64,000 nucleotides of DNA from an uncultured Flavobacteriales bacterium (GTDB lineage Bacteria; Bacteroidota; Bacteroidia; Flavobacteriales_D; Parvicellaceae). The stretch spans positions 1,736,001-1,800,000 of the forward strand of contig CALSRM010000003.1 in assembly GCA_943788755.1 (NCBI GenBank). Direction: 5' to 3'. This document shows, piece by piece, positions 1 to 64,000 of this stretch (its first letter is position 1; each line of letters opens with the position of its first letter). The position numbers and the translations under genes are program-made. The notes under the pieces were generated by a model. That model was not told where the DNA came from. It saw nothing but the letters and a program-made list of their open reading frames with translations, and made no database searches.

Positions 1-1
1 G

Positions 2-484
2 GATGCGAATTATTATGCTGCCATGATTCAATTGGGTTGGATTTATGCACAGCAGGAAAGTGATTTAGCGATTACGTATTATGATGCGGCATTGGAAATT
101 TACCCAGAGAGTATGGAAGCTATTCGAAACAAGGGTTTATATCTACATTTTGCGAATAAGCCACTGGAAGCTAGGATTTATTTTTACAAGATGTTGGAAA
201 TTGATTCTACTTTTGAGGAAGCATATTTCAATATTGGAAACACGTATGTTGGAATTTATCGAGATCATATGTTACAGTATACTAAAGATACAATCGTCGA
301 GAAAGCACTAGAAAATTTTCAGAAAGCAGTTGATATAAACCCTAGATATGTTCAAGCTTGGTATAACCTGGGTCTTGGAAATGAAATCAAAGGTGATAAA
401 CAAACTGCTAGAGAGGTTTATAATTATATTCTTTCAATTGAAACGAATTATGAACCAGCTATTGAGGGCTTGAATAGGTTATGA
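2..484 (+). CDS. TPR-repeat protein, 5' end outside window
   Basis: The frame is open to the window edge, upstream of the first ATG at 23, so the N-terminus is missing. The visible part consists of tetratricopeptide helices, with TPR-like motifs such as 'AYFNIGNTYVGI' and 'AWYNLGLGNEIKGD' and regularly spaced small residues, Tyr and terminal Pro. TPR arrays bind protein partners; the target cannot be told. The stop overlaps the start of the next gene (ATGA at 481-484), so the two are probably translated together. Confidence is high for the TPR fold and low for any function. Confidence 0.85.
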   Translation, partial: DANYYAAMIQLGWIYAQQESDLAITYYDAALEIYPESMEAIRNKGLYLHFANKPLEARIYFYKMLEIDSTFEEAYFNIGNTYVGIYRDHMLQYTKDTIVEKALENFQKAVDINPRYVQAWYNLGLGNEIKGDKQTAREVYNYILSIETNYEPAIEGLNRL

Positions 485-1284
485 AGCTTGTTGTAAAGAT
501 AGGGAAGTGGCTATTGATATTGGTTGTTGTGCTTTACATTTCAGCATGTTCATATTTGTATTTTCAGCAGGAAAGTATCCTATTTCACCCTACTAAATTA
601 AGTGCAGATTATCAATTTGATTTTGCTGTTGATTTTGAAGAAAAAGTTATAGTTGGCCAGGATGGAACGAAATTAAGTGGAGTATTGTTTAAAGCGGATA
701 AATCGAAAGGACTTGTTTTTTACTTGCATGGCAATGCTGGTGACATTACAAGATGTGAAAAGGATGCTTATGTTTATACCAAATTAGGTTATGATTGTTT
801 CGTGTTAGATTATAGAGGTTTTGGTAAGAGTGAGGGCAAAATTATTAGTCAAAATCAATTTTATACTGATGTAGAAATAGCATATGATAGTCTTTGTGAG
901 CATTACAACGAAAGCGATATCATTATTTTAGGCTATTCGATAGGTACGGGTCCTGCGGCTATGCTTGCTTCTGAATCTAATGCAAATCACTTGATTCTTC
1001 TAGCGCCATATTACAGTATGGTTGATATGATGAATAATCAATACCCCTTCATACCGAGTTACTTTTTAGAGTATAAGTTAAAAACGTATGAGTTCATTCC
1101 AAAAGTAAAATCCCCAATTTCTATTTTCCATGGAGATACTGATGAAATTATTTATTATGGGGCATCTGTTAAATTAAAAGAACACTTTAATAGCAAAGAT
1201 GAGTTAATTACACTTCCCGGACAAACCCATGTAGGAATGAATCAGAATCCAATTTTCGTTGAGTGGTTGAGAAATAAATTTTAG
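481..1284 (+). CDS. Membrane-anchored alpha/beta hydrolase
   Basis: A 267-residue serine hydrolase. A hydrophobic N-terminus is followed by a possible lipobox (ISAC, Cys23), so it is likely tethered to a membrane. The fold is shown by HGNAGD (residues 83-88, oxyanion region), GYSIGTG with nucleophile Ser153, an acid in HGDTDE (Asp219 or Asp221) and His250 in QTHVGMN. It resembles the BEM46/ABHD13-like family of bacterial hydrolases; the substrate is unknown. It is coupled to the upstream TPR gene by a 4-base overlap and converges on the ABC permease gene 1 base downstream. Confidence 0.88.
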   Translation: MKLVVKIGKWLLILVVVLYISACSYLYFQQESILFHPTKLSADYQFDFAVDFEEKVIVGQDGTKLSGVLFKADKSKGLVFYLHGNAGDITRCEKDAYVYTKLGYDCFVLDYRGFGKSEGKIISQNQFYTDVEIAYDSLCEHYNESDIIILGYSIGTGPAAMLASESNANHLILLAPYYSMVDMMNNQYPFIPSYFLEYKLKTYEFIPKVKSPISIFHGDTDEIIYYGASVKLKEHFNSKDELITLPGQTHVGMNQNPIFVEWLRNKF

Positions 1285-1285
1285 A

Positions 1286-2119
1286 TTAAAGGTCTCTTTT
1301 CTTTAATATCAAATTGGATAAAAACACAAATATTGCAATGTACATTGTTGCTACAACTGTTCTTATTGGCTGAGAAATAATCAGGTTTACTTGTTCCATT
1401 CCTTTTGACCGTGCCGCAGGATCAGGGTTAGATTGAACCATATCCGTTAACCATTGAAGTGGGAATGGTGTCAATTCAGAAATTGAATTAATTGGAAAAA
1501 ACTGAACAATAGAATTATCTCCTATAGTTAATGATATTGTCATAGAGATTAATGGGTTTACAACTATAATAGCAAGTGTGAAAATTATAATTGATAAAGC
1601 CGTTTTCCTTAATAGAATTGAAAAAAGAAAGGCAAGTGTAAAATAACCAATGGTTTGAATAAAATAAATTCCTACGTAATATATATCATTAAGCATATTA
1701 CCTACATCCGAAAAAATAAATCCAAATACTGTTCCTAGCAAAAATGTATATAGAGTAGCCGCCATGGCTAATGCTATAAGAAATAAGAATTTTGAAGCTA
1801 TAACTTGTTGCTTACTTAAGCCATCTATGACGTTTTGTTTAAATGTCCGATAATTAAAATCGTTGCAAATAATTAAAACAATTAAAATACCAAGAAGTAG
1901 ATTAAACCAACTTGCAACCCAGGTTACACCATTCCATACAACAGGGAATTTAAAAACTGAAGATCCTTCCCAATACATAGGTGTTCCTTCTTGTCCGAAA
2001 TGGAATGCGGAAATGCCCCAAATAATTAATGGGATTAGAGTAGCGTAAATGATAAGCATTACCCAAAAAGTAGTGTAATTCTTTACTTTACTATATTCTA
2101 TGCCTAATAGGTGTAGCAT
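1286..2119 (-). CDS. ABC-2 type transporter permease
   Basis: A 277-residue integral membrane protein with about six hydrophobic spans. The first begins near residue 18 and the last is close to the C-terminal 'LILKKRDL'. The layout matches ABC-2 permeases that pair with a separate ATPase. Its ATG shares one base with the TAA of the upstream ATPase gene, so the pair is a translationally coupled exporter operon. Substrate not recognisable; relatives include bacitracin/lantibiotic self-protection and Na+ export systems, but I see nothing that selects one. Confidence 0.85.
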   Translation of the reverse strand: MLHLLGIEYSKVKNYTTFWVMLIIYATLIPLIIWGISAFHFGQEGTPMYWEGSSVFKFPVVWNGVTWVASWFNLLLGILIVLIICNDFNYRTFKQNVIDGLSKQQVIASKFLFLIALAMAATLYTFLLGTVFGFIFSDVGNMLNDIYYVGIYFIQTIGYFTLAFLFSILLRKTALSIIIFTLAIIVVNPLISMTISLTIGDNSIVQFFPINSISELTPFPLQWLTDMVQSNPDPAARSKGMEQVNLIISQPIRTVVATMYIAIFVFLSNLILKKRDL

Positions 2120-3015
2120 TATTTGATAATCTCTAAGAACTGTGTCTCTAAACGCTCCGAATGAGATTTTAATTTTGATAGCACAACTCCTTTATCAAAG
2201 AAATATTGATTTAACATTTCTGTGGTCATTTCTTTAGATACCTTAATTGTTATTTCAGTGTCAGTAGATTTAGAAATCTCCATTTGAGAATTTTCATCGA
2301 TTACTGTTTTTATTAAAGCCATATCATTGGCAGCTATAATCACAAAATTATCACCACCAATTATCTCTTCTATTGTCCCTTGTCTAATTAAATCACCAAA
2401 TTTGAGAATAGCAACATGCGTACATACTTTTTCTATTTCATCTAAAATATGTGAAGCAATAATAATTGTCTTGCCCTCTTTTGATATTTTAATGATCAAT
2501 TCTCGTATTTCGGCTATTCCTTGCGGGTCTAAACCGTTTGTAGGTTCATCTAAAACCAAAACCTCAGGGTCGTTTAACAACGCGCCAGCAATAGCCAGCC
2601 GTTGTTTCATTCCCAATGAGTAAGTCTTAAAATTCGATTTTCTTCTATTGTATAAATTAACGACCTTTAAAACCGATTCAATTCTATCAATTGGATTGTC
2701 TGTTTTTTTAATTTTTGCAATAATTTTCAAATTTTGAATGGCTGTTAAGTATGGATAGAAATTAGGTGTTTCTAATAATGCGCCAATTCTTAATCTATTT
2801 TCAGCTGTATCTCCATTTCCAAACCAAGAATAACTACCCGCAGATTGTCTTAAAACTCCTAATAAAATACCAAGAGTGGTTGTTTTACCACTCCCGTTTG
2901 GTCCAAGCAGACCAAAGACAGTTCCTTTTTCTACTTTTAAACTAAGATTGTTTAAAGCAAGTACATCTTTATACTTTTTGGATAATTTGTTTATTTCCAG
3001 TATTGTAGTAATCAA
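2119..3015 (-). CDS. ABC transporter ATP-binding protein
   Basis: A 298-residue ATPase with all nucleotide-binding motifs: Walker A GPNGSGKTT (38-46), signature SLGMKQR (133-139), Walker B LVLDEPT (153-159) and H-loop His189. About 85 residues follow the ATPase core, as in CcmA/NatA/BcrA-like subunits of ABC-2 exporters. It is followed directly by its permease (TAATG junction). The gene lies downstream of the rplT terminator, so it should have its own promoter. Confidence 0.9.
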   Translation of the reverse strand: MITTILEINKLSKKYKDVLALNNLSLKVEKGTVFGLLGPNGSGKTTTLGILLGVLRQSAGSYSWFGNGDTAENRLRIGALLETPNFYPYLTAIQNLKIIAKIKKTDNPIDRIESVLKVVNLYNRRKSNFKTYSLGMKQRLAIAGALLNDPEVLVLDEPTNGLDPQGIAEIRELIIKISKEGKTIIIASHILDEIEKVCTHVAILKFGDLIRQGTIEEIIGGDNFVIIAANDMALIKTVIDENSQMEISKSTDTEITIKVSKEMTTEMLNQYFFDKGVVLSKLKSHSERLETQFLEIIK

Positions 3016-3063
3016 TTTCTCTTAAGTTTTGGTCTAAATTAACACTAAAATAAGATAACCAGC

Positions 3064-3100
3064 AAAAAAAAAGGAGAAACAAACGTTTCTCCTTTTTTTT
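3064..3100 (-). terminator. Rho-independent terminator after rplT
   Basis: The stem ggagaaac/gtttctcc with a 4-base loop is flanked by an A-run and a T-run. It works in either direction on paper, but the position (20 bases past the rplT stop) makes it the end of the thrS-infC-rpmI-rplT operon. Confidence 0.85.
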
Positions 3101-3120
3101 AATAAGTAATAACAAAGTAT

Positions 3121-3465
3121 TTATTTTACTTTATCGACAACAGCTTTAAAAGCATCAGGGTGATTCATTGCTAAATCTGCTAATACTTTTCTGTTTAATG
3201 AAATTCCATTTTTATTCACTTTTCCAATGAATTCAGAATAACTCATTCCGTACTCTCTTGCACCTGCGTTAATTCTTGTAATCCATAATGAACGGAAATT
3301 TCTTTTGTTTTGCTTTCTGTCTCTATAAGCAAAAGTAAGTCCTCTATCAACCGCATTTTTAGCAACTGTGTGAACGTTTTTTCTTCTTCCAAAGTATCCT
3401 TTGGCTTGTTTTAATATCTTTTTTCTTCGGGCCTTTGCGGCTACGCTGTTTACTGATCTTGGCAT
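3121..3465 (-). CDS. rplT: 50S ribosomal protein L20
   Basis: 114 residues, normal family length. A very basic N-terminus starting [16 protein letters not shown] precedes the globular C-terminal part (SRKVLADLA-like helix). L20 binds 23S rRNA early in 50S assembly and in other bacteria represses its own operon through the infC-rpmI leader. It is the last gene of the operon, 99 bases after rpmI, with a strong terminator downstream. Confidence 0.98.
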
Positions 3466-3564
3466 TTTTCTAGTTTTTTAATAATTAGTGGCTGTTTAAG
3501 CTCTCCTTGTTTTTTTACTAATTACTTGGTTAAACATTTAATTAATTAAACCGACTTAGTGTTT

Positions 3565-3759
3565 CTAAGCACAAAGCTGCGTCTTTATGTGAGCTACATC
3601 TGATTTATGAACCAATCCTGATTTTGTTAGATTTCTCTTACGTTTTTTAGATTTTTTCGTCAAGATGTGACTTTTAAAAGCGTGCTTTCTTTTGATTTTT
3701 CCAGAGCCCGTCAATTTAAAACGTTTCTTGGCACTAGACTTAGTTTTCATTTTTGGCAT
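3565..3759 (-). CDS. rpmI: 50S ribosomal protein L35
   Basis: 64 residues, rich in Lys/Arg, starting [20 protein letters not shown], the usual L35 opening. It lies 36 bases after infC and 99 bases before rplT, the standard infC-rpmI-rplT order. The spacer between rpmI and rplT (3466-3564) is long enough to hold a regulatory structure, but I did not identify one. Confidence 0.98.
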
Positions 3760-3795
3760 TTTGCTTCTTTTTTATATGGTTATTACTTACTTATT

Positions 3796-4344
3796 CTATT
3801 TTTTCTTTGGATTGATCATCATAATCATTCTTTTACCCATTAGCTGAGGCATTTGCTCTACTACACCTAGATCATCAATTTCTTGGGCTAACTTTAATAA
3901 TAAAATTTCACCTCTATCTTTAAATACGATTGTTCTTCCTTTAAAGAAAACATATGCCTTTACTTTAGCTCCTTCTGAAAGGAAAGCTCTAGCATGTTTT
4001 AATTTAAAATCAAAATCATGCGCATCAGTATTAGGGCCATAACGGATTTCCTTAACAACAACTTTACTCTGATTCTTTTTCAGTTCCTTATCTTTTCGTT
4101 TTTGTTCGTAAAGAAACTTTTTGTAATCTATTATTTTACAAACAGGAGGAACTGCTTTAGGCGATATCTCAACCAAATCCAAATCTTGGGCAGTTGCTAA
4201 TTCAAGTGCTTCTGCAATCGGATAAACTGCAGATTCAATTCCATCTCCTACAACACGAACTTCTCTTGAAAGAATTTTTTCGTTTATTTTGTGAGCGTCC
4301 TCTTTAAAGACTCTTCTCCCTCTGTTATTTCTTTTAGGTTTAAT
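3796..4344 (-). CDS. infC: Translation initiation factor IF-3, ATT start
   Basis: The frame encodes a full IF3: N-domain ([18 protein letters not shown], then the LDLVEISP linker region) and C-domain ending [12 protein letters not shown]. The first ATG/GTG/TTG in frame is the TTG at 4182, which would delete the N-domain. The in-frame upstream stop is TAA at 4357-4359, and between it and the N-domain the only near-cognate initiator is ATT at 4342-4344, giving 182 residues ([11 protein letters not shown]...). IF3 discriminates against AUU, and infC of E. coli uses AUU for self-control. The gene is 34 bases downstream of thrS, in one operon. Confidence 0.92.
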
Positions 4345-4378
4345 AGTACTAAATGTTTAATTATACTTACTTCAAAAA

Positions 4379-6325
4379 TTATTCAGCTAACTGAACTAAT
4401 TTTTCATTTATTTCATTTTCAACGATTTCAGCAAACTCTTCTAACGAAAATACACCTAAATCACCCGCTCCTTGTTTTCTAACTGAAACCTTTTTTTCGT
4501 TCATCTCATTCTCTCCAACAATCAACATATACGGTATTTTCAGCATTTCAGCATCCCGTATTTTTTTGCCGATTTTCTCGTACCTTTCGTCAACAAGTCC
4601 GCGAATATCGTAATTATTTAACGAATTAAAAACTTCCTTTGCATAATCATTGTATTTCTCACTGATTGGAAGGACTGTAACCTGCTCGGGATTTAACCAC
4701 AAAGGAAACTTTCCAGCAGTGTGTTCAATCAATACAGCAATAAATCTTTCAAGTGAGCCGAAAGGAGCTCTGTGTATCATTACTGGCCTATGTTTTTGGT
4801 TGTCAGAACCAACGTATTCTAATTCAAAACGCTCAGGTAAATTGTAATCAACTTGTATGGTGCCTAGTTGCCAGCTTCTACATAAAGCATCTTTTACCAT
4901 AAAGTCAAGCTTTGGTCCATAGAATGCTGCTTCACCATATTCTACAACGGTGTTTAGTCCCATTTCCTCAGAAGCCTTAATTATTGAAGCTTCAGCCTTT
5001 TCCCAGTTTTCATCACTTCCAATGTACTTTTCATTATTATTAGGATCTCTTAATGAAATTTGTGCTGTGTAGTCATCAAAATCAAGCGCATTAAATGTAT
5101 ACATTACCAACTCAATCACTTTTTTAAATTCCTCTTCAACTTGGTCAGGACGACAAAATATATGTGCATCATCTTGTGTAAATCCCCTAACACGAGTTAA
5201 TCCGTGAAGTTCTCCACTTTGTTCATAGCGATATACTGTACCAAATTCCGCTAGTCGTAAAGGTAAATCTTTATACGATTTAGGAGAAGTTTTATAAATT
5301 TCACAATGATGCGGGCAGTTCATTGGTTTTAATAAAAATTCTTCGTTTTCATGCGGTGTTTTTATTGATTGAAAACTATCTTCTCCATACTTTTCATAAT
5401 GTCCAGAACAGACATACAAATCTTTATGGCCAATATGCGGAGTAACAACTGGTGAATAACCTGATTTAACTTGCGCTTCTTTCATGAAATTGATCAAACG
5501 TTCTCTTAAAGCTGCTCCTTTAGGTAACCATAAAGGTAACCCCATGCCAACCCGCTGCGAGAATGCAAATAGCTCTAGTTCTTTTCCTAATTTTCTATGA
5601 TCTCTCTTTTTTGCTTCTTCAAGCATTTCAAGATGAGCAATTAACTCTTTGTTTTTTTGAAATGTAATACCATAAATACGCGTCAATTGCTTTCTGTTTT
5701 CATCACCACGCCAGTAGGCTCCAGCAATGGAAAGTAACTTAACAGCTTTTATGTATCCAGTATTTGGAATATGCGGTCCTCTGCACAAATCAGTAAAGCC
5801 ACCTTGCGTATAAAATGTGATTGTACCATCTTCTAATCCTTCAAGTAGCTCAAGTTTGTATTCGTCGTCTTTTTCTGTAAAATATTTTATCGCATCAGCT
5901 TTAGAAATCTCTTTTCGAATGTACGCACTTTTAGTACGGGCAAGTTCGATTATTTTTTCCTCAATTTTTTTTAAGTCACTATCGTGAAATTCATAATCCA
6001 TGAAATCGACGTCATAATAAAAACCGTTCTCTATATTTGGTCCAATGGCTAGTTTTACGCCAGGATAATGAAACTCAATAGCCTCCGCCATAAGATGAGC
6101 GGAACTGTGCCACATTGTACCTTTCCCTTCTTTATCTTTAAACGATAAAAGGCTAACCGAAGAGTCTTCAGTAAGTGGTCGGGTCAAATCCCAAACTTCT
6201 CCGTTTACTTTTGCCGCAAGGACATTTCTGGCTAATCCTTCGCTAATACTTTTTGCAACATCCCATGAAGTTGTTCCACTTTCATATTCTCTTAAACTAT
6301 TGTCCGGTAACGTTACTTTTATCAT
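4379..6325 (-). CDS. thrS: Threonine--tRNA ligase
   Basis: 648 residues, the full bacterial length. TGS domain (about 1-63); editing domain with HSSAH (73-77) and LCRGPH (180-185); class II core with motif 2 region '[16 protein letters not shown]' and motif 3 '[11 protein letters not shown]'. Zinc ligands visible are Cys337 (KPMNCPHH) and His388 (QDDAH), with the third His in the motif 3 region. The C-terminal anticodon domain follows. First gene of the thrS-infC-rpmI-rplT operon, with a TAnnTTTG box just upstream. Confidence 0.98.
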
Positions 6326-6343
6326 TTCAAAAAATTAAGTCTG

Positions 6344-6351
6344 CAAATGTA
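6344..6351 (-). promoter_or_regulatory. thrS promoter, -7 box
   Basis: On the minus strand this reads TACATTTG, a perfect match to the Bacteroidota -7 consensus TAnnTTTG, 18 bases before the thrS start codon. No clear -33 TTTG is seen at 19-23 bases further up. Confidence 0.6.
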
Positions 6352-6471
6352 AAAATATTGAGCAGAAATTCTCTCGATTTTGCTATTGAATTCATTGATT
6401 TATTGAGATTACAATGTTAAAAGGTAATTGTTTTCCATATTGTTGTTTCTTTGTTCTTTAATAGTGAAGCA

Positions 6472-6894
6472 ATGGATATACTAGATATATATAATAAATA
6501 CAACAATTTTGGTCGTTTCTTCGATATGGATCATAAGGTAGTTGCACCTGGTCATATTGAGTACAATATGGTCGTAACAGCGTCTCATTTAGCTACACCT
6601 ACTGCTATGCATGGAGGCGCAATGGCTGGATTTATGGATGGTGTTTTGGGGGTTGCTGCTCTATCTGCTGTGGAAGCTGAAAATAAAGTTGTTTCCACTA
6701 TCGAGTTTAAAATTAACTATTTATCAGCTGTATTTCTTGGAGATGAATTGAAAGGTGTTGGTATAGTGCTTCGGAAAGGAAAACGGATATTACTTGCTGA
6801 AGGTAAAATATACAATCAAAAAAACGAGCTTGTTGCAACAGCGACAGGAACCTTCAATGCATATTCATTTGAAAAGAGTGATATGTTTGAATGA
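6472..6894 (+). CDS. Hotdog-fold thioesterase, PaaI-like
   Basis: 140 residues from ATG 6472; an in-frame TTG at 6451 gives seven extra residues but is less likely. The PaaI-type motif 'HGGAMAGFMDGVLG' carries the active-site HGG and downstream acid. Later strands include 'STIEFKINYLSAV' and 'GKIYNQKNELVATATGTF', typical of acyl-CoA thioesterases. Such proteins hydrolyse acyl- or phenylacetyl-CoA esters; the substrate here is unknown. The small gene at 6910 follows after 15 bases and is probably co-transcribed. Confidence 0.85.
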   Translation: MDILDIYNKYNNFGRFFDMDHKVVAPGHIEYNMVVTASHLATPTAMHGGAMAGFMDGVLGVAALSAVEAENKVVSTIEFKINYLSAVFLGDELKGVGIVLRKGKRILLAEGKIYNQKNELVATATGTFNAYSFEKSDMFE

Positions 6895-6909
6895 TTAAAA
6901 AAAAGACTT

Positions 6910-7077
6910 ATGAAATACGATGTAGAGAAAGAAGTTTACGATGAAATTGCGAAAGTCATAAACAGTGAGAAGAGCCCGGTAGGAATTGATGCTAAAAAAA
7001 CACATATTCTTATATTGAACAAACTCCAGGAGATTACCGAGAGATTAGACTTGATAGAGGCAAAATTAATAAAGTAA
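6910..7077 (+). CDS. Small conserved-looking protein, 55 aa
   Basis: ATG 6910 to TAA 7075-7077. The product starts MKYDVEKEVYDEIAKVI and ends in an amphipathic helix (LQEITERLDLIEAKLIK), suggesting a small helical or coiled-coil protein. Codon use looks coding, and the gene fits neatly between the thioesterase and the converging monooxygenase gene. I recall similar short proteins in Flavobacteriales but know no function. Confidence 0.7.
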   Translation: MKYDVEKEVYDEIAKVINSEKSPVGIDAKKTHILILNKLQEITERLDLIEAKLIK

Positions 7078-7081
7078 TTTA

Positions 7082-7372
7082 TTAGCTAAATAATCCATCT
7101 ACACTCCATGCCTCAGGTGGAGCGCAAAAGCAAGCTTTGGTTTTTTTCCAAACACCGCCGAAAAGTTCTGATTTTCGGTATTTTTCAATATATTCTTCCC
7201 CTTCCCATTTACTATACGTAAAAAATACATTGTCGTATTTTTTGTCTTGAAGAAGTTCAACATGCAAACAACCTTCAAAGCCTCTAATATGCTCTTTGTT
7301 AGTAATGAAAATCGATTTGAATTCTTCTTTCTCAGAAGGAGAAATGGTAAGTTTAACTATTCGAGTAATCAT
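7082..7372 (-). CDS. Antibiotic biosynthesis monooxygenase (ABM)-like protein
   Basis: 96 residues from ATG 7372 (MITRIVKLTI); a TTG three codons upstream is possible. Single ABM ferredoxin-like domain: an N-terminal strand, 'GFEGCLHVELLQDK', 'NVFFTYSKWEGEEY' and a helix 'KYRKSELFGGVWKKTKACF'. Family members act on quinols or simply bind small aromatics; many have no known substrate. The start overlaps the end of the upstream SAM hydrolase gene by 20 bases, so the two are co-transcribed. Confidence 0.85.
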   Translation of the reverse strand: MITRIVKLTISPSEKEEFKSIFITNKEHIRGFEGCLHVELLQDKKYDNVFFTYSKWEGEEYIEKYRKSELFGGVWKKTKACFCAPPEAWSVDGLFS

Positions 7373-8204
7373 GGTCGTCAATTAGGTTTTGTATTTTATT
7401 ATCTGCTTCTTTGAATTCAATGGTAATAGTATCATTTATTTTTAATCCAAAAAGCTTGTTGGCACCACCTCCGGAACCTTCGACTCCTTTGTTGATAGCA
7501 ATTTCCAAGTTACCTGAGCTGCTAAAAATTGCAATTTTCTCACCTTCTGGGACATCACTATATTGTTGGTGAATTTTAGTTATCATATAACCTGCACGGG
7601 TTAAATAAATCCTAAATTCTCGTCCTTTTCCGACTTCTTGAAAAATATCTTCTGAGATATTAGTTATTATATTCCCATAACAATCAATGTAAGCAACGGT
7701 TCCTTTTATCACATGATTTTCAACTGTAGCTCTAAAGAGTTGTCGTTTTTTGATTTCTGTAGTTCGTTTTCCAATAATTTCAGGAGTACCTCCTCGAGCA
7801 ATGTGACAAGCTGCTTTCGCAAATACATTTTTTGTAGGAAAACATTGCGTATTTTCTTCTTCTCGTATGGTTAGTTCAAAAATATTATCAGGTTGTTTGT
7901 CAAACAACAATGAAAAAATACCATTATCAGCTCCAATAAAGTAATGTCCAAAGTTCTCTACCAATAAATGTTTTGTATCGGAACTATTTCCTGGACTAAT
8001 ACTGATAATATGAATAGTTCCTTTTGGAAAGTCGTTGTAACAATTTTTTATTACAAACGAGGCTTGAGCAATATCGAATGAAGCGATTTGGTGGCTTATA
8101 TCAACAATATTAACATCTGATAATTCACTCAATATTGCACCTTTGACTGAGGCTACGTAGTAGTCTTTGAGGCCCATGTCAGTTGTTAATGTAATGATTT
8201 TCAT
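7353..8204 (-). CDS. SAM hydrolase / SAM hydroxide adenosyltransferase (DUF62)
   Basis: 283 residues, full length for the family related to fluorinase/chlorinase. N-terminal domain starts with TLTTDMGLKDYYVASVKG (Asp and Tyr of the SAM pocket), then 'DISHQI' and 'GADNGIFSL'. The C-terminal barrel contains 'GTVAYIDCYGNIITNI'. Known members split S-adenosylmethionine with water into adenosine and methionine. The physiological role in Bacteroidota is not clear. It forms a two-gene unit with the ABM gene and is divergent from phoH. Confidence 0.88.
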   Translation of the reverse strand: MKIITLTTDMGLKDYYVASVKGAILSELSDVNIVDISHQIASFDIAQASFVIKNCYNDFPKGTIHIISISPGNSSDTKHLLVENFGHYFIGADNGIFSLLFDKQPDNIFELTIREEENTQCFPTKNVFAKAACHIARGGTPEIIGKRTTEIKKRQLFRATVENHVIKGTVAYIDCYGNIITNISEDIFQEVGKGREFRIYLTRAGYMITKIHQQYSDVPEGEKIAIFSSSGNLEIAINKGVEGSGGGANKLFGLKINDTITIEFKEADNKIQNLIDDHDYSNS

Positions 8205-8226
8205 GCTATGTTATAAACAAACTGTT

Positions 8227-8234
8227 CAAAAGTA
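8227..8234 (-). promoter_or_regulatory. -7 box upstream of SAM hydrolase gene
   Basis: Minus-strand TACTTTTG matches TAnnTTTG, 22 bases before the start codon. No good -33 box was found. Confidence 0.45.
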
Positions 8235-8281
8235 ATGATTTCGTTGAATAAAAATAATGAAATTATAACTTTGGATTGTAT

Positions 8282-8289
8282 TACTTTTG
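8282..8289 (+). promoter_or_regulatory. -7 box upstream of phoH
   Basis: TACTTTTG matches TAnnTTTG, 23 bases before the phoH start. With the box at 8227-8234 it forms a divergent pair in a 108-base gap. Confidence 0.45.
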
Positions 8290-8312
8290 AAAGCTGAATT
8301 AAGAAAGAAATA

Positions 8313-9254
8313 TTGCACGAGAAAATTATTGAAATATCTGGTATTAATCCTCTTGAATTATTTGGGGCAAACGAAGTGAAACTTAAGTTGATTAAGTCTT
8401 TTTTTCCTAAACTTAAAGTAGTTGCACGAGGAGCTAATTTAAAAGTCTTAGGAGAAAAGGTATTACTTAGCGAGTTTTCTGAAGCAATTAACCTTTTGAT
8501 TCAACATTTTGAAAAGTACAATGATTTGACTGAGAATAATATAAAGAATGTGTTAGGAGGCAAAGGAGGTATTGTTGTTGAAAGTTCAAAAGGAGATGAT
8601 ATTATCGTTCATGGAAATAGAGGTAGGCATGTAAAAGCCCGTACGGTTAATCAAAGAAAAATGGTTGATGTGCTGGAAGAGAATGACATGCTTTTTGCTA
8701 TAGGTCCAGCAGGTACTGGAAAAACGTATACAGCTGTTGCTTTGGCAGTAAGGGCCCTAAAAAACAAAGAAGTTCGAAGAATTATTTTAACTAGACCAGC
8801 AGTAGAAGCTGGAGAGAATTTAGGTTTTTTACCAGGTGATTTAAAAGAAAAATTAGACCCTTATATGCGGCCTCTTTATGATGCATTACAAGATATGATT
8901 CCTGCTGAGAAATTAGCAGAATATCTTGAAGAGGGAGTTATTCAGATTGCTCCTCTTGCTTTTATGAGAGGTCGAACGTTGGATAAAGCTTTTGTGATTT
9001 TGGATGAAGGTCAAAATACAACAGAAGGTCAAATGAAAATGTTTCTCACGAGAATGGGGAAAACTGCCAAATTTGTAGTTACTGGAGATATAAGTCAAAT
9101 TGATTTACCAGGGCATCAAAAGTCCGGATTGAAGAAAGCAATTGAAGTTTTGGATTCCGTAAAAGGAATTGGCTTTGTGCACCTTGATGATAAAGATGTA
9201 ATAAGACATAAGTTGGTGACTAAAATAATAAATGCATTTAAAAAAGAAGAATAA
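8313..9254 (+). CDS. phoH: PhoH family ATPase
   Basis: 313 residues from a TTG start; there is no in-frame ATG before the conserved N-terminal region. An N-terminal KH-like/PhoH-specific part (about 1-100) precedes the ATPase domain: Walker A GPAGTGKTY (131-139), 'TRPAVEAGENLGFLPGD', Walker B 'FVILDEGQN' and 'TGDISQIDLPG'. The helicase-like P-loop family is often linked to RNA metabolism or ribosome maturation (next to ybeY in many bacteria). Here purC follows with its own start region. Confidence 0.95.
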   Translation: MHEKIIEISGINPLELFGANEVKLKLIKSFFPKLKVVARGANLKVLGEKVLLSEFSEAINLLIQHFEKYNDLTENNIKNVLGGKGGIVVESSKGDDIIVHGNRGRHVKARTVNQRKMVDVLEENDMLFAIGPAGTGKTYTAVALAVRALKNKEVRRIILTRPAVEAGENLGFLPGDLKEKLDPYMRPLYDALQDMIPAEKLAEYLEEGVIQIAPLAFMRGRTLDKAFVILDEGQNTTEGQMKMFLTRMGKTAKFVVTGDISQIDLPGHQKSGLKKAIEVLDSVKGIGFVHLDDKDVIRHKLVTKIINAFKKEE

Positions 9255-9339
9255 AATATTAAGTATGCTGTATTAAGTTTTGAGTTGAGAAAAACTTAAT
9301 ACTTTTTCATTGTACTTAATACAAATAAAAAACGCTATA

Positions 9340-10314
9340 ATGGAAACAGCGCAACAAAACATGGAAGCAATTACAAGTACGGATTTTAATTTCGAAGGTC
9401 AAAAAAACGTTTATCACGGAAAAGTAAGAGATGTCTATAATGTCAATGATGATTTGATGGTGATGATAGTAAGTGATAGAATATCAGCATTTGACGTGGT
9501 ATTGCCCGAAGGAATACCTTATAAAGGACAAGTGTTGAATCAATTGGCTGCGAAGTTTTTAAAAGAGACAGAAGATATCGTTCCGAATTGGGTTATTTCA
9601 ACTCCAGACCCGAACGTAACTATTGGACACAATTGTGAGCCTTATAAGGTTGAAATGGTTATCAGAGGTTATTTGACTGGTCATGCTTGGAGAACTTACA
9701 AAAGTGGAGAAAGAATGTTGTGCGGTGTTCAAATGCCAGATGGAATGAAGGAGCACCAAAAGTTTGCTGAGCCAATTCTAACACCCTCCACAAAAGCTGA
9801 TTTCGGAGAACATGATGAAGATATTTCTAGAGAAGAGATTCTTTCACGAGGAATTGTTGCTGAAGATGAGTATGTTAAGTTAGAAAAGTATACTAGAGCT
9901 ATATTTCAAAGAGGAACCGAAATTGCTGCAGAACAGGGGTTAATTTTAGTTGATACTAAATATGAATTTGGAAAAAAAGAAGGTAAAATCTACTTGATTG
10001 ATGAAATTCATACACCAGATTCATCTCGTTATTTCTACTCAGAAGGATATCAAGAAAGACAAGATAATGATGAGCAGCAAAAACAACTTTCTAAAGAGTT
10101 TGTACGAGAGTGGTTAATGGCAGGTGGTTTTCACGGTAAGGAAGGGCAGCAAGTTCCAGAAATGACTGCTGAGTTTGTGAGTTCTGTAACTGATAGATAC
10201 ATTGAGTTGTTTGAAAAAGTTTCGGGAGAAACTTTTAACAAAGATACCAGTGGAGATGTTATGGGTAGAATCGATAAAAATGTTTCTGCATTTTTAAAAG
10301 AATACTATTCTTAG
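9340..10314 (+). CDS. purC: Phosphoribosylaminoimidazole-succinocarboxamide synthase
   Basis: 324 residues from ATG 9340; a TTG at 9310 and an ATG at 9361 are alternatives. SAICAR synthase motifs: '[11 protein letters not shown]' near the start, '[19 protein letters not shown]', 'RGYLTGHAW' and '[14 protein letters not shown]'. The enzyme joins CAIR and aspartate with ATP in purine synthesis. Bacteroidota forms are longer than the 240-residue E. coli type, as here. A terminator follows. Confidence 0.97.
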
Positions 10315-10336
10315 AAGAATAAACCTATATTGTATT

Positions 10337-10374
10337 AAGCCTAGCTTACCAATGCGTATGTTAGGCTTTTTTTA
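10337..10374 (+). terminator. Terminator between purC and hutI
   Basis: Inverted repeat aagccta/taggctt with an 18-base loop and a run of T. It sits in the convergent gap and ends purC; its last bases overlap the hutI stop. Confidence 0.75.
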
Positions 10375-11616
10375 TTGAACTTCTCCATTTAAGATAACTG
10401 TCTCAATCAGATTACTGCCAAAGCTATACGGTAAAAAGGCATAAGAGTTAATTTCTTTGGTGATAAAAAGATTCGCTTTTTTTCCAATTTCTATACTGCC
10501 TAATTTTTCGCTAACTCCCATTGCGTAAGCAGAATTTATTGTTGCTGCGTTAATAGCTTGTTCTGGTGTCAATTTCATTTTAATGCAAGCTAAGGAGACA
10601 ACAAAATTCATGTTTCCAGATGGGGTGGAACCGGGGTTGTAGTCACTTGCCAAAGCTATCGGTAAATTGTTATCAATTAATTCCTTTGCGGGAGCATAAG
10701 GAATTCCTAAAAAGAAAGAACAGGAAGGGAGTAAAGTTGGCATGGTTTCGGATTTTTTTAGCGCTTCAATATCTTCTTTATTTACGACTTCCAGATGGTC
10801 AACAGAAAGTGCATTATTGTTAATTCCAGTTTGAATGCCTCCAATTGTAGTAAATTGATTTACGTGAATTTTAGGTGTTAGTCCGATCGCTATGCCGGCC
10901 TTTAATATGCGGTCGGTTTCTTCTGGTGTGTAATAATTAGTCTCGCAAAATACATCTATGTATTCAGCTAAACCCTCGCTTTTTATAAGTGGAATTATTT
11001 CATTGATTATCAATTCTATATACTTGTTTCTATCGGCTTTATATTCTTTGGGTATTGCATGAGCCCCAAGAAAATTTGCCTTTATTGTTAACGGCGAATT
11101 TTGTTTCAGTCTTTTAATGACACGGAGCATTTTTAATTCTGCTTCAACCGTTAAGCCGTACCCACTTTTTATCTCAACTGCTCCGGTACCTAATTTTATG
11201 ATTTCACGAATCCTGATCATTGCAGAGTCGTATAAATCGTCTTCTGAAGTCTCTTGAAGTTTTTCAGCAGAGTTTAAAATACCACCTCCTTTTAGTGCAA
11301 TTTCTTCGTATGTTAATCCATTAATTCGATCAACAAATTCCTCGTCTCTGGGAGCGGCAAAAACAAGGTGTGTATGTGAGTCGCACCAACTTGGGAATAC
11401 TAGTTTATTTTTGGCGTCAATAACAGTGGAATTATCATTTTCTATTGTAGTTAAATCAGTCATTTCTCCAAATGATTCAATCAACCCATTTTCAATAATT
11501 ACAAAGGCATTTTTAATAGTAGAAAGTTGGTTCATTTCTGCTCCTTTTTTCAGTAAAATACCGGATTGTGATATTCCAACTAGTTCTTTTATGTTTTGAA
11601 TAGTAATTTTTGACAT
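10372..11616 (-). CDS. hutI: Imidazolonepropionase
   Basis: 414 residues, amidohydrolase superfamily. The metal site begins with DSHTH (His81, His83), followed by 'VEIKSGYGL' and 'DHLEVVNKEDIEAL', and 'ALASDYNPGSTPS' supplies the metal-binding Asp. The enzyme opens the imidazolone ring in histidine degradation (hutH-hutU-hutI). No other hut gene is in the window, so the gene stands alone here. Confidence 0.95.
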   Translation of the reverse strand: MSKITIQNIKELVGISQSGILLKKGAEMNQLSTIKNAFVIIENGLIESFGEMTDLTTIENDNSTVIDAKNKLVFPSWCDSHTHLVFAAPRDEEFVDRINGLTYEEIALKGGGILNSAEKLQETSEDDLYDSAMIRIREIIKLGTGAVEIKSGYGLTVEAELKMLRVIKRLKQNSPLTIKANFLGAHAIPKEYKADRNKYIELIINEIIPLIKSEGLAEYIDVFCETNYYTPEETDRILKAGIAIGLTPKIHVNQFTTIGGIQTGINNNALSVDHLEVVNKEDIEALKKSETMPTLLPSCSFFLGIPYAPAKELIDNNLPIALASDYNPGSTPSGNMNFVVSLACIKMKLTPEQAINAATINSAYAMGVSEKLGSIEIGKKANLFITKEINSYAFLPYSFGSNLIETVILNGEVQ

Positions 11617-11751
11617 CCGTCTAAGTAATTAGTGTTTCACAAAAATAACAACAAAGATTGTTCAATTAATGAATTTATAAAAATATAACTTATATTCGAA
11701 ACTAAATTTTGAGCTTACTCGTTTTAATGGATGTAATTTGTATTTTAAGGA

Positions 11752-12123
11752 ATGGATAATATATTTATAGAGCAAACATCTAAAACTCCTAGAGTCGATT
11801 TTAATGCGCAGACGGGGTTTTTACATTTAGCGGGAATTTCGATTCCAGAAAACACTGTTGGTTTTTATCGTACTCTTATTTATTGGATAAATGAATATGC
11901 ACTGAACCCGCTGCCAGAAACAACTTTAGTTCTTAAGTTAGAGTATTTTAATACAAGTAGTTCAGTGGTTTTACTAGATATGTTTAAAATACTATCTAAA
12001 ATAGAAGGAGCCAAGGTTGATTGGTATTACGAAAGTGATGATGTGGAAATGGAGGAAGTTGGTAAAGATTATGCAAATATGATTAATCTTCCATTTAAGC
12101 TTATTGCAGTCGATGTTTTTTAG
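11752..12123 (+). CDS. SiaC-like regulatory phosphoprotein (DUF1987)
   Basis: 123 residues matching the DUF1987/SiaC family: 'TPRVDFNAQTGFLHLAGIS' near the start and 'KLEYFNTSSSVVLLDMF' at 62-78. In Pseudomonas aeruginosa SiaC is phosphorylated at Thr68 by SiaB, dephosphorylated by the PP2C-type SiaA, and controls the diguanylate cyclase SiaD. Here a Thr stands at residue 68 in NTSSS. The next gene, 139 bases downstream on the same strand, encodes a SpoIIE/PP2C phosphatase, which supports a Sia-type switch. No SiaB or SiaD is seen nearby. Confidence 0.85.
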   Translation: MDNIFIEQTSKTPRVDFNAQTGFLHLAGISIPENTVGFYRTLIYWINEYALNPLPETTLVLKLEYFNTSSSVVLLDMFKILSKIEGAKVDWYYESDDVEMEEVGKDYANMINLPFKLIAVDVF

Positions 12124-12262
12124 TAATTAGTTTATTGAGTTTTCTGTACTTTATTAGATTAAAAATAATTTTCAAAACACTATATTTATTGTCTTCGTTT
12201 TGGTATATTTCGAACAATATATTTTAATTGTGTTTAAATAAAGCCGAATATCAATTATAAGA

Positions 12263-14914
12263 ATGCAAAGGGGAGTAATATTTATTTTATTTTTTATAAC
12301 GGTTGTGGTTTTTCAAGCCCAAGACTATGGTTTCTTGCTCGAATCCCAAGAGTATAAGTTGGATGAATTTGATCAAAATGTTGGTTTAAATAATCCTTTT
12401 GTTAATACAATAAATCAAGCAGATAATGGGAGCTTGTTAGTTGGTACTAAAGAAGGTATAGGTGTGTTTGATGGGGAAACTTTCGAAATGTATTATACGG
12501 ATGATCATTTAGCTGAAAACTCGGTTTCTTCAAGTTTTAAGGATGATATCGGTAATATTTGGTACGGACATCAATCAGGAGGAGTAAGTATATATGATGG
12601 AGTTAGTTTTGATTTAGTTCATCCAGGAGGAGGTATTAATAGTGTAATAATCGATATTGATCAAGACGACAAAGGATTGATTTGGTTTGCAGCAAAAGAT
12701 TTTGGACTTTTTAATGTCAACGAAAAAGGTAAATGTGAATTTTTTAATAATCAATTTGAAGGTCAATATTTGCATTCATTAATGATTACCAAGGATGGGT
12801 CTTTTTTCGTAGGAACAGATGCGGGAGTTGATGTCTATAAGTACTATCCAGAGGAGGGAGTTCTCAGTAAAGTTCAGCATATTAGTGGTATTCCAAGAGA
12901 TCAAGTGGCTGGAATTATCGAAATTGAATTAGGAAAGATTGTTGTGTCGACTTTTACTTCTGGTTTGTATTTGATAGAGAAGGAGAATGATGTTTTTTTA
13001 ACTTCTAAAATTGAATTTTCAAATTTTGAAGACGACATATTAATCAAAGATGTTAAAGAGTTTGGAGATGCTATTTGGATTAGTACTCTGCGTTCAGGAT
13101 TACTAAAATGCAAATGGAATAAGACGGAGTTTTTGGTGGTGGAAAGCTATCATTCAAAAAGTGGATTACGAACAGATGCTGTTAACACAATGTTTATTGA
13201 TCGTGAAGGTACTTTGTGGATAGGAACTTTTGGAGAGGGACTTGCATCTAAAGGTGGTAATTTGTTTACTTTTTATTTTGCTAATCCTAAAGGGCTTTAC
13301 AAGGTGAAGAGTATTCTTGCAAACAAGAATGAAATTTGGGTTGCAAATACAGGTGTAATATCTGTTCGGAATAAACATACACTAAAAGAATTAAAACATT
13401 TTAATGAAGAAAATGGATTACCTGAGGATGTAATAACAGCGATGCATTTTACTGAAGACTCAACTCTTTTTATCGGTACGGAACATAAAGGAATATATCG
13501 GTACGTTTCCGAGACAAATTCGTTTAAAGAAATATTACTTTCGGGAGATGATTTGTCATTAACAATAACAAGTTTAACATCACGCGAAAATCAGCTTTGG
13601 ATAGGTACTTTAAATGGTGTTTTTAAGATGAACGTAAAAACAGAGGGTATTGTAAGTTATAATGTTTCTTCTGGCCTTTCTCATAACTCTGTGGGAGATA
13701 TTTTAATAACAAAAACGGGGGATGTTTTTATCGGTACCAGAAGTGCATTTTTAAACAAGTTTAATGATGGTATTTTCGAAAAAATCAGATTAACACCGGA
13801 ATATGATATTGTAACTGCAAATAAATTAATTGAATCGAGCGATGGTGCTATTTGGATTAGTACTTCGGATAATGGCGTATTTAGAGTTGGTGAAAACATT
13901 CTCAATATATCTGTTCTTGATGGTTTAGCATCGAATTATTGCTATGGGATCGAACAAGATGTAAAAGGCAGAATGTGGGTTATGCATAACGGAGGTCTTA
14001 GTAGGGTAGTGTTTGATGTTGATTCTAAAGGCTTTAGGATTGAACTTTATGGAGCCAAATATGGAATGAGCAAAAGGTTTTTAAGGAATTCAATATCTAA
14101 ATTTAATAATCAGCTATGGTTTGGTTCGGAAAATGGAGCAGTTCTTTACAATGCTAATGAAGATAAGCAAAATAAGGTTCCTCCAATAACAAGCTTTTCT
14201 GAAATTACGATAAATGAAATAGAGTATGATTCAAATGAGGATATAATTTTGCCATATGGCGAGTATGATATCTTTATTGACTTTAAAGGGGTTAGTCTAA
14301 AAAAGCCAGAAATGGTGACCTATCAATTTGTGTTGGAGGGGCACCAAAGTAAATGGTCAGAGAATTCTGTTATTAATGTAGCTAAATATCATAAGGTGTA
14401 TGATGGCGATTATACTTTTAAAGTCCGATCATATAATGCAGATGGGATAGTTGGAGACACTATAACAATTAAGGTTATTATTGCAAAACCCTTTTGGAAA
14501 GAGTGGTGGTTTATTATTGCATCAGGCGTGGCTTTAATTTTTATAATAGCTTTTATTGTAAAAATGAGAGAACGCAGTCATTTACGCTATCAAAAAGAAT
14601 TGGAACATCAATTAGCGTTAAGAACAAAAGAGGTTGTCCATCAAAAAGAAGAGATTGAGGAGATAAATAAAGACATAACGGATAGTATTAATTATGCTAA
14701 ACGAATTCAAACAGCAATTTTGCCGGAAGAAGATGAGTTTGATAAGATGTTTCCGAAAAACTTTGTGATTTATAAACCAAAGGATATTGTTAGCGGTGAT
14801 TTTTATTGGGCCAGAAAGTTTAATAATCTTCAATTAATAGTTTGTGCCGATTGCACAGGTCATGGTGTTCCTGGAGGGTTTTATGAGTATGATTGGAATG
14901 ATGCTATTGTATGA
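12263..14914 (+). CDS. Propeller/Y_Y_Y sensor with SpoIIE phosphatase, N-terminal part (frameshifted)
   Basis: 883 residues in this frame. Signal peptide (about 1-20), then two-component-regulator propeller repeats (GNIWYGHQSGG, GTLWIGTFGEGL, QLWIGTLNGVF and others), a Y_Y_Y-like domain around 650-740, one membrane span near 750-772, a coiled coil, and the start of a PP2C/SpoIIE domain (ADCTGHGVPGG). After GGA GGG TTT T the frame changes and runs into ten unrelated residues. The rest of the phosphatase continues in another frame at 14883. Probably a periplasmic sensor controlling a cytoplasmic phosphatase that acts on the SiaC-like protein upstream. Confidence 0.85.
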   Translation: MQRGVIFILFFITVVVFQAQDYGFLLESQEYKLDEFDQNVGLNNPFVNTINQADNGSLLVGTKEGIGVFDGETFEMYYTDDHLAENSVSSSFKDDIGNIWYGHQSGGVSIYDGVSFDLVHPGGGINSVIIDIDQDDKGLIWFAAKDFGLFNVNEKGKCEFFNNQFEGQYLHSLMITKDGSFFVGTDAGVDVYKYYPEEGVLSKVQHISGIPRDQVAGIIEIELGKIVVSTFTSGLYLIEKENDVFLTSKIEFSNFEDDILIKDVKEFGDAIWISTLRSGLLKCKWNKTEFLVVESYHSKSGLRTDAVNTMFIDREGTLWIGTFGEGLASKGGNLFTFYFANPKGLYKVKSILANKNEIWVANTGVISVRNKHTLKELKHFNEENGLPEDVITAMHFTEDSTLFIGTEHKGIYRYVSETNSFKEILLSGDDLSLTITSLTSRENQLWIGTLNGVFKMNVKTEGIVSYNVSSGLSHNSVGDILITKTGDVFIGTRSAFLNKFNDGIFEKIRLTPEYDIVTANKLIESSDGAIWISTSDNGVFRVGENILNISVLDGLASNYCYGIEQDVKGRMWVMHNGGLSRVVFDVDSKGFRIELYGAKYGMSKRFLRNSISKFNNQLWFGSENGAVLYNANEDKQNKVPPITSFSEITINEIEYDSNEDIILPYGEYDIFIDFKGVSLKKPEMVTYQFVLEGHQSKWSENSVINVAKYHKVYDGDYTFKVRSYNADGIVGDTITIKVIIAKPFWKEWWFIIASGVALIFIIAFIVKMRERSHLRYQKELEHQLALRTKEVVHQKEEIEEINKDITDSINYAKRIQTAILPEEDEFDKMFPKNFVIYKPKDIVSGDFYWARKFNNLQLIVCADCTGHGVPGGFYEYDWNDAIV

Positions 14915-15425
14915 ATCTTGCGTTTTGAAAAACATATTAGACCCTGGAGAGATATTAAAGGATATGGATAATAGCTTGAAGGAAATCCTTCGACAAAATG
15001 ATGATTTTGAATCTAACAAAGATGGTATGGATATATCCCTTTGTTTGGTTGATGTAGATTCAAATAAGATGTATACAGCTGGTGCAATGCGTCCAATCTA
15101 CGTTTACCGACAGGGTATGCAACATATTATAAAAGGGGATCGTTTTTCATTAGGAGGAACCATTGTAAAAAATAAGGTTTTTAATACGCGAGAATATGAT
15201 TTGATGAAAGATGATTTGGTCTATATGTTTAGTGATGGGTATGCAGATCAATTTGGAGGTCCTAACAGAAGGAAAATGAAAGTACTGAAATTAAACGAAC
15301 TCTTAGATCAAGTTTCTCAATTAGATATATCAAAACAAGGTAAAGAGATTGATTCCTTTTTTGAAAGTTGGAAAGGTGATACACCTCAAATGGATGATGT
15401 GCTATTAATTGGTTTTCAATATTAA
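14883..15425 (+). CDS. SpoIIE phosphatase, C-terminal part of the same gene
   Basis: From ATG 14883 the frame reads MSMIGMMLLYES, the normal continuation of SpoIIE phosphatases after GHGVPGAF, then 'SLCLVDVDSNKMYTAGAMRPIY', 'GGTIV' and the metal-site region 'MFSDGYADQFGG'. The terminal 'DDVLLIGFQY' is the usual end. Removing one T from the TTTT at 14879-14882 fuses it to the upstream ORF into one protein of about 1054 residues. I do not think this is an independent gene; whether it is expressed depends on that extra base being real. Confidence 0.8.
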   Translation: MSMIGMMLLYESCVLKNILDPGEILKDMDNSLKEILRQNDDFESNKDGMDISLCLVDVDSNKMYTAGAMRPIYVYRQGMQHIIKGDRFSLGGTIVKNKVFNTREYDLMKDDLVYMFSDGYADQFGGPNRRKMKVLKLNELLDQVSQLDISKQGKEIDSFFESWKGDTPQMDDVLLIGFQY

Positions 15426-15508
15426 GTATTACGGTTGTATAGAAAATAAAAAACGCCTTTCAATCGGATTGTTATCGGAAGAAAAGCTTTTTTTTTGGTT
15501 AGGTAGTT

Positions 15509-18073
15509 TTATTTTTCTTCTGAAGACGTAGATTCATCTTCCTTTGTTTTCTTTGGAGCTTTCTTTTTCTTTCCTGTTTTAATTAGGATTTCACTCTTTT
15601 TTACATCTAAGTCAACATTTATTATATCTCCCTCACTTAAGTTTGATTGTATTATCTCTTCCGCTAAAGGATCTTCAAGGTATTTTTGAATTGCTCTTTT
15701 CAATGGTCTTGCTCCATATTTAGCATCAAAACCTTTGTCAGCAATATAATCTTTTGCTTTTTCAGATAATTTAATAGAGAAACCAAGTTCTTCGACTCTT
15801 ACAAATAACCTTTTAAGTTCGATGTCAATTATTAGATGAATATCTTCCTTTGTTAATGAGTTAAACAATACAACATCATCTATTCGATTCAAAAATTCCG
15901 GAGCAAACGCTTTCTTTAAAGCAGTTTGAATAACAAATTTCTGATTGTCATCTTTGCCTTCTTCTTGTGCTCTTGTTCCAAATCCAACACCTGTTCCAAA
16001 ATCTTGCAATTGCCTTGATCCAATGTTAGATGTCATAATTATAATAGTGTTACGGAAATCAATTTTTCTCCCCAAGCTATCAGTTAACTGACCATCGTCT
16101 AGTGCTTGCAATAATAGATTAAACACATCAGGATGTGCTTTTTCTATTTCATCTAATAATATAATGGAATACGGTTTTCTTCTTACTTTTTCAGTCAGTT
16201 GACCACCTTCTTCATATCCAACATAGCCCGGAGGTGCTCCAATCAATCTAGAAACAGCAAACTTCTCCATGTATTCACTCATGTCAATTCTGATTAGAGC
16301 TTCTTCACTATCAAACATATTTTTAGCCAATACTTTACATAGCTGGGTTTTTCCTACACCGGTTGGACCTAAAAAGATAAATGTGCCAATTGGTTTGTTT
16401 GGGTCTTTTAATCCGGCTCTATTGCGCTGAATAGCTTTAACTACTTTTTTAATTGCTTCGTCTTGTCCAATAACTGAACCTTGGATAGCTTCTCCCATTT
16501 TGACTAAGCGGCCACTTTCTTTTTCAGCTACTCTCTGAACAGGGATGCCCGTCATCATAGCTACAACTTCTGCAACATGCTCTTCAGTTACAGTTTCTTT
16601 ATGGGACTTGCTGTGCTCTTCCCATTTTTTCTTAGCTGCATCTAATTCGTTGTTTAATTTTCTTTCAGTATCTCTTAATCGAGCAGCTTCTTCGTATTGT
16701 TGACTTCTAACAACTTGATTTTTCTCTTCTTTAATATCATCAAGTTTACTCTCAATCTCAATAATCTCCTTAGGAACATTGAGGTTGGTAATATGAACTC
16801 TCGAACCAACTTCATCTAAAGCATCTATAGCTTTGTCTGGTAGGTGTCTGTCAGTAATATAACGCGCGGTTAACTTAACACAAGCTTCTATCGCCTCATC
16901 TGTGTAATCAACATTATGGTGATCTTCGTATTTGTCTTTTATGTTATTTAGAATTGTAATAGTCTCTTCAATATTAGTTGGTTCAACCAATACTTTTTGA
17001 AATCTTCTTTCTAAAGCTCCATCTTTTTCAACGTACTGTCTGTATTCATCCAGAGTAGTAGCACCAATACATTGCAGTTCTCCCCTTGCTAAAGCTGGTT
17101 TAAACATGTTAGAAGCATCTAAGCTTCCAGAAGCTCCGCCAGCACCAATAATAGTGTGAATCTCATCAATGAAAAGAACGATTTCTGGTGACTTCTCTAG
17201 TTCATTCATCACTGCTTTCATTCTCTCTTCAAACTGACCTCTGTATTTTGTTCCAGCAACTAAAGATGCTAAATCAAGGGAGACAATTCTTTTATTAAAC
17301 AAAACACGTGATACTTTTCTTTGAACAATTCTAAGAGCTAGTCCTTCAGCGATAGCTGATTTGCCAACTCCAGGTTCACCAATAAGTATAGGGTTGTTTT
17401 TCTTTCTTCTACTTAAAATTTGTGATACTCTTTCTATTTCAGCTTGACGACCAACTATAGGATCTAATTTCCCTTCTTCCGCAAATTTTGTTAAATCTCT
17501 TCCGAAATTATCTAAAACAGGTGTCTTAGATTTTGAGTCGGAAGGCTTTCTCGTAGTGCCTCCTGAAGAAAAATTTTCTTCATGTTCATCATCAGCAGGA
17601 CTTCCTGGTAGTTCTGCTTTTGGATTTTGATATCCTTGTTCCATCATTAGTTCCAATTCGTCTTTTACGAGTGTATAGTCTATTTTAAACTTATTTAATG
17701 TTTGTGCCGCAACGTTGTCTTCTTCTTTCAGAATAGAAAGTAATAAATGCTCCGTACCTATCATATTACTCTTAAATAATTTTGCTTCCAAATAGGTTAT
17801 TTTCAGAACTTTCTCAGCTTGTTTGATTAATGGAATGTTGTTCGTATCTATCTGTTTACTATTTCCATTTTCCAGATTACTTTCCAAAACTTTCCTTAGT
17901 TCCTTTAAGTCAATGTTGGAGTTTTCAATAATTTTAACAGCAACACCATCACCTTCTCTTATTATTCCAAGTAGCAAATGTTCAACGCCAATATAGTCAT
18001 GCCCAAGTCTCAAAGCTTCCTCTCTACTGAAACTTATTACGTCTTTTACTCTCGGAGAAAACTTCGCTTCCAT
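15509..18073 (-). CDS. clpC: ATP-dependent Clp protease ATP-binding subunit ClpC
   Basis: 854 residues. Clp_N repeat domain (1-145), first AAA+ module with GEPGVGKSA near 228, a UVR-like segment ([13 protein letters not shown] near 462), second AAA+ module with GPTGVGKTQ near 572, and the ClpB_D2-small domain. The M-domain is short, which together with the UVR motif separates ClpC from ClpB. The tail is charged ([21 protein letters not shown] region). It unfolds substrates for ClpP. Divergent from gyrA. Confidence 0.95.
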
Positions 18074-18128
18074 ATCTATCTATCTTTAATTAAAATTTCA
18101 TTCATCAATATCAGTGAATGCAGAGTTA

Positions 18129-18136
18129 CAAAAATA
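18129..18136 (-). promoter_or_regulatory. clpC -7 box
   Basis: Minus-strand TATTTTTG fits TAnnTTTG, 55 bases before the clpC start. The -33 element is not clear. Confidence 0.4.
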
Positions 18137-18382
18137 AGACCAAACATTCGTCTTTTTTTATAAAGAATTATTCAAAAAAGAACATTTCAAAGATAAAAAA
18201 ATCAATTGGAAAATAATTGTCAACAATTAGCTTATTTTTCACAGAATTTTGTTAGCAAGTAGCGATTGTTTTTATGCCTCTATGAATTAAGGATTGATTA
18301 TTTTCGAACCGTATTAAACCAAATGCAGTCCTGACTATTTCAATAGACGTTTTTTATGTAGTTAGGATGCTTTTGAGTTAAA

Positions 18383-18390
18383 TAAATTTG
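18383..18390 (+). promoter_or_regulatory. gyrA -7 box
   Basis: TAAATTTG fits TAnnTTTG, 23 bases before the gyrA ATG. No convincing -33 element. Confidence 0.45.
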
Positions 18391-18413
18391 AATAGTTAGA
18401 TTAAAGAAAATAT

Positions 18414-21116
18414 ATGTCAGAAGAAGAAAAAGGAGAGAAAATTATTCCCGTTAGTATTGAGGAAGAAATGAGGACGGCCTACATCGATTATTCGATGTCA
18501 GTTATTGTTTCGCGAGCTTTACCGGATGTGAGAGATGGTTTAAAACCTGTTCATCGAAGGGTTCTTTATGGAATGTTAGATTTAGGAATAAGAGCTAGTG
18601 GGAGTCATAAAAAATCTGCACGTATTGTTGGTGAGGTTTTAGGAAAGTATCATCCACACGGCGATTCATCTGTTTATGATGCAATGGTTCGTATGGCTCA
18701 AGTTTGGTCTTTACGTTATCCTTTGGTTGACGGACAAGGTAACTTTGGTTCTGTCGATGGAGATAGCCCTGCTGCGATGCGTTATACTGAGGCTAGACTT
18801 CAAAAAGCGGCAGAAGAAATGTTGAACGATTTAGATAAAGAAACGGTAGACTTTACTGCTAATTTTGATGATTCGTTGATGGAACCTACGGTTCTTCCTA
18901 CAAGGATACCTGCGCTGTTAGTAAACGGTGCTTCTGGTATTGCCGTTGGTATGGCAACTAATATGGCTCCGCATAATCTTACTGAGGTTGTTGATGGTAT
19001 TGTTGCTTACATTGACAATAGAGATATTGATATTGATGGTTTAATGGAATATGTTAAGGCTCCTGATTTTCCAACTGGAGGAACTATTTATGGTTACGAA
19101 GGTGTAAGAGATGCATTCCACACAGGAAAAGGTAGGATTGTAATGAGAGCGAAAGCTTCGATCGAAGAAATTCGTGAAGGTAGAGAAGCGATTATCGTTA
19201 CAGAGATTCCTTATCAAGTTAATAAGGCTGATATGATCCAGAAAACAGCTGGATTAGTTCATGAAGGGAAAATCACAGGTATTTCTGAATTAAGAGATGA
19301 GTCGGATAGAAAAGGAATGCGCATAGTTTATGAATTAAAAAGAGATTCAATTCCAAATGTTGTATTGAATAAATTATTCAAATACACCGCACTGCAAACT
19401 TCTTTTTCTATTAATAATATTGCTTTAGTTAAGGGGCGTCCGGAAGTATTGAATCTAAAAGATATGATTCATCACTTTGTGGAACACAGACATGAAGTAA
19501 TTGTTCGAAGAACGAAGTACGAATTAAGAAAAGCCGAAGAAAGAGCGCATATTTTAGAAGGATTAATTATTGCATCAGATAATATTGATGAGGTAATCAA
19601 GATTATTCGAGCTTCTAAAAATGCTGATGAAGCAAGAGAAAACTTAATCATGCGTTTTAAATTATCTGAAATTCAATCGAAGGCAATCGTTGAAATGCGA
19701 TTAAGACAATTAACAGGTCTTGAACAAGACAAGTTAAGAGATGAGTACGATGAAATAATGAAATTAATAACGAACTTAAAAGATATTTTAGATAACGAGT
19801 CAAGAAGAATGCAGATCATCAAAGATGAGATGATAGTTATTAAAGAGAAGTACGGTGACGAAAGAAGATCTATTATTGAATACTCTGCAAATGAAATGCG
19901 TATTGAGGATTTAATTCCAGATAACGAAGTTGTTATTACAATTAGCCACGCAGGTTATATTAAACGTACCAACTTAGACGAATATAAAGTTCAGAATAGA
20001 GGAGGAGTCGGTTCAAAAGGCTCTACGACAAGGGATAAAGATTTCTTAGAACACTTATTTGTAGCGACTAACCATAATTATTTATTAGTATTTACCGAAA
20101 AAGGAAAGTGTTTTTGGATGCGTGTGTTCGAAGTTCCAGAAGGAGCTAAGGCAACAAAAGGAAGAGCTATCCAAAACTTAATTAACATCGAACAAGACGA
20201 TAAAGTGAAAGCTTATATCAATGTAGGAGATGTTAAATCTGAAGATTATATTAAGCGACCAGCTACCCAAGAAGATGTTGACATTGAATTAGCGGAAAAC
20301 ATTGGCGATTTAGTTGATAGACATTACATCATAATGTGTACCAAAAAAGGTGTAATTAAGAAAACTAAATTAGAAGCTTATTCTAGACCACGTACCAATG
20401 GAATTAATGCAATTGGTATTCGAGAGGGCGATGAATTACTGGAAGTGAAATTAACTGGAGGGAATCACGAAGTGCTAATGGCTTTAAAATCGGGTAGGGC
20501 AATTCGTTTTAACGAGGAGAAGGTTCGACCTATGGGAAGAACAGCTTCTGGAGTAAGAGGAATAACGCTTTCTAGTGATTCTGACGAGGTTGTAGGAATG
20601 GTTACTGTAGAAGATTTCACAAAAACAATTTTAGTTGTTTCTGAAAAAGGATATGGTAAACGTACCTTGTTAAATGATCCGGAAACAGGAGAGGCTATCT
20701 ATAGAGTAACGAACCGCGGTGGCAAAGGTGTTAAAACATTAAACGTTACCGATAAGACTGGAAACTTAGTTGCAATTAAAGTGGTAACAGACGAAGATGA
20801 CTTAATGATTATTAATAAATCTGGTGTTATGATTCGTATGCATGTTGATTCTTTGCGTACAATGGGTAGAGCGACTCAAGGAGTTAAGTTAATTGACCTC
20901 AGAGGGAAAGACACCATAGCAGCCGTAGCTAAAGTTGAAAAAGATGATAGCGAAGATGATTCCGTACAACTGTCGGAAGAAGATGTAGAAAACTTGAACG
21001 AAACAGAAGGTGGAGAAAGTCCTTCAACGCATGAGAATACTACAAACGAAGAATCATCTAGTGATGATAGTTCAGAAGGAGATGATTCATCGGAAGAGGA
21101 AACGACAGAAGAATAA
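18414..21116 (+). CDS. gyrA: DNA gyrase subunit A
   Basis: 900 residues. Catalytic Tyr124 lies in [10 protein letters not shown]. The quinolone-determining stretch reads [10 protein letters not shown] with Ser85 and Asp89, the sensitive-type residues. The C-terminal beta-pinwheel has 'QNRGGVG' where E. coli has the GyrA box QRRGGKG, and a second 'TNRGGKG'. The last 70 residues are very acidic and Ser-rich. Subunit A cuts and rejoins DNA and wraps it; GyrB is not in the window. A strong terminator follows. Confidence 0.98.
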
Positions 21117-21138
21117 ATTATCACAACCTTTAAATAGT

Positions 21139-21176
21139 AATCCCTCATTCTTTAATTGGTTTGAGGGATTTTTTTT
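21139..21176 (+). terminator. gyrA terminator
   Basis: Stem aatccctc/gagggatt with a 16-base loop and a T-run, 22 bases past the gyrA stop. Confidence 0.85.
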
Positions 21177-21259
21177 GAAAATTGTAACAATGGCAAAGAT
21201 TTTGGTAAATGCATTATGAAATTATTAGTAATATTGCATCATAGTAAAAAACAAGTAAA

Positions 21260-22552
21260 ATGAAAAAGTCAATTATTGTATTATCAATGCTATTTATCTT
21301 AGTAGGTGGGAAAGCTCAAAAAACTGAATTAATCAACGCTGCTATTGAAATGAAAGGGATAAACCCTTTACGATTGGCGATGTCTATTGCTCAGAAAGCT
21401 GAAGGTGTTGATGATTTGAAAAAGAAAATCATTAAAGCAAAAGAAGAAATTGATATTTGCCAAGCAAAACAAAAGGAATCTGGGTCTTTAACAAAAGCAA
21501 AAGATCTTGGTAAGATGCACTATTATACAGGTCTTATATATATGTCTTATCCAATGTTTGCAGAAGGAGATGAAGCTATTAAAAAGGATGTTGAGGTAAA
21601 TGAAGAAGCTTATACTAAATTGGGCTCTGAATCATTTAAAGCTAGTTTAGCTGCGAGTGACTATTATAAAGAAGAAATTACGGGAATGATGGGGCAAATG
21701 AGAGCTATGGCAATCAATGGTGGTGTTCAATTATTTCAAGATAAGGATTTCGTAAATGCTTATTTAGCATTTACATCTTCTGTAGAGGCTTATGATGTTT
21801 TAGGAAAACAAGATACCGTTGCAATGTATTACGCTGGATTGTCGGCGGATAATTTAGATGAATACAACAATGCATTAAAATACTATGGAATGGCTGCAGC
21901 ATTGAAATACGGAGGTGACTCTAGAACGCACCAATTAATGGTAAAAGTTGCTACTCGTAAGAATGGAGGAAATCCTAGTGAAGAAACTTTTAAAATCATT
22001 CAAGAAGGAAGAGCATTATACCCAGGAGATTTAAACTTGATTTTGGAAGAGTTTAACTACTACTACAAAACAGGTGATGCGGTTAAAGCTCAAAATAGCT
22101 TGCAGGAAGCTGTAAAAGCGGATCCTGAAAATCCTATTTTACACTTTAATATTGGTGCTACATTTGATGAGATGTCAACAGCTGCTCACAAAGAAGGGAA
22201 GCATGAAGACGCAGCACAATTCGTGTCAAAATCTGCAGATGCTTATAAAAAAGCAATAGAGTTAGACGCTAGTTATATGGATGCTTACTTTAACTTAGGA
22301 GCATTATATTATAATGAAGCTGCGGAATTAAATAATATTGCAAACAAGATTGAAGACGCTGCATTATACGAAGCGGAAAAAGCAAAAGCTGATGAAATGT
22401 TCAAAGCTGCTGTTCCGCAATTAGCAAAAGCGCACGAATTAGCTCCTGAAGATATAACTACACTGAAAATTTTAAAAAATATCTATATTCAAATAGACGA
22501 TACAGCAAAGTTTACAGAGGCTAATGACAAGTTAAAAGCTTTAGGCCAGTAG
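21260..22552 (+). CDS. Secreted TPR protein
   Basis: 430 residues with a signal peptide (MKKSIIVLSMLFILVGGKAQ, cut near residue 19). The rest is helical, with TPR units such as 'AMYYAGLSADNLDEYNNALKYYGMA', 'PILHFNIGATFDEM' and 'MDAYFNLGALYYNEA'. Many Bacteroidota have such periplasmic TPR proteins, often of unknown function. It is transcribed alone, between two terminators. Confidence 0.85.
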   Translation: MKKSIIVLSMLFILVGGKAQKTELINAAIEMKGINPLRLAMSIAQKAEGVDDLKKKIIKAKEEIDICQAKQKESGSLTKAKDLGKMHYYTGLIYMSYPMFAEGDEAIKKDVEVNEEAYTKLGSESFKASLAASDYYKEEITGMMGQMRAMAINGGVQLFQDKDFVNAYLAFTSSVEAYDVLGKQDTVAMYYAGLSADNLDEYNNALKYYGMAAALKYGGDSRTHQLMVKVATRKNGGNPSEETFKIIQEGRALYPGDLNLILEEFNYYYKTGDAVKAQNSLQEAVKADPENPILHFNIGATFDEMSTAAHKEGKHEDAAQFVSKSADAYKKAIELDASYMDAYFNLGALYYNEAAELNNIANKIEDAALYEAEKAKADEMFKAAVPQLAKAHELAPEDITTLKILKNIYIQIDDTAKFTEANDKLKALGQ

Positions 22553-22570
22553 GAGTTTAATTCAATTAAC

Positions 22571-22608
22571 AAAAAAGGCTATTGATGTATATTGATAGCC
22601 TTTTTTTT
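22571..22608 (+). terminator. Terminator after the TPR gene
   Basis: Stem aaaaaaggctat/atagccttttttt with a 12-base loop and T-run, 18 bases downstream of the stop and just before the next gene. Confidence 0.85.
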
Positions 22609-22623
22609 GTTTAAATTTAAAAT

Positions 22624-23436
22624 ATGATATACACCGGCAACATCCGCAAAATGCGCTCTAAATTAGAAGAGCAAGTTCAATACGAATTACCTTTGTATAA
22701 CGTTCTTGAGCAAGGAGAACTTGTTCCAATGAACCAGCTCATCGGGCAAGATATCTCTATTCGATTTGAGCATGTAATTAATTGTGTTGTAACCGGTAAA
22801 AAGATCAGAAAACCCTATGGGGAAGGAATGAGCTATGATGCTTTTATGTCTTCACCCATGGCGAGCCCAAGTATTATTCGTCCCGAATTGAGTAGAATAC
22901 ATGAAGGAATAGCTTTGAGAGACCAAGAGTGGGAGCGAAAGCATCACCTTACTCCGCATTATGTTTATCTCTCCAAAACCTCTGGATTAAAAGTAGGCGT
23001 TACCAGAGCAACGCAAATACCTACTCGTTGGATTGATCAAGGGGCAGTAGAAGCTGTAATAATTGCTGAGACACCTTACAGAGGTGCTGCAGGATTAATA
23101 GAAGTTGCTTTAAAGGATTACATAGCTGATAAAACCAATTGGCGTAAAATGTTAACGAATGATATTAGTTCAGCTTCTTTGTTGGATAAAAAAGAAGAGT
23201 TGATTGAATTAATACCAGAGGAGTATGAGGATTTCATAGAATATGACGGTGAGATTACACATATTAATTTTCCGGTACTGCAATACCCAACTAAAGTTAA
23301 AAGTTTAAAACTAGACAAGGTGCCTATAATTGAGAAAAAATTGGTTGGAATTAAAGGTCAGTATCTTATTTTTAATGATCAAACTGTTATTAACTTAAGA
23401 TCACATGCTGGGTACCATGTAACATTAGAATTTTAA
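22624..23436 (+). CDS. DUF2797 family protein
   Basis: 270 residues. The central stretch 'HYVYLSKTSGLKVGVTR' followed by 'RWIDQGAVEAV' is the hallmark of DUF2797, which looks distantly like the GIY-YIG nuclease fold. Relatives in other phyla have several Cys pairs in the N-terminal third; this protein has a single Cys (INCVVTG), and the region reads 'GEGMSYDAFMSSP' instead, so a metal site there is unlikely. Function unknown. Confidence 0.8.
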   Translation: MIYTGNIRKMRSKLEEQVQYELPLYNVLEQGELVPMNQLIGQDISIRFEHVINCVVTGKKIRKPYGEGMSYDAFMSSPMASPSIIRPELSRIHEGIALRDQEWERKHHLTPHYVYLSKTSGLKVGVTRATQIPTRWIDQGAVEAVIIAETPYRGAAGLIEVALKDYIADKTNWRKMLTNDISSASLLDKKEELIELIPEEYEDFIEYDGEITHINFPVLQYPTKVKSLKLDKVPIIEKKLVGIKGQYLIFNDQTVINLRSHAGYHVTLEF

Positions 23437-23673
23437 ATTTACTATAACGTCTGTAATAGTTTATTTTATTAGGGAGTAGTAATTATACTTATTGAAATTG
23501 CCTTAAGTTTTCTTTATTTTTATTTCGCTTAATAATACAATAATTACGATAGATGTTAAGATTATTTCGACTGATTGTTCATATCATTTATTTGCTAAAA
23601 TTTGTTAAAACAAAAAATTAGTATAATATTGGAGTTACAAAAATGTGAAACTAACTATTTAAAAATTAAAATT

Positions 23674-24063
23674 ATGAGTGAAGAAGTAAATGCAGGTTCT
23701 GGAGAAAATCCAGGAAAAAAATTAGGAGTTGCCGGATTTGTAATATCATTGGTTATGTTATTATTAGGTTGGTGGTTTACAGCCCTTTTTACGGTATGGT
23801 TTGGAGCAGCTGGACCATTTATTGGTTTATTGGTTATTGTTGCAGGTCTTGTTATTTCGGTAATGGGGATGAAAAAATCAAAAGCTGCTGGCCACAAAAA
23901 TGGCTTGGGACTTACAGGAATGATTTTATCAATTGTGAACTTAGCTATTACGCTAATCATAATTTTTGTAATTGGTGCAGTAGCAGGAGCTGCTATTAAT
24001 GCTGGAGCGGATTTGCAAGATTCGATGGATGCATTAAATAAATTGAACGAAATGAATCACTAG
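23674..24063 (+). CDS. Small DUF4190-like membrane protein
   Basis: 129 residues from ATG 23674; a longer start at 23602 would add residues with no membrane or signal character. The N-terminus is soluble and Gly-rich (MSEEVNAGSGENPGKK), then come three hydrophobic spans, with 'GMKKSKAAGHKNGLGLTGMILSIV' between the second and third. The Gly-rich repeat between spans is typical of DUF4190-type proteins. Function unknown. A perfect hairpin terminator follows. Confidence 0.8.
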   Translation: MSEEVNAGSGENPGKKLGVAGFVISLVMLLLGWWFTALFTVWFGAAGPFIGLLVIVAGLVISVMGMKKSKAAGHKNGLGLTGMILSIVNLAITLIIIFVIGAVAGAAINAGADLQDSMDALNKLNEMNH

Positions 24064-24077
24064 TTCTGAATGATAAG

Positions 24078-24109
24078 AAAAAAAGCACCGATATCGGTGC
24101 TTTTTTTTT
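24078..24109 (+). terminator. Terminator, perfect palindrome
   Basis: agcaccgat/atcggtgct flanked by A and T runs, 15 bases past the stop at 24063. Confidence 0.9.
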
Positions 24110-24454
24110 GCTCCAATTTTTAGATTTTATCACTCAAATAGTTCTTCTCTTTACTACAATTTCAACTTGTAAACGTAAAGTTTGATTTGAATAAAGCTAA
24201 AGTTAGAAGGTGGTTTTGGCCTCAAATACTGATTGAAGAGAAACGCGGTAAAGCATTAGTAAAAAGGGTAGTTCTGAGGAACGAAGAAATCACCCGTCTG
24301 AACTTATGTTTTACAAGTTGAACAATTGAAGAATTTGCAGCCTTGACTTTTTTTCATTGTTTTTGTGTCAAGACAAAAATAATGTGCCTCCACGATAGCT
24401 ATCGGGACGGCATAACGGCTATAATGAATTTGGTTGTTTCTAGGTTTAAAGATG
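24110..24454. other. 345-base gap with repeat-like sequence
   Basis: No convincing gene. It contains 'ttctgaggaacgaagaaatc' at 24264-24283, which resembles a dispersed intergenic repeat seen in many Bacteroidota, and the palindrome 'cgatagctatcg' at 24393-24404. Short ORFs on both strands look non-coding. Confidence 0.5.
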
Positions 24455-25315
24455 TTACTCAAATAACGCTCGATTCTCTGAAACAAAATGCATTCCTGTT
24501 TCCAAACCTAACCTGTAGTCATCTTCAATTTTTTCCAACGTACTCGCGTAACTGGTAGTTTTTAAATATTTTTCGGGAGCTAGCTGATAAATATCTATAC
24601 CATCATGCTTTTTATCTAGAAATTCAACCACGTTGTTATAATATAGATAGTCTTCAGAAAAACGTTTGCTTAATTTTGGATTATTTCGATGCCAAAACCC
24701 GCCAAAAACCCCAAAATAACTCCAATCTTCTTTGTGGTTTTTCGGAAGTGTTCTAATCACCACGATTTTTTTTGCTCCCTTTTTTATTCCTCGTTTCACA
24801 GGAATAGCATCGCTCCATCCGCCATCCATTAATTGACGACCATTCACATTACAAACACCTCTAGAAAAAAAAGGCAATGTTGCGGAGGCACGAAGATATA
24901 AAAGCCACTTACGCATTGTAGGTTGTAAATAAACCGGATTGCCGTTTGCCATATCTGTGGCTACAATTTCAAAAGTTTTACCTTTTAAATTATTCATTGC
25001 AGATTTAACATCTAAAGGATATTTGTCCTGTGTAAACTTCTCTAAATATTCTAAGTTGACAAATCCCTCTTCAGAAAACACATTTTTAATATTAATAAAT
25101 TGATCATCATGTGAGAGTTCTTTTAAAATGGTTAGTAGCGTGCGGTCTTGTCCGCTCAAAAAATAAGAAAGGCTCATAGCTCCTCCTGATACACCCGCAT
25201 AATAATCAAATGGGTTGAATTGCAATATATTAAACGCATCTAGCACGCCAGCAGAAAAAACAGAACGTAACGATCCTCCCTGTACTATTAGACCTATGTT
25301 GTGTTTTTTTTTCAT
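24455..25315 (-). CDS. Patatin-like phospholipase
   Basis: 286 residues. N-terminal 'LIVQGGSLRSVFSAGVLDA' forms the oxyanion loop, nucleophile Ser43 lies in GVSGG, and the catalytic Asp164 in LMDGG: a complete patatin Ser-Asp dyad. The length and the C-terminal part match the YjjU-like bacterial subfamily with DUF6363-like tail. Likely acyl hydrolase on lipids. Stands alone on the minus strand. Confidence 0.92.
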   Translation of the reverse strand: MKKKHNIGLIVQGGSLRSVFSAGVLDAFNILQFNPFDYYAGVSGGAMSLSYFLSGQDRTLLTILKELSHDDQFINIKNVFSEEGFVNLEYLEKFTQDKYPLDVKSAMNNLKGKTFEIVATDMANGNPVYLQPTMRKWLLYLRASATLPFFSRGVCNVNGRQLMDGGWSDAIPVKRGIKKGAKKIVVIRTLPKNHKEDWSYFGVFGGFWHRNNPKLSKRFSEDYLYYNNVVEFLDKKHDGIDIYQLAPEKYLKTTSYASTLEKIEDDYRLGLETGMHFVSENRALFE

Positions 25316-25397
25316 GAAAATTTAAATCCTTTATTAATAGTTAACTCCATTAAATGCAAAATGTTTATATTTATTGACGAATTAAAACATTTTGACG

Positions 25398-25736
25398 ATG
25401 ACATTTTACGACCAGCTGAAAGAATTTTTCAAAACCAACGATCCACATAGGCTTTACATGGCAAATAAAATCGCTAGAAAGTTTCGTACGGGAACTGAAC
25501 AAAAAGTAGTTTTAAATAGATTGAAAATAATTTATGAGAACGGAGGTCCTTCCGAAATTGTATTAGGTCCGCCAGCTGCGGTAACAATTACAGATTCTGT
25601 TGAATCTGAAGTTTCTGAGATGGATAGTGAAACAGCGGATGATCGAGAATCTTTAGATATTGATATTGATATTGATATTGATGGTGAAGCTCCAGAAATT
25701 ACAATTGAAACTCCAGATGATGAAAAAGAAGCATAA
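25398..25736 (+). CDS. Small protein with acidic tail
   Basis: 112 residues from ATG 25398. The N-terminal half is basic and helical (MTFYDQLKEFFKTNDPHRLYMA...) and looks like a conserved Bacteroidota protein. The C-terminal half is highly acidic and contains a DI repeat coded by a 6-base microsatellite at 25656-25682. No function known. A terminator follows at 25758. Confidence 0.7.
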   Translation: MTFYDQLKEFFKTNDPHRLYMANKIARKFRTGTEQKVVLNRLKIIYENGGPSEIVLGPPAAVTITDSVESEVSEMDSETADDRESLDIDIDIDIDGEAPEITIETPDDEKEA

Positions 25737-25757
25737 TTAGAAAATAATATGTACAAG

Positions 25758-25791
25758 AGCCATTCGTTATTTCGCGAATGGCTTTTTTTTT
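25758..25791 (+). terminator. Terminator after the small acidic-tail gene
   Basis: Stem agccattcg/cgaatggct with an 8-base loop and eight T. The ATG at 25778 lies inside this hairpin, which argues against it as the start of the next gene. Confidence 0.85.
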
Positions 25792-25798
25792 ATTTAGC

Positions 25799-26920
25799 AT
25801 GAAAAATAGATTAGTAGGATTTATTGCATTGATAACACTAAATGGCTGCAATGCGGTAGATGAAAATATTGATAATGATGGCCAAGCCGAAGTTTCGGTA
25901 TCGGAAGTTGAAATTGAAGAAGAAGATACTTATCGAAAGTTTGTTCTCAAAAATAGGATAGAAACTAAAAAAGCTTCGGCTTTTCAATACAAATTTGGAG
26001 AGCCAATCGAACAAGGTATTCTGGTATATGAAACAAACTATGATCGTAAAGGAAATATCCTGGATTCTATAGTCTATAAAGCAAATGAGATTTCTTTTCA
26101 TGAAAAATATACTTACAATGAGAAGAATGAGCTGATAATACGTGTGCTAATAGATAGTTTAGGAGTTGAAGTTCAGAAGTCGGAGAGGTTGCTCAACGAT
26201 AAAGGGTTAGAAAGTGGATTTGTCATGTATCATCGGGATAGTATTTATTATCAGCAACAAAGAGAATACAATGAGAAGGACGAATTAATTAGGCTAACTG
26301 AATTCGATGCAAGTGGAGTGAATGAAGGAATTTCCAAATTAGTTTCTGAATATGCTTACAATGAAAAGGGAGAATTATTATCGCAAACAGAATTAAATAA
26401 CAGTGGTACCATTTTATCAAAAGTTAGCTATACCTATGATAGTGAAGGGAACAAGATTAGCATTGCTAACTATAATTCTCTTGGAGATCTACAGGGTAAA
26501 ACATTATTGAAGGCGTATGAAAATGGAAATTCCAAATTGATTGAAAAATACGATGCCTTCGATAGTCTTTATGCTTTTTATAAATATGAATATAATTCGG
26601 ATGGAGTGGAAACTAAGAATGTTATATTAAATGGTATTGGACAGGTAATTAGACAGTCAAATACTACAATAGATGAGAATGGAAACAAAATTCTGTTTGA
26701 GATATATGAAGGTGAGGTTGGTTTTTTAGGGAAGGATGAAGTTAAGTACAACCAAAATGGACAAGAAACTGAATTAACTGTTTTTGATAGTAAGAATAAA
26801 CAAGTGAAAAGAAAAGTGACTGTATATAGTGAAAAAGGTTTAGTATCTAAAGAAGTGAATTACAATAAAATTGATGAGCCAATTTATCAGTTTGTTTATG
26901 CCTATACTTATTTTAAATAA
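25799..26920 (+). CDS. Lipoprotein with YD-like repeats
   Basis: 373 residues from ATG 25799. A signal peptide ends in the lipobox LNGC (Cys17). The mature part contains a run of short beta repeats of the type YxxxGxxI/L: 'YDRKGNILDS', 'YNEKNELII', 'YNEKGELLSQ', 'YDSEGNKIS', 'YNSDGVETKN', 'YNQNGQETEL'. These resemble YD/RHS or MORN-like repeats found in surface proteins of Bacteroidota. Likely outer membrane or periplasm, function unknown. Confidence 0.8.
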   Translation: MKNRLVGFIALITLNGCNAVDENIDNDGQAEVSVSEVEIEEEDTYRKFVLKNRIETKKASAFQYKFGEPIEQGILVYETNYDRKGNILDSIVYKANEISFHEKYTYNEKNELIIRVLIDSLGVEVQKSERLLNDKGLESGFVMYHRDSIYYQQQREYNEKDELIRLTEFDASGVNEGISKLVSEYAYNEKGELLSQTELNNSGTILSKVSYTYDSEGNKISIANYNSLGDLQGKTLLKAYENGNSKLIEKYDAFDSLYAFYKYEYNSDGVETKNVILNGIGQVIRQSNTTIDENGNKILFEIYEGEVGFLGKDEVKYNQNGQETELTVFDSKNKQVKRKVTVYSEKGLVSKEVNYNKIDEPIYQFVYAYTYFK

Positions 26921-26968
26921 ACAATTTTATCCAGGCATACATGCCTATGAATTTAGATAGGAAAGAAG

Positions 26969-28144
26969 ATGAAGTTACAGAGTGATTTTTTAGCTAAAAC
27001 AACAAATACTCCATTCAATATCGAAGTTGAAAAAGCAGAAGGAGTCTATATTTTCGACAAACAAGGAAAAAAATATTTTGATTTAATTTCAGGTATTGCC
27101 GTCAGTAATTTGGGGCACAATAATTTGGCAATTAACGCTGCTATAAAAGAGCAAGTTGACAAATATTTACACGTTATGGTGTTTGGCGAGTATAGTCAAA
27201 CTCCGCAAATCGAATTAGCCAATAAATTAAATGAGTTATTACCGGATAACCTAACTACCAGTTATTTTGTGAATTCGGGTACTGAAGCGAATGAGGCTGC
27301 CCTTAAATTAGCAAAAAGATATACAGGAAGGACAGAGATAATAGCATTCTACAAGTCGTACCATGGAAGTACACACGGTTCTTTGAGTGTATCGGGTAAT
27401 GAGGTAAAAAAAAATGCGTTCAGACCTTTGTTGCCGGATGTAAGATTTATCCATTTTGATAATTTATTGGACTTACAAAATATTACAAAAAAAACGGCTT
27501 GTGTAATTGTTGAACCCATTCAAGGAGATGCTGGAGTTCGCATTCCGACGAAGGTTTTTATGGAAGCTTTAAGAAGCAAATGTGATGAAACGGGTACATT
27601 GTTAATTTTTGATGAAATTCAGACGGGATTTGGCAGGACAGGTAAGTTTTTTGCATTTGAGCATTTTAATGTTGTTCCCGATATCTTGACAATAGCGAAA
27701 GCAATGGGAGGGGGAATGCCAATTGGTGCTTTTATAGCATCAAAAGAGATAATGGATGCATTAACGCGTAATCCAGAGTTAGGTCACATTACCACTTTCG
27801 GAGGGCATCCAGTAAATTGTGTTGCTGCTCTTACAAATATTAATGAGCTTTTAAAAGACAACCTTATTGCTTCCGTTGAAAAGAAGGGACAGCTATTTGA
27901 GGAAATTATTACGCATCCTTCCATTAAGGAAATCCGTCGTAAAGGATTGTTTTTTGCAATAGAAATGGACAGTCCAGAAACGGTGCAAAAGGTTGTAGAG
28001 GGGTGTAAAAGTAGGGGAGTGCTTAGCTTTTGGTTTTTATCTTGCCCAGAAAGTTTTCGAATTGCACCACCCTTAACTATTTCAGAAAATGAAATTAGGA
28101 TATCTGCTAAAATTATTTCGGAAGTGATTAATGAACTTGATTAA
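26969..28144 (+). CDS. Class III aminotransferase, acetylornithine/ornithine type
   Basis: 391 residues, fold type I PLP enzyme. 'FVNSGTEANEAALKLAK' (phosphate site), Asp215 in IFDEIQTG and Lys244 in TIAKAMGGG (Schiff base) are all present. It is closest in look to ArgD/Orn aminotransferases, but no arginine genes are nearby, so the amino donor is open (acetylornithine, ornithine or 4-aminobutyrate). Confidence 0.88.
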   Translation: MKLQSDFLAKTTNTPFNIEVEKAEGVYIFDKQGKKYFDLISGIAVSNLGHNNLAINAAIKEQVDKYLHVMVFGEYSQTPQIELANKLNELLPDNLTTSYFVNSGTEANEAALKLAKRYTGRTEIIAFYKSYHGSTHGSLSVSGNEVKKNAFRPLLPDVRFIHFDNLLDLQNITKKTACVIVEPIQGDAGVRIPTKVFMEALRSKCDETGTLLIFDEIQTGFGRTGKFFAFEHFNVVPDILTIAKAMGGGMPIGAFIASKEIMDALTRNPELGHITTFGGHPVNCVAALTNINELLKDNLIASVEKKGQLFEEIITHPSIKEIRRKGLFFAIEMDSPETVQKVVEGCKSRGVLSFWFLSCPESFRIAPPLTISENEIRISAKIISEVINELD

Positions 28145-28293
28145 TCTTCCTTTTTTAGTAGAACAAACACCTGCAACGGTTTGGCTAAACTAAGTAGAAA
28201 AGGATGCGATGCTATCGGAATGTAGGCAAGACTGTTTTCTTTAGCTTTGTTGCGGTGTTGTTTACTGATTTAACATTCATATAAGCAACTATA

Positions 28294-31200
28294 TTACTCT
28301 CTCTTCAGTTTTATTTGGTAGTCTTCTAGGTCCCCTTTAATTTGAATATTCACATATCGAATCCTTTTACCTTCCTCTGCATATATTATTTCGTCTTCTT
28401 CATCTGGGTTTACAGTTTCGCCTTTTTTCTTTCCAAACAATTTTGAAGCGCCTGCTTTAGTCACCATTTTCCACGGTACTCTTAAATAATATTCATAGCT
28501 GTAATCATTGTATTGTACGCCAGACATTTCGACAAAACCAAGGGAGGTGTTTATTTTCATATTTGGAATATTTAATACACCACCTTTCACGTCTATGTGG
28601 TTTTGAAGTGTATCAAATAAGATTTTGGATACGTTTTTATCAGCAAAATATTCTGCTAGGTATTCCATTGGCCCAAAGTTCTCCAGCTTACCAGAAAGAA
28701 CATTAAAGTCAAGGTGAATTTCACTATCATCGATTATCGGAACCAAGTCTTTGTGGATGTGAATTTTACCCCATAAATTACCACTTATTTTACCGTGAAG
28801 ATTTTCCGAGACTAAATAATCTTGGCCAAAATTTTCAAATTTAACGAGCAATTTATCCAGGTTAACTTCTGTTATTTTCATGTTCGGACTGAAGTAAATG
28901 AGGTCAGGGTTTGATCCATTAAAGTATCCATTCATTCTAATATTTCCGCCTGCAGCATCCAATGATAGTGTATCTAAATATATGTAATGATTCGGCTGAA
29001 TTCTAATAGACCCATCAAAGTTTTTTATTTTGTAAAGGTGGTAGTTTAAATCCTTAATGTTTAGGTCAACTTTTAAATTTGGAAAAGGATCTTTGTAGAT
29101 GTTGAATCCTTCTTCATGCTCCGCAGGAGAATTAGCATAGGAGGAATCTGGTTCCTCGTATTTAAATAGTTCATCAAAATCCAATTTAGAAGCTTTAATA
29201 CTGATGTGATTGTCTTGGTTTTTAAGAAGCGTATCGGTTCCTATACCTAGTTCTGCATTAATAACAAAGCTGCTCTTTCCTAAGGTGCCCTTAAAGTTCT
29301 CTACCAACAAATCATTGTTCTCAAAATGCAGTCTTCCTCCAAAATCTTCAAACCTTAAGTGGTGTATTTTCATCTTAGCTTCAAAGACATCAAAAGTTAC
29401 ATCTGTGGAATGAAGATTTTCTTTAAAATGTAAATCAGCAAAACCATGAATTTTTAATTCGTCAAACTCTTCATGTCGATAATCTTCTGGAACGAAGTTT
29501 TCTCCTCCATAAGAAAAAAGATCCTCTAATTGAAGCATTTGGGAAGTTAAGTTAAACTCAATCTTGGTGTCTCCTTGTGGGTGTTCTTGAAACCACATGT
29601 CATAATGAGTAAGTCCACCCGTAAAATGAAAATCACTTTTATCTATCAGGCCTGAAAAATCAATAAGTTTTAGATTGTCTTTTTCAACAATGAGGTCGGC
29701 ATGAAAATCGTGAAAATTGTGCGGGTAATGTTTTAATTGAGCATGAAAATCATCGATAAAAAACTCACCAATTGGGAGATTTGGGGACTCAGTAAAATCT
29801 CTTGCAGAACATTCGAAAGACAAACCTAAACTCATATTAGATAGAGATTCATTTATTCCCGCAATAGTGTCTCTTGTGGAGCTTGTTAATTCTAGAATGT
29901 CTAATTGACTTGATGAAATTTCAAGGTGCGTTAGAACGTCTTTGTTTGTATGATGCAAAATAGCAGGAAGATCATCTACCTTCCCTTTTATGTGCAAATC
30001 CGAGCTGCCAAAAAGTATATCGAAATATTCAATATGCGCTTCATGGCCATCCATAACAGCGTAAATATCAAGATCTTTTATTGGTAAGTGAAAATCCGGG
30101 AGTTCAAAACTAAGGTCGGTAACTTTTAATTCTGTGAAATAGGATTCGTTCAGTTTTTCAATACTCTTTTCAGGGTGCTCTAAGTCAATAATGTCATGAA
30201 AATTCATAGTTAATTCAACATCACCAGAAAGGTCTTTTAAATCTTCTAGATTTAAAAATTTAGCTAAAAAGTCCAGCTTAAAATCTGAAACTAATCGTAA
30301 GTTAATATCTGGCTCTAAGAAATTCACTACATTAAGATCTCCACTGAATACGCCTGCATCGGGGTTTACGGAAAAATCAGCGATAGAGAATTCCATGGAG
30401 GATAGATCTCTGTTATCTCCAGTCGAAAAATGCCCATTAAACTGAAGGTTGTCTAATTTTTTATCATTTGAAGCATTTTCGATAAAGGCTTCAGAACATC
30501 CGAATACGGCGTCAATAGCTGGAGTATGACCATTAATAGATTGTCCTAAAATGGAGCCGTTGAAGAACACTTTCCCTCTGTTATTATACGCTTTTAATGT
30601 AGGAGCTATTTCTTCAGGAGCAAATGCAATAAGTAAGTCGAAATTCGGCTTTTCTCCCTTAAAGTTGATGTCCAAAAACATATTATTTGCAAAGTCAATA
30701 TTCCCCTCCATGTTAAATACGGAACCTTCAAGTGCAATTTCAGATGGAACAATTTTCAGGATTTCTTTTTCGGCGATATAATCTATTTCTGTATGTACAT
30801 CAAGGTGCTTGTCATGAATGAAAGTTGTATCTCCATTATCGATATAGGTAATAATAAACTTAGAATCCAAAAACATTTGAACATCATCGTCTACAGTTTT
30901 GAAATTCGATTGTGCCTCGTTGATAAATAAATCAAAGTACATTCCATTCGATTCATTTAGCTTGTTGACGTCAATATCTGTAAGATTTATTGATTTTAAA
31001 TTTAAATGAAATTCCTCTGTTGGGTCTTCAATTTCCTTTGTGGTGGATAAAGCTTCGGCAATGTTAAAACTCCCATCTTTATGCTGCACCAAATTGATTG
31101 ATCCTTGATTTAGCAATATTGACTTAATTTCCATATTTCCAGACAATATATCCCAAACGTTAAAGCCAATATATAAATCATGTATGTCAAAAATGTGAAC

Positions 31201-31470
31201 CCCTTTTTTTGTTTCATCCTCATAGAGAGTCAAGTTTTCTAAATCAATAGACATGTGCGGAAAATTTTCGAAAGGAGAAATATGACTTTCTCCAATTTCA
31301 AAGTGACCTTCAAAGTCCTCATTCAAGGTGTGCAAAAGTTCTTGAACAACCTGATCTTGTTTCCAATAGAGTATCGAAATAAGAACAGTTGAGAGTATTA
31401 AAGGAATTAGAATTAAAATTGAAATGCTTCTAATCCAAAATCTTCGTTTTTTTAAAAAATTTAGTTTCAT
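28294..31470 (-). CDS. AsmA-like inner membrane protein
   Basis: 1058 residues. A basic N-terminus and one membrane span (about 10-33) are followed by a long series of beta strands with repeated LD/LNL patterns ('FHLNLKSINLTDIDVNKLNE', 'VNLDKLLVKFENF'), and an AsmA_2-type C-terminal region. AsmA/TamB/YhdP-type proteins bridge inner and outer membranes and are linked to lipid transport. A clean single gene with intergenic DNA on both sides. Confidence 0.85.
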   Translation of the reverse strand: MKLNFLKKRRFWIRSISILILIPLILSTVLISILYWKQDQVVQELLHTLNEDFEGHFEIGESHISPFENFPHMSIDLENLTLYEDETKKGVHIFDIHDLYIGFNVWDILSGNMEIKSILLNQGSINLVQHKDGSFNIAEALSTTKEIEDPTEEFHLNLKSINLTDIDVNKLNESNGMYFDLFINEAQSNFKTVDDDVQMFLDSKFIITYIDNGDTTFIHDKHLDVHTEIDYIAEKEILKIVPSEIALEGSVFNMEGNIDFANNMFLDINFKGEKPNFDLLIAFAPEEIAPTLKAYNNRGKVFFNGSILGQSINGHTPAIDAVFGCSEAFIENASNDKKLDNLQFNGHFSTGDNRDLSSMEFSIADFSVNPDAGVFSGDLNVVNFLEPDINLRLVSDFKLDFLAKFLNLEDLKDLSGDVELTMNFHDIIDLEHPEKSIEKLNESYFTELKVTDLSFELPDFHLPIKDLDIYAVMDGHEAHIEYFDILFGSSDLHIKGKVDDLPAILHHTNKDVLTHLEISSSQLDILELTSSTRDTIAGINESLSNMSLGLSFECSARDFTESPNLPIGEFFIDDFHAQLKHYPHNFHDFHADLIVEKDNLKLIDFSGLIDKSDFHFTGGLTHYDMWFQEHPQGDTKIEFNLTSQMLQLEDLFSYGGENFVPEDYRHEEFDELKIHGFADLHFKENLHSTDVTFDVFEAKMKIHHLRFEDFGGRLHFENNDLLVENFKGTLGKSSFVINAELGIGTDTLLKNQDNHISIKASKLDFDELFKYEEPDSSYANSPAEHEEGFNIYKDPFPNLKVDLNIKDLNYHLYKIKNFDGSIRIQPNHYIYLDTLSLDAAGGNIRMNGYFNGSNPDLIYFSPNMKITEVNLDKLLVKFENFGQDYLVSENLHGKISGNLWGKIHIHKDLVPIIDDSEIHLDFNVLSGKLENFGPMEYLAEYFADKNVSKILFDTLQNHIDVKGGVLNIPNMKINTSLGFVEMSGVQYNDYSYEYYLRVPWKMVTKAGASKLFGKKKGETVNPDEEDEIIYAEEGKRIRYVNIQIKGDLEDYQIKLKRE

Positions 31471-31747
31471 TATTACTAATATAAAAACTAATAAGCAATT
31501 AACTAAAAAGGATTATAAGAATTGATATTTTCAATGTTGGTTTCTGAGCCAATAAAAGTAGATAACAATCAGCTTTATTCTATTTCTTGTCAATGTTAAG
31601 CTGTTTTCAGCCAATTCAGCACAACGCTTCGGCTAAATATACGATTTAGGCACGAAATCGGTTTAGGTTAGGTTCCCAACGTTGCTTTTATTCTTTGCTT
31701 ATTTTTCATACAAATTGCTTTCCGCTGGGTTGACCAACCTATAGTTA
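31471..31747. other. 277-base gap, no gene seen
   Basis: No ORF and no clear terminator. Stretches such as 'cacaacgcttcggctaaata' (31620-31639) look like a decayed dispersed repeat; see findings. Confidence 0.4.
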
Positions 31748-32929
31748 TTATTGCTTCAAAATCATTTTAGTGAAAGATTTATTAGCTTGAGTAAGGCTTA
31801 CCCAATATGCTCCTACTGGCAAAAAAGATATATCAATAATTGAGTTTTCTTCAAGTTCAGATAGTATAATTTTACCAGAGACATCTGAAATTTTAACATT
31901 TTCAACCTTACGGTCTGAGTCAATGATTATAAGATTATGACAGGGGTTTGGGTAAATAAGTATGTTTTCATTTGTAACAGATATTTCAGTAATATCAACA
32001 GCAGTTATCCCATTGACTTCTATTGTGAAAATTTCTTCTGTGGAAGATTGATATGCAAAATTAATGTTTCCATTATTTACATTAATGGCTATTAGACTAT
32101 CACTGCCAACAAAGTCACCCACAGTTATGAAATGGTTGTTTTGATTATCAAAAGCTGTTGCCTCCGGATTATAGTCATTCAATTCGGATGGCAAATATGT
32201 TTTAACGATACTTTCTGTACCAAGAGACATGTCAAATTCTACGAGATTTAAGTTTCCTCCACCAACTGGACGAGTTAGTGAATAGGTTTTTGAGCCATTT
32301 TGTTCTAAGGCAAAAATTTCTTCTGTGGAAGATTGATATGCAAAATCAATGTTTCCATTATTTACATTAATGGCTATTAGACTATCACTGCCAACAAAGT
32401 CACCCACAGTTATGAAATGGTTGTTTTGATTATCAAAAGCTGTTGCCTCAGGATTATAGTCATTCAATTCGGATGGTAAATATGTTTTAACGATACTTTC
32501 TGTGCCAAGAGACATGTCAAATTCTACGAGATTTAAGTTTCCTCCACCAACTGGACGAGTTAGTGAATAGGTTTTTGAGCCATTTTGTTCTAAGGCAAAA
32601 ATTTCTTCTGTGGAAGATTGATATGCAAAATCAATGTTTCCATTATTTACATTAATGGCTATTAGACTATCACTGCCACCAAAGTCTCCCACAGTAATAA
32701 AATGATTGTTTTGATTATCAAAAGTTGTTGCCTCAGGATTATAGTCATTCAATTCGGATGGTAAATATGTTTTAATGATAGTTTCTGTGCCAAGAGATGT
32801 GTTAAACTCTATTAGATTTAAGTCCCCCCCACCAATTGGGCGAGTTAATGAATAGGTTAAATTAGTTTGTGCAGATACTCCAAAATTTAGAATAACGACA
32901 CAAAGTAATGTAAGTATTCTTTTTTTCAT
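31748..32929 (-). CDS. Secreted repeat protein with T9SS sorting domain
   Basis: 393 residues. Signal peptide (cut near residue 20), then three tandem 95-residue units (25-119, 120-214, 215-309), each with 'TYSLTRPVGGGNLNLVEF', 'NHFITVGDF' and 'NGNIDFAYQSS', which look like beta-propeller or SMP30-like blades. The last 75 residues are a type A T9SS C-terminal domain: 'ILIYPNPCHNLI', 'KISDVSGKII', 'FLPVGAYWVSL', ending KMILKQ. Likely exported by T9SS and surface-bound or released. Three units alone would not close a propeller. Confidence 0.85.
   Translation of the reverse strand: MKKRILTLLCVVILNFGVSAQTNLTYSLTRPIGGGDLNLIEFNTSLGTETIIKTYLPSELNDYNPEATTFDNQNNHFITVGDFGGSDSLIAINVNNGNIDFAYQSSTEEIFALEQNGSKTYSLTRPVGGGNLNLVEFDMSLGTESIVKTYLPSELNDYNPEATAFDNQNNHFITVGDFVGSDSLIAINVNNGNIDFAYQSSTEEIFALEQNGSKTYSLTRPVGGGNLNLVEFDMSLGTESIVKTYLPSELNDYNPEATAFDNQNNHFITVGDFVGSDSLIAINVNNGNINFAYQSSTEEIFTIEVNGITAVDITEISVTNENILIYPNPCHNLIIIDSDRKVENVKISDVSGKIILSELEENSIIDISFLPVGAYWVSLTQANKSFTKMILKQ
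32003..32857 (-). repeat. Three tandem 285-base repeats inside the T9SS protein gene
   Basis: Unit length is 285 bases (95 codons), in frame. The second and third units (read from the start codon) differ by only a few bases over most of their length, while the first is more diverged. Example: 'gagttagtgaataggttttt' recurs 285 bases apart near 32271 and 32556. Confidence 0.9.
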
Positions 32930-33026
32930 GTTTCTGTATTTTAATATATGCCAAGAACTAGATAAAACACATATGCGTGTTATCCATACTATGTCTTTTC
33001 CGTAAATGTATAGAATAAATTGGTTT

Positions 33027-33233
33027 TTATTCTAAAATCACCCTTTTGACTCTTCCAACTTCACCAGTTTCTAATTTAACTTTTATTCCATGTGGATGAT
33101 TGGGAGATTTTGTAAGGATTCGCTCAACATGTCCATCTGTTAATTCACCACTACGTTGATGGTGTTTTTGAACGATTTCAACATAACCGCCTATTTCTAT
33201 ATTTTCACGAATTGATCCGTCTGTATTACTCAT
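33027..33233 (-). CDS. YwbE family protein
   Basis: 68 residues, the whole of the YwbE/DUF2196 family: 'IGGYVEIVQKHHQRSGELTDGHV', 'TKSPNHPHGIKVKLETG' and 'GRVKRVI'. A small beta-barrel-like protein of unknown function, widespread in bacteria. The start overlaps the end of the upstream transglutaminase-like gene by 8 bases, so it is the last gene of a three-gene unit. Confidence 0.92.
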   Translation of the reverse strand: MSNTDGSIRENIEIGGYVEIVQKHHQRSGELTDGHVERILTKSPNHPHGIKVKLETGEVGRVKRVILE

Positions 33234-35235
33234 TTTCTATTTTTATTTCTTTTAGCAAATCTTTATTGTATTTCTTTTCTTGGTTCAGTTTAGCTTTAAC
33301 CGTTTTTTCTTCTTTACCGATTTTTTGAATTTTGTGCAACTGAGTTTTATACAATCCCTTTTCATAATGAATGTCAGCCTTGAATCTATGGTGTTCTTTA
33401 CCAGTTTCCGCTAAAGACTCTTTCATTGCAAAATTTATATGTACTCTATATTCTTTAAACCAAGCTATAAAAGAATTATCTCGTTCTTGAATGCGTGCCA
33501 TAATTTCACCTAAATTTGAAAGACGGTGTAATGAGATTTCATTGAGCGTTTCCAATTCAGTAATGTAGTTTTCTATTGAACCGTTGCTGTATATTGTTTT
33601 CAATAGGGTATAAGCTTCCTTTTTAATTTGATTAATTGTATTCAATTCTTTTTTATAATTTGAAAGTGTTTGTTTCTGGAGCCAGATAAATTTTTTCAGC
33701 AAAGAATCAGACAATTTTATATGGTGAAGGTGAAGTTCATTTAAGCTATTTCTACACGAGAAATAGGCCGAATCTAGATTGTGATCGTATCTCTCAACAA
33801 TTAACTTAGCCTTTTTTCCCAAGGCCGTTTCTTGAATTAAGGAGTCAATAATGTTCTTTTTTAACGAGGTGAAATCTTCTTTAAGCTGTTCATCAAATTC
33901 ATTTTCTAAACTGTCCAATTTCACTTTAATAACGGGGGTGTTAGAGAAAAATGTTTCGATGGTTTTTATTGACTGATTATAGACTTTGTCAGAAACAGGT
34001 TTTGTTTCCTTGAAGCTGGGAGTCCATTCTTCGTATTTCCTTATTTTATGCTGATGCGCGGCAGATTTTTCTTTTATCTGTTTGGCTTCATTCTTAAATT
34101 GCCTTGATAATTGAACAGTTTTATCTTGAATTACCGAAAGTTTGTTCTGTCGTTTCCTATTCTCACTCGTTACAATTTTATTCCTCGTTTTATGCACTTT
34201 TATATTCGATGCATATATCTTTTTTTCTATTTGATTAGCATTTTTTAAATGAGATTTTGCTGCGTTCAGTTTTGAAAATAAAGAATCAATTTCGATTAAT
34301 CGATCTGTATACTGGTATTCTTCATAAATCGGTTTTTGTTTAAACAGACTAATGGACTTATTTACAAAATTTACTTCTCCATTTGCTAGAGCAACAAAAT
34401 TGGTGTCATTGTGTTGATTTCCATCTATACCTTCAACCAAATCAGGGTGAACTGAAAACACATAGTCATCAATTTTCTTGTTATAGTCGTATTCATATTC
34501 TCCAGAAGAAGAATTAATATGCGCTTTTCGCTCCCACAATTTCTTTCTGTAAATATTTGATGAAATAGTATCTTCCGATAATTGCCACATAGGCATTAAC
34601 GGAAAATGAGTCTCCATCATTTCTTGGTTTTTTAAATAATAATCTCGGGAAGGTTTGTGTACAAATTTTGATTTTTTTTTAATAAAATAAAAACGTTTAA
34701 TACCTCCTGGGTAAGGCATCACAATGTTTTTTTCAATAAATTTTTTCACGGAGTATTTTTTCTTCTGCATACAACCCGCATCAAATGTGACATCTATTAC
34801 AAACCAACTCCCATTAGTTTTAACAGCATTCCATGAATGATTGCTGATTTCATATGCTTTTGGATTGTAATTGGCAGAATATTTTGGGCTAACGTTGCCT
34901 CTTACTATTTCGCTCTCAATCTTGGCGAATTTGCACATTTCATCAAACAGTATTGCATATGCATTTGCAGGACCTTTTCTTTTTAGTAGTGCTTTTCTAG
35001 CTGTGTTATAATGTGTTTCGCGGGGTTTTGAATTCTTCCACTTGAGGTTGTGTGTAATCCATTCATGTATGGCTAAAACTTTATCTTCTTCAGTAGACAT
35101 GTCTTTAGTCACGTTGGCTGTTAGTTTGGCAATGTTACCGCGGTTGAAGAAGTACTTTTCTGTGTTTTGAGAAACAGCCTCTAACCCGAATAAACAGAAG
35201 AGTAGTAGAAGATGTATTTTAATTGGTGTGGTCAT
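33226..35235 (-). CDS. Transglutaminase-like protein without catalytic Cys, with coiled coil
   Basis: 669 residues from ATG 35235 (a TTG nine codons upstream is less likely). Signal peptide (MTTPIKIHLLLLFCLFGLEAVS), transglutaminase-like domain at about 30-160, then a long charged helical region (about 300-660). In active members the motif is GxCxxYA; here it reads GPANAYA (88-94), with Ala90 in place of Cys. His133 (SNHSWNAV) and Asp148 (VIDVTFD) are kept. Similar inactive domains serve in binding (for example Cyk3). Secreted or periplasmic; partner unknown. Downstream of HMG-CoA reductase in the same direction. Confidence 0.8.
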   Translation of the reverse strand: MTTPIKIHLLLLFCLFGLEAVSQNTEKYFFNRGNIAKLTANVTKDMSTEEDKVLAIHEWITHNLKWKNSKPRETHYNTARKALLKRKGPANAYAILFDEMCKFAKIESEIVRGNVSPKYSANYNPKAYEISNHSWNAVKTNGSWFVIDVTFDAGCMQKKKYSVKKFIEKNIVMPYPGGIKRFYFIKKKSKFVHKPSRDYYLKNQEMMETHFPLMPMWQLSEDTISSNIYRKKLWERKAHINSSSGEYEYDYNKKIDDYVFSVHPDLVEGIDGNQHNDTNFVALANGEVNFVNKSISLFKQKPIYEEYQYTDRLIEIDSLFSKLNAAKSHLKNANQIEKKIYASNIKVHKTRNKIVTSENRKRQNKLSVIQDKTVQLSRQFKNEAKQIKEKSAAHQHKIRKYEEWTPSFKETKPVSDKVYNQSIKTIETFFSNTPVIKVKLDSLENEFDEQLKEDFTSLKKNIIDSLIQETALGKKAKLIVERYDHNLDSAYFSCRNSLNELHLHHIKLSDSLLKKFIWLQKQTLSNYKKELNTINQIKKEAYTLLKTIYSNGSIENYITELETLNEISLHRLSNLGEIMARIQERDNSFIAWFKEYRVHINFAMKESLAETGKEHHRFKADIHYEKGLYKTQLHKIQKIGKEEKTVKAKLNQEKKYNKDLLKEIKIENE

Positions 35236-35274
35236 TTGTAAGTGGAACAAAAGAACAACCAAAAAGTTACAATT

Positions 35275-36624
35275 TTACTTTCCAATAGAAATATCTTTAT
35301 TTTCAATACCTCTTATTCTACAAAATTCATCAACAACTCCTTTGTGCGTAACCGTTTTGGTTTTAAATAGCTCAACAATTTGTTTCTTTTCGGCATCAGT
35401 AGCCTCTAATTGATTTAGAATATTCAACAAGTGCATTTTCATATGCCCTTTTTGTATTCCTGTAGTAACCAACGATCGAATAGCTCCAAAATTTTGCGCT
35501 AATCCTGCAGTAGCAGTTATCATCATTAATTCTTCTGCATTCGGATTTCCCAATAGCTTGTGTGAGAATTTCACAATAGGATGTAGCTTGGTAAGTCCTC
35601 CAACGGTTCCTAATGCCATTGGTATTTCTATCCAAAACCGGAATATTCCATTTTCTACAGATACGTGCGTTAAGCTTTTGTATTGTCCATCTTTTGCGGC
35701 GTAGGTATGCCCACAAGCTTCAACAGCTCTAAAATCATTTCCCGTAGCTAATACGACTGAATCTATCCCGTTAAAAATACCTTTGTTGTGTGTGGTTGCT
35801 CTATAAGGCTCTATTGTAGCAACATGAATCGCCTGCACAAACTTCTCTATAAATACTTCAGGAGACATATCTGTTCCTTCTGTTAATTCTTCTACTTTGC
35901 AACTTACTTCACTTCTAACTAAGCACTCCGGAGTATAGTTAGAAAGAATACACATTATTACTTGAATTTTTTTCTCTTCATCCCTAAGAATAGCGTCATT
36001 CTCTATTTCAGTGGTTAATGTTTTCGAAAATTCTTCCAAAAGGCTATTTATAAAATTCGCACCCATAGAGTCACAGGTCTCAAATTTTGCCATTAGCTGG
36101 TAGTAATTTGGTTCTAGGTCACATTTATTAACCAGTTGGATGTCTAATATCCCGCCACCACGAGTCCGCATGTTTGCAGTAAGGTTTTCTGTATTTTGAA
36201 AGAACTTATCTTTTACACGGTTAAAGAAATCAAGTAACCTTTCGTATTCTCCATACCAAGCAAAATGTACATGTCCGACTTTAGTTGTAGAAATAACTTC
36301 AGCTTTGAATCCACCTCTATTTAGCCAAAAAGATGCAGATTTTGCCGCCGCTGCGACAACAGAGCTTTCTTCAATAGCCATTGGAATACAGTAAATTGTA
36401 TCATTAATCATAAAGTTGGGAGCAACTCCAAAAGGTAGGTAAAAATTTGTCAACGTATTTTCGATAAACTCATCGTGTAACTTCTGAGTTTTTGTATCGT
36501 TGTGCCAATAAGATTTTAGTAATTCAATAGAAGCATCATCTCCTTCTAAATACTCCTTGGTTAACCACTCAATTTTAGCTTCTTTCGATAGCTTGCTAAA
36601 TCCTTTTATTGTCTTATTCTCCAC
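35275..36624 (-). CDS. Hydroxymethylglutaryl-CoA reductase, class II
   Basis: 449 residues. Class II (Pseudomonas mevalonii-like) start 'GFSKLSKEAKIEWL'; 'PMAIEESSVVAAAAKSA' with the catalytic Glu near 85; 'TTHNKGIFNGID' with the catalytic Lys; 'ATGNDFRAVEACGH' with the catalytic Asp. In Flavobacteriales such enzymes feed the mevalonate pathway to isoprenoids rather than mevalonate breakdown. It is first in a unit with the transglutaminase-like gene and ywbE, with 39 bases between. TATATTTG, a -7 box, lies at 36645-36652. Confidence 0.93.
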   Translation of the reverse strand: MENKTIKGFSKLSKEAKIEWLTKEYLEGDDASIELLKSYWHNDTKTQKLHDEFIENTLTNFYLPFGVAPNFMINDTIYCIPMAIEESSVVAAAAKSASFWLNRGGFKAEVISTTKVGHVHFAWYGEYERLLDFFNRVKDKFFQNTENLTANMRTRGGGILDIQLVNKCDLEPNYYQLMAKFETCDSMGANFINSLLEEFSKTLTTEIENDAILRDEEKKIQVIMCILSNYTPECLVRSEVSCKVEELTEGTDMSPEVFIEKFVQAIHVATIEPYRATTHNKGIFNGIDSVVLATGNDFRAVEACGHTYAAKDGQYKSLTHVSVENGIFRFWIEIPMALGTVGGLTKLHPIVKFSHKLLGNPNAEELMMITATAGLAQNFGAIRSLVTTGIQKGHMKMHLLNILNQLEATDAEKKQIVELFKTKTVTHKGVVDEFCRIRGIENKDISIGK

Positions 36625-36644
36625 AATTAAATATTTTCGTTATG

Positions 36645-36652
36645 CAAATATA
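36645..36652 (-). promoter_or_regulatory. HMG-CoA reductase -7 box
   Basis: Minus-strand TATATTTG, a perfect TAnnTTTG, 20 bases before the ATG. No clear -33 box. Confidence 0.5.
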
Positions 36653-36788
36653 AAGCGTTCTTTTTCTAATAAAGAACATTAAGTTGAATAACCTTATGCA
36701 GAGAAATAAAGTATTGTTGATTTTTTGTAGTTTGTTAAGAGAAATTGATTTGTTTAAAAATATGTTAAACTTTCACTATTAAAATGGT

Positions 36789-36977
36789 TTAATTTAAATA
36801 AACTGGCATGCTATTAATATGAGTTATAGCGTTTATAGATTCATTATTTTTAACTCGGTTTATAATTCCATTGATAATTTTGTCCAATTGATTTTCGGAA
36901 CAAGAATTCACTTGGCCCTTTTCATCGAATAAGGACCAAAAACTTAAAATAAACGCTATTTTTTCAATTCTTGTCAT
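36789..36977 (-). CDS. Small hypothetical protein, 62 aa
   Basis: From ATG 36977 (MTRIEKIAFILSFWSLFDE). A longer version from 37025 starts in a non-coding-looking stretch. No family recognised; the sequence is balanced and could be a small soluble helical protein. It stands alone between HMG-CoA reductase and plsC, so coding status is not certain. Confidence 0.45.
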   Translation of the reverse strand: MTRIEKIAFILSFWSLFDEKGQVNSCSENQLDKIINGIINRVKNNESINAITHINSMPVYLN

Positions 36978-37090
36978 GTTGTTTGATATTATTATACGTA
37001 AAATGAATAGAAAAGATTGTGCCAATTATTAAATGGGCAGTTTTTAGGTATAAATGAGCCTTATTTAATGTTATTCGTAATTTTAGGAAA

Positions 37091-37201
37091 ATGAGGAAGC
37101 TAAAAGATTATTGGAAAAAGTATAATTCATTCTTTGTTGATGTCTGGCAATATCTCATTATTATTATTTTGTTTGCTTTGGCAGCTATATTCTTTTTATA
37201 A
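37091..37201 (+). CDS. Possible single-span membrane peptide, 36 aa
   Basis: ATG 37091 to TAA 37199-37201. Basic, aromatic N-terminus (MRKLKDYWKKYNSFFVD), then one hydrophobic span (WQYLIIIILFALAAIFFL) to the end. A TAATTTTA box, close to TAnnTTTG, lies about 20 bases upstream. It fits between the divergent/convergent neighbours and follows the positive-inside rule. Too short to classify. Confidence 0.5.
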   Translation: MRKLKDYWKKYNSFFVDVWQYLIIIILFALAAIFFL

Positions 37202-37212
37202 CTAACAAAAAG

Positions 37213-37923
37213 TTAAATGTCTTTGTATAGTTTTTCCACAATTTCTTTGGTGTAATTTGCAAATTCTTCAGCTTTCTTATCAGCGAATGAACTAGTTTTT
37301 ATTGGCTTACCTATATTAATATAAACTTTTCCTGGGCGAAATTTTAAACCTCCCGGCTTGTGCAATACTTCACTTCCTTTTATTGCAATTGGAATAATAT
37401 CTACTTGAGCGCTATGTGCAATAACAAATGTTCCTTTTCTAAACCTTTCTATTTTGCGAGACCTGGATCTTTTTCCTTCTGGAAAGGCAATTACATTTTT
37501 TCCAGATTTAATTAGTTGACCAGCAACTTTCATGCTTTCTAATGCTTTTATTCTGTTTTTTCTGTCAACAAAAATCATTCCCATAGCAGCTATACACCAT
37601 CCGAATAGAGGGATTTTCTTGAGCTCCTTTTTTGCTATAAAATGTAGGCTTACGGAGGTAATTGCAAATAATATTGGGATGTCAAAATTTGACATATGAT
37701 TAGAAGTATAAATGTATGTTTTGCTTGGGTCAATATTTTCTTTACCCTTTACAATTAATTTTCCTCCGACTAGTAGCAGTAAGATAGGTCCCCAAATTTT
37801 TCTACCTACCCAATACGAAGCCTTTGGGAAACCAAAAAGTGCAGGGATCAAAGCCAAAATAGTACACAAAAGTGTATGTGTAATTATTAGTATTGATTGA
37901 ATGATATTTATTATAAACCACAT
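37213..37923 (-). CDS. 1-acyl-sn-glycerol-3-phosphate acyltransferase (PlsC family)
   Basis: 236 residues from ATG 37923. One or two N-terminal spans, then NHMSNFD (His76 and Asp81, the HX4D catalytic motif), 'FVDRKNR' and FPEGKRS (147-153). The enzyme adds a second acyl chain to lysophosphatidic acid or a related acceptor at the inner membrane. It lies 60 bases after the alpha-oxoamine synthase gene, with a terminator between. Confidence 0.92.
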   Translation of the reverse strand: MWFIINIIQSILIITHTLLCTILALIPALFGFPKASYWVGRKIWGPILLLLVGGKLIVKGKENIDPSKTYIYTSNHMSNFDIPILFAITSVSLHFIAKKELKKIPLFGWCIAAMGMIFVDRKNRIKALESMKVAGQLIKSGKNVIAFPEGKRSRSRKIERFRKGTFVIAHSAQVDIIPIAIKGSEVLHKPGGLKFRPGKVYINIGKPIKTSSFADKKAEEFANYTKEIVEKLYKDI

Positions 37924-37933
37924 GTCTGGAAAC

Positions 37934-37963
37934 AAAAAAACCTTGTATTACCAAGGTTTTTTT
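37934..37963 (-). terminator. Terminator after the alpha-oxoamine synthase gene
   Basis: Stem aaaaaaaccttg/caaggttttttt with a 6-base loop, between the oxoamine synthase stop and the plsC start on the minus strand. Confidence 0.8.
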
Positions 37964-37982
37964 GAGTTTTTATGTTTTTGAA

Positions 37983-39224
37983 TTAATGCGTATTTACAAG
38001 CTTAATTCCGTATTCACCAGCGTTTAATTTTTCTTTCACTTTTTTAAATGTCTCAATTGTGTAGTCAACATCTTCTAAAGAGTGAGAAGCTGTTGGGATT
38101 AACCTCAAAAGAATCATTCCTTTCGGCACAACAGGATAAACTACAATTGAAGTGAAAATACTATGATTTTCTCTTAAATCGTGTGTGATAGCAATTGCTT
38201 CATCAACCGTTCCTGAAATCATTACTGGAGTTACACAAGAATTTGTTTTTCCTAAATTAAATCCAGCATCAATTAACCCTTTTTGTAAAGCATTTGTAAT
38301 TGTCCACAACTTGTCTTTCTGTTCGGCTTTTTTAAGCATATCTAGCCTTTTAATCGCACCAACAACTAATGGCATTGGTAAAGATTTTGCAAATACTTGT
38401 GAACGCATATTATAACCTAAGTAATTGATTACATTTTCTGAGCTACAAATAAAAGCACCCACACTTGCCATAGACTTGGCAAAAGTTCCAAGCAATATAT
38501 CAATCTCTTGATGAACACCTTGCTCTTCACCAGCTCCTTGTCCTTTTTCTCCTAAAGTTCCAAATCCATGCGCATCGTCAACCATTAAGCGGAAATCATA
38601 ACCTTGTTTTCTTAATTCAACAATTTCCTTAAGTTTTCCTTGGTCTCCACTCATTCCAAATACACCCTCTGTAATTAAGAGAATGCCTCCACCAGTTTCA
38701 GCAACAATTTTGTTTGCCCGGTCTAGTTGCGTTTTGCATTTGTCAATGTCATTGTGTGGAAATACAAATCTTTTTCCTTGATGCAATCTTACACCATCAA
38801 CAAGGCAAGCGTGACATTCACTGTCGTAAACAATAACATCATTCCTGCTTACCAAAGCATCAATAGCAGACATAAAACCTTGGTAACCATAATTAAGTAG
38901 GTAACAGGATTCCATTTCCATAAAATCCGCAAGTTCATCTTCTAATTGCTCATGTTTGCTAGTCTGACCTGACATCATTCTAGCACCCATCGGATAACCT
39001 AGTCCCCATTCTGTAGCCGCATCTATATCTGCTTTTCTAATGTCTGGGTGATTTGATAAACCAAGATAGTTATTGATACTCCAAGTTAGAACCTTTTTTC
39101 CTCTAAACATCATATGAGAGCCTATCTCTCCTTCTAGTTTGGGAAAAGTATAGTATCCATGTGCATCTTTTGAATATTGACCTAATGGGCCTCTGTTTCC
39201 TGCAATTCTTTCAAATATATCCAT
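37983..39224 (-). CDS. Alpha-oxoamine synthase (serine palmitoyltransferase / sulfonolipid type)
   Basis: 413 residues, PLP fold type I. 'SINNYLGLSNHP', 'YPMGARMMSG', 'DDAHGFGTLG' (Asp216, His219) and 'GTFAKSMAS' with Schiff-base Lys250. The start (MDIFERIAGNRGPLGQYSKD) is unlike the Kbl and BioF openings and resembles the Bacteroidota proteins that condense a fatty acyl thioester with serine (sphingolipid) or cysteate (capnine, sulfonolipid). Which amino acid is used cannot be read from the sequence alone. It has the best promoter in the window. Confidence 0.85.
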   Translation of the reverse strand: MDIFERIAGNRGPLGQYSKDAHGYYTFPKLEGEIGSHMMFRGKKVLTWSINNYLGLSNHPDIRKADIDAATEWGLGYPMGARMMSGQTSKHEQLEDELADFMEMESCYLLNYGYQGFMSAIDALVSRNDVIVYDSECHACLVDGVRLHQGKRFVFPHNDIDKCKTQLDRANKIVAETGGGILLITEGVFGMSGDQGKLKEIVELRKQGYDFRLMVDDAHGFGTLGEKGQGAGEEQGVHQEIDILLGTFAKSMASVGAFICSSENVINYLGYNMRSQVFAKSLPMPLVVGAIKRLDMLKKAEQKDKLWTITNALQKGLIDAGFNLGKTNSCVTPVMISGTVDEAIAITHDLRENHSIFTSIVVYPVVPKGMILLRLIPTASHSLEDVDYTIETFKKVKEKLNAGEYGIKLVNTH

Positions 39225-39255
39225 AGTATATTATATTGTTATCTAAAAATCAATG

Positions 39256-39286
39256 CAAATGTAAGCTATTGCAAGTAGTGTTCAAA
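39256..39286 (-). promoter_or_regulatory. Promoter of the alpha-oxoamine synthase gene
   Basis: On the minus strand: TTTG (39286-39283), 19 bases, TACATTTG (39263-39256). Both boxes match the Bacteroidota consensus TTTG / TAnnTTTG with correct spacing, 31 bases before the ATG. Confidence 0.65.
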
Positions 39287-39441
39287 TATTGTTTTAGAAA
39301 AATATAAACAGAAATTAGTTAATTGTTTAAAAGAGAACTTTCTGATATGTTGAATTTAAAAAATAAATTACACCTTATATAATTTACTTTATGTATAATC
39401 GTTAGAAGCACGAGTTTAAATTTCCTACATTCGCGAACGAA

Positions 39442-40254
39442 ATGAAAAAAGTCAAATTAATATTACTACTGTTTATTGCTTCAGCGGCTATTTTTGTTGG
39501 ATGTTCTGAGCACAGTAAAATTGTAAAGAGTACAGATTACGACCTTAAATATAAAAAGGCGATTGAATATTATGAAGCTGGAGATTGTTATAAGGCTCTT
39601 CCGCTGTTTGAAGAATTAATGACCTACTTTAGAATGACTGAAAGAGGTGAGGATGTGTATTACTATTATGCGAACACGCAATTTTGCTTAAAGGAATACT
39701 ATTTGGCAGCCTATTATTTTAAAAGATTTACTGTAAATTATCCAAATAGCCCTAAAGCAGAAGAATGTGCTTTTAATTCGGCTAGATGCAGTATGTTAAA
39801 TTCTCCGGAGTATAATTTGGATCAATCAGATACCTATAAAGCAATCGATGATTTCCAGTTATTTATGAATCATTACCCAGCAAGTGGTTTAGTTGATTCA
39901 TGTAATACATTAATAAGTGCTTTAAGAAACAAGCTGGAAACTAAGAGTTTTGAAAAAGCAAAGCTGTATTATAAAATGGAGAAATATCGATCTGCTGTCA
40001 TTTTATTTAATACAACATTAGAAGAATTTCCGGATACAGACTTCAAAGAAGAGGTCTTATATTTAATTATTCGATCTAATTTTTTGTTTGCCAGTAACAG
40101 TATAGAGACAAAAAAAGAAGAACGATATGATAATACTATCAAATCTTATTATACCTTTGTCGACCAATTTGACTCAAGTAAATTTCTGAAATCCGCAGAA
40201 AGCTATTTTAAGTCGAGTCAAAAAGAATTAGATAAACTTAGAAACGTCAATTAA
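39442..40254 (+). CDS. bamD: Outer membrane protein assembly factor BamD
   Basis: 270 residues. Lipoprotein signal with FVGC (Cys21), then TPR-type helices: 'YKKAIEYYEAGDCYKALPLFEEL', 'CLKEYYLAAYYFKRFTVNYPNSPKAEECAFNSA'. The last pattern (aromatic-rich, NYP, SPKAEEC) is typical of Bacteroidota BamD/ComL. It is the lipoprotein of the BAM complex that inserts beta-barrels. First gene of bamD-rpoZ-coaBC-DUF4835; rpoZ starts one base after its stop. Confidence 0.93.
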   Translation: MKKVKLILLLFIASAAIFVGCSEHSKIVKSTDYDLKYKKAIEYYEAGDCYKALPLFEELMTYFRMTERGEDVYYYYANTQFCLKEYYLAAYYFKRFTVNYPNSPKAEECAFNSARCSMLNSPEYNLDQSDTYKAIDDFQLFMNHYPASGLVDSCNTLISALRNKLETKSFEKAKLYYKMEKYRSAVILFNTTLEEFPDTDFKEEVLYLIIRSNFLFASNSIETKKEERYDNTIKSYYTFVDQFDSSKFLKSAESYFKSSQKELDKLRNVN

Positions 40255-40255
40255 T

Positions 40256-40585
40256 ATGGCTTATAGAGACAGTACAGCAGAGAGAACTACAATTACTAGA
40301 AATATTGGTGATTTAGAAGAGAAAACAGGAAATGTTTACGAATCAATTGTGATTCTTTCAAAAAGAGCTAATCAAATAAATGCTGAGTTGAAAGAAGAGC
40401 TAACTTCCAAATTAGAAGAATTTGCTTCATCTACGGATAACTTAGAAGAAATTTTTGAAAATAGAGAGCAAATAGAGGTTTCTCGTTTTTACGAAAGATT
40501 GCCTAAGCCAGGTGCAATGTCAATGCAAGAATTCGAGGAAGATAAAATTTACTGGAGAAAGCCAGATTCTGAGACTAAGTCATAA
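40256..40585 (+). CDS. rpoZ: RNA polymerase omega subunit, Bacteroidota type
   Basis: 109 residues: 'TITRNIGDLEEKTGNVYESIVILSKRANQI' is the Rpb6/omega core, with the ISKRANQI-like helix that binds the beta' subunit. The C-terminal tail ends '...EEDKIYWRKPDSETKS'. Bacteroidota omega is diverged and often annotated as hypothetical. Its position between bamD and coaBC is the usual one in Flavobacteriia. It helps assemble and stabilise RNA polymerase. Confidence 0.85.
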   Translation: MAYRDSTAERTTITRNIGDLEEKTGNVYESIVILSKRANQINAELKEELTSKLEEFASSTDNLEEIFENREQIEVSRFYERLPKPGAMSMQEFEEDKIYWRKPDSETKS

Positions 40586-40591
40586 AACAGT

Positions 40592-41785
40592 ATGCTCAAC
40601 GGCAAGAAAATAATTCTAGCTGTTTCGGGTAGTATAGCCGCTTATAAGTCGGCATTAATCATACGGTTATTAATTAAAGCTGGAGCTTCTGTCAAAGTAA
40701 TTATGACTGAAGCTTCCGAGGATTTTATAACTCCATTAACACTTTCTACTTTGTCTAAAAATCCTGTTTTTAAGGATTTTACAAAGGATGATGATTCCGG
40801 AGAATGGAATAACCATGTAGAATTGGGATTGTGGGCAGATGCAATTATCGTAGCTCCCGCCACAGCAAATACCATAGCCAAAATGGTTTCTGGTCATGCT
40901 GATAGCTTGTTGTTAGCAGTTTATTTGTCTGCTAGATGTTCAGTGTTTGTTGCTCCTGCAATGGATTTAGATATGTATCAACATGAATCAACCCAAGAGA
41001 ATTTAAAAACACTTATCGAAAGAGGTAATTTGATTATTCAACCGGAATCGGGTGAGCTCGCCAGTGGGTTGATTGGTGAAGGAAGGTTAACTGAACCCGA
41101 TCACATACTTGAATTTTTAAACAAGTACTTTGCTGAGAAAGCATCGCTTTATGGCTTAAAACTTATGGTGTCGGCTGGTCCTACGCACGAACCAATTGAT
41201 CCAGTTCGGTTTATTGGAAACCATTCTTCAGGGAAAATGGGGTTTGCATTAGCAGAAGAAGCAGCAAAAAGAGGCGCAGATGTGACTTTAATTGCTGGTC
41301 CTGTTAGCTTGGAAACACCACATGGTGTAAATAGAATAAATGTCAAAACTGCTCAAGAGATGTTTGATGCTTGTACAGGCAATTTTGATAAGCAAGACAT
41401 AATTATAATGGCTGCTGCTGTAGCGGATTACGCGCCAATTCAAATTGCTTCAGAAAAGGTTAAGAAGAAAGCTGAGGATTGGAATATTGAGTTGAAGAAA
41501 ACTAAAGATGTTTTGGCTTGGATCGGAGAGAACAAAAAAGTGAATCAAAAATTAATTGGTTTTGCTTTGGAAACGGAAAATGAACAAGCAAACGCAGTAG
41601 GAAAATTAGAAAGAAAAAATTTAGATATAATTGTACTAAATTCATTGAAAGATGAAGGCGCAGGTTTTCAACATGACTCGAATAAAGTAACTATTATTGA
41701 TCGGAATAATAAAGTGATTAGTTTTGAGTTAAAGAGTAAGCACGAAGTAGCCATAGATATTTTGGATGCAATAGAAAATTACTAA
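40592..41785 (+). CDS. coaBC: Bifunctional phosphopantothenoylcysteine decarboxylase/synthase
   Basis: 397 residues. CoaC flavin domain (1-180): 'AVSGSIAAYKS', catalytic His75 in WNNHVELG, 'APAMDLDMY'. CoaB domain (about 188-397): 'AGPTHEPIDPVRFIGNHSSGKMG' and 'AAAVADYAP'. The two activities make 4'-phosphopantetheine for coenzyme A. In E. coli the flap reads ACG with Cys158; here it is ELASGLIGEGRL, with Ser for Cys, which I believe is common in Bacteroidota. Six bases after rpoZ. Confidence 0.96.
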   Translation: MLNGKKIILAVSGSIAAYKSALIIRLLIKAGASVKVIMTEASEDFITPLTLSTLSKNPVFKDFTKDDDSGEWNNHVELGLWADAIIVAPATANTIAKMVSGHADSLLLAVYLSARCSVFVAPAMDLDMYQHESTQENLKTLIERGNLIIQPESGELASGLIGEGRLTEPDHILEFLNKYFAEKASLYGLKLMVSAGPTHEPIDPVRFIGNHSSGKMGFALAEEAAKRGADVTLIAGPVSLETPHGVNRINVKTAQEMFDACTGNFDKQDIIIMAAAVADYAPIQIASEKVKKKAEDWNIELKKTKDVLAWIGENKKVNQKLIGFALETENEQANAVGKLERKNLDIIVLNSLKDEGAGFQHDSNKVTIIDRNNKVISFELKSKHEVAIDILDAIENY

Positions 41786-41796
41786 GTTTGGTATTA

Positions 41797-42708
41797 ATGT
41801 ATTTGATTAGAATAAATATAATATTGCTGATGATTGCTATCTCTAGCTCATTGAATGGGCAAGAGTTGAATTGTCAGGTACAGGTTATTGCACCAACATT
41901 ACAAAGCTCTCCAGCAAATTCAGAGATAATGCAAGAGTTGCAAGCAACTGTTTTTGAATTTATTAATGGTACGAAATGGACAAATGAAGTTTTTCAGGAT
42001 GAGGAGCGTATAGAGTGTAGTATTTTAATAAATATTAATTCAAAAACAGGGAGTGACCAATTTAGGGCAAGTATACAAGTCTCATCTTCTCGTCCTGTTT
42101 ATGGATCAAGTTTTAAAAGCCGTTTGTTAAATTATAATGATAATAGTCTTACTTTTCAATATCAAAGAGGTGGTTCGTTAGTTTTTACCCCAGATCGACA
42201 TCAAAATAATTTAGCCGATGTTTTGGCTTTTTATGTTTATATGGTTATTGGATATGACTATGATTCATTTTCACTAAAAGGAGGGACACCTTATTTTGAT
42301 AAAGCACAGCAGATTGTGTCGAACTGTCAAAATGCACCTGAGTCAGGTTGGAAACCCCAAGAAGGTACTAAAAACAGGTATTGGTTGGTGGTTAACCATG
42401 TGCAGAATTTGTTTGATCCATTACGCGTTTGTTTTTATGAATACCATAGACAAGGATTTGATTTGTTGTATTCTAAAAGAGATGAAGCAATTAAAAAAGT
42501 AACAAATGCAATACAATTATTAGAGACTATACACAAAACCAGACCAAATTCCTTTAATGTGCAAATGTTTTTTACAGCCAAAGCAGACGAGATAACGGCT
42601 CTTTATAAAGGGGCTCCTGCTGATGTTAAGAATAAGATTTTTAATACCTTAGTCAAATTAGATCCAGGAAATATATCGCGTTATAATAAAATGAAACAGG
42701 GTAAATAA
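41797..42708 (+). CDS. DUF4835 family secreted protein
   Basis: 303 residues from ATG 41797, 11 bases after coaBC. Signal peptide ending near 'SSSLNGQELNCQV', then a beta-rich region ('IECSILININSKTGSDQFRASIQVSSSRPVYGSSFKS') and helices near the end ('KTRPNSFNVQMFFTAKADEI'). The family is restricted to Bacteroidota and sits in this operon with bamD and coaBC. Role unknown; an envelope function is plausible from context only. Confidence 0.85.
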   Translation: MYLIRINIILLMIAISSSLNGQELNCQVQVIAPTLQSSPANSEIMQELQATVFEFINGTKWTNEVFQDEERIECSILININSKTGSDQFRASIQVSSSRPVYGSSFKSRLLNYNDNSLTFQYQRGGSLVFTPDRHQNNLADVLAFYVYMVIGYDYDSFSLKGGTPYFDKAQQIVSNCQNAPESGWKPQEGTKNRYWLVVNHVQNLFDPLRVCFYEYHRQGFDLLYSKRDEAIKKVTNAIQLLETIHKTRPNSFNVQMFFTAKADEITALYKGAPADVKNKIFNTLVKLDPGNISRYNKMKQGK

Positions 42709-42755
42709 AATCTGTTAATTTTAATTTAATCAATAATATTTTATATTCCTTTCTC

Positions 42756-42763
42756 TACATTTG
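42756..42763 (+). promoter_or_regulatory. dapA -7 box
   Basis: TACATTTG matches TAnnTTTG, 24 bases before ATG 42788. This separates dapA from the bamD operon. No -33 box seen. Confidence 0.55.
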
Positions 42764-42787
42764 TACGCAAATTAATAATTGAATAAA

Positions 42788-43504
42788 ATGAACATGTTTA
42801 AAGGAGTTGGAGTTGCATTAGTAACACCTTTTCGAAGTAATGGGCAAGTTGACTTTACCGGTCTTCAAACGCTTGTTGAACATCAAATAAACAATGGTAC
42901 GGATTACCTAGTTGTGCAAGGTACTACAGGGGAATCGGCAACTCTATCTTCAGATGAAAAGAAGGCTGTACTGGATTTCATAATTGAAATTAACACAAAA
43001 CGATTACCAATTGTTCTAGGAATAGGAGGTAATAATACCGGAGCAGTGGTAGAATCAATTAAATCAACCGATTTAAAAGATGTTGATGGGATCTTATCTG
43101 TTAGCCCTTATTATAATAAACCATCGCAAGAAGGAATATATCAACATTACAAAACAATTTCAGCGGCGACTTCTAAGCCAATTATACTTTATAATGTTCC
43201 GGGAAGGACAATGAGTAATGTGTTACCGAAAACTACTATTCGTATTGCTCAGGAGTGTAAAAACATTGTTGCAGTAAAAGAAGCTTCAGGGAATCTTGAG
43301 CAAGTAATGGAAATTATTAATAATAAACCAGAAGGGTTTGTTGTGCTATCTGGTGATGATGCATTGACATTGCCTCATATGGCAATTGGTGGTGATGGCG
43401 TTATTTCTGTAGTAGCAAATGCCTTTCCAAAAGATTTTCTACGCTGGTTCATGCAGCTATGGAAAATAATATGGATTTGGCTCGTGAAAAACATTATGAG
43501 TTAA
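42788..43504 (+). CDS. dapA: 4-hydroxy-tetrahydrodipicolinate synthase, N-terminal part (frameshifted)
   Basis: From ATG 42788 (or 42794). Class I aldolase: 'GTTGESATLSSDEK', 'SPYYNKPSQEGIYQHY' with the Tyr, 'YNVPGRTMSN', catalytic Lys in VAVKEASGN, 'SGDDALTLPHMAIGGDGVISV'. After AFPKDF the frame goes off into a false tail. The true sequence resumes in another frame. One additional T in the run at 43435-43438 would give DFSTLVHAAMENNMDLA and restore a protein of about 296 residues. Condenses pyruvate and aspartate semialdehyde for lysine and DAP. Confidence 0.9.
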   Translation: MNMFKGVGVALVTPFRSNGQVDFTGLQTLVEHQINNGTDYLVVQGTTGESATLSSDEKKAVLDFIIEINTKRLPIVLGIGGNNTGAVVESIKSTDLKDVDGILSVSPYYNKPSQEGIYQHYKTISAATSKPIILYNVPGRTMSNVLPKTTIRIAQECKNIVAVKEASGNLEQVMEIINNKPEGFVVLSGDDALTLPHMAIGGDGVISVVANAFPKDFLRWFMQLWKIIWIWLVKNIMS

Positions 43505-43677
43505 TAGAAGTAATACAACAATTATTTGCGGATGGTAATCCAGGAGGGGTAAAACATGTTCTTAAATTATTGAATATTTGTGACGACAACCTACGTTTAC
43601 CATTGGTTCCTGTAAGTAAAGACGTTGCAGACAAGTTATATGCGTTAACTGCTAAAATAGGAGAGAAGGTGGTTTAG
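43459..43677 (+). CDS. dapA: dapA, C-terminal part in shifted frame
   Basis: 72 residues starting MENNMDLAREKHYELIEVIQQ and containing 'ADGNPGGVKHVLKLL' and 'LRLPLVPVS', which are the normal C-terminal helices of DapA. It has no independent start signal and overlaps the preceding frame by 46 bases. It belongs to the same gene as 42788-43504. Confidence 0.85.
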   Translation: MENNMDLAREKHYELIEVIQQLFADGNPGGVKHVLKLLNICDDNLRLPLVPVSKDVADKLYALTAKIGEKVV

Positions 43678-43700
43678 CTAAATTTAAAGTTAATATTTTG

Positions 43701-43742
43701 AATAAGCTTCAATTTGTCTTCAAGTTGGAGCTTATTTCGTTT
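43701..43742 (+). terminator. Bidirectional terminator dapA / yigZ
   Basis: Stem aataagcttcaa/ttggagcttatt (one G-T pair) with a 12-base loop and T-rich end, in the gap between the convergent genes. Confidence 0.7.
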
Positions 43743-43757
43743 TGGGCAGTTTAGTTT

Positions 43758-44270
43758 TCATACACAATCCAATTGAAAGTCTTGTTCTACAATTTCCAAT
43801 TCAAAAGATTTAACCAATCCCATAATGGCGTTCATGCTTTCGTATTTAAATTTAATAGTAAGAGATTCAGTGATTTCTTGTTCAATTATTAGAGCATTGT
43901 TTAAGGCGTCCTTAGCAGCTTCTCTATATGCCGTTATTAAACCCCCAACGCCAAGGTTTACGCCTCCGTAATAACGAATAACAATAATAGAAACGTTCGT
44001 TATTTCAAAAGAGCGTAGTTGTCCGTAGATTGGTTTTCCAGCAGAGTTATTGGGTTCTCCATCGTCACTATATCTGTAAATTTTTCCTTCAGGACCAATA
44101 CTAAATCCATAGCAATGATGGCCAGCATCGCGATATTCTTTTTTAATGCTGGAAAGTTCTTCTTTGAATTGAATTTCCGAATTTATTGGAATTGCAAATG
44201 CGATAAACTTGCTTCCTTTCTCTTTGTAGATTCCTTCCGAAGAAGCTTTTATTGTTTTGAATGAATTCAT
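43758..44270 (-). CDS. yigZ: YigZ/IMPACT family protein, short C-terminus
   Basis: 170 residues. IMPACT domain: 'GIYKEKGSKFIAFA', 'DAGHHCYGFSIGP', 'SDDGEPNNSAGKPIYGQL', 'VIRYYGGVNLGVGGLITAYREAA'. The C-terminal DUF1949 domain stops after FQLDCV, about 30 residues earlier than usual. Family members bind RNA/ribosome-related partners, but the bacterial role is unclear. It overlaps the upstream EamA gene by 4 bases and is the last gene of ribD-EamA-yigZ. Confidence 0.85.
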   Translation of the reverse strand: MNSFKTIKASSEGIYKEKGSKFIAFAIPINSEIQFKEELSSIKKEYRDAGHHCYGFSIGPEGKIYRYSDDGEPNNSAGKPIYGQLRSFEITNVSIIVIRYYGGVNLGVGGLITAYREAAKDALNNALIIEQEITESLTIKFKYESMNAIMGLVKSFELEIVEQDFQLDCV

Positions 44271-45145
44271 CCAAATATATAATGTCCAAAACTAAAAATA
44301 GCAATTGCACCGCAAGCAAATAATATCCCGATCCAGTTTCCCTTGGTTAGTTTTTCTTTGTAAAGAATAATGCCAATGATAGATGATAATACAACAACTC
44401 CCATGCTAACCATTGGGAATATCACAGAAGCTTCTAGGCCAGGAGTGCTAAGTGCCTTTAGCATAAACAATAATGAAAAGAAATTGGGTACACCTAGAAT
44501 TACTCCCCAAAGTATATTCTTTAATTCAAATTTTGGAGGAGATGCTACCGATTTTCCTAAAAGAATTAGTATTCCACTAATAGAAGCCATAAAGAATAGA
44601 ACAATAAAGTATAGCATGTCTTCTCCTGGTTTAAGCATTGTTTTTGAATCATTAAAAATGGCATCTGCTATTCCTTGACCAACAAATACTAAAATAATTA
44701 GCCAGAGGTACTTTATGTTAAAACTAAGTTTACCTCCTTTTGTTGAAGCTAAATAAATTCCAATTAAAGCGAGTATAAAACCGATAATTTTCTCTGTAGA
44801 GATTTGATCTTCAGGGTACAGAATTAAGGCAGCTGCAACAGGAATTACTAACGACATTTTATTCGCAACAGTGGTAACAGCAATACCTACTTTTTGAGTT
44901 CCAAATGCATAAAAATTAAAGACAACGATGAAAAGAAACCCTATTGCCATAGCATGGTATAACCATGGAGCAGAAAGGATGTGCTGCAGGTTAATTGACT
45001 TCTCTGATAAAATAAAGCCAATAGTTCCTGCAGTAATATAATTTACAATAAGTGCCTGAAGGTTATCTACTTTAAACCTTGCGAAAAGTTTAAAGATAAT
45101 AACCAAAAGGTTGAATACTAGTATTGTTAATATTACGTAGATCAT
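44267..45145 (-). CDS. EamA/DMT family transporter
   Basis: 292 residues with ten hydrophobic spans in two repeated halves, the drug/metabolite transporter layout. The second half ends 'KGNWIGILFACGAIAIFSFGH', the usual EamA end. Substrate unknown. Overlaps ribD by 4 bases upstream and yigZ by 4 bases downstream, so all three are translationally coupled. Confidence 0.88.
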   Translation of the reverse strand: MIYVILTILVFNLLVIIFKLFARFKVDNLQALIVNYITAGTIGFILSEKSINLQHILSAPWLYHAMAIGFLFIVVFNFYAFGTQKVGIAVTTVANKMSLVIPVAAALILYPEDQISTEKIIGFILALIGIYLASTKGGKLSFNIKYLWLIILVFVGQGIADAIFNDSKTMLKPGEDMLYFIVLFFMASISGILILLGKSVASPPKFELKNILWGVILGVPNFFSLLFMLKALSTPGLEASVIFPMVSMGVVVLSSIIGIILYKEKLTKGNWIGILFACGAIAIFSFGHYIFG

Positions 45146-46173
45146 TTTATGTAATAGGTGATTTTATCTTTGCCAAATGTAAATTGTTCAGCGGGTTCAA
45201 GATTTAAAAGAGGAGCTTTTACTCCTTCCGCAAAGAAAGGCTTTCCTGTTAAAACTCTGGCTTCATCCCATAATTCTTTTTCAATAAACTGATTTAGGGT
45301 AAAAGCGCCTCCTTCTACAATTAATGAAATAATGTCATTTTCGGTGCAAATCGACCATAAAACATCAAAAAATGACTCAAAATCAACTTTTTGGTGTAAA
45401 ATTGAGCCATTTTCTTTATTTTCAAATTCGTTGAGAATAATAGTTTTCGATACAGAATTGAATATTTTAAGGTCTTTTGACAGTTCCAATTTTCTATCAA
45501 TAACTATCCTAATAGGATTTTTCCCATCAACTGCTCTGGTTGTTAATTCAGGATTGTCGTTAATTGCTGTGTTTTTCCCAATTAGTATAGCATCTTCTTC
45601 ACTTCGCCATTTGTGGGTTAATTGCTTTGTGTTGGGGTGGGTTATCCAGTTTATAGTTGGACAAGTATCTGTTCTTTTTTTGTCCATGAATCCATCCTGA
45701 GATTGGGCCCACTTAAGAATAATGTAAGGTCTTTTCTTTTCGTGAAAAGTAAAGAAACGTTTATTTAATTCAAGACATTCCTTTTCAAGAACTCCCATTG
45801 AGACCTTTATTCCTGCTGCTTTTAGTTTTTCAATTCCCTTACCAGCAACTTGTGCAAAAGGGTCGCTACAACCGATTACCACATTTGGAATTTTCGATTC
45901 AATTATCAAATTGCTACAAGGAGGAGTTTTACCAAAATGCGCACACGGTTCTAATGAAACATAAATTGTAGCCTCGGAAAGAAGTGACTTTTCTTTAACT
46001 GATTTTATTGCATTGACTTCTGCATGTGCTTCTCCATAAAGTTGATGGTAGCCTTCACCTATTATCTTATCGTCATAAACAACAACTGCACCAACCATAG
46101 GATTAGGTGACACATTACCAGCTCCATTTTGTGCTAGTTCAATACATCGTTGCATATATGCTTCGTACTTCAT
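45142..46173 (-). CDS. ribD: Riboflavin biosynthesis bifunctional deaminase/reductase
   Basis: 343 residues. Zinc deaminase domain: 'HAEVNAI' and 'EPCAHFGKTPPCSN'. Reductase domain follows: 'PYIILKWAQSQDGFMD', 'AILIGKNTAINDNPELTTR', 'LIVEGGAFTLNQFI'. It carries out deamination and reduction of the pyrimidine intermediate in FMN/FAD synthesis. First gene of the operon. Confidence 0.95.
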   Translation of the reverse strand: MKYEAYMQRCIELAQNGAGNVSPNPMVGAVVVYDDKIIGEGYHQLYGEAHAEVNAIKSVKEKSLLSEATIYVSLEPCAHFGKTPPCSNLIIESKIPNVVIGCSDPFAQVAGKGIEKLKAAGIKVSMGVLEKECLELNKRFFTFHEKKRPYIILKWAQSQDGFMDKKRTDTCPTINWITHPNTKQLTHKWRSEEDAILIGKNTAINDNPELTTRAVDGKNPIRIVIDRKLELSKDLKIFNSVSKTIILNEFENKENGSILHQKVDFESFFDVLWSICTENDIISLIVEGGAFTLNQFIEKELWDEARVLTGKPFFAEGVKAPLLNLEPAEQFTFGKDKITYYIK

Positions 46174-46202
46174 TTATGCGAAAATACGATTTTGAGGGCA
46201 AT

Positions 46203-46230
46203 AAAAAAGCCTCTTTTTGGGAGGCTTTTA
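46203..46230 (-). terminator. Terminator after the dipeptidase gene
   Basis: Stem aaaagcctc/gaggctttt with a short T-rich loop and A/T flanks, about 50 bases past the TAG at 46282-46284. Confidence 0.75.
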
Positions 46231-46281
46231 ATATTTAAATAAGCTTTAAACTTATTCTGGGAGATGGTATTGATTTCCCTT

Positions 46282-47094
46282 CTATAATTTAATTGAGTCA
46301 TTTAAAGGCAAGCCTTCTATTATTTTGTATTTGAAATAAGCAGAGTCCCTAAAACACGCATTAAAATGCCACCATTATGTTTGAATGTTAAAAAAACTTC
46401 CAGCATGCATAGACCTTCTTAAAAGTTTTCGATTATCAATCTGCTGCTTCGTAAGTAAGCTATCTTCTAGCATTTGTTTTTCTTTTATGGGCCAAGCTAG
46501 TATTCCAAAATAATCAAAATCCGTTCCCATATCTAAAGCTTTTTCTGAAAGACCATTTGCCAAAGTAATATCCACTGCAGCACCAAAATTATGTAATGAC
46601 CCTTTTTTGGGATTCGATACAAATTTGGTTTTTTCATTGATAGGCATGTCTAATAGATCCCACATATATTGTTGAACGCTTCTTGGTCGAACACCATCGT
46701 AAATTAGTAATGTAAGAGTAGAATCTTTCTTTTTAAGATATTCTTGACAAAGCTTTAACCTATCTGCTATGTCTGGTTGTAAGTAGCAATTTGTTAAGCA
46801 ACCATACATGTTTTTTTTCATAAAATTGTCTGTTGTTGAGTACTTTAAGTCAACTAATATGGAGGGGTCGAGACGCTGTATATTAATCAATCCTTCGTTA
46901 ATAAGATACTCATCTAATAAACAAGAAGACTCTTTTATTATAGTTTTTTGAATTGGAGCAATTGAGTCTAATTTAATAGTATCCATGGAAATGTTTGGAG
47001 ATGGGACTGCATTTTCATCCATCAATTCCGAAGTGCATTGTAGTAAAATGTCAGAAAATAAAAAGATGAAGAGTATATAGCTTGATTTACCCAT
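46282..47094 (-). pseudogene. D-Ala-D-Ala dipeptidase (VanX/DdpX, M15D) with nonsense codon
   Basis: The open part is 239 residues: hydrophobic N-terminus, 'DLKYSTTDNFM', Arg137 in GVRPRSV, zinc ligands His168 and Asp175 in SLHNFGAAVD, and 'RRSMHAGSFFNIQT'. The next codon is TAA (46377-46375), then the same frame reads WWHFNACF... and stays open to TAG at 46284-46282. The family motif is EWWHF, so TAA stands exactly where the catalytic Glu codon (GAA/GAG) belongs. As given, the product lacks the Glu and third zinc His and should be dead. A G-to-T change or a base-call error would explain it. Confidence 0.88.
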
Positions 47095-47151
47095 TCCTTT
47101 AAAAGTAGAAAAACAAATTCAATCCTACTTTTTTATTTTCTCCTCATAGCT

Positions 47152-47159
47152 TATATTTG
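47152..47159 (+). promoter_or_regulatory. yajQ -7 box
   Basis: TATATTTG, a perfect TAnnTTTG, 23 bases before the yajQ ATG. Confidence 0.5.
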
Positions 47160-47182
47160 ACCATAACAATAAAAACTGATGG

Positions 47183-47671
47183 ATGGCTTCATTTGATATA
47201 GTTAGTAAAGTTGACGGACAAAGTTTAGACAATGCAATTAACTCTGTAAAAAGGGAAATTCAAAACCGTTATGATTTTAAAGGTTCAGATACTACTGTTG
47301 AGTTAGATAAGAAAACGAATCAAATTCATGTGGTTACGGATAATGACATGCGGATGGGACAGGTAGAAGGTGTGATTATTGGACAGTTAGTGAAAAACAA
47401 GATATCACCGGATTATATGGATATGGGAAAAGAGCTCTATGCAGCTGGTAAAATGCTTAAGAAGGATATTCTAATTAAACAGGGAATTGATAGAGAGACT
47501 GCAAAAAAAATTGTCAAAAGTATTAAAGCTACTAAGTTTAAAGTTCAAGCATCTATTATGGATGATCAATTAAGAATTGTAGGAAAGAAGTTAGACGAAT
47601 TACAGGGAGTTATTGCTCACTGCAGATCTGAGGACTTTGGAGTGCCTTTGCAGTATAACAATTTTAAATAG
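47183..47671 (+). CDS. yajQ: YajQ family nucleotide-binding protein
   Basis: 162 residues, complete: 'MASFDIVSKVDGQSLDNAIN', 'EIQNRYDFKGSD', 'KEIL-like KKDILIKQGIDRETAKKI' and 'VQASIMDDQLRIVGKKLDELQ'. Two ferredoxin-like domains. Members bind nucleotides; the Xanthomonas homologue binds c-di-GMP. Convergent with the ABC-F gene, only 18 bases apart. Confidence 0.95.
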   Translation: MASFDIVSKVDGQSLDNAINSVKREIQNRYDFKGSDTTVELDKKTNQIHVVTDNDMRMGQVEGVIIGQLVKNKISPDYMDMGKELYAAGKMLKKDILIKQGIDRETAKKIVKSIKATKFKVQASIMDDQLRIVGKKLDELQGVIAHCRSEDFGVPLQYNNFK

Positions 47672-47689
47672 GAATTGTTGTTTGCGTAT

Positions 47690-49552
47690 TTAATTTACAA
47701 ACTCAGCTAACTCCATCCATCTATCTGATTTAGTATCTATTGCAATTACTGTTTCTGTCAGTTCATTCGAAATTTTTTCAATTTCAGAATAGGGAAGGTC
47801 TCCTTTATTCAATTCCTCCGAGAGTTTATTTTTTCTATCTTCTAGCTTTGCTATATCTTTCTCTAGGTTGTCAAATTCTATTCTCTCTTTGTGGGTTAAC
47901 TTAACTTTTTCTTTTTCAGCTGTTACAATTGGTTTTTCGTTTTGAGTTTGGATTTTCTTTCCGAGACTTTTCTTTTCTCTTTTAAATTCTCTGTATTTGG
48001 TGTAATTACCAAGAATATCATTAATAGAACCATCACCATTCATTACAAATAGGTGGTCAGCAATTTTATCCATAAAATATCTATCGTGAGAGACGATAAT
48101 TAAACACCCTCCAAAAGAAAGTAGATAATCTTCCAAAATTTGAATGGTAAAAATATCTAAATCATTGGTAGGCTCATCCATTATTAAAAAATTCGGATTT
48201 TGCATCAATACAGTGATTAGATAGAGCCGCTTTCTTTCCCCTCCGCTCAATGTTGAAACGAATTGATAATGCATTCTATTGTCAAATAAAAAACGCTCCA
48301 AAAGTCCCGTAGCACTCAATTTTTTCCCATTACTCATGGGAAGGTATTCTCCGATGTCTTTGATAACATCAATTACTCTTTTATCCTCCTTTAAAATTAA
48401 CCCCTTTTGGGTATAATAACCAAATCTAATCGTCTCTCCAATAACAACCTTCCCGCTATCTATAGGTTCTATTTCAGTAATAATATTCAAAAAAGTAGAT
48501 TTGCCGGATCCATTTGCTCCTACAAGACCGACTCGTTCTTTACGTTTAAAAATGTAGTCAAACCTATCCAATATGATTTTATCACCATAAGCCTTTGAAA
48601 CTTTGTGCATTTCCAAGATTTTATTTCCAAGGCGTTCCATGTTTACCTCAATTTCAACTTGGTCTTCTTTTATGTTTGTCTTCGCTATTTTTTCGGTTTC
48701 ATAAAAATCACTGATTCTAGCTTTAGATTTTGTCCCCCTTGCCTTAGGCTGACGCCTCATCCATTCTAATTCCTTTCTGAAGAGGTTTTTTGCTTTGTCA
48801 ATATTGGCTTGCGTGTTCGCATACCTTTCAGCTCGTTTATCTAAGTAATAGGAATAATTTCCTTTGTAACGATGCAAGTCACCGCCATCCAATTCAAGAA
48901 TTTCATCACAAACTCTTTCTAAAAAGTAACGATCATGTGTTACCATGAAAAGGGTAATGTTTTTAGCAGCTAAAAATTTCTCTAACCACTCAATCATGTC
49001 TAGGTCAAGGTGATTGGTCGGCTCATCTAAAATGATAATATCTGGATCTTCAATGAAGATTTTAGCCATTGCCAACCTTCTTTTTTGTCCACCCGACATA
49101 TTTCCAACCGTTTGATTATGGTCGTCTAATTTTAATTTCGAGAGAACCTCATCTATAGAGCTTTGCACACCCCATGCATCTAATTCACTCAGTTTTTCAA
49201 AAACCTCTTGCATTCTATCTGCCTTCTCAGGTTGGGTAAGAAGCTCCTCGTATTCTTTTGAGAATTTTATTTTTTCACTGTCTGTGTCATAAATGGTTTC
49301 AATAACTGTTTTAGAATTATCAAATTTTTGTTCCTGTTCTAAAAATCCAACAGTAATTTCCTTTCGATAAACAATTGAACCTTCATCCGGAACATCTTTT
49401 CCTGTTAAGCAGTTTAATAAAGTAGATTTACCAGAGCCATTTTTTGCAACCAAGGCAATTTTTTGGCCTTTGTCTAGTCCAAAAGAGATCTTTTCAAAAA
49501 GAATTTTTTCCGCGTAATTTTTGCTAATGTTTTCAACTGACAAGTAATTCAT
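47690..49552 (-). CDS. ABC-F family ATP-binding protein, Uup-like
   Basis: 620 residues from ATG 49552 (MNYLSVENISKNY); the longer start at 49615 adds no conserved sequence. Two ATPase domains: Walker A GKNGSGKST-like 'VAKNGSGKSTLLN' and 'VGANGSGKSTFLN', signatures 'NMSGGQKRRLAMA' and 'LSGGERKRLYLI', with the ABC-F linker between ('ELEWMRRQPKARGTKSKARI'). A C-terminal coiled coil follows, as in Uup. ABC-F proteins act on ribosomes or in DNA-related processes (Uup); no membrane partner. Confidence 0.93.
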   Translation of the reverse strand: MNYLSVENISKNYAEKILFEKISFGLDKGQKIALVAKNGSGKSTLLNCLTGKDVPDEGSIVYRKEITVGFLEQEQKFDNSKTVIETIYDTDSEKIKFSKEYEELLTQPEKADRMQEVFEKLSELDAWGVQSSIDEVLSKLKLDDHNQTVGNMSGGQKRRLAMAKIFIEDPDIIILDEPTNHLDLDMIEWLEKFLAAKNITLFMVTHDRYFLERVCDEILELDGGDLHRYKGNYSYYLDKRAERYANTQANIDKAKNLFRKELEWMRRQPKARGTKSKARISDFYETEKIAKTNIKEDQVEIEVNMERLGNKILEMHKVSKAYGDKIILDRFDYIFKRKERVGLVGANGSGKSTFLNIITEIEPIDSGKVVIGETIRFGYYTQKGLILKEDKRVIDVIKDIGEYLPMSNGKKLSATGLLERFLFDNRMHYQFVSTLSGGERKRLYLITVLMQNPNFLIMDEPTNDLDIFTIQILEDYLLSFGGCLIIVSHDRYFMDKIADHLFVMNGDGSINDILGNYTKYREFKREKKSLGKKIQTQNEKPIVTAEKEKVKLTHKERIEFDNLEKDIAKLEDRKNKLSEELNKGDLPYSEIEKISNELTETVIAIDTKSDRWMELAEFVN

Positions 49553-49586
49553 GACTGCAAAGGTAGTTTTTGAATCGAGTAAACAT

Positions 49587-49623
49587 AAAAAAAGCGTTGA
49601 ACCTTTTGTGAACAACGCTTTTT
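49587..49623 (-). terminator. Terminator after the acyl-CoA synthetase gene
   Basis: Stem aaaaaaagcgttg/caacgcttttt with a 13-base loop, 19 bases past the stop of the upstream gene on this strand. Confidence 0.8.
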
Positions 49624-49641
49624 AATTTATTAACCTAACGG

Positions 49642-51390
49642 TTAATTGTAAATCTTATCAAATACAGCTGTGTAATTCGCCATAATGATTTTTCTTTTAA
49701 ATTTAAGAGTAGGCGTTAATTCTCCAGTTTCAACTGTAAATTCAGCAGGAAGTAATTCAAACTTTTTGATTTGTTCCCAATTTCCAAAACTTGCGTTGTA
49801 TTTTTCAATTTCTTCTTGGATTCTAGCAATTACCTTTGGATTTTCAATTAATTCTTGATTTGAACTTATGGCAATACCTTTTTCTTTGGCCCATGCTGTT
49901 ACAAATTCAAATGCAGGAACAATAAAAGCAGCAGGCATTTTCTGACTTTCACCAATAACCATTATTTGCTCAATGAATCTTGATTCTTTGAATTTATTTT
50001 CCATTACCTGCGGTGCAATGTATTTCCCTCCAGAAGTTTTAAAGATTTCTTTCTTTCTGTCTGTTATTTTTAAATATCCATCGTCCGATAGGGTTCCTAT
50101 GTCTCCAGTATGAAACCAACCGTCTTTATCAATAACTTCGTCTGTTAAATCTTGCCGTTTGTAATACCCCATCATCAAGCAAGGTCCCATGGTGCAAATC
50201 TCCCCATCTTCCTCAATTTTAATTTCAACGTTGTCCAGCTTTTTTCCGACCGATCCAAATTGCACTCCGGTAGCAAATGAGTTTACCGAAACAACCGGAG
50301 AAGTTTCTGTAAGGCCATATCCTTCAAATACAGGAATGCCTATGGCATGATAAAAACGCGCTAATCTTGGTTGAAGAGCCGCTGCGCCAGAAGCTATTGC
50401 TAAAATTCTTCCGCCTAATTTTTCTCTAATTTTACTGTAAACTAGTTTGTCTGCAATCTTTCTTTGGAAACTTGGATGTTTTCCATATTCATAGGTGTCT
50501 GTTAGTCCAATTGCCCATGAAAATATCTTAGCTTTCACACCGCCATCAGCGGTTCCTTTGGTAATTACACTATCATATACTTTTTCCAATAATCTAGGTA
50601 CGGCAGTAAAAACATGTGGTTTTAGTTCAGAAATATTATCTACTAATGTGTCTATGGATTGAGCATAATAAAGCGAAACACCAGAAATTTGATACAAATA
50701 AGTAATCATCCTTTCATAAACGTGGCAAATAGGTAAAAAACTTAATCCTATTGAGTCCCTTGTTACTGGTAGTCTGGGGAAACTTCCTTTAGCATTTTCA
50801 ACTAAGTTTTGGTGAGAAAGCATCACTCCCTTTGGTGTTCCAGTTGTTCCAGATGTGTAAATTAGTGTAGCCAAATCTGTTGCTTTTATTCCATCTTTTA
50901 ATTTTTGGACTTCTTCATCACTTCCGTCTTTGCCATTTTCAAGAATTTCGGTCCAATGTTTAGCACCATCAACTTTGTTAAATGTATAGATTTCGCCAAG
51001 AGTAGGAACGGAGCTTTTAATGTTTTGAATTTTCTTAAATAAATCAGCATCAGAAACGATACACATTTTAATTTCTGCATCATTAAAAATGAATTTGTAA
51101 TCATCTTCTGAAATAGTAGGATATACTGGTACGTCAATAGCTCCAACTTGCAAAATCCCAATATCCATAATATTCCATTCAGGTCTATTATTAGATATTA
51201 AGGCAACTTTATCACCAGGTTTAATTCCCATTTTTAAAAGGCCTTTGCTTATCAAATTTGCTTGATCTACATATTCTTGGGTAGAGTAAGTAACCCATTT
51301 TCCAGTATCCTTACCTGCGATACAAACATCTTGCGGAAAATTGTTAAGTTGGTAGTAAGGGACATCGAAAATTCTAGTAATATTTTTCAT
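49642..51390 (-). CDS. Long-chain acyl-CoA synthetase
   Basis: 582 residues, AMP-forming adenylate enzyme. P-loop-like 'TLIYTSGTTGTPKGVMLSH', 'EGYGLTETSPVVSV', 'GWFHTGDIGTLSDDGYLKITDRKKEIFKTSGGKYI'. C-terminal Lys region 'LTPTLKFKRKII'. The FAA1/FadD15-like subfamily in Bacteroidota activates fatty acids for lipid synthesis or oxidation. Monocistronic. Confidence 0.93.
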   Translation of the reverse strand: MKNITRIFDVPYYQLNNFPQDVCIAGKDTGKWVTYSTQEYVDQANLISKGLLKMGIKPGDKVALISNNRPEWNIMDIGILQVGAIDVPVYPTISEDDYKFIFNDAEIKMCIVSDADLFKKIQNIKSSVPTLGEIYTFNKVDGAKHWTEILENGKDGSDEEVQKLKDGIKATDLATLIYTSGTTGTPKGVMLSHQNLVENAKGSFPRLPVTRDSIGLSFLPICHVYERMITYLYQISGVSLYYAQSIDTLVDNISELKPHVFTAVPRLLEKVYDSVITKGTADGGVKAKIFSWAIGLTDTYEYGKHPSFQRKIADKLVYSKIREKLGGRILAIASGAAALQPRLARFYHAIGIPVFEGYGLTETSPVVSVNSFATGVQFGSVGKKLDNVEIKIEEDGEICTMGPCLMMGYYKRQDLTDEVIDKDGWFHTGDIGTLSDDGYLKITDRKKEIFKTSGGKYIAPQVMENKFKESRFIEQIMVIGESQKMPAAFIVPAFEFVTAWAKEKGIAISSNQELIENPKVIARIQEEIEKYNASFGNWEQIKKFELLPAEFTVETGELTPTLKFKRKIIMANYTAVFDKIYN

Positions 51391-51649
51391 TATAGTATCT
51401 TTATTTTTGCTAAATATAGGAAATAGCCTTTAGATAAAAGTAAAAATAATTTAGTTAAGAATCAAATAATTGTAGATGAACGTAAAAATTACCCATTTAT
51501 ATAACTATTCTTTTCAGTAAACGTATTAACATAGGGTTTTGTTTATTCAAATTCTTGATTAGAATTAGGAATGTTTACTTCGTATAAAATACCATTCGTG
51601 TTATGAGGAGTGAAAAGAAAAAATTGGAGTAGGTTTATTATTTAGGGTT

Positions 51650-52633
51650 ATGAGGAGAAATAATAGAATATTAATTTGGTTTCTTTTGCTATTTAGTATA
51701 GTTGGAGGAAATCAAACGACTTTTGGGCAAGATCCAATATTTACGCAGTTTTATTCAAATCCAATGTATTTGAACCCGGCTTTTGCTGGTTCTAGAGTAT
51801 GTCCTCGTTTTGCTTTGAATTATAGAAACGAGTGGCCAAATATCTCAGGAAACTTTGTAACCATGGCTGCTGCTTATGATCAAAAAGTAGAAAGTATATT
51901 TGGAGGTATAGGTTTAATCGTTTTAACCGATAATGCAGCTAAAACAATAAAAACAACGCGGGTGAGTGCTGTATATGCCTACAATCAATCTATAACAAGA
52001 AAGTTATCTATTAACTTTGGTATTGAAGCAACCTATTTTCAAAAATCACTCGACTGGAATAAGTTAACTTTTGGAGATATGATTGATCCACGTAGAGGGT
52101 TTGTCTATCCAACTAACGACCTGTCGATAGGAGGTACTTCTAGTGGTATTGATTTTTCAGCTGGGGTTATTGGTTATACAGAGAAGTTTTTCGTTGGATT
52201 TGCTACTCATCATCTAACTGAGCCAAACGAATCATTAATGAGCAGTGTAGATGTTCCATTGCCTAGAAGATATACAGGTCATCTAGGGGCTTTAATACCA
52301 CTAGAAGTAAACAGAGGAAAGTATGCAAAGACGGATGATTTCATTTCTCCTAATATAATTTTCACGCAACAAGGAACATTTCAGCAATTGAATATGGGGC
52401 TATATATTAAGAAAAGTTCATTGACAGGTGGTGTTTGGTATAGAAACAAGGATGCTTTTATTATTACCTTGGGATTAGAATCTGAATATATCAAAGTTGG
52501 ATACTCCTACGATATAACAGTTTCAAAATTATCTTTAGGTTCAGGTGGTTCTCATGAAGTATCGATGGGATTCAATTTTGCATGTAAGCCAAAAAGGAAA
52601 TCATTCAGGACGATAAGTTGTCCATCATTTTAA
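51650..52633 (+). CDS. PorP/SprF family type IX secretion membrane protein
   Basis: 327 residues. Signal peptide, then the family hallmark 'QDPIFTQFYSNPMYLNPAFAGS' directly after the cleavage site, and an outer-membrane beta-barrel with alternating strands ('GIEATYFQKSLDWNKL', 'LGLESEYIKVGYSYDITVS'). The ending 'SFRTISCPSF' is typical (Cys near the end). PorP/SprF proteins bind T9SS substrates with type B sorting domains at the outer membrane. Usually next to a giant adhesin gene; here it is alone. Confidence 0.92.
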   Translation: MRRNNRILIWFLLLFSIVGGNQTTFGQDPIFTQFYSNPMYLNPAFAGSRVCPRFALNYRNEWPNISGNFVTMAAAYDQKVESIFGGIGLIVLTDNAAKTIKTTRVSAVYAYNQSITRKLSINFGIEATYFQKSLDWNKLTFGDMIDPRRGFVYPTNDLSIGGTSSGIDFSAGVIGYTEKFFVGFATHHLTEPNESLMSSVDVPLPRRYTGHLGALIPLEVNRGKYAKTDDFISPNIIFTQQGTFQQLNMGLYIKKSSLTGGVWYRNKDAFIITLGLESEYIKVGYSYDITVSKLSLGSGGSHEVSMGFNFACKPKRKSFRTISCPSF

Positions 52634-52691
52634 ACGCTATTGCTGCGCTCAATGTAAACTCTTTAATATAAATAAGGTGAAACCTTCGTTA

Positions 52692-52829
52692 TTATACTAA
52701 CTCGACTATCTGCTTCGTAATCACAACAATTCCGCTGATTACCATCACATAAATTCTAAAATTATTTTTACTAGTCTGCTTTAACAATCCTTTTCCAATG
52801 ATTTTGACAACTGTAGCCCCAATTCCCAT
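52692..52829 (-). CDS. Possible small membrane protein, 45 aa
   Basis: ATG 52829-52827 to TAA 52694-52692. Starts MGIGATVVKIIGKGLL and has one hydrophobic stretch (FRIYVMVISGIVVI). It lies 36 bases downstream of the carbonic anhydrase gene on the same strand. It could equally be the remnant of a longer membrane protein, since the frame stays readable for nine codons before the ATG (to TAA). No family recognised. Confidence 0.3.
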   Translation of the reverse strand: MGIGATVVKIIGKGLLKQTSKNNFRIYVMVISGIVVITKQIVELV

Positions 52830-52865
52830 TGCTAATTTGTATGCCCATGAATATGAATGTTATAC

Positions 52866-53381
52866 TTAATCCTTATACCAACTAGAATACTTCACGTAAT
52901 TATCTGCAATTCGCATAATTTCTCCTTCAAATAAAGCCTGATCAACTTCCTTGATTTTCTTAGCTGGAGTGCCAGCATAAATACAACCGGATTCAACATG
53001 TGTTCCCTTCGTAACAACTGCTCCGGCTGCAACGATAGAATTACTTTCTACAATGCAATTATCCATTACAATTGCTCCCATTCCAATCAGAACGTTGTCT
53101 TTTATGGTACAACCATGCACTATAGCGTTATGACCTATTGATACATTATTTCCAATTGTAGTTGGATGTTTTTTGTAGGTACAATGAACAATTGCTCCAT
53201 CTTGGACATTTACTTTATTCCCCATTTTAATGAAGTGAACATCTGCTCTTACAACTGCATTAAACCAAAAGCTACAATCGTTCCCGCATTCTAAATCCCC
53301 AATTATTGTTGCATTTTCAGCTAAGTAGCAATTTTCTCCAAATTGCGGAACTTTGTCATTTATTTGTTTTATTAGTGTCAT
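52866..53381 (-). CDS. Gamma-class carbonic anhydrase family protein
   Basis: 171 residues of left-handed beta-helix hexapeptides: 'IGDLECGNDCSFWFNAVVRAD', 'IGNNVSIGHNAIVHGCTIKDNVLIGMGAIV'. Three His that bind metal in the family are seen in 'VHCTYKKHP', 'IGHNAIVHG'. The ending 'AGTPAKKIKEV' is standard (YrdA/CaiE-like). It may be a carbonic anhydrase or a transferase; activity cannot be told. Divergent from nfu. Confidence 0.9.
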   Translation of the reverse strand: MTLIKQINDKVPQFGENCYLAENATIIGDLECGNDCSFWFNAVVRADVHFIKMGNKVNVQDGAIVHCTYKKHPTTIGNNVSIGHNAIVHGCTIKDNVLIGMGAIVMDNCIVESNSIVAAGAVVTKGTHVESGCIYAGTPAKKIKEVDQALFEGEIMRIADNYVKYSSWYKD

Positions 53382-53437
53382 AGGTTTTTCTTTCGAATCA
53401 AAAGTAACTAGTTTTACATCGCAACAAAATAAAAAAT

Positions 53438-54055
53438 ATGAAAAGGCCTGTTAATATGTATGCTGAAAGTACTCCAAATCCTTCAACGATGAAGTTTGTA
53501 GCTGATGTTATGCTGGTAACTGATGGAAATACCGCAGAATATGTTAATCAGCAAGAAGCTAAGGGGAGTTCAAGCCTAGCGGAGGCATTATTTAATTTCC
53601 CCTTTGTAAGTGGTGTTTTTATTGCTTCTAATTTTATCGCAATTACAAAAACAGAAGCCTTGCAATGGGAATATGTTTCAGAAGAACTAAAAGCATTCGT
53701 TTTGGATTGGTTACAAAACAATGAGGTGATTATAGAAAATGTTCCTGAAGAAAGAGATGTTGAGGTAACTGAGAAGGGGAGTACAGAAACGATAAGTTCT
53801 GCTCCGCAAATAAAAACCGATGCGGATAAACAAATATTCGAATTGTTAGAAGAATTTGTGCGGCCAGCTGTCGAAAGTGATGGAGGTGCAATTGACTTTC
53901 AGTCATTTGATGAGGTGACTGGAACTGTAACAGTAGTTTTAAAAGGGGCATGTAGCGGATGTCCTTCATCTACAGCTACTTTAAAAGGTGGAATTGAAAG
54001 TTTATTAAAAACACACATGCCAGAAGTTCAGGAGGTTGTTGCTTTGGAGGGGTAG
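53438..54055 (+). CDS. NifU/Nfu-type Fe-S scaffold protein
   Basis: 205 residues. N-terminal Nfu_N domain ('AESTPNPSTMKFVADVML', 'LFNFPFVSGVFIASNF') and C-terminal NifU domain ('VRPAVESDGGAIDF', 'GACSGCPSSTATLKGGIE') with the CxxC cluster site near residues 172-175. It passes 4Fe-4S clusters to target proteins. The last 28 bases overlap the convergent TPR gene. Confidence 0.93.
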   Translation: MKRPVNMYAESTPNPSTMKFVADVMLVTDGNTAEYVNQQEAKGSSSLAEALFNFPFVSGVFIASNFIAITKTEALQWEYVSEELKAFVLDWLQNNEVIIENVPEERDVEVTEKGSTETISSAPQIKTDADKQIFELLEEFVRPAVESDGGAIDFQSFDEVTGTVTVVLKGACSGCPSSTATLKGGIESLLKTHMPEVQEVVALEG

Positions 54056-55332
54056 AAGTTTCCTGATTCGAAAAAAGAAGGAAAAAAAGAATAGTTTACC
54101 TCCTTCTTATACAACCTTATGCAAACAACAAGTAGTATGATACTTAGAACAATAAACCCATAGATGAAATAGTTGGGTTTTGTTTTCTCAGCTTCTAAAT
54201 CTTGGTTTATCTCTTTTAGCTTTTTATTATTGTCGATAATTATTTCTATCTGTTCTTGTTGATTTTGAAATTGGAATTTAGCTTCCATTTCATGTAATTT
54301 ATCAAATTGGTTTATAGAGAAAATGTCTTCTTGCAGTTCTGAGTATTGTAAATGAAATTCATAAGCTTTCTTATAATCCTTTAAATGATAATGTAATTCA
54401 GAAAGGCTTTCATAAATTTCTTTAATATTTGATTTTGAGTCAATTAAACTAGATAATCGCAAGCTATTATTGTAGTAAAATAAAGAGCTGTCATAGTTTT
54501 CTGTGTAGAAGAAGTAATCACCTAGGTTTCTTAAACTTTCTGAATAGGTAAGTGTGTCTCCTAACGCTTTACGTAAATTCATTGCATATAAAAAATTGCT
54601 ATATGACTCTTTCATTTTTCCATTTAAAAAATAGATGATTCCCAGATTATTATATTGATGCGCAATTTTATGGGTGAAATCAATTTCGGAATAGAAAGCG
54701 AGCGCTTTTTTGTAGTAGAATTCTGCAGAGTCAAGTGTTTGGAGGTTTTGAAAATAGATTCCTCTAAAGTTACAAGCATTCGCATATTCCAAATTGTCAT
54801 TTGCTAGCTGACTTATAATAAGTGATTGATTGTTATATTCAAGCATTTTTTCATTGTTACCAATATCTAGATAGAGGTAGGTAATGTTATTTAGGGTTGC
54901 GAGTAAATAGGAAGAATCAGGATCTTCTTTTTGTAATTTTTGAAGTGACAAAAAGTAATATTCTAAAGCTTTATCATAATCTGTTTGTTCATGATGAATT
55001 CTTCCTATCCAATTAAGTGTGTTTGCTGTTTCTGTTATTTTTCCATGTTTATACCTAATTTCTAAAGATTCTATAAAGAACTCTAGAGCACCCATTCTAT
55101 TTCCTCTTCGGTATTCAATGTGCGCGAGATAATTTAATCCATGATGTTCTTCTTCTTTGTTTAAGTTAGTGTAGCCTGAGTGCAATAGTTCTTCGCTGTA
55201 TTTTTCTGCAGAGTCTAAATCAGTTTCCAAATAGTTTTCGATAATTAGCTTTAATTCTTCTAGTTTCTCTTGCCCCGTTCCATTTAAAGAAATAAATAAC
55301 AGGATTAGCAGGTATGTATAACGATTCCTCAT
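54028..55332 (-). CDS. TPR membrane protein, short cytoplasmic tail
   Basis: 434 residues. Signal peptide (ending near LNGTGQE), TPR array (about 30-345: 'ANTLNWIGRIHHEQTDYDKALEYYFLSLQ', 'AHQYNNLGIIYFLNGKMKESYSNFLYA'), a coiled coil, one span 'YFIYGFIVLSIILLVVCI' and about 27 more residues. This is the sensor half seen in Bacteroidota TPR histidine kinases and TPR-LuxR regulators, but no output domain follows. It overlaps the PAP2 gene by one base, third in uvrA-PAP2-TPR. Confidence 0.82.
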   Translation of the reverse strand: MRNRYTYLLILLFISLNGTGQEKLEELKLIIENYLETDLDSAEKYSEELLHSGYTNLNKEEEHHGLNYLAHIEYRRGNRMGALEFFIESLEIRYKHGKITETANTLNWIGRIHHEQTDYDKALEYYFLSLQKLQKEDPDSSYLLATLNNITYLYLDIGNNEKMLEYNNQSLIISQLANDNLEYANACNFRGIYFQNLQTLDSAEFYYKKALAFYSEIDFTHKIAHQYNNLGIIYFLNGKMKESYSNFLYAMNLRKALGDTLTYSESLRNLGDYFFYTENYDSSLFYYNNSLRLSSLIDSKSNIKEIYESLSELHYHLKDYKKAYEFHLQYSELQEDIFSINQFDKLHEMEAKFQFQNQQEQIEIIIDNNKKLKEINQDLEAEKTKPNYFIYGFIVLSIILLVVCIRLYKKEVNYSFFPSFFESGNFYPSKATTS

Positions 55333-55946
55333 TAATCAATAAATATTGGCTTAATTTTAAGCAATAAAACAGATAAAGAATGTGCAATAAAAAATGAAGC
55401 GAAAATGTCTATGCTGTAATGACCATGAGACATTAGTACAATAAAAACCATTATGATAGAATAGATTATTGCTATCCATTTTATACGTTTTACACTTGTT
55501 AATAGGGCATAAAAAAATGGTGTACCAACATGGGCAGAAAAGAATAGATCTGCGTTAAAAGAATAATAGGATAATTCTTCAGGGACAACTAATAGAGTTT
55601 CGGGAGGTCCGAGATGTGTAAGGGCTATGAAAAAGCATCTTACCATTACAAACAAGCTCATGGAAACCAGAATAAACGGAAATTCTTTTGGGAAAATTAA
55701 TCTATATATAATGTTGCCTGCCCAAAATAAAAGAACCGCCCAAAAGAATATAAAGTTTAAGTCATAGATAGGAATATTATCCAATATTAAATCTCCAACT
55801 GATGGTCCTTGGACATGGTCTACATAAGTAGAAACTTTATTGTTAATAACAAATGAGGATAACAGTGCGGCAATTCCAGCAATGAAAAGGGCGATTTTTT
55901 TGTTGGAAGAAAGGATTTCCCTCCACTGAATTCCTCTGGGTGTCAT
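55332..55946 (-). CDS. PAP2/sphingomyelin synthase-like membrane protein
   Basis: 204 residues with about six membrane spans. Catalytic-type motifs: 'FSAHVGTPFFYALL' and 'SHGHYSIDIFASFF', matching the SAHxG and HYxxD pair of the PAP2_C (sphingomyelin synthase-related) group rather than classical PAP2 (SGH...). Probably a lipid phosphatase or phosphotransferase at the inner membrane; substrate unknown. Overlaps uvrA by 4 bases upstream and the TPR gene by one base downstream. Confidence 0.75.
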   Translation of the reverse strand: MTPRGIQWREILSSNKKIALFIAGIAALLSSFVINNKVSTYVDHVQGPSVGDLILDNIPIYDLNFIFFWAVLLFWAGNIIYRLIFPKEFPFILVSMSLFVMVRCFFIALTHLGPPETLLVVPEELSYYSFNADLFFSAHVGTPFFYALLTSVKRIKWIAIIYSIIMVFIVLMSHGHYSIDIFASFFIAHSLSVLLLKIKPIFID

Positions 55947-58756
55947 TTAGTAATTGCTAATTTTTCTTTTAGGTGTTTACCAGTATAGGATGAATCGCAA
56001 TTTACTAAATTTTCTGGAGTTCCTTCAAAAACGATATTTCCTCCAATATCACCTCCTTCAGGGCCAAGGTCAATAACCCAATCTGCGCATTTAATTATTT
56101 CTGCATTGTGCTCAATTACCAAAATAGAGTGACCAATTTCAATTAAAGCATTGACTGCAGATAGTAACTTACGAATATCATGAAAGTGCAATCCAGTAGT
56201 TGGTTCATCAAAAATAAAAAGTGTTTTAGATTGTGTTTTTCCTTTCGAGAGAAAGGAAGCTAGCTTAACTCGCTGAGCTTCTCCGCCACTTAGCGTATTG
56301 CTGGATTGACCAAGTTGAATATAACCTAAGCCTACATCTTGTAATGGTTGAATTTTCGCAACAATTCGCTTTTCAATTCTTTGGTCAGAGAGAGAAAAGA
56401 AATCAATAGCATCATCGACAGTCATACATAAGATATCGAATATGTTTTTCTCTTTATATCGAACTTCTAAAACATCATCTTTAAATCGCTGAGAATTGCA
56501 AGAGTCACATTCTAAGTAAACATCAGCCATAAATTGCATCGAAACTTTAATTGTCCCTTCTCCTTCGCAGGCATCGCATCTTCCTCCTTCCACATTAAAG
56601 CTAAAGTGCTTGGGTTGGAACCCGTTTATTTTTGAAATTTGTTGATTACTGTAAAGTGCTCTAATTTCATCATAAGCCTTAACATAAGTCACTGGATTTG
56701 ATCGGGAACTTTTTCCAATAGGATTTTGATCAACAAATTCAATGTCTTCTATCAATTTAAAATCTCCAGAAAGGTTGTCATATTCTCCAGTTCTAGCAGA
56801 AGTTCCTCCTAATTGTTTTTTTAATGCTGGATATAGTATCTGTCTGATTAAGGTTGATTTTCCACTACCACTAACTCCTGTCACAACTGTAAGTGTTTCA
56901 AGAGGGATTTTAACGGTTAGGTTTTTTAAATTGTTCTCTCTTGCCCCTTCAATAGTTATCGAGTTTTTCCAAGGCCTTCTTTTTAATGGAACAGGAATTA
57001 CCTCTTTTAAAGTTAAATACTTAGCAGTTAGGCTTTTATCTGAATGAATCAAATCATCATGATTTCCCTGAAAAACGACTTCACCTCCATGCGAACCAGC
57101 CATTGGTCCCATATCAATTATTTCGTCAGCATTTTTCATTACTTCCTCTTCATGTTCCACTATAATAACAGTGTTACCTAGATTTTTTAATGAGTTTAAG
57201 ACCTTAAGTAATCTTTTGGTGTCTCTTGGGTGTAAACCAATACTTGGTTCATCTAAAATATACATGGAACCTACTAAGCTGCTGCCTAATGATGTTGCAA
57301 GGTTAATGCGCTGTGATTCTCCACCAGATAGTGAATTAGATTGCCTATTGAGTGTTAAATAACCTAATCCAACATCGCTCAAGTATTGCAATCGAGAATT
57401 AATCTCCAACAATAACCGTTTAGCAATTATTTGGTCATGTTTATTCAATTTAATTCCATCCATAAATTCCTTGCATGAATCAATGTTCAGAGATGCTATT
57501 TCCATTATAGCTTTACCTGCAACAGTAACATAGCTGGCATCTTTCCGAAGTTTATTGCCGTTGCAGTCAGGGCATAAAGTTTTCCCTTTGTACCGACTTA
57601 ACATTACGCGGTATTGGATTTTATATATTTTACTTTCTAAATATTTAAAGAAGCCATTAAGCCCGCTGAAATATTTGTTACCTGTCCATATTAGTTTGAT
57701 CTGTTCTTTATTCAACTCATGAAAAGGTTTGTGAATAGGGAAGTCGAATTCATGTGCGTTCATTACCAATTCATTTTTCCAAACTTGCATTTTCTCTCCC
57801 CTCCAGCAAATTAAAGCATCATCATAAACAGATAAATTCTTATTTGGAATAACTAAATCAGCATCTATTCCAAGAACTTTCCCAAAACCTTCACAAGTAG
57901 GACAGGCTCCTATAGGATTATTGAAAGTAAAGAAATTAATCGAAGGCTCAGTAAATGCTATGCCGTCTAGTTCGAATTTATTTGAGAATGTCTTGACAAC
58001 CTCTTTATCACTAAGAATAATTACACTACAATCTCCTTCTCCTTCTAGGAATGCTGCTTCCGCAGATTCACCGATCCTCGCTTGATTTTCATCACTTTCA
58101 TTGTCGCAGATTAATCGATCAATTAATAGCTGAATTATTCTGTTATCTTCTAGTGTTTTTGATGCTAATATTTCATCTATTCTTTCAATTTTCCCTTCTA
58201 GGTAAATTCGACTAAACCCTTGAGCGATAAATATTTCCAATTGTTTTTTTACGGTCCTATCTTTTTGAACAATAACAGGAGATAAGATTAAAGCTTTTGT
58301 CCCTTTTTCAAATGAGTTTAGGAAATCAACAACATCTGTTGCCGTTTCTCTTTTTACTTCCTTGCCAGAAATAGGAGAGTGGGTCTTTCCAATTCGAGCA
58401 AATAGTATCTTTAAAAAGTCGTATATCTCAGTGCTAGTTCCAACAGTAGAACGAGGGTTACTAGTATTTACTTTTTGTTCTATCGCAATAGCAGGAGAAA
58501 TTCCTTTAATGCCATCAACATCTGGTTTGTCAAGTCTCCCTAAAAATTGGCGAGCATAAGAACTTAAACTTTCAACATAACGTCTTTGACCTTCTGCATA
58601 TAAGGTGTCAAAAGCCAATGAAGATTTACCAGACCCAGAAAGCCCTGTAATTACTGTCATTTTATTTCGCTGAATTGCTACATTTATATTTTTCAAATTA
58701 TGAACTCTCGCTCCTTTAATTAAAATGTGGGTTTTATGTGATTTACCTTTTAGCAT
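55943..58756 (-). CDS. uvrA: Excinuclease ABC subunit UvrA
   Basis: 937 residues. Walker A motifs 'GLSGSGKSSLAFDTLYAEGQ' near 38 and 'GVSGSGKSTLIRQ'; signatures 'LSGGESQRINLA' and 'LSGGEAQRVKLA'. The second zinc finger is complete (CDACEGEG ... CDSC). In the first, the CPTC half is present but the preceding CxxC pair is replaced (NKFELDGIAFTEPS), a form I know from other Bacteroidota. It scans DNA for damage with UvrB. First gene of a three-gene unit. Confidence 0.96.
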   Translation of the reverse strand: MLKGKSHKTHILIKGARVHNLKNINVAIQRNKMTVITGLSGSGKSSLAFDTLYAEGQRRYVESLSSYARQFLGRLDKPDVDGIKGISPAIAIEQKVNTSNPRSTVGTSTEIYDFLKILFARIGKTHSPISGKEVKRETATDVVDFLNSFEKGTKALILSPVIVQKDRTVKKQLEIFIAQGFSRIYLEGKIERIDEILASKTLEDNRIIQLLIDRLICDNESDENQARIGESAEAAFLEGEGDCSVIILSDKEVVKTFSNKFELDGIAFTEPSINFFTFNNPIGACPTCEGFGKVLGIDADLVIPNKNLSVYDDALICWRGEKMQVWKNELVMNAHEFDFPIHKPFHELNKEQIKLIWTGNKYFSGLNGFFKYLESKIYKIQYRVMLSRYKGKTLCPDCNGNKLRKDASYVTVAGKAIMEIASLNIDSCKEFMDGIKLNKHDQIIAKRLLLEINSRLQYLSDVGLGYLTLNRQSNSLSGGESQRINLATSLGSSLVGSMYILDEPSIGLHPRDTKRLLKVLNSLKNLGNTVIIVEHEEEVMKNADEIIDMGPMAGSHGGEVVFQGNHDDLIHSDKSLTAKYLTLKEVIPVPLKRRPWKNSITIEGARENNLKNLTVKIPLETLTVVTGVSGSGKSTLIRQILYPALKKQLGGTSARTGEYDNLSGDFKLIEDIEFVDQNPIGKSSRSNPVTYVKAYDEIRALYSNQQISKINGFQPKHFSFNVEGGRCDACEGEGTIKVSMQFMADVYLECDSCNSQRFKDDVLEVRYKEKNIFDILCMTVDDAIDFFSLSDQRIEKRIVAKIQPLQDVGLGYIQLGQSSNTLSGGEAQRVKLASFLSKGKTQSKTLFIFDEPTTGLHFHDIRKLLSAVNALIEIGHSILVIEHNAEIIKCADWVIDLGPEGGDIGGNIVFEGTPENLVNCDSSYTGKHLKEKLAITK

Positions 58757-59070
58757 TATTCAAGCAATGAAGCTAAGTAAAAAAGTGAATTTATTAGCTA
58801 ACCGCTGGGAATATTTATGTGCTCATAATTAATAACTAACCATTATCCTCTAAAACAACCCTTTAAATAATTGAAAGTGCCAAAAGATGTTAATATTTTG
58901 GTGTACTTGTTTCATTGGTATATATTTGCTGCAATAAATAAAAAATGCGTTTTGAGCAACCTTAATTCATTTTTTAAGTTATATAATATAGACACTTTAA
59001 ATTATAGCCTATTGATATAAAATCTACTTTTTAACATTTTGAATTAAAGTTAAACCTAAAGGTAGATATT
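58757..59070. other. 314-base divergent gap uvrA / sigma factor
   Basis: No gene. AT-rich; it must hold promoters for uvrA and the sigma factor, but I could not assign a clean pair of boxes. Nothing else seen. Confidence 0.5.
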
Positions 59071-59673
59071 ATGCTATTAAGTAAAGTTGAGGACAAGCAA
59101 TTGGTGCGTGAGTACCTAAATGGAAAGGAAAGGGCATTTGAAGTTCTAATTTCCAGATATCAAGACAGAGTTTTCGGTTACGTTTATAAGATGGTCAAGG
59201 ATGAAGATTTGACCAACGATATATTCCAGGATACCTTTATCAAGGTAATTAATACACTCAAAAAAGGAAAGTACAACGAAGAAGGTAAATTTTTACCTTG
59301 GGTAATGCGAATTGCGCACAATTTGGTGATTGACCATTTTAGAAAATCGGCAAAAATGCCTATAGCTGGTCGTGGAAATGGAAATGAAGATGATGAGTTT
59401 GATATTTTCAATGTACTACGATTAGAAGATTGTACAGTAGAAGATGATTTGATTGAAGAACAGATTCATGATGACGTGAGAGCATTAGTAGATTTATTGC
59501 CGGATGATCAAAGACAAGTTGTTAAAATGCGTCATTATATGGGGATGAGTTTTAAGGATATTGCTGAAAGCACAGATGTATCGATTAATACAGCTTTAGG
59601 TAGAATGCGTTATGCATTAATTAACTTAAGAAAACTAATTGAAGAAAAAGACATTATGCTTACCGTGCATTAA
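59071..59673 (+). CDS. ECF-type RNA polymerase sigma factor
   Basis: 200 residues. Region 2: 'RAFEVLISRYQDRVFGYVYKMVKDEDLTNDIFQDTFIKV'; region 4: 'LLPDDQRQVVKMRHYMGMSFKDIAESTDVSINTALGRMRYAL', a complete helix-turn-helix. No anti-sigma gene follows. In Bacteroidota this lone type is often constitutive and envelope-related; the target genes are unknown. Confidence 0.93.
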   Translation: MLLSKVEDKQLVREYLNGKERAFEVLISRYQDRVFGYVYKMVKDEDLTNDIFQDTFIKVINTLKKGKYNEEGKFLPWVMRIAHNLVIDHFRKSAKMPIAGRGNGNEDDEFDIFNVLRLEDCTVEDDLIEEQIHDDVRALVDLLPDDQRQVVKMRHYMGMSFKDIAESTDVSINTALGRMRYALINLRKLIEEKDIMLTVH

Positions 59674-59680
59674 TTGCTGA

Positions 59681-59896
59681 ATGAAAATGTTAATTTATAC
59701 ATCCACGTAATATTAGCAGTTTGTTTTTCTTGTAAGTAAAATCATGGGTACGTAGATGAATCAAAAATGAACGTTGATGGGGCTTGCGCAATGGACTATA
59801 CTCCTGTTTGTGGTTGCGATAATATAACGTACAGTGATGAATGTCATGCAACAAATTCATGGCGTGACTTCTTGGACTAGTGGCGAGTGCAATTAA
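59681..59896 (+). pseudogene. Decayed Kazal-type inhibitor lipoprotein gene
   Basis: Pieced together across frames: a lipoprotein-like leader (VNLYIHVILAVCFSC), 'YVDESKMNVDGACAMDYTPVCGCDNITYSDECHATN' in part, and then in the next frame GVTSWTSGECN and stop. This is the Kazal domain cysteine pattern (C, PVCGC, TYxxxC, GxC). Lesions: TAA at 59737-59739 inside the frame; a +1 base at 'aaattcatggcg' (59851-59862); and the only nearby ATG (59681) is one base out of frame. Intact relatives are common small secreted lipoproteins in Bacteroidota. Several lesions make real decay likely. Confidence 0.75.
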
Positions 59897-59958
59897 TCAC
59901 TTTGGCACAATTCTTTCTAAGTAGATAATATGCCTTTTTTAGGATTTGTAAAGTAAGA

Positions 59959-59980
59959 CTCATGGTGACGATTACTAAGC
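59959..59980 (+). repeat. Direct repeat, copy 1
   Basis: ctcatggtgacgattactaa and two more bases; the second copy lies at 60107-60128 with three mismatches over 22 bases. Each contains ATG GTG AC. in the same phase. Confidence 0.6.
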
Positions 59981-60106
59981 ATATTAAATATTGAAAAAGG
60001 ATCCCATCAGGGAATTGAAATTTTGAATCTATTGATTAATGCAAACCATACCCGTTGGGTATAAGTGCCAATAGAATTAACACAGGTTAGTAGCATTTTG
60101 GCAATG

Positions 60107-60128
60107 CTCATGGTGACCGTTACCAAGC
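60107..60128 (+). repeat. Direct repeat, copy 2
   Basis: ctcatggtgaccgttaccaa and two more bases; 148 bases from copy 1. Nothing else in the flanks is shared at a glance. Confidence 0.6.
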
Positions 60129-60277
60129 TACAACCAATCGTGTTTCAAAAAAAATCCTCCTTTCAATAATAAATAAAAAAACTTGACGTTAATTAAGTAG
60201 CTTGAGAGATACTTAAGCATATAATTTAAACGAATCTTTTATTTCGCCTATGAAAAAAGTTTTTACTCTTAATGAAA

Positions 60278-60448
60278 ATGCCTTATTTACTCACCACATC
60301 TGCAAAAAAGACCTCTGTTAATGAAGTCTTAAAAGAAAAAGTTATTCGTCCCAAAAAGACAACAATTGATACTATTTTAAATTATTCTAAAGCTTTGAGC
60401 GTAAGGGAATCATCAATAATGAATCATATAGAAATGGTTTTAAATTAA
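60278..60448 (+). CDS. Small Bacteroidota-type protein, 56 aa
   Basis: ATG 60278 to TAA 60446-60448. C-terminal pattern 'TTIDTILNYSKALSV' followed by 'HIEMVLN' at the very end. I recall many Bacteroidota small ORFs ending in this way (a helix with NYSKAL, a variable spacer, then xxIExxLN-stop); function unknown. A 5' ORF from ATG 60250 overlaps it in another frame and could be its lost N-terminus. Confidence 0.5.
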   Translation: MPYLLTTSAKKTSVNEVLKEKVIRPKKTTIDTILNYSKALSVRESSIMNHIEMVLN

Positions 60449-60627
60449 TTGATATTATGAGAACTGAAGTTATATTTAGAGAAATTTAACTTTATTGATA
60501 TTAATCGAGATATTTTTATTTTGAATAGCTTCTGCTGTGGAAAATAAAAATAACGAAGAGAAATATTACAAGAGAAAAATTAGCATACAAATTTAGTTAT
60601 TGTGATATCTGCAAGTTAACTTTTAGT

Positions 60628-60662
60628 AAAACCCCATTAGCATTTTGTTAATGGGGTTTTTT
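60628..60662 (+). terminator. Strong hairpin terminator, no close gene
   Basis: aaaaccccatta/taatggggtttt with a 9-base loop and T-run, 180 bases downstream of the small ORF. The distance from any plus-strand gene makes its transcript worth checking. Confidence 0.8.
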
Positions 60663-60815
60663 AATACTTAGAAATAATTTAATATGGTTGTTTACGTCTT
60701 TGGAAAAATTTCAACATGAAATTTTGTGGAAATCTCATCGTCTTAATAAGATTGCCACAAAAGCTATCGTTTTTTCATAATGACGATCGCTTTAATAATA
60801 TAAATTATTGAAAAC

Positions 60816-60850
60816 AAAAATCCCCGTTACTTTCGTAACAGGGATTTTGA
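60816..60850 (-). terminator. Terminator of rpsF-rpsR-rplI
   Basis: Inverted repeat aaaatccccgttac/gtaacagggatttt (one C-A mismatch), 21 bases past the rplI stop on the minus strand. Confidence 0.85.
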
Positions 60851-60871
60851 TTAAATAGTATTTACTAAATA

Positions 60872-61318
60872 TTACCCCTCAACAACTTCAAATTCGATTT
60901 CTACAGAAATCTCTTTGTGCAATTGAACGTTAGCTTTGTATTTGCCAATTGTTTTGATAGCATCTCCGATAAGTTTAATATTCTTACGTTCAACTTCAAA
61001 TCCAGCAGCAACAATAGCTTCAGCTACTTGTACGTTAGAAACAGAACCGAAGATCTTTTCGTTCTCTCCAACTTTCGCTGCAACTTTAATTTTAGCTTTT
61101 TCTAATTTAGCAACAGATTTTTCAGCCTCAGCTTTAACTTTTTCTGCTTTGTGCGCTCTTTGACGTAAAGTCTCTGCGTTCATCTTCTTGATGGACTCAG
61201 TAGCCAATACAGCCTTTCCTTGTGGGATAAGGTAGTTTCTTCCGTAACCGTTCTTTACAGAAACAATTTCGTCTTTATCCCCTAGGTTATCTACATTATT
61301 TTTTAATAAAACATCCAT
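60872..61318 (-). CDS. rplI: 50S ribosomal protein L9
   Basis: 148 residues. N-terminal 'VLLKNNVDNLGDKDEIVSVKNGYGRNYLIP' is the L9 signature; a long helix links it to the C-terminal domain ('KIFGSVSNVQVAEAIVAAGFEVERKNIKL'). Binds 23S rRNA near the L1 stalk. Last gene of rpsF-rpsR-rplI. Confidence 0.98.
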   Translation of the reverse strand: MDVLLKNNVDNLGDKDEIVSVKNGYGRNYLIPQGKAVLATESIKKMNAETLRQRAHKAEKVKAEAEKSVAKLEKAKIKVAAKVGENEKIFGSVSNVQVAEAIVAAGFEVERKNIKLIGDAIKTIGKYKANVQLHKEISVEIEFEVVEG

Positions 61319-61332
61319 GATTTGGGTCCTCC

Positions 61333-61602
61333 TTATTTTAATTGATCTGCAACGTATGGTAAAATAGCTAAGTGACGTGCACGTTTTACGGCAGTCGAAA
61401 CTTTTTTCTGATACTTTGCTGATGTTCCTGTTAATCTTCTCGGTAAAATTTTACCTTGCTCATTTATAAATTTTAATAAAAAAACAGGGTTTTTGTAATC
61501 TACGTATTTTATTCCTGATTTCTTAAATCTACAGTATTTCGATTTTTGAACGTCAATACTGATTGGGGTTAGATATCTAATATCTGATTCTTTTCCAGCC
61601 AT
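61333..61602 (-). CDS. rpsR: 30S ribosomal protein S18
   Basis: 89 residues: '[40 protein letters not shown]' and '[12 protein letters not shown]', the S18 core. It pairs with S6 on the 30S platform, matching its place beside rpsF (23 bases) and rplI (14 bases). Confidence 0.98.
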
Positions 61603-61625
61603 GTTAAATAGTTTAAGTTAATTAA

Positions 61626-61958
61626 TTAGGCTTTCGCCATTGTTCTTCCTTTGTCTGCAAATGCAACGTGATCTTTATCCATTTTCATGGTTAAAAAACG
61701 CATTACCATTTCGTCTCTTTTAAATGCAACTTCTAAGTTTGCAATTACACTTCCTTCAGCTTCGAACTCAATTAAGTTGTAAAAACCTGTGGATTTCTTC
61801 TGGATTGGATAAGCTAATTTTTTTAAGCCCCAATCTTCTTCATGAAGAACTTTTGCACCACTGTCTTTAAGAACTTTCTTAAACTTCTTTACTGCTTCCT
61901 TTGCCTGATCTGCCGACAAAACGGGAGTTAAAATGAAAACAGTTTCGTAATGATTCAT
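61626..61958 (-). CDS. rpsF: 30S ribosomal protein S6
   Basis: 110 residues from ATG 61958 ([15 protein letters not shown]), the conserved S6 start; an ATG nine codons upstream adds a basic stretch not seen in the family. '[23 protein letters not shown]' is diagnostic. Binds S18. First gene of the operon. Confidence 0.97.
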
Positions 61959-62293
61959 ATTCTTTGTTTTGTTATTAAGAACCATGGTCTATCCACGATT
62001 CGGGCGGCAAAGATACATATATTTATCGGATTATGAAACAATTGATCCAAACAACTTAGGTTTTCGAAGAGTTTGGTAAATTTATATGTGTTCATATTGA
62101 TGCAAAATATTGATACATAGCTTTATGGGGGAATATTTTAAAGCAGATATGGAGATAAAGAAAGAGCCAAAAATTGGTAAACCTAAGTTTTTTGGGTATT
62201 AGCTTATTAACATATTGTTGATAAGTAATGAATGCTAAAGTATTGTAAATATTGGTGTATAGGAAGAATTAATTTAGTTTTGTATCCCTGAAA
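61959..62293. other. 335-base divergent gap rpsF / dnaX
   Basis: Holds the dnaX promoter (below) and presumably that of rpsF. No ORF or repeat noticed. The imperfect palindrome 'aacctaagttttttgggtat' near 62180-62199 may be chance. Confidence 0.5.
62251..62282 (+). promoter_or_regulatory. dnaX promoter
   Basis: ATTG at 62251-62254, 20 bases, TAGTTTTG at 62275-62282: three of four -33 bases and a full -7 match, 11 bases before the ATG. Confidence 0.5.
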
Positions 62294-63373
62294 ATGGCAG
62301 AGGAACAATTCATAGTATCCGCAAGGAAATATAGACCAACTACTTGGGAAAATGTGGTTGGGCAAGAGACAATTAGTTCTACGTTACAACATGCCATTGA
62401 TACTGGACATCTAGCACAGGCCTATTTGTTCTGTGGTCCAAGGGGAGTAGGTAAAACTACTTGTGCTCGAATTTTTGCAAAAACGATTAACCAACAAGAC
62501 GGAAGCGAGCAGGAAGATTTTTCCTTCAATATTTTTGAATTGGATGCTGCTTCGAATAATTCAGTTGATGATATTCGATCAATTACAGATCAAGTTCGAA
62601 TTGTACCCCAGGTAGGAAAATACAAAGTTTATATAATTGATGAGGTACACATGTTATCGACAAATGCTTTTAATGCATTCTTGAAAACGCTAGAAGAGCC
62701 ACCTCCTCATGCTATATTTATATTAGCTACTACAGAGAAACACAAGATTATACCAACAATATTATCGCGTTGCCAAGTTTATGATTTCAATCGTATATCG
62801 ATTCAAGATATGGCAAATCACTTGGCCTATGTCGCAAAACAAGAGAATATTAAGTTTGAGTCAGATGGATTGCATGTTATAGCAGAGAAAGCAGATGGAG
62901 CTTTACGTGATGCACTTTCTATATTTGATCAAATTGTAAATTATTGTGATGGTAACATTACCTACGATGCGGTAATTAAAAACCTTAATATTCTTGACTA
63001 CGATTATTATTTCAAAATAACAGATCATTTATTGAAAAATGAAATTCATCAATCGCTTTTGGTTTTTAACGAAATCCTTGAGAATGGTTTTGATGGCCAT
63101 AATTTCATTAATGGTTTAGGAAGTCATTTAAGAAACCTTCTTGTAAGTAAAGATGCTATTACATTGAAACTTTTAGAAGTCAGCGACAATGTAAAGGCTA
63201 AATACAATGAGCAATCAAAATTAGCAAATCCCAAATTCCTCATTGATGGACTCAAGATAATTGGCGAAACAGATGTCCAATACAAGTCCAGTAAGAATCA
63301 ACGATTACATGTTGAATTAGCCTTAATGAAATTAAGCTCTCTAACCGCCATAGAGGGAGAAAAAAAAAAGTAG
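62294..63373 (+). CDS. dnaX: DNA polymerase III subunit gamma/tau, gamma-like frame
   Basis: 359 residues in this frame: Walker A GPRGVGKTT (48-56), 'IIDEVHMLSTNAFNAFLKTLEEPP', sensor 1 'ILATTEKHKIIPTILSRCQ', arginine-finger region and domain III helices. The zinc module between Walker A and ELDAASNNSVDD is absent, as I recall for Flavobacteriia. The frame ends GAA AAA AAA AAG TAG in a run of ten A. The tau-specific sequence goes on in another frame from 63372 to beyond the window. Clamp-loader ATPase; tau also ties polymerase and helicase. Confidence 0.95.
   Translation: MAEEQFIVSARKYRPTTWENVVGQETISSTLQHAIDTGHLAQAYLFCGPRGVGKTTCARIFAKTINQQDGSEQEDFSFNIFELDAASNNSVDDIRSITDQVRIVPQVGKYKVYIIDEVHMLSTNAFNAFLKTLEEPPPHAIFILATTEKHKIIPTILSRCQVYDFNRISIQDMANHLAYVAKQENIKFESDGLHVIAEKADGALRDALSIFDQIVNYCDGNITYDAVIKNLNILDYDYYFKITDHLLKNEIHQSLLVFNEILENGFDGHNFINGLGSHLRNLLVSKDAITLKLLEVSDNVKAKYNEQSKLANPKFLIDGLKIIGETDVQYKSSKNQRLHVELALMKLSSLTAIEGEKKK
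63360..63370 (+). promoter_or_regulatory. Slippery A10-G run in dnaX
   Basis: Ten A followed by G. The zero frame meets TAG at 63371-63373; a -1 shift meets TAA at 63391-63393; only a change equal to losing one A (or gaining two) enters the long tau frame. Similar A-runs in Thermus dnaX cause RNA polymerase slippage. The phase also fits the ribosomal slip heptamer A_AAA_AAG of E. coli dnaX, but a -1 ribosomal shift would give only seven extra residues here. Confidence 0.7.
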
Positions 63374-64000
63374 CTCATCCCACTGGGAAATAATACCACC
63401 CAATTTTTTATCAGAAGGTTTACCAGTTCCCCCAAACCCCGTTAAAATTACTCCAGAAAAAATTAAGGAAGTTGTAAAACCTACTGAAGAGAAAAGTTCT
63501 AATAAGGCGCCAATAGAAGTTAAACCTGAGCCTGAACATAAAATACAAGGAAAAAAACCAACGACAGGAAATGTGGTTAGTGTCCAAAGAAAATTTGCTG
63601 GTAAGAAACGTTCTGGAATTTCTATTTCTGCCATGCAAAATGAGAAAACAGAAAAGCAAGAAACGGAAGCTATAGAGGACCTAACAAATAAACCAAGAAC
63701 CGATTTTACTATAAATGAATTAATGTCAAAATGGAATGCGTTTTCTTATCAGTTAAAAGTAAAGGGTAGGCAAGGGCTCTATATTACTTTGACGAAAAGA
63801 AAACCAAGGTTAAAAGAGAATTTAATTTTGGAGTTTATAATAGATAATGAAATTCAAAAAATTGAATTGGAAGAAGAAAGGTCTAATTTACTGACTTTTC
63901 TGAGAGTTGAGTTAAATAATTACGGTATCCAATTAAAAGTTTTGCTCAGTGAAGAAGATAATACAGTAGAGCACCTTTCTAGCAAGGATAAGTTTTTAAA
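63372..64000 (+). CDS. dnaX: dnaX tau-specific region, shifted frame, 3' end outside window
   Basis: Open from 63372 to the window end (209 codons). It starts SSSHWEIIPPNFLSEGLPVPP, is then Pro/Lys/Glu-rich (linker, 'EVKPEPEHKIQGKKPT'), followed by 'RKFAGKKRSGISISAM' and a folded C-terminal part ('TINELMSKWNAFSYQLKVKGRQGLYITLTKRKP'). The layout of linker plus C-terminal domain is that of tau. No start codon or promoter precedes it, so it depends on frame correction at the A-run. Confidence 0.85.

Follow-up and report, generated by a model that had tools for sequence, protein, structure and literature searches.

In the genome of an uncultured Flavobacteriales bacterium, a gene for a VanX/DdpX-type dipeptidase carries an in-frame TAA exactly at the codon that encodes the catalytic glutamate of the EWWH motif in its relatives. 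Comparison of this locus with related genomes suggests that the stop is probably a real and very recent single-base nonsense mutation, one that disabled a dispensable gene for an M15D D-Ala-D-Ala dipeptidase-like lipoprotein. An earlier note on this DNA had left real loss, a base error and readthrough side by side; we can now rank them, with real loss as the likely explanation, a base error as a serious but lesser candidate, and readthrough or recoding as very improbable.

A stop codon at the catalytic glutamate

The DNA analysed here, a stretch of 64,000 nucleotides (the window), comes from a 3.17 Mb genome in 5 contigs (G000). The features at the locus are as follows.

46282..47094, minus strand: M15D (VanX/DdpX-type) dipeptidase gene, probable lipoprotein, with one in-frame stop (translation, Pfam, genome scan, relatives)
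46375..46377, minus strand: in-frame TAA at codon 240, the Glu of EWWH in relatives (translation and homologue alignment)
46282..46374, minus strand: 30 open codons past the TAA and the ancestral TAG, with the conserved W, W, H and N kept (translation, alignment)
46174..46281, strand unspecified: short spacer to ribD (comparison with congeners G002 and G003)

Translation of the minus-strand frame 47094..46282 gives a 270-codon gene whose product has a lipobox-like LLQC close to its N-terminus. Codons 1-239 end in SMHAGSFFNIQT and are followed by TAA (plus-strand 46375-46377), after which the frame continues as WWHFNACFRDSAYFKYKIIEGLPLNDSIKL for 30 codons before reaching TAG, bearing out both the placement of the stop and the open tail described in the earlier note. 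The lesion is one substitution outside a homopolymer, with no indel nearby.

The part of the gene before the stop matches Pfam Peptidase_M15 (PF01427) with an E-value of 5e-15 and 56.1 bits, above the family cut-off of 27, and a family-model scan of the whole genome does not break off at the TAA but extends to profile position 184, at 75.5 bits. That scan reports the window gene, with one internal TAA, as the sole PF01427 match in G000, and a second M15D gene to cover the loss was not found in this genome. The zinc ligands H168 and D175 (H...D) and the substrate-binding arginine R136, none of which varies among homologues, are all kept in the window gene, which shares its Peptidase_M15 match and its R-P and H...D motifs with the VanX/DdpX D-Ala-D-Ala dipeptidases (MEROPS M15D, PF01427, PDB 1r44). 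It differs from them in having a stop in place of the Glu codon and a lipoprotein-like N-terminus, and in standing alone between ribD and yajQ, with none of the van genes seen adjoining.

In VanX, the histidine of EWWH is a zinc ligand. When the protein of a congener was aligned to VanX (1r44), its EWWH coincided with the motif in the solved structure; Glu181 of VanX has been proposed as the residue that abstracts a proton (PMC5778951). This alignment and the Pfam match uphold the VanX/DdpX-type assignment, which the earlier note would have given up had a family alignment not placed EWWH at this site; in the alignment we ran, the motif is expected there. Because the VanX alignment and the glutamate column of the relatives agree, the position of the TAA is no chance reading.

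The product of the window gene lacks the catalytic Glu of the ExxH motif (here EWWH) and also its His, the third zinc ligand, which is encoded 3' of the TAA. One base substitution would have turned the Glu codon into TAA, and the product, if translated, would stop just short of the segment in which Glu serves as general base and His as third zinc ligand. We infer that such a product would be catalytically dead, since both residues are removed, and probably unstable. That the stop falls on a catalytic codon needs no explanation, as 111 of the 270 codons of a congener's dipeptidase gene could each become a stop through one substitution.

Constraint and recency

A homologue search across 60 related genomes found matches in 23, including G000 itself, and all 22 others carry GAA or GAG, encoding the Glu of EWWH, at the site of the stop. 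This agrees with the proposed single-step origin from a Glu codon. The closest comparisons come from two congeners, G002 (CALSNM010000008.1) and G003 (CALSMU010000002.1), whose orthologues lie at the same ribD-yajQ position with 90% and 84% protein identity and have Glu at the site; they differ from the window gene in being without an internal stop and in having an extra small gene between the dipeptidase gene and ribD. The window gene thus has a disabling lesion without counterpart in its relatives. It resembles the ordinary bacterial pseudogenes that arise when a dispensable gene, otherwise intact, has recently acquired a single nonsense change, and differs from them only in the chance position of its stop at a catalytic codon.

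In an alignment with 28 homologues, 45 columns are at least 90% conserved; the window gene departs from them at one, the stop, and that codon aside it is as clean as the intact genes of its congeners. Old decay of the entire gene is ruled out by this pattern, and the recency proposed in the earlier note stands in the form that the lesion is either very recent or an error, because the remaining conserved columns are all intact. The gene must therefore have been constrained until a very short time ago, if it is not constrained even now.

An open and conserved frame past the TAA is also what would be seen if the codon were read through or recoded and the full enzyme produced. We consider this very unlikely: TAA is the main terminator nearby, ending 14 of 23 genes compared, none of the 22 relatives has a stop at the site, and recency alone accounts for the open tail. 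The first two observations exclude, in practice, a reassignment of TAA.

Changes private to the window lineage are distributed unevenly along the gene. The last 48 codons (223-270) hold 6 nonsynonymous changes and 1 synonymous change, and codons 78-222 hold 3 nonsynonymous and 26 synonymous changes (Fisher p = 0.0003, an optimistic value since the segment boundaries were set after the list of changes had been seen). A scan of 24 neighbouring genes in the window lineage found only three overlapping intervals as extreme, all in the dipeptidase gene, and in the lineage of either congener equally extreme intervals occur elsewhere among the genes compared. The private 3' changes other than the stop sit at variable positions. 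Synonymous differences at the 3' end are few in all three genomes, including between G002 and G003, and local recombination at this end may distort the comparison. We read the cluster as weakly favouring relaxed constraint at the 3' end.

Uniform drift after loss would be expected to leave far more than 3 nonsynonymous changes in codons 78-222, so the cluster is not simply explained by the death of the whole gene. The contrast between nonsynonymous change at the 3' end and synonymous change upstream would fit a truncated protein retained for a non-catalytic role, with only its 3' end freed from constraint. The synonymous changes, however, will mostly have arisen before the stop, and so have no bearing on constraint after it; the cut takes away conserved residues and a zinc ligand, and the scarcity of 3' synonymous differences between the congeners, with possible recombination, may again mislead. 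We find this reading even harder to credit than readthrough. That the stop is real and its product still useful, either by readthrough yielding a short form and the full enzyme or as a lipoprotein kept for binding without catalysis, has a very slim chance overall.

Base errors and other broken genes

The TAA could instead be a consensus base error, or the base of a minority strain, in a long-read metagenome assembly, with the gene of the organism intact. We take this explanation seriously without favouring it. The assembly is presumably long-read, judging from its 5 contigs in 3.17 Mb, and frameshifting indels are frequent in long-read consensus sequences (PMC9262707). We surveyed lesions by comparing the window with G003 and G002 and, beyond the window, a stretch of 184 kb. 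The gene dapA (window 42779-43677) has lost one base from a run of A near 43433 and is whole in the congeners; it is the only DHDPS gene of G000, a second not being found in the genome. A broken sole dapA is biologically hard to believe, and consensus errors therefore probably exist in this assembly, the dapA frameshift probably among them.

Other lesions were found as well. A 1061-aa two-component-propeller/SpoIIE sensor gene (window 12263-15425) has a one-base insertion near 14873-14880 that splits it within its conserved HGVPGAF motif; the gene is whole in G003. Just outside the window, single-base indels break genes for a fatty acid desaturase, an HMA-domain protein and a TonB-dependent receptor. 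In a UPF0029 (YigZ/IMPACT-like) gene (43680-44270, minus strand), a TGA at 43758 cuts off about 26 codons; G002 and G003 have this part open, with similar sequence. The split dapA and sensor genes, the indels outside the window and the apparent constraint on the rest of the dipeptidase gene up to the present all speak for a base error.

Against it, the likely assembly errors are indels, which fall mostly on short homopolymers, and errors of this kind explain a substitution such as the dipeptidase lesion less well; but the UPF0029 stop in the window is a substitution too, and either may be a true base or an error. Relatives have also truly lost the dipeptidase gene, and the window copy is without any other lesion.

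An apparent HMG-CoA reductase frameshift was rejected as a window lesion: the window copy is complete and the break lies in the G003 assembly (L026), so congener assemblies hold errors too. Many split genes were also seen on the contig of G002. What looked like stops at 3845 and 6418 traced back to reference frames that were spurious or too long, and do not mark clearly broken genes.

A dispensable gene at a variable locus

PF01427 matches occur in 13 of 39 genomes of the same taxonomic family (8 of 15 among those of good quality). The congener G001 has no orthologue between yajQ and ribD, where the flanks match up to the start and stop codon of the gene; this genome carries only a distant M15D gene elsewhere, at 35% identity. 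Several hundred extra bases with a small gene separate the dipeptidase gene from ribD in G002 and G003 and are gone from the window, whose spacer seems to retain only the last bases of such a small gene, joined just past the TAG. The patchy distribution, the absence in G001 and the loss of the small gene mark the ribD-yajQ locus as a place of gene gain and loss. The interval is variable in other ways: the small genes of G002 and G003 differ, the window has a deletion, and an apparent remnant of the G003 small gene is present in G001 (stretch L134, 4378-4656). The orthologous loci from the two congeners, searched against Rfam for an RNA element, gave no match.

Together, the Glu in every relative including the two closest congeners, the dispensability of the gene, the loss of the adjoining small gene, a lesion unlike the small indels elsewhere in the assembly, and the 3' cluster, such as relaxed 3' constraint would give, favour real loss, and we infer that the TAA is the true base in the organism. 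Counted against it are the single-base errors in the assembly, of which the frameshifted dapA is an example; an independent sign of decay is absent, since only the stop damages conserved columns.

The stop is an ordinary finding, and neither real loss nor error would surprise a specialist. If it is an error, it shows why a loss called from just one metagenome assembly must be backed by reads. If it is real, a dispensable cell-wall recycling gene would have been caught just after its inactivation, with another species of the genus without the gene.
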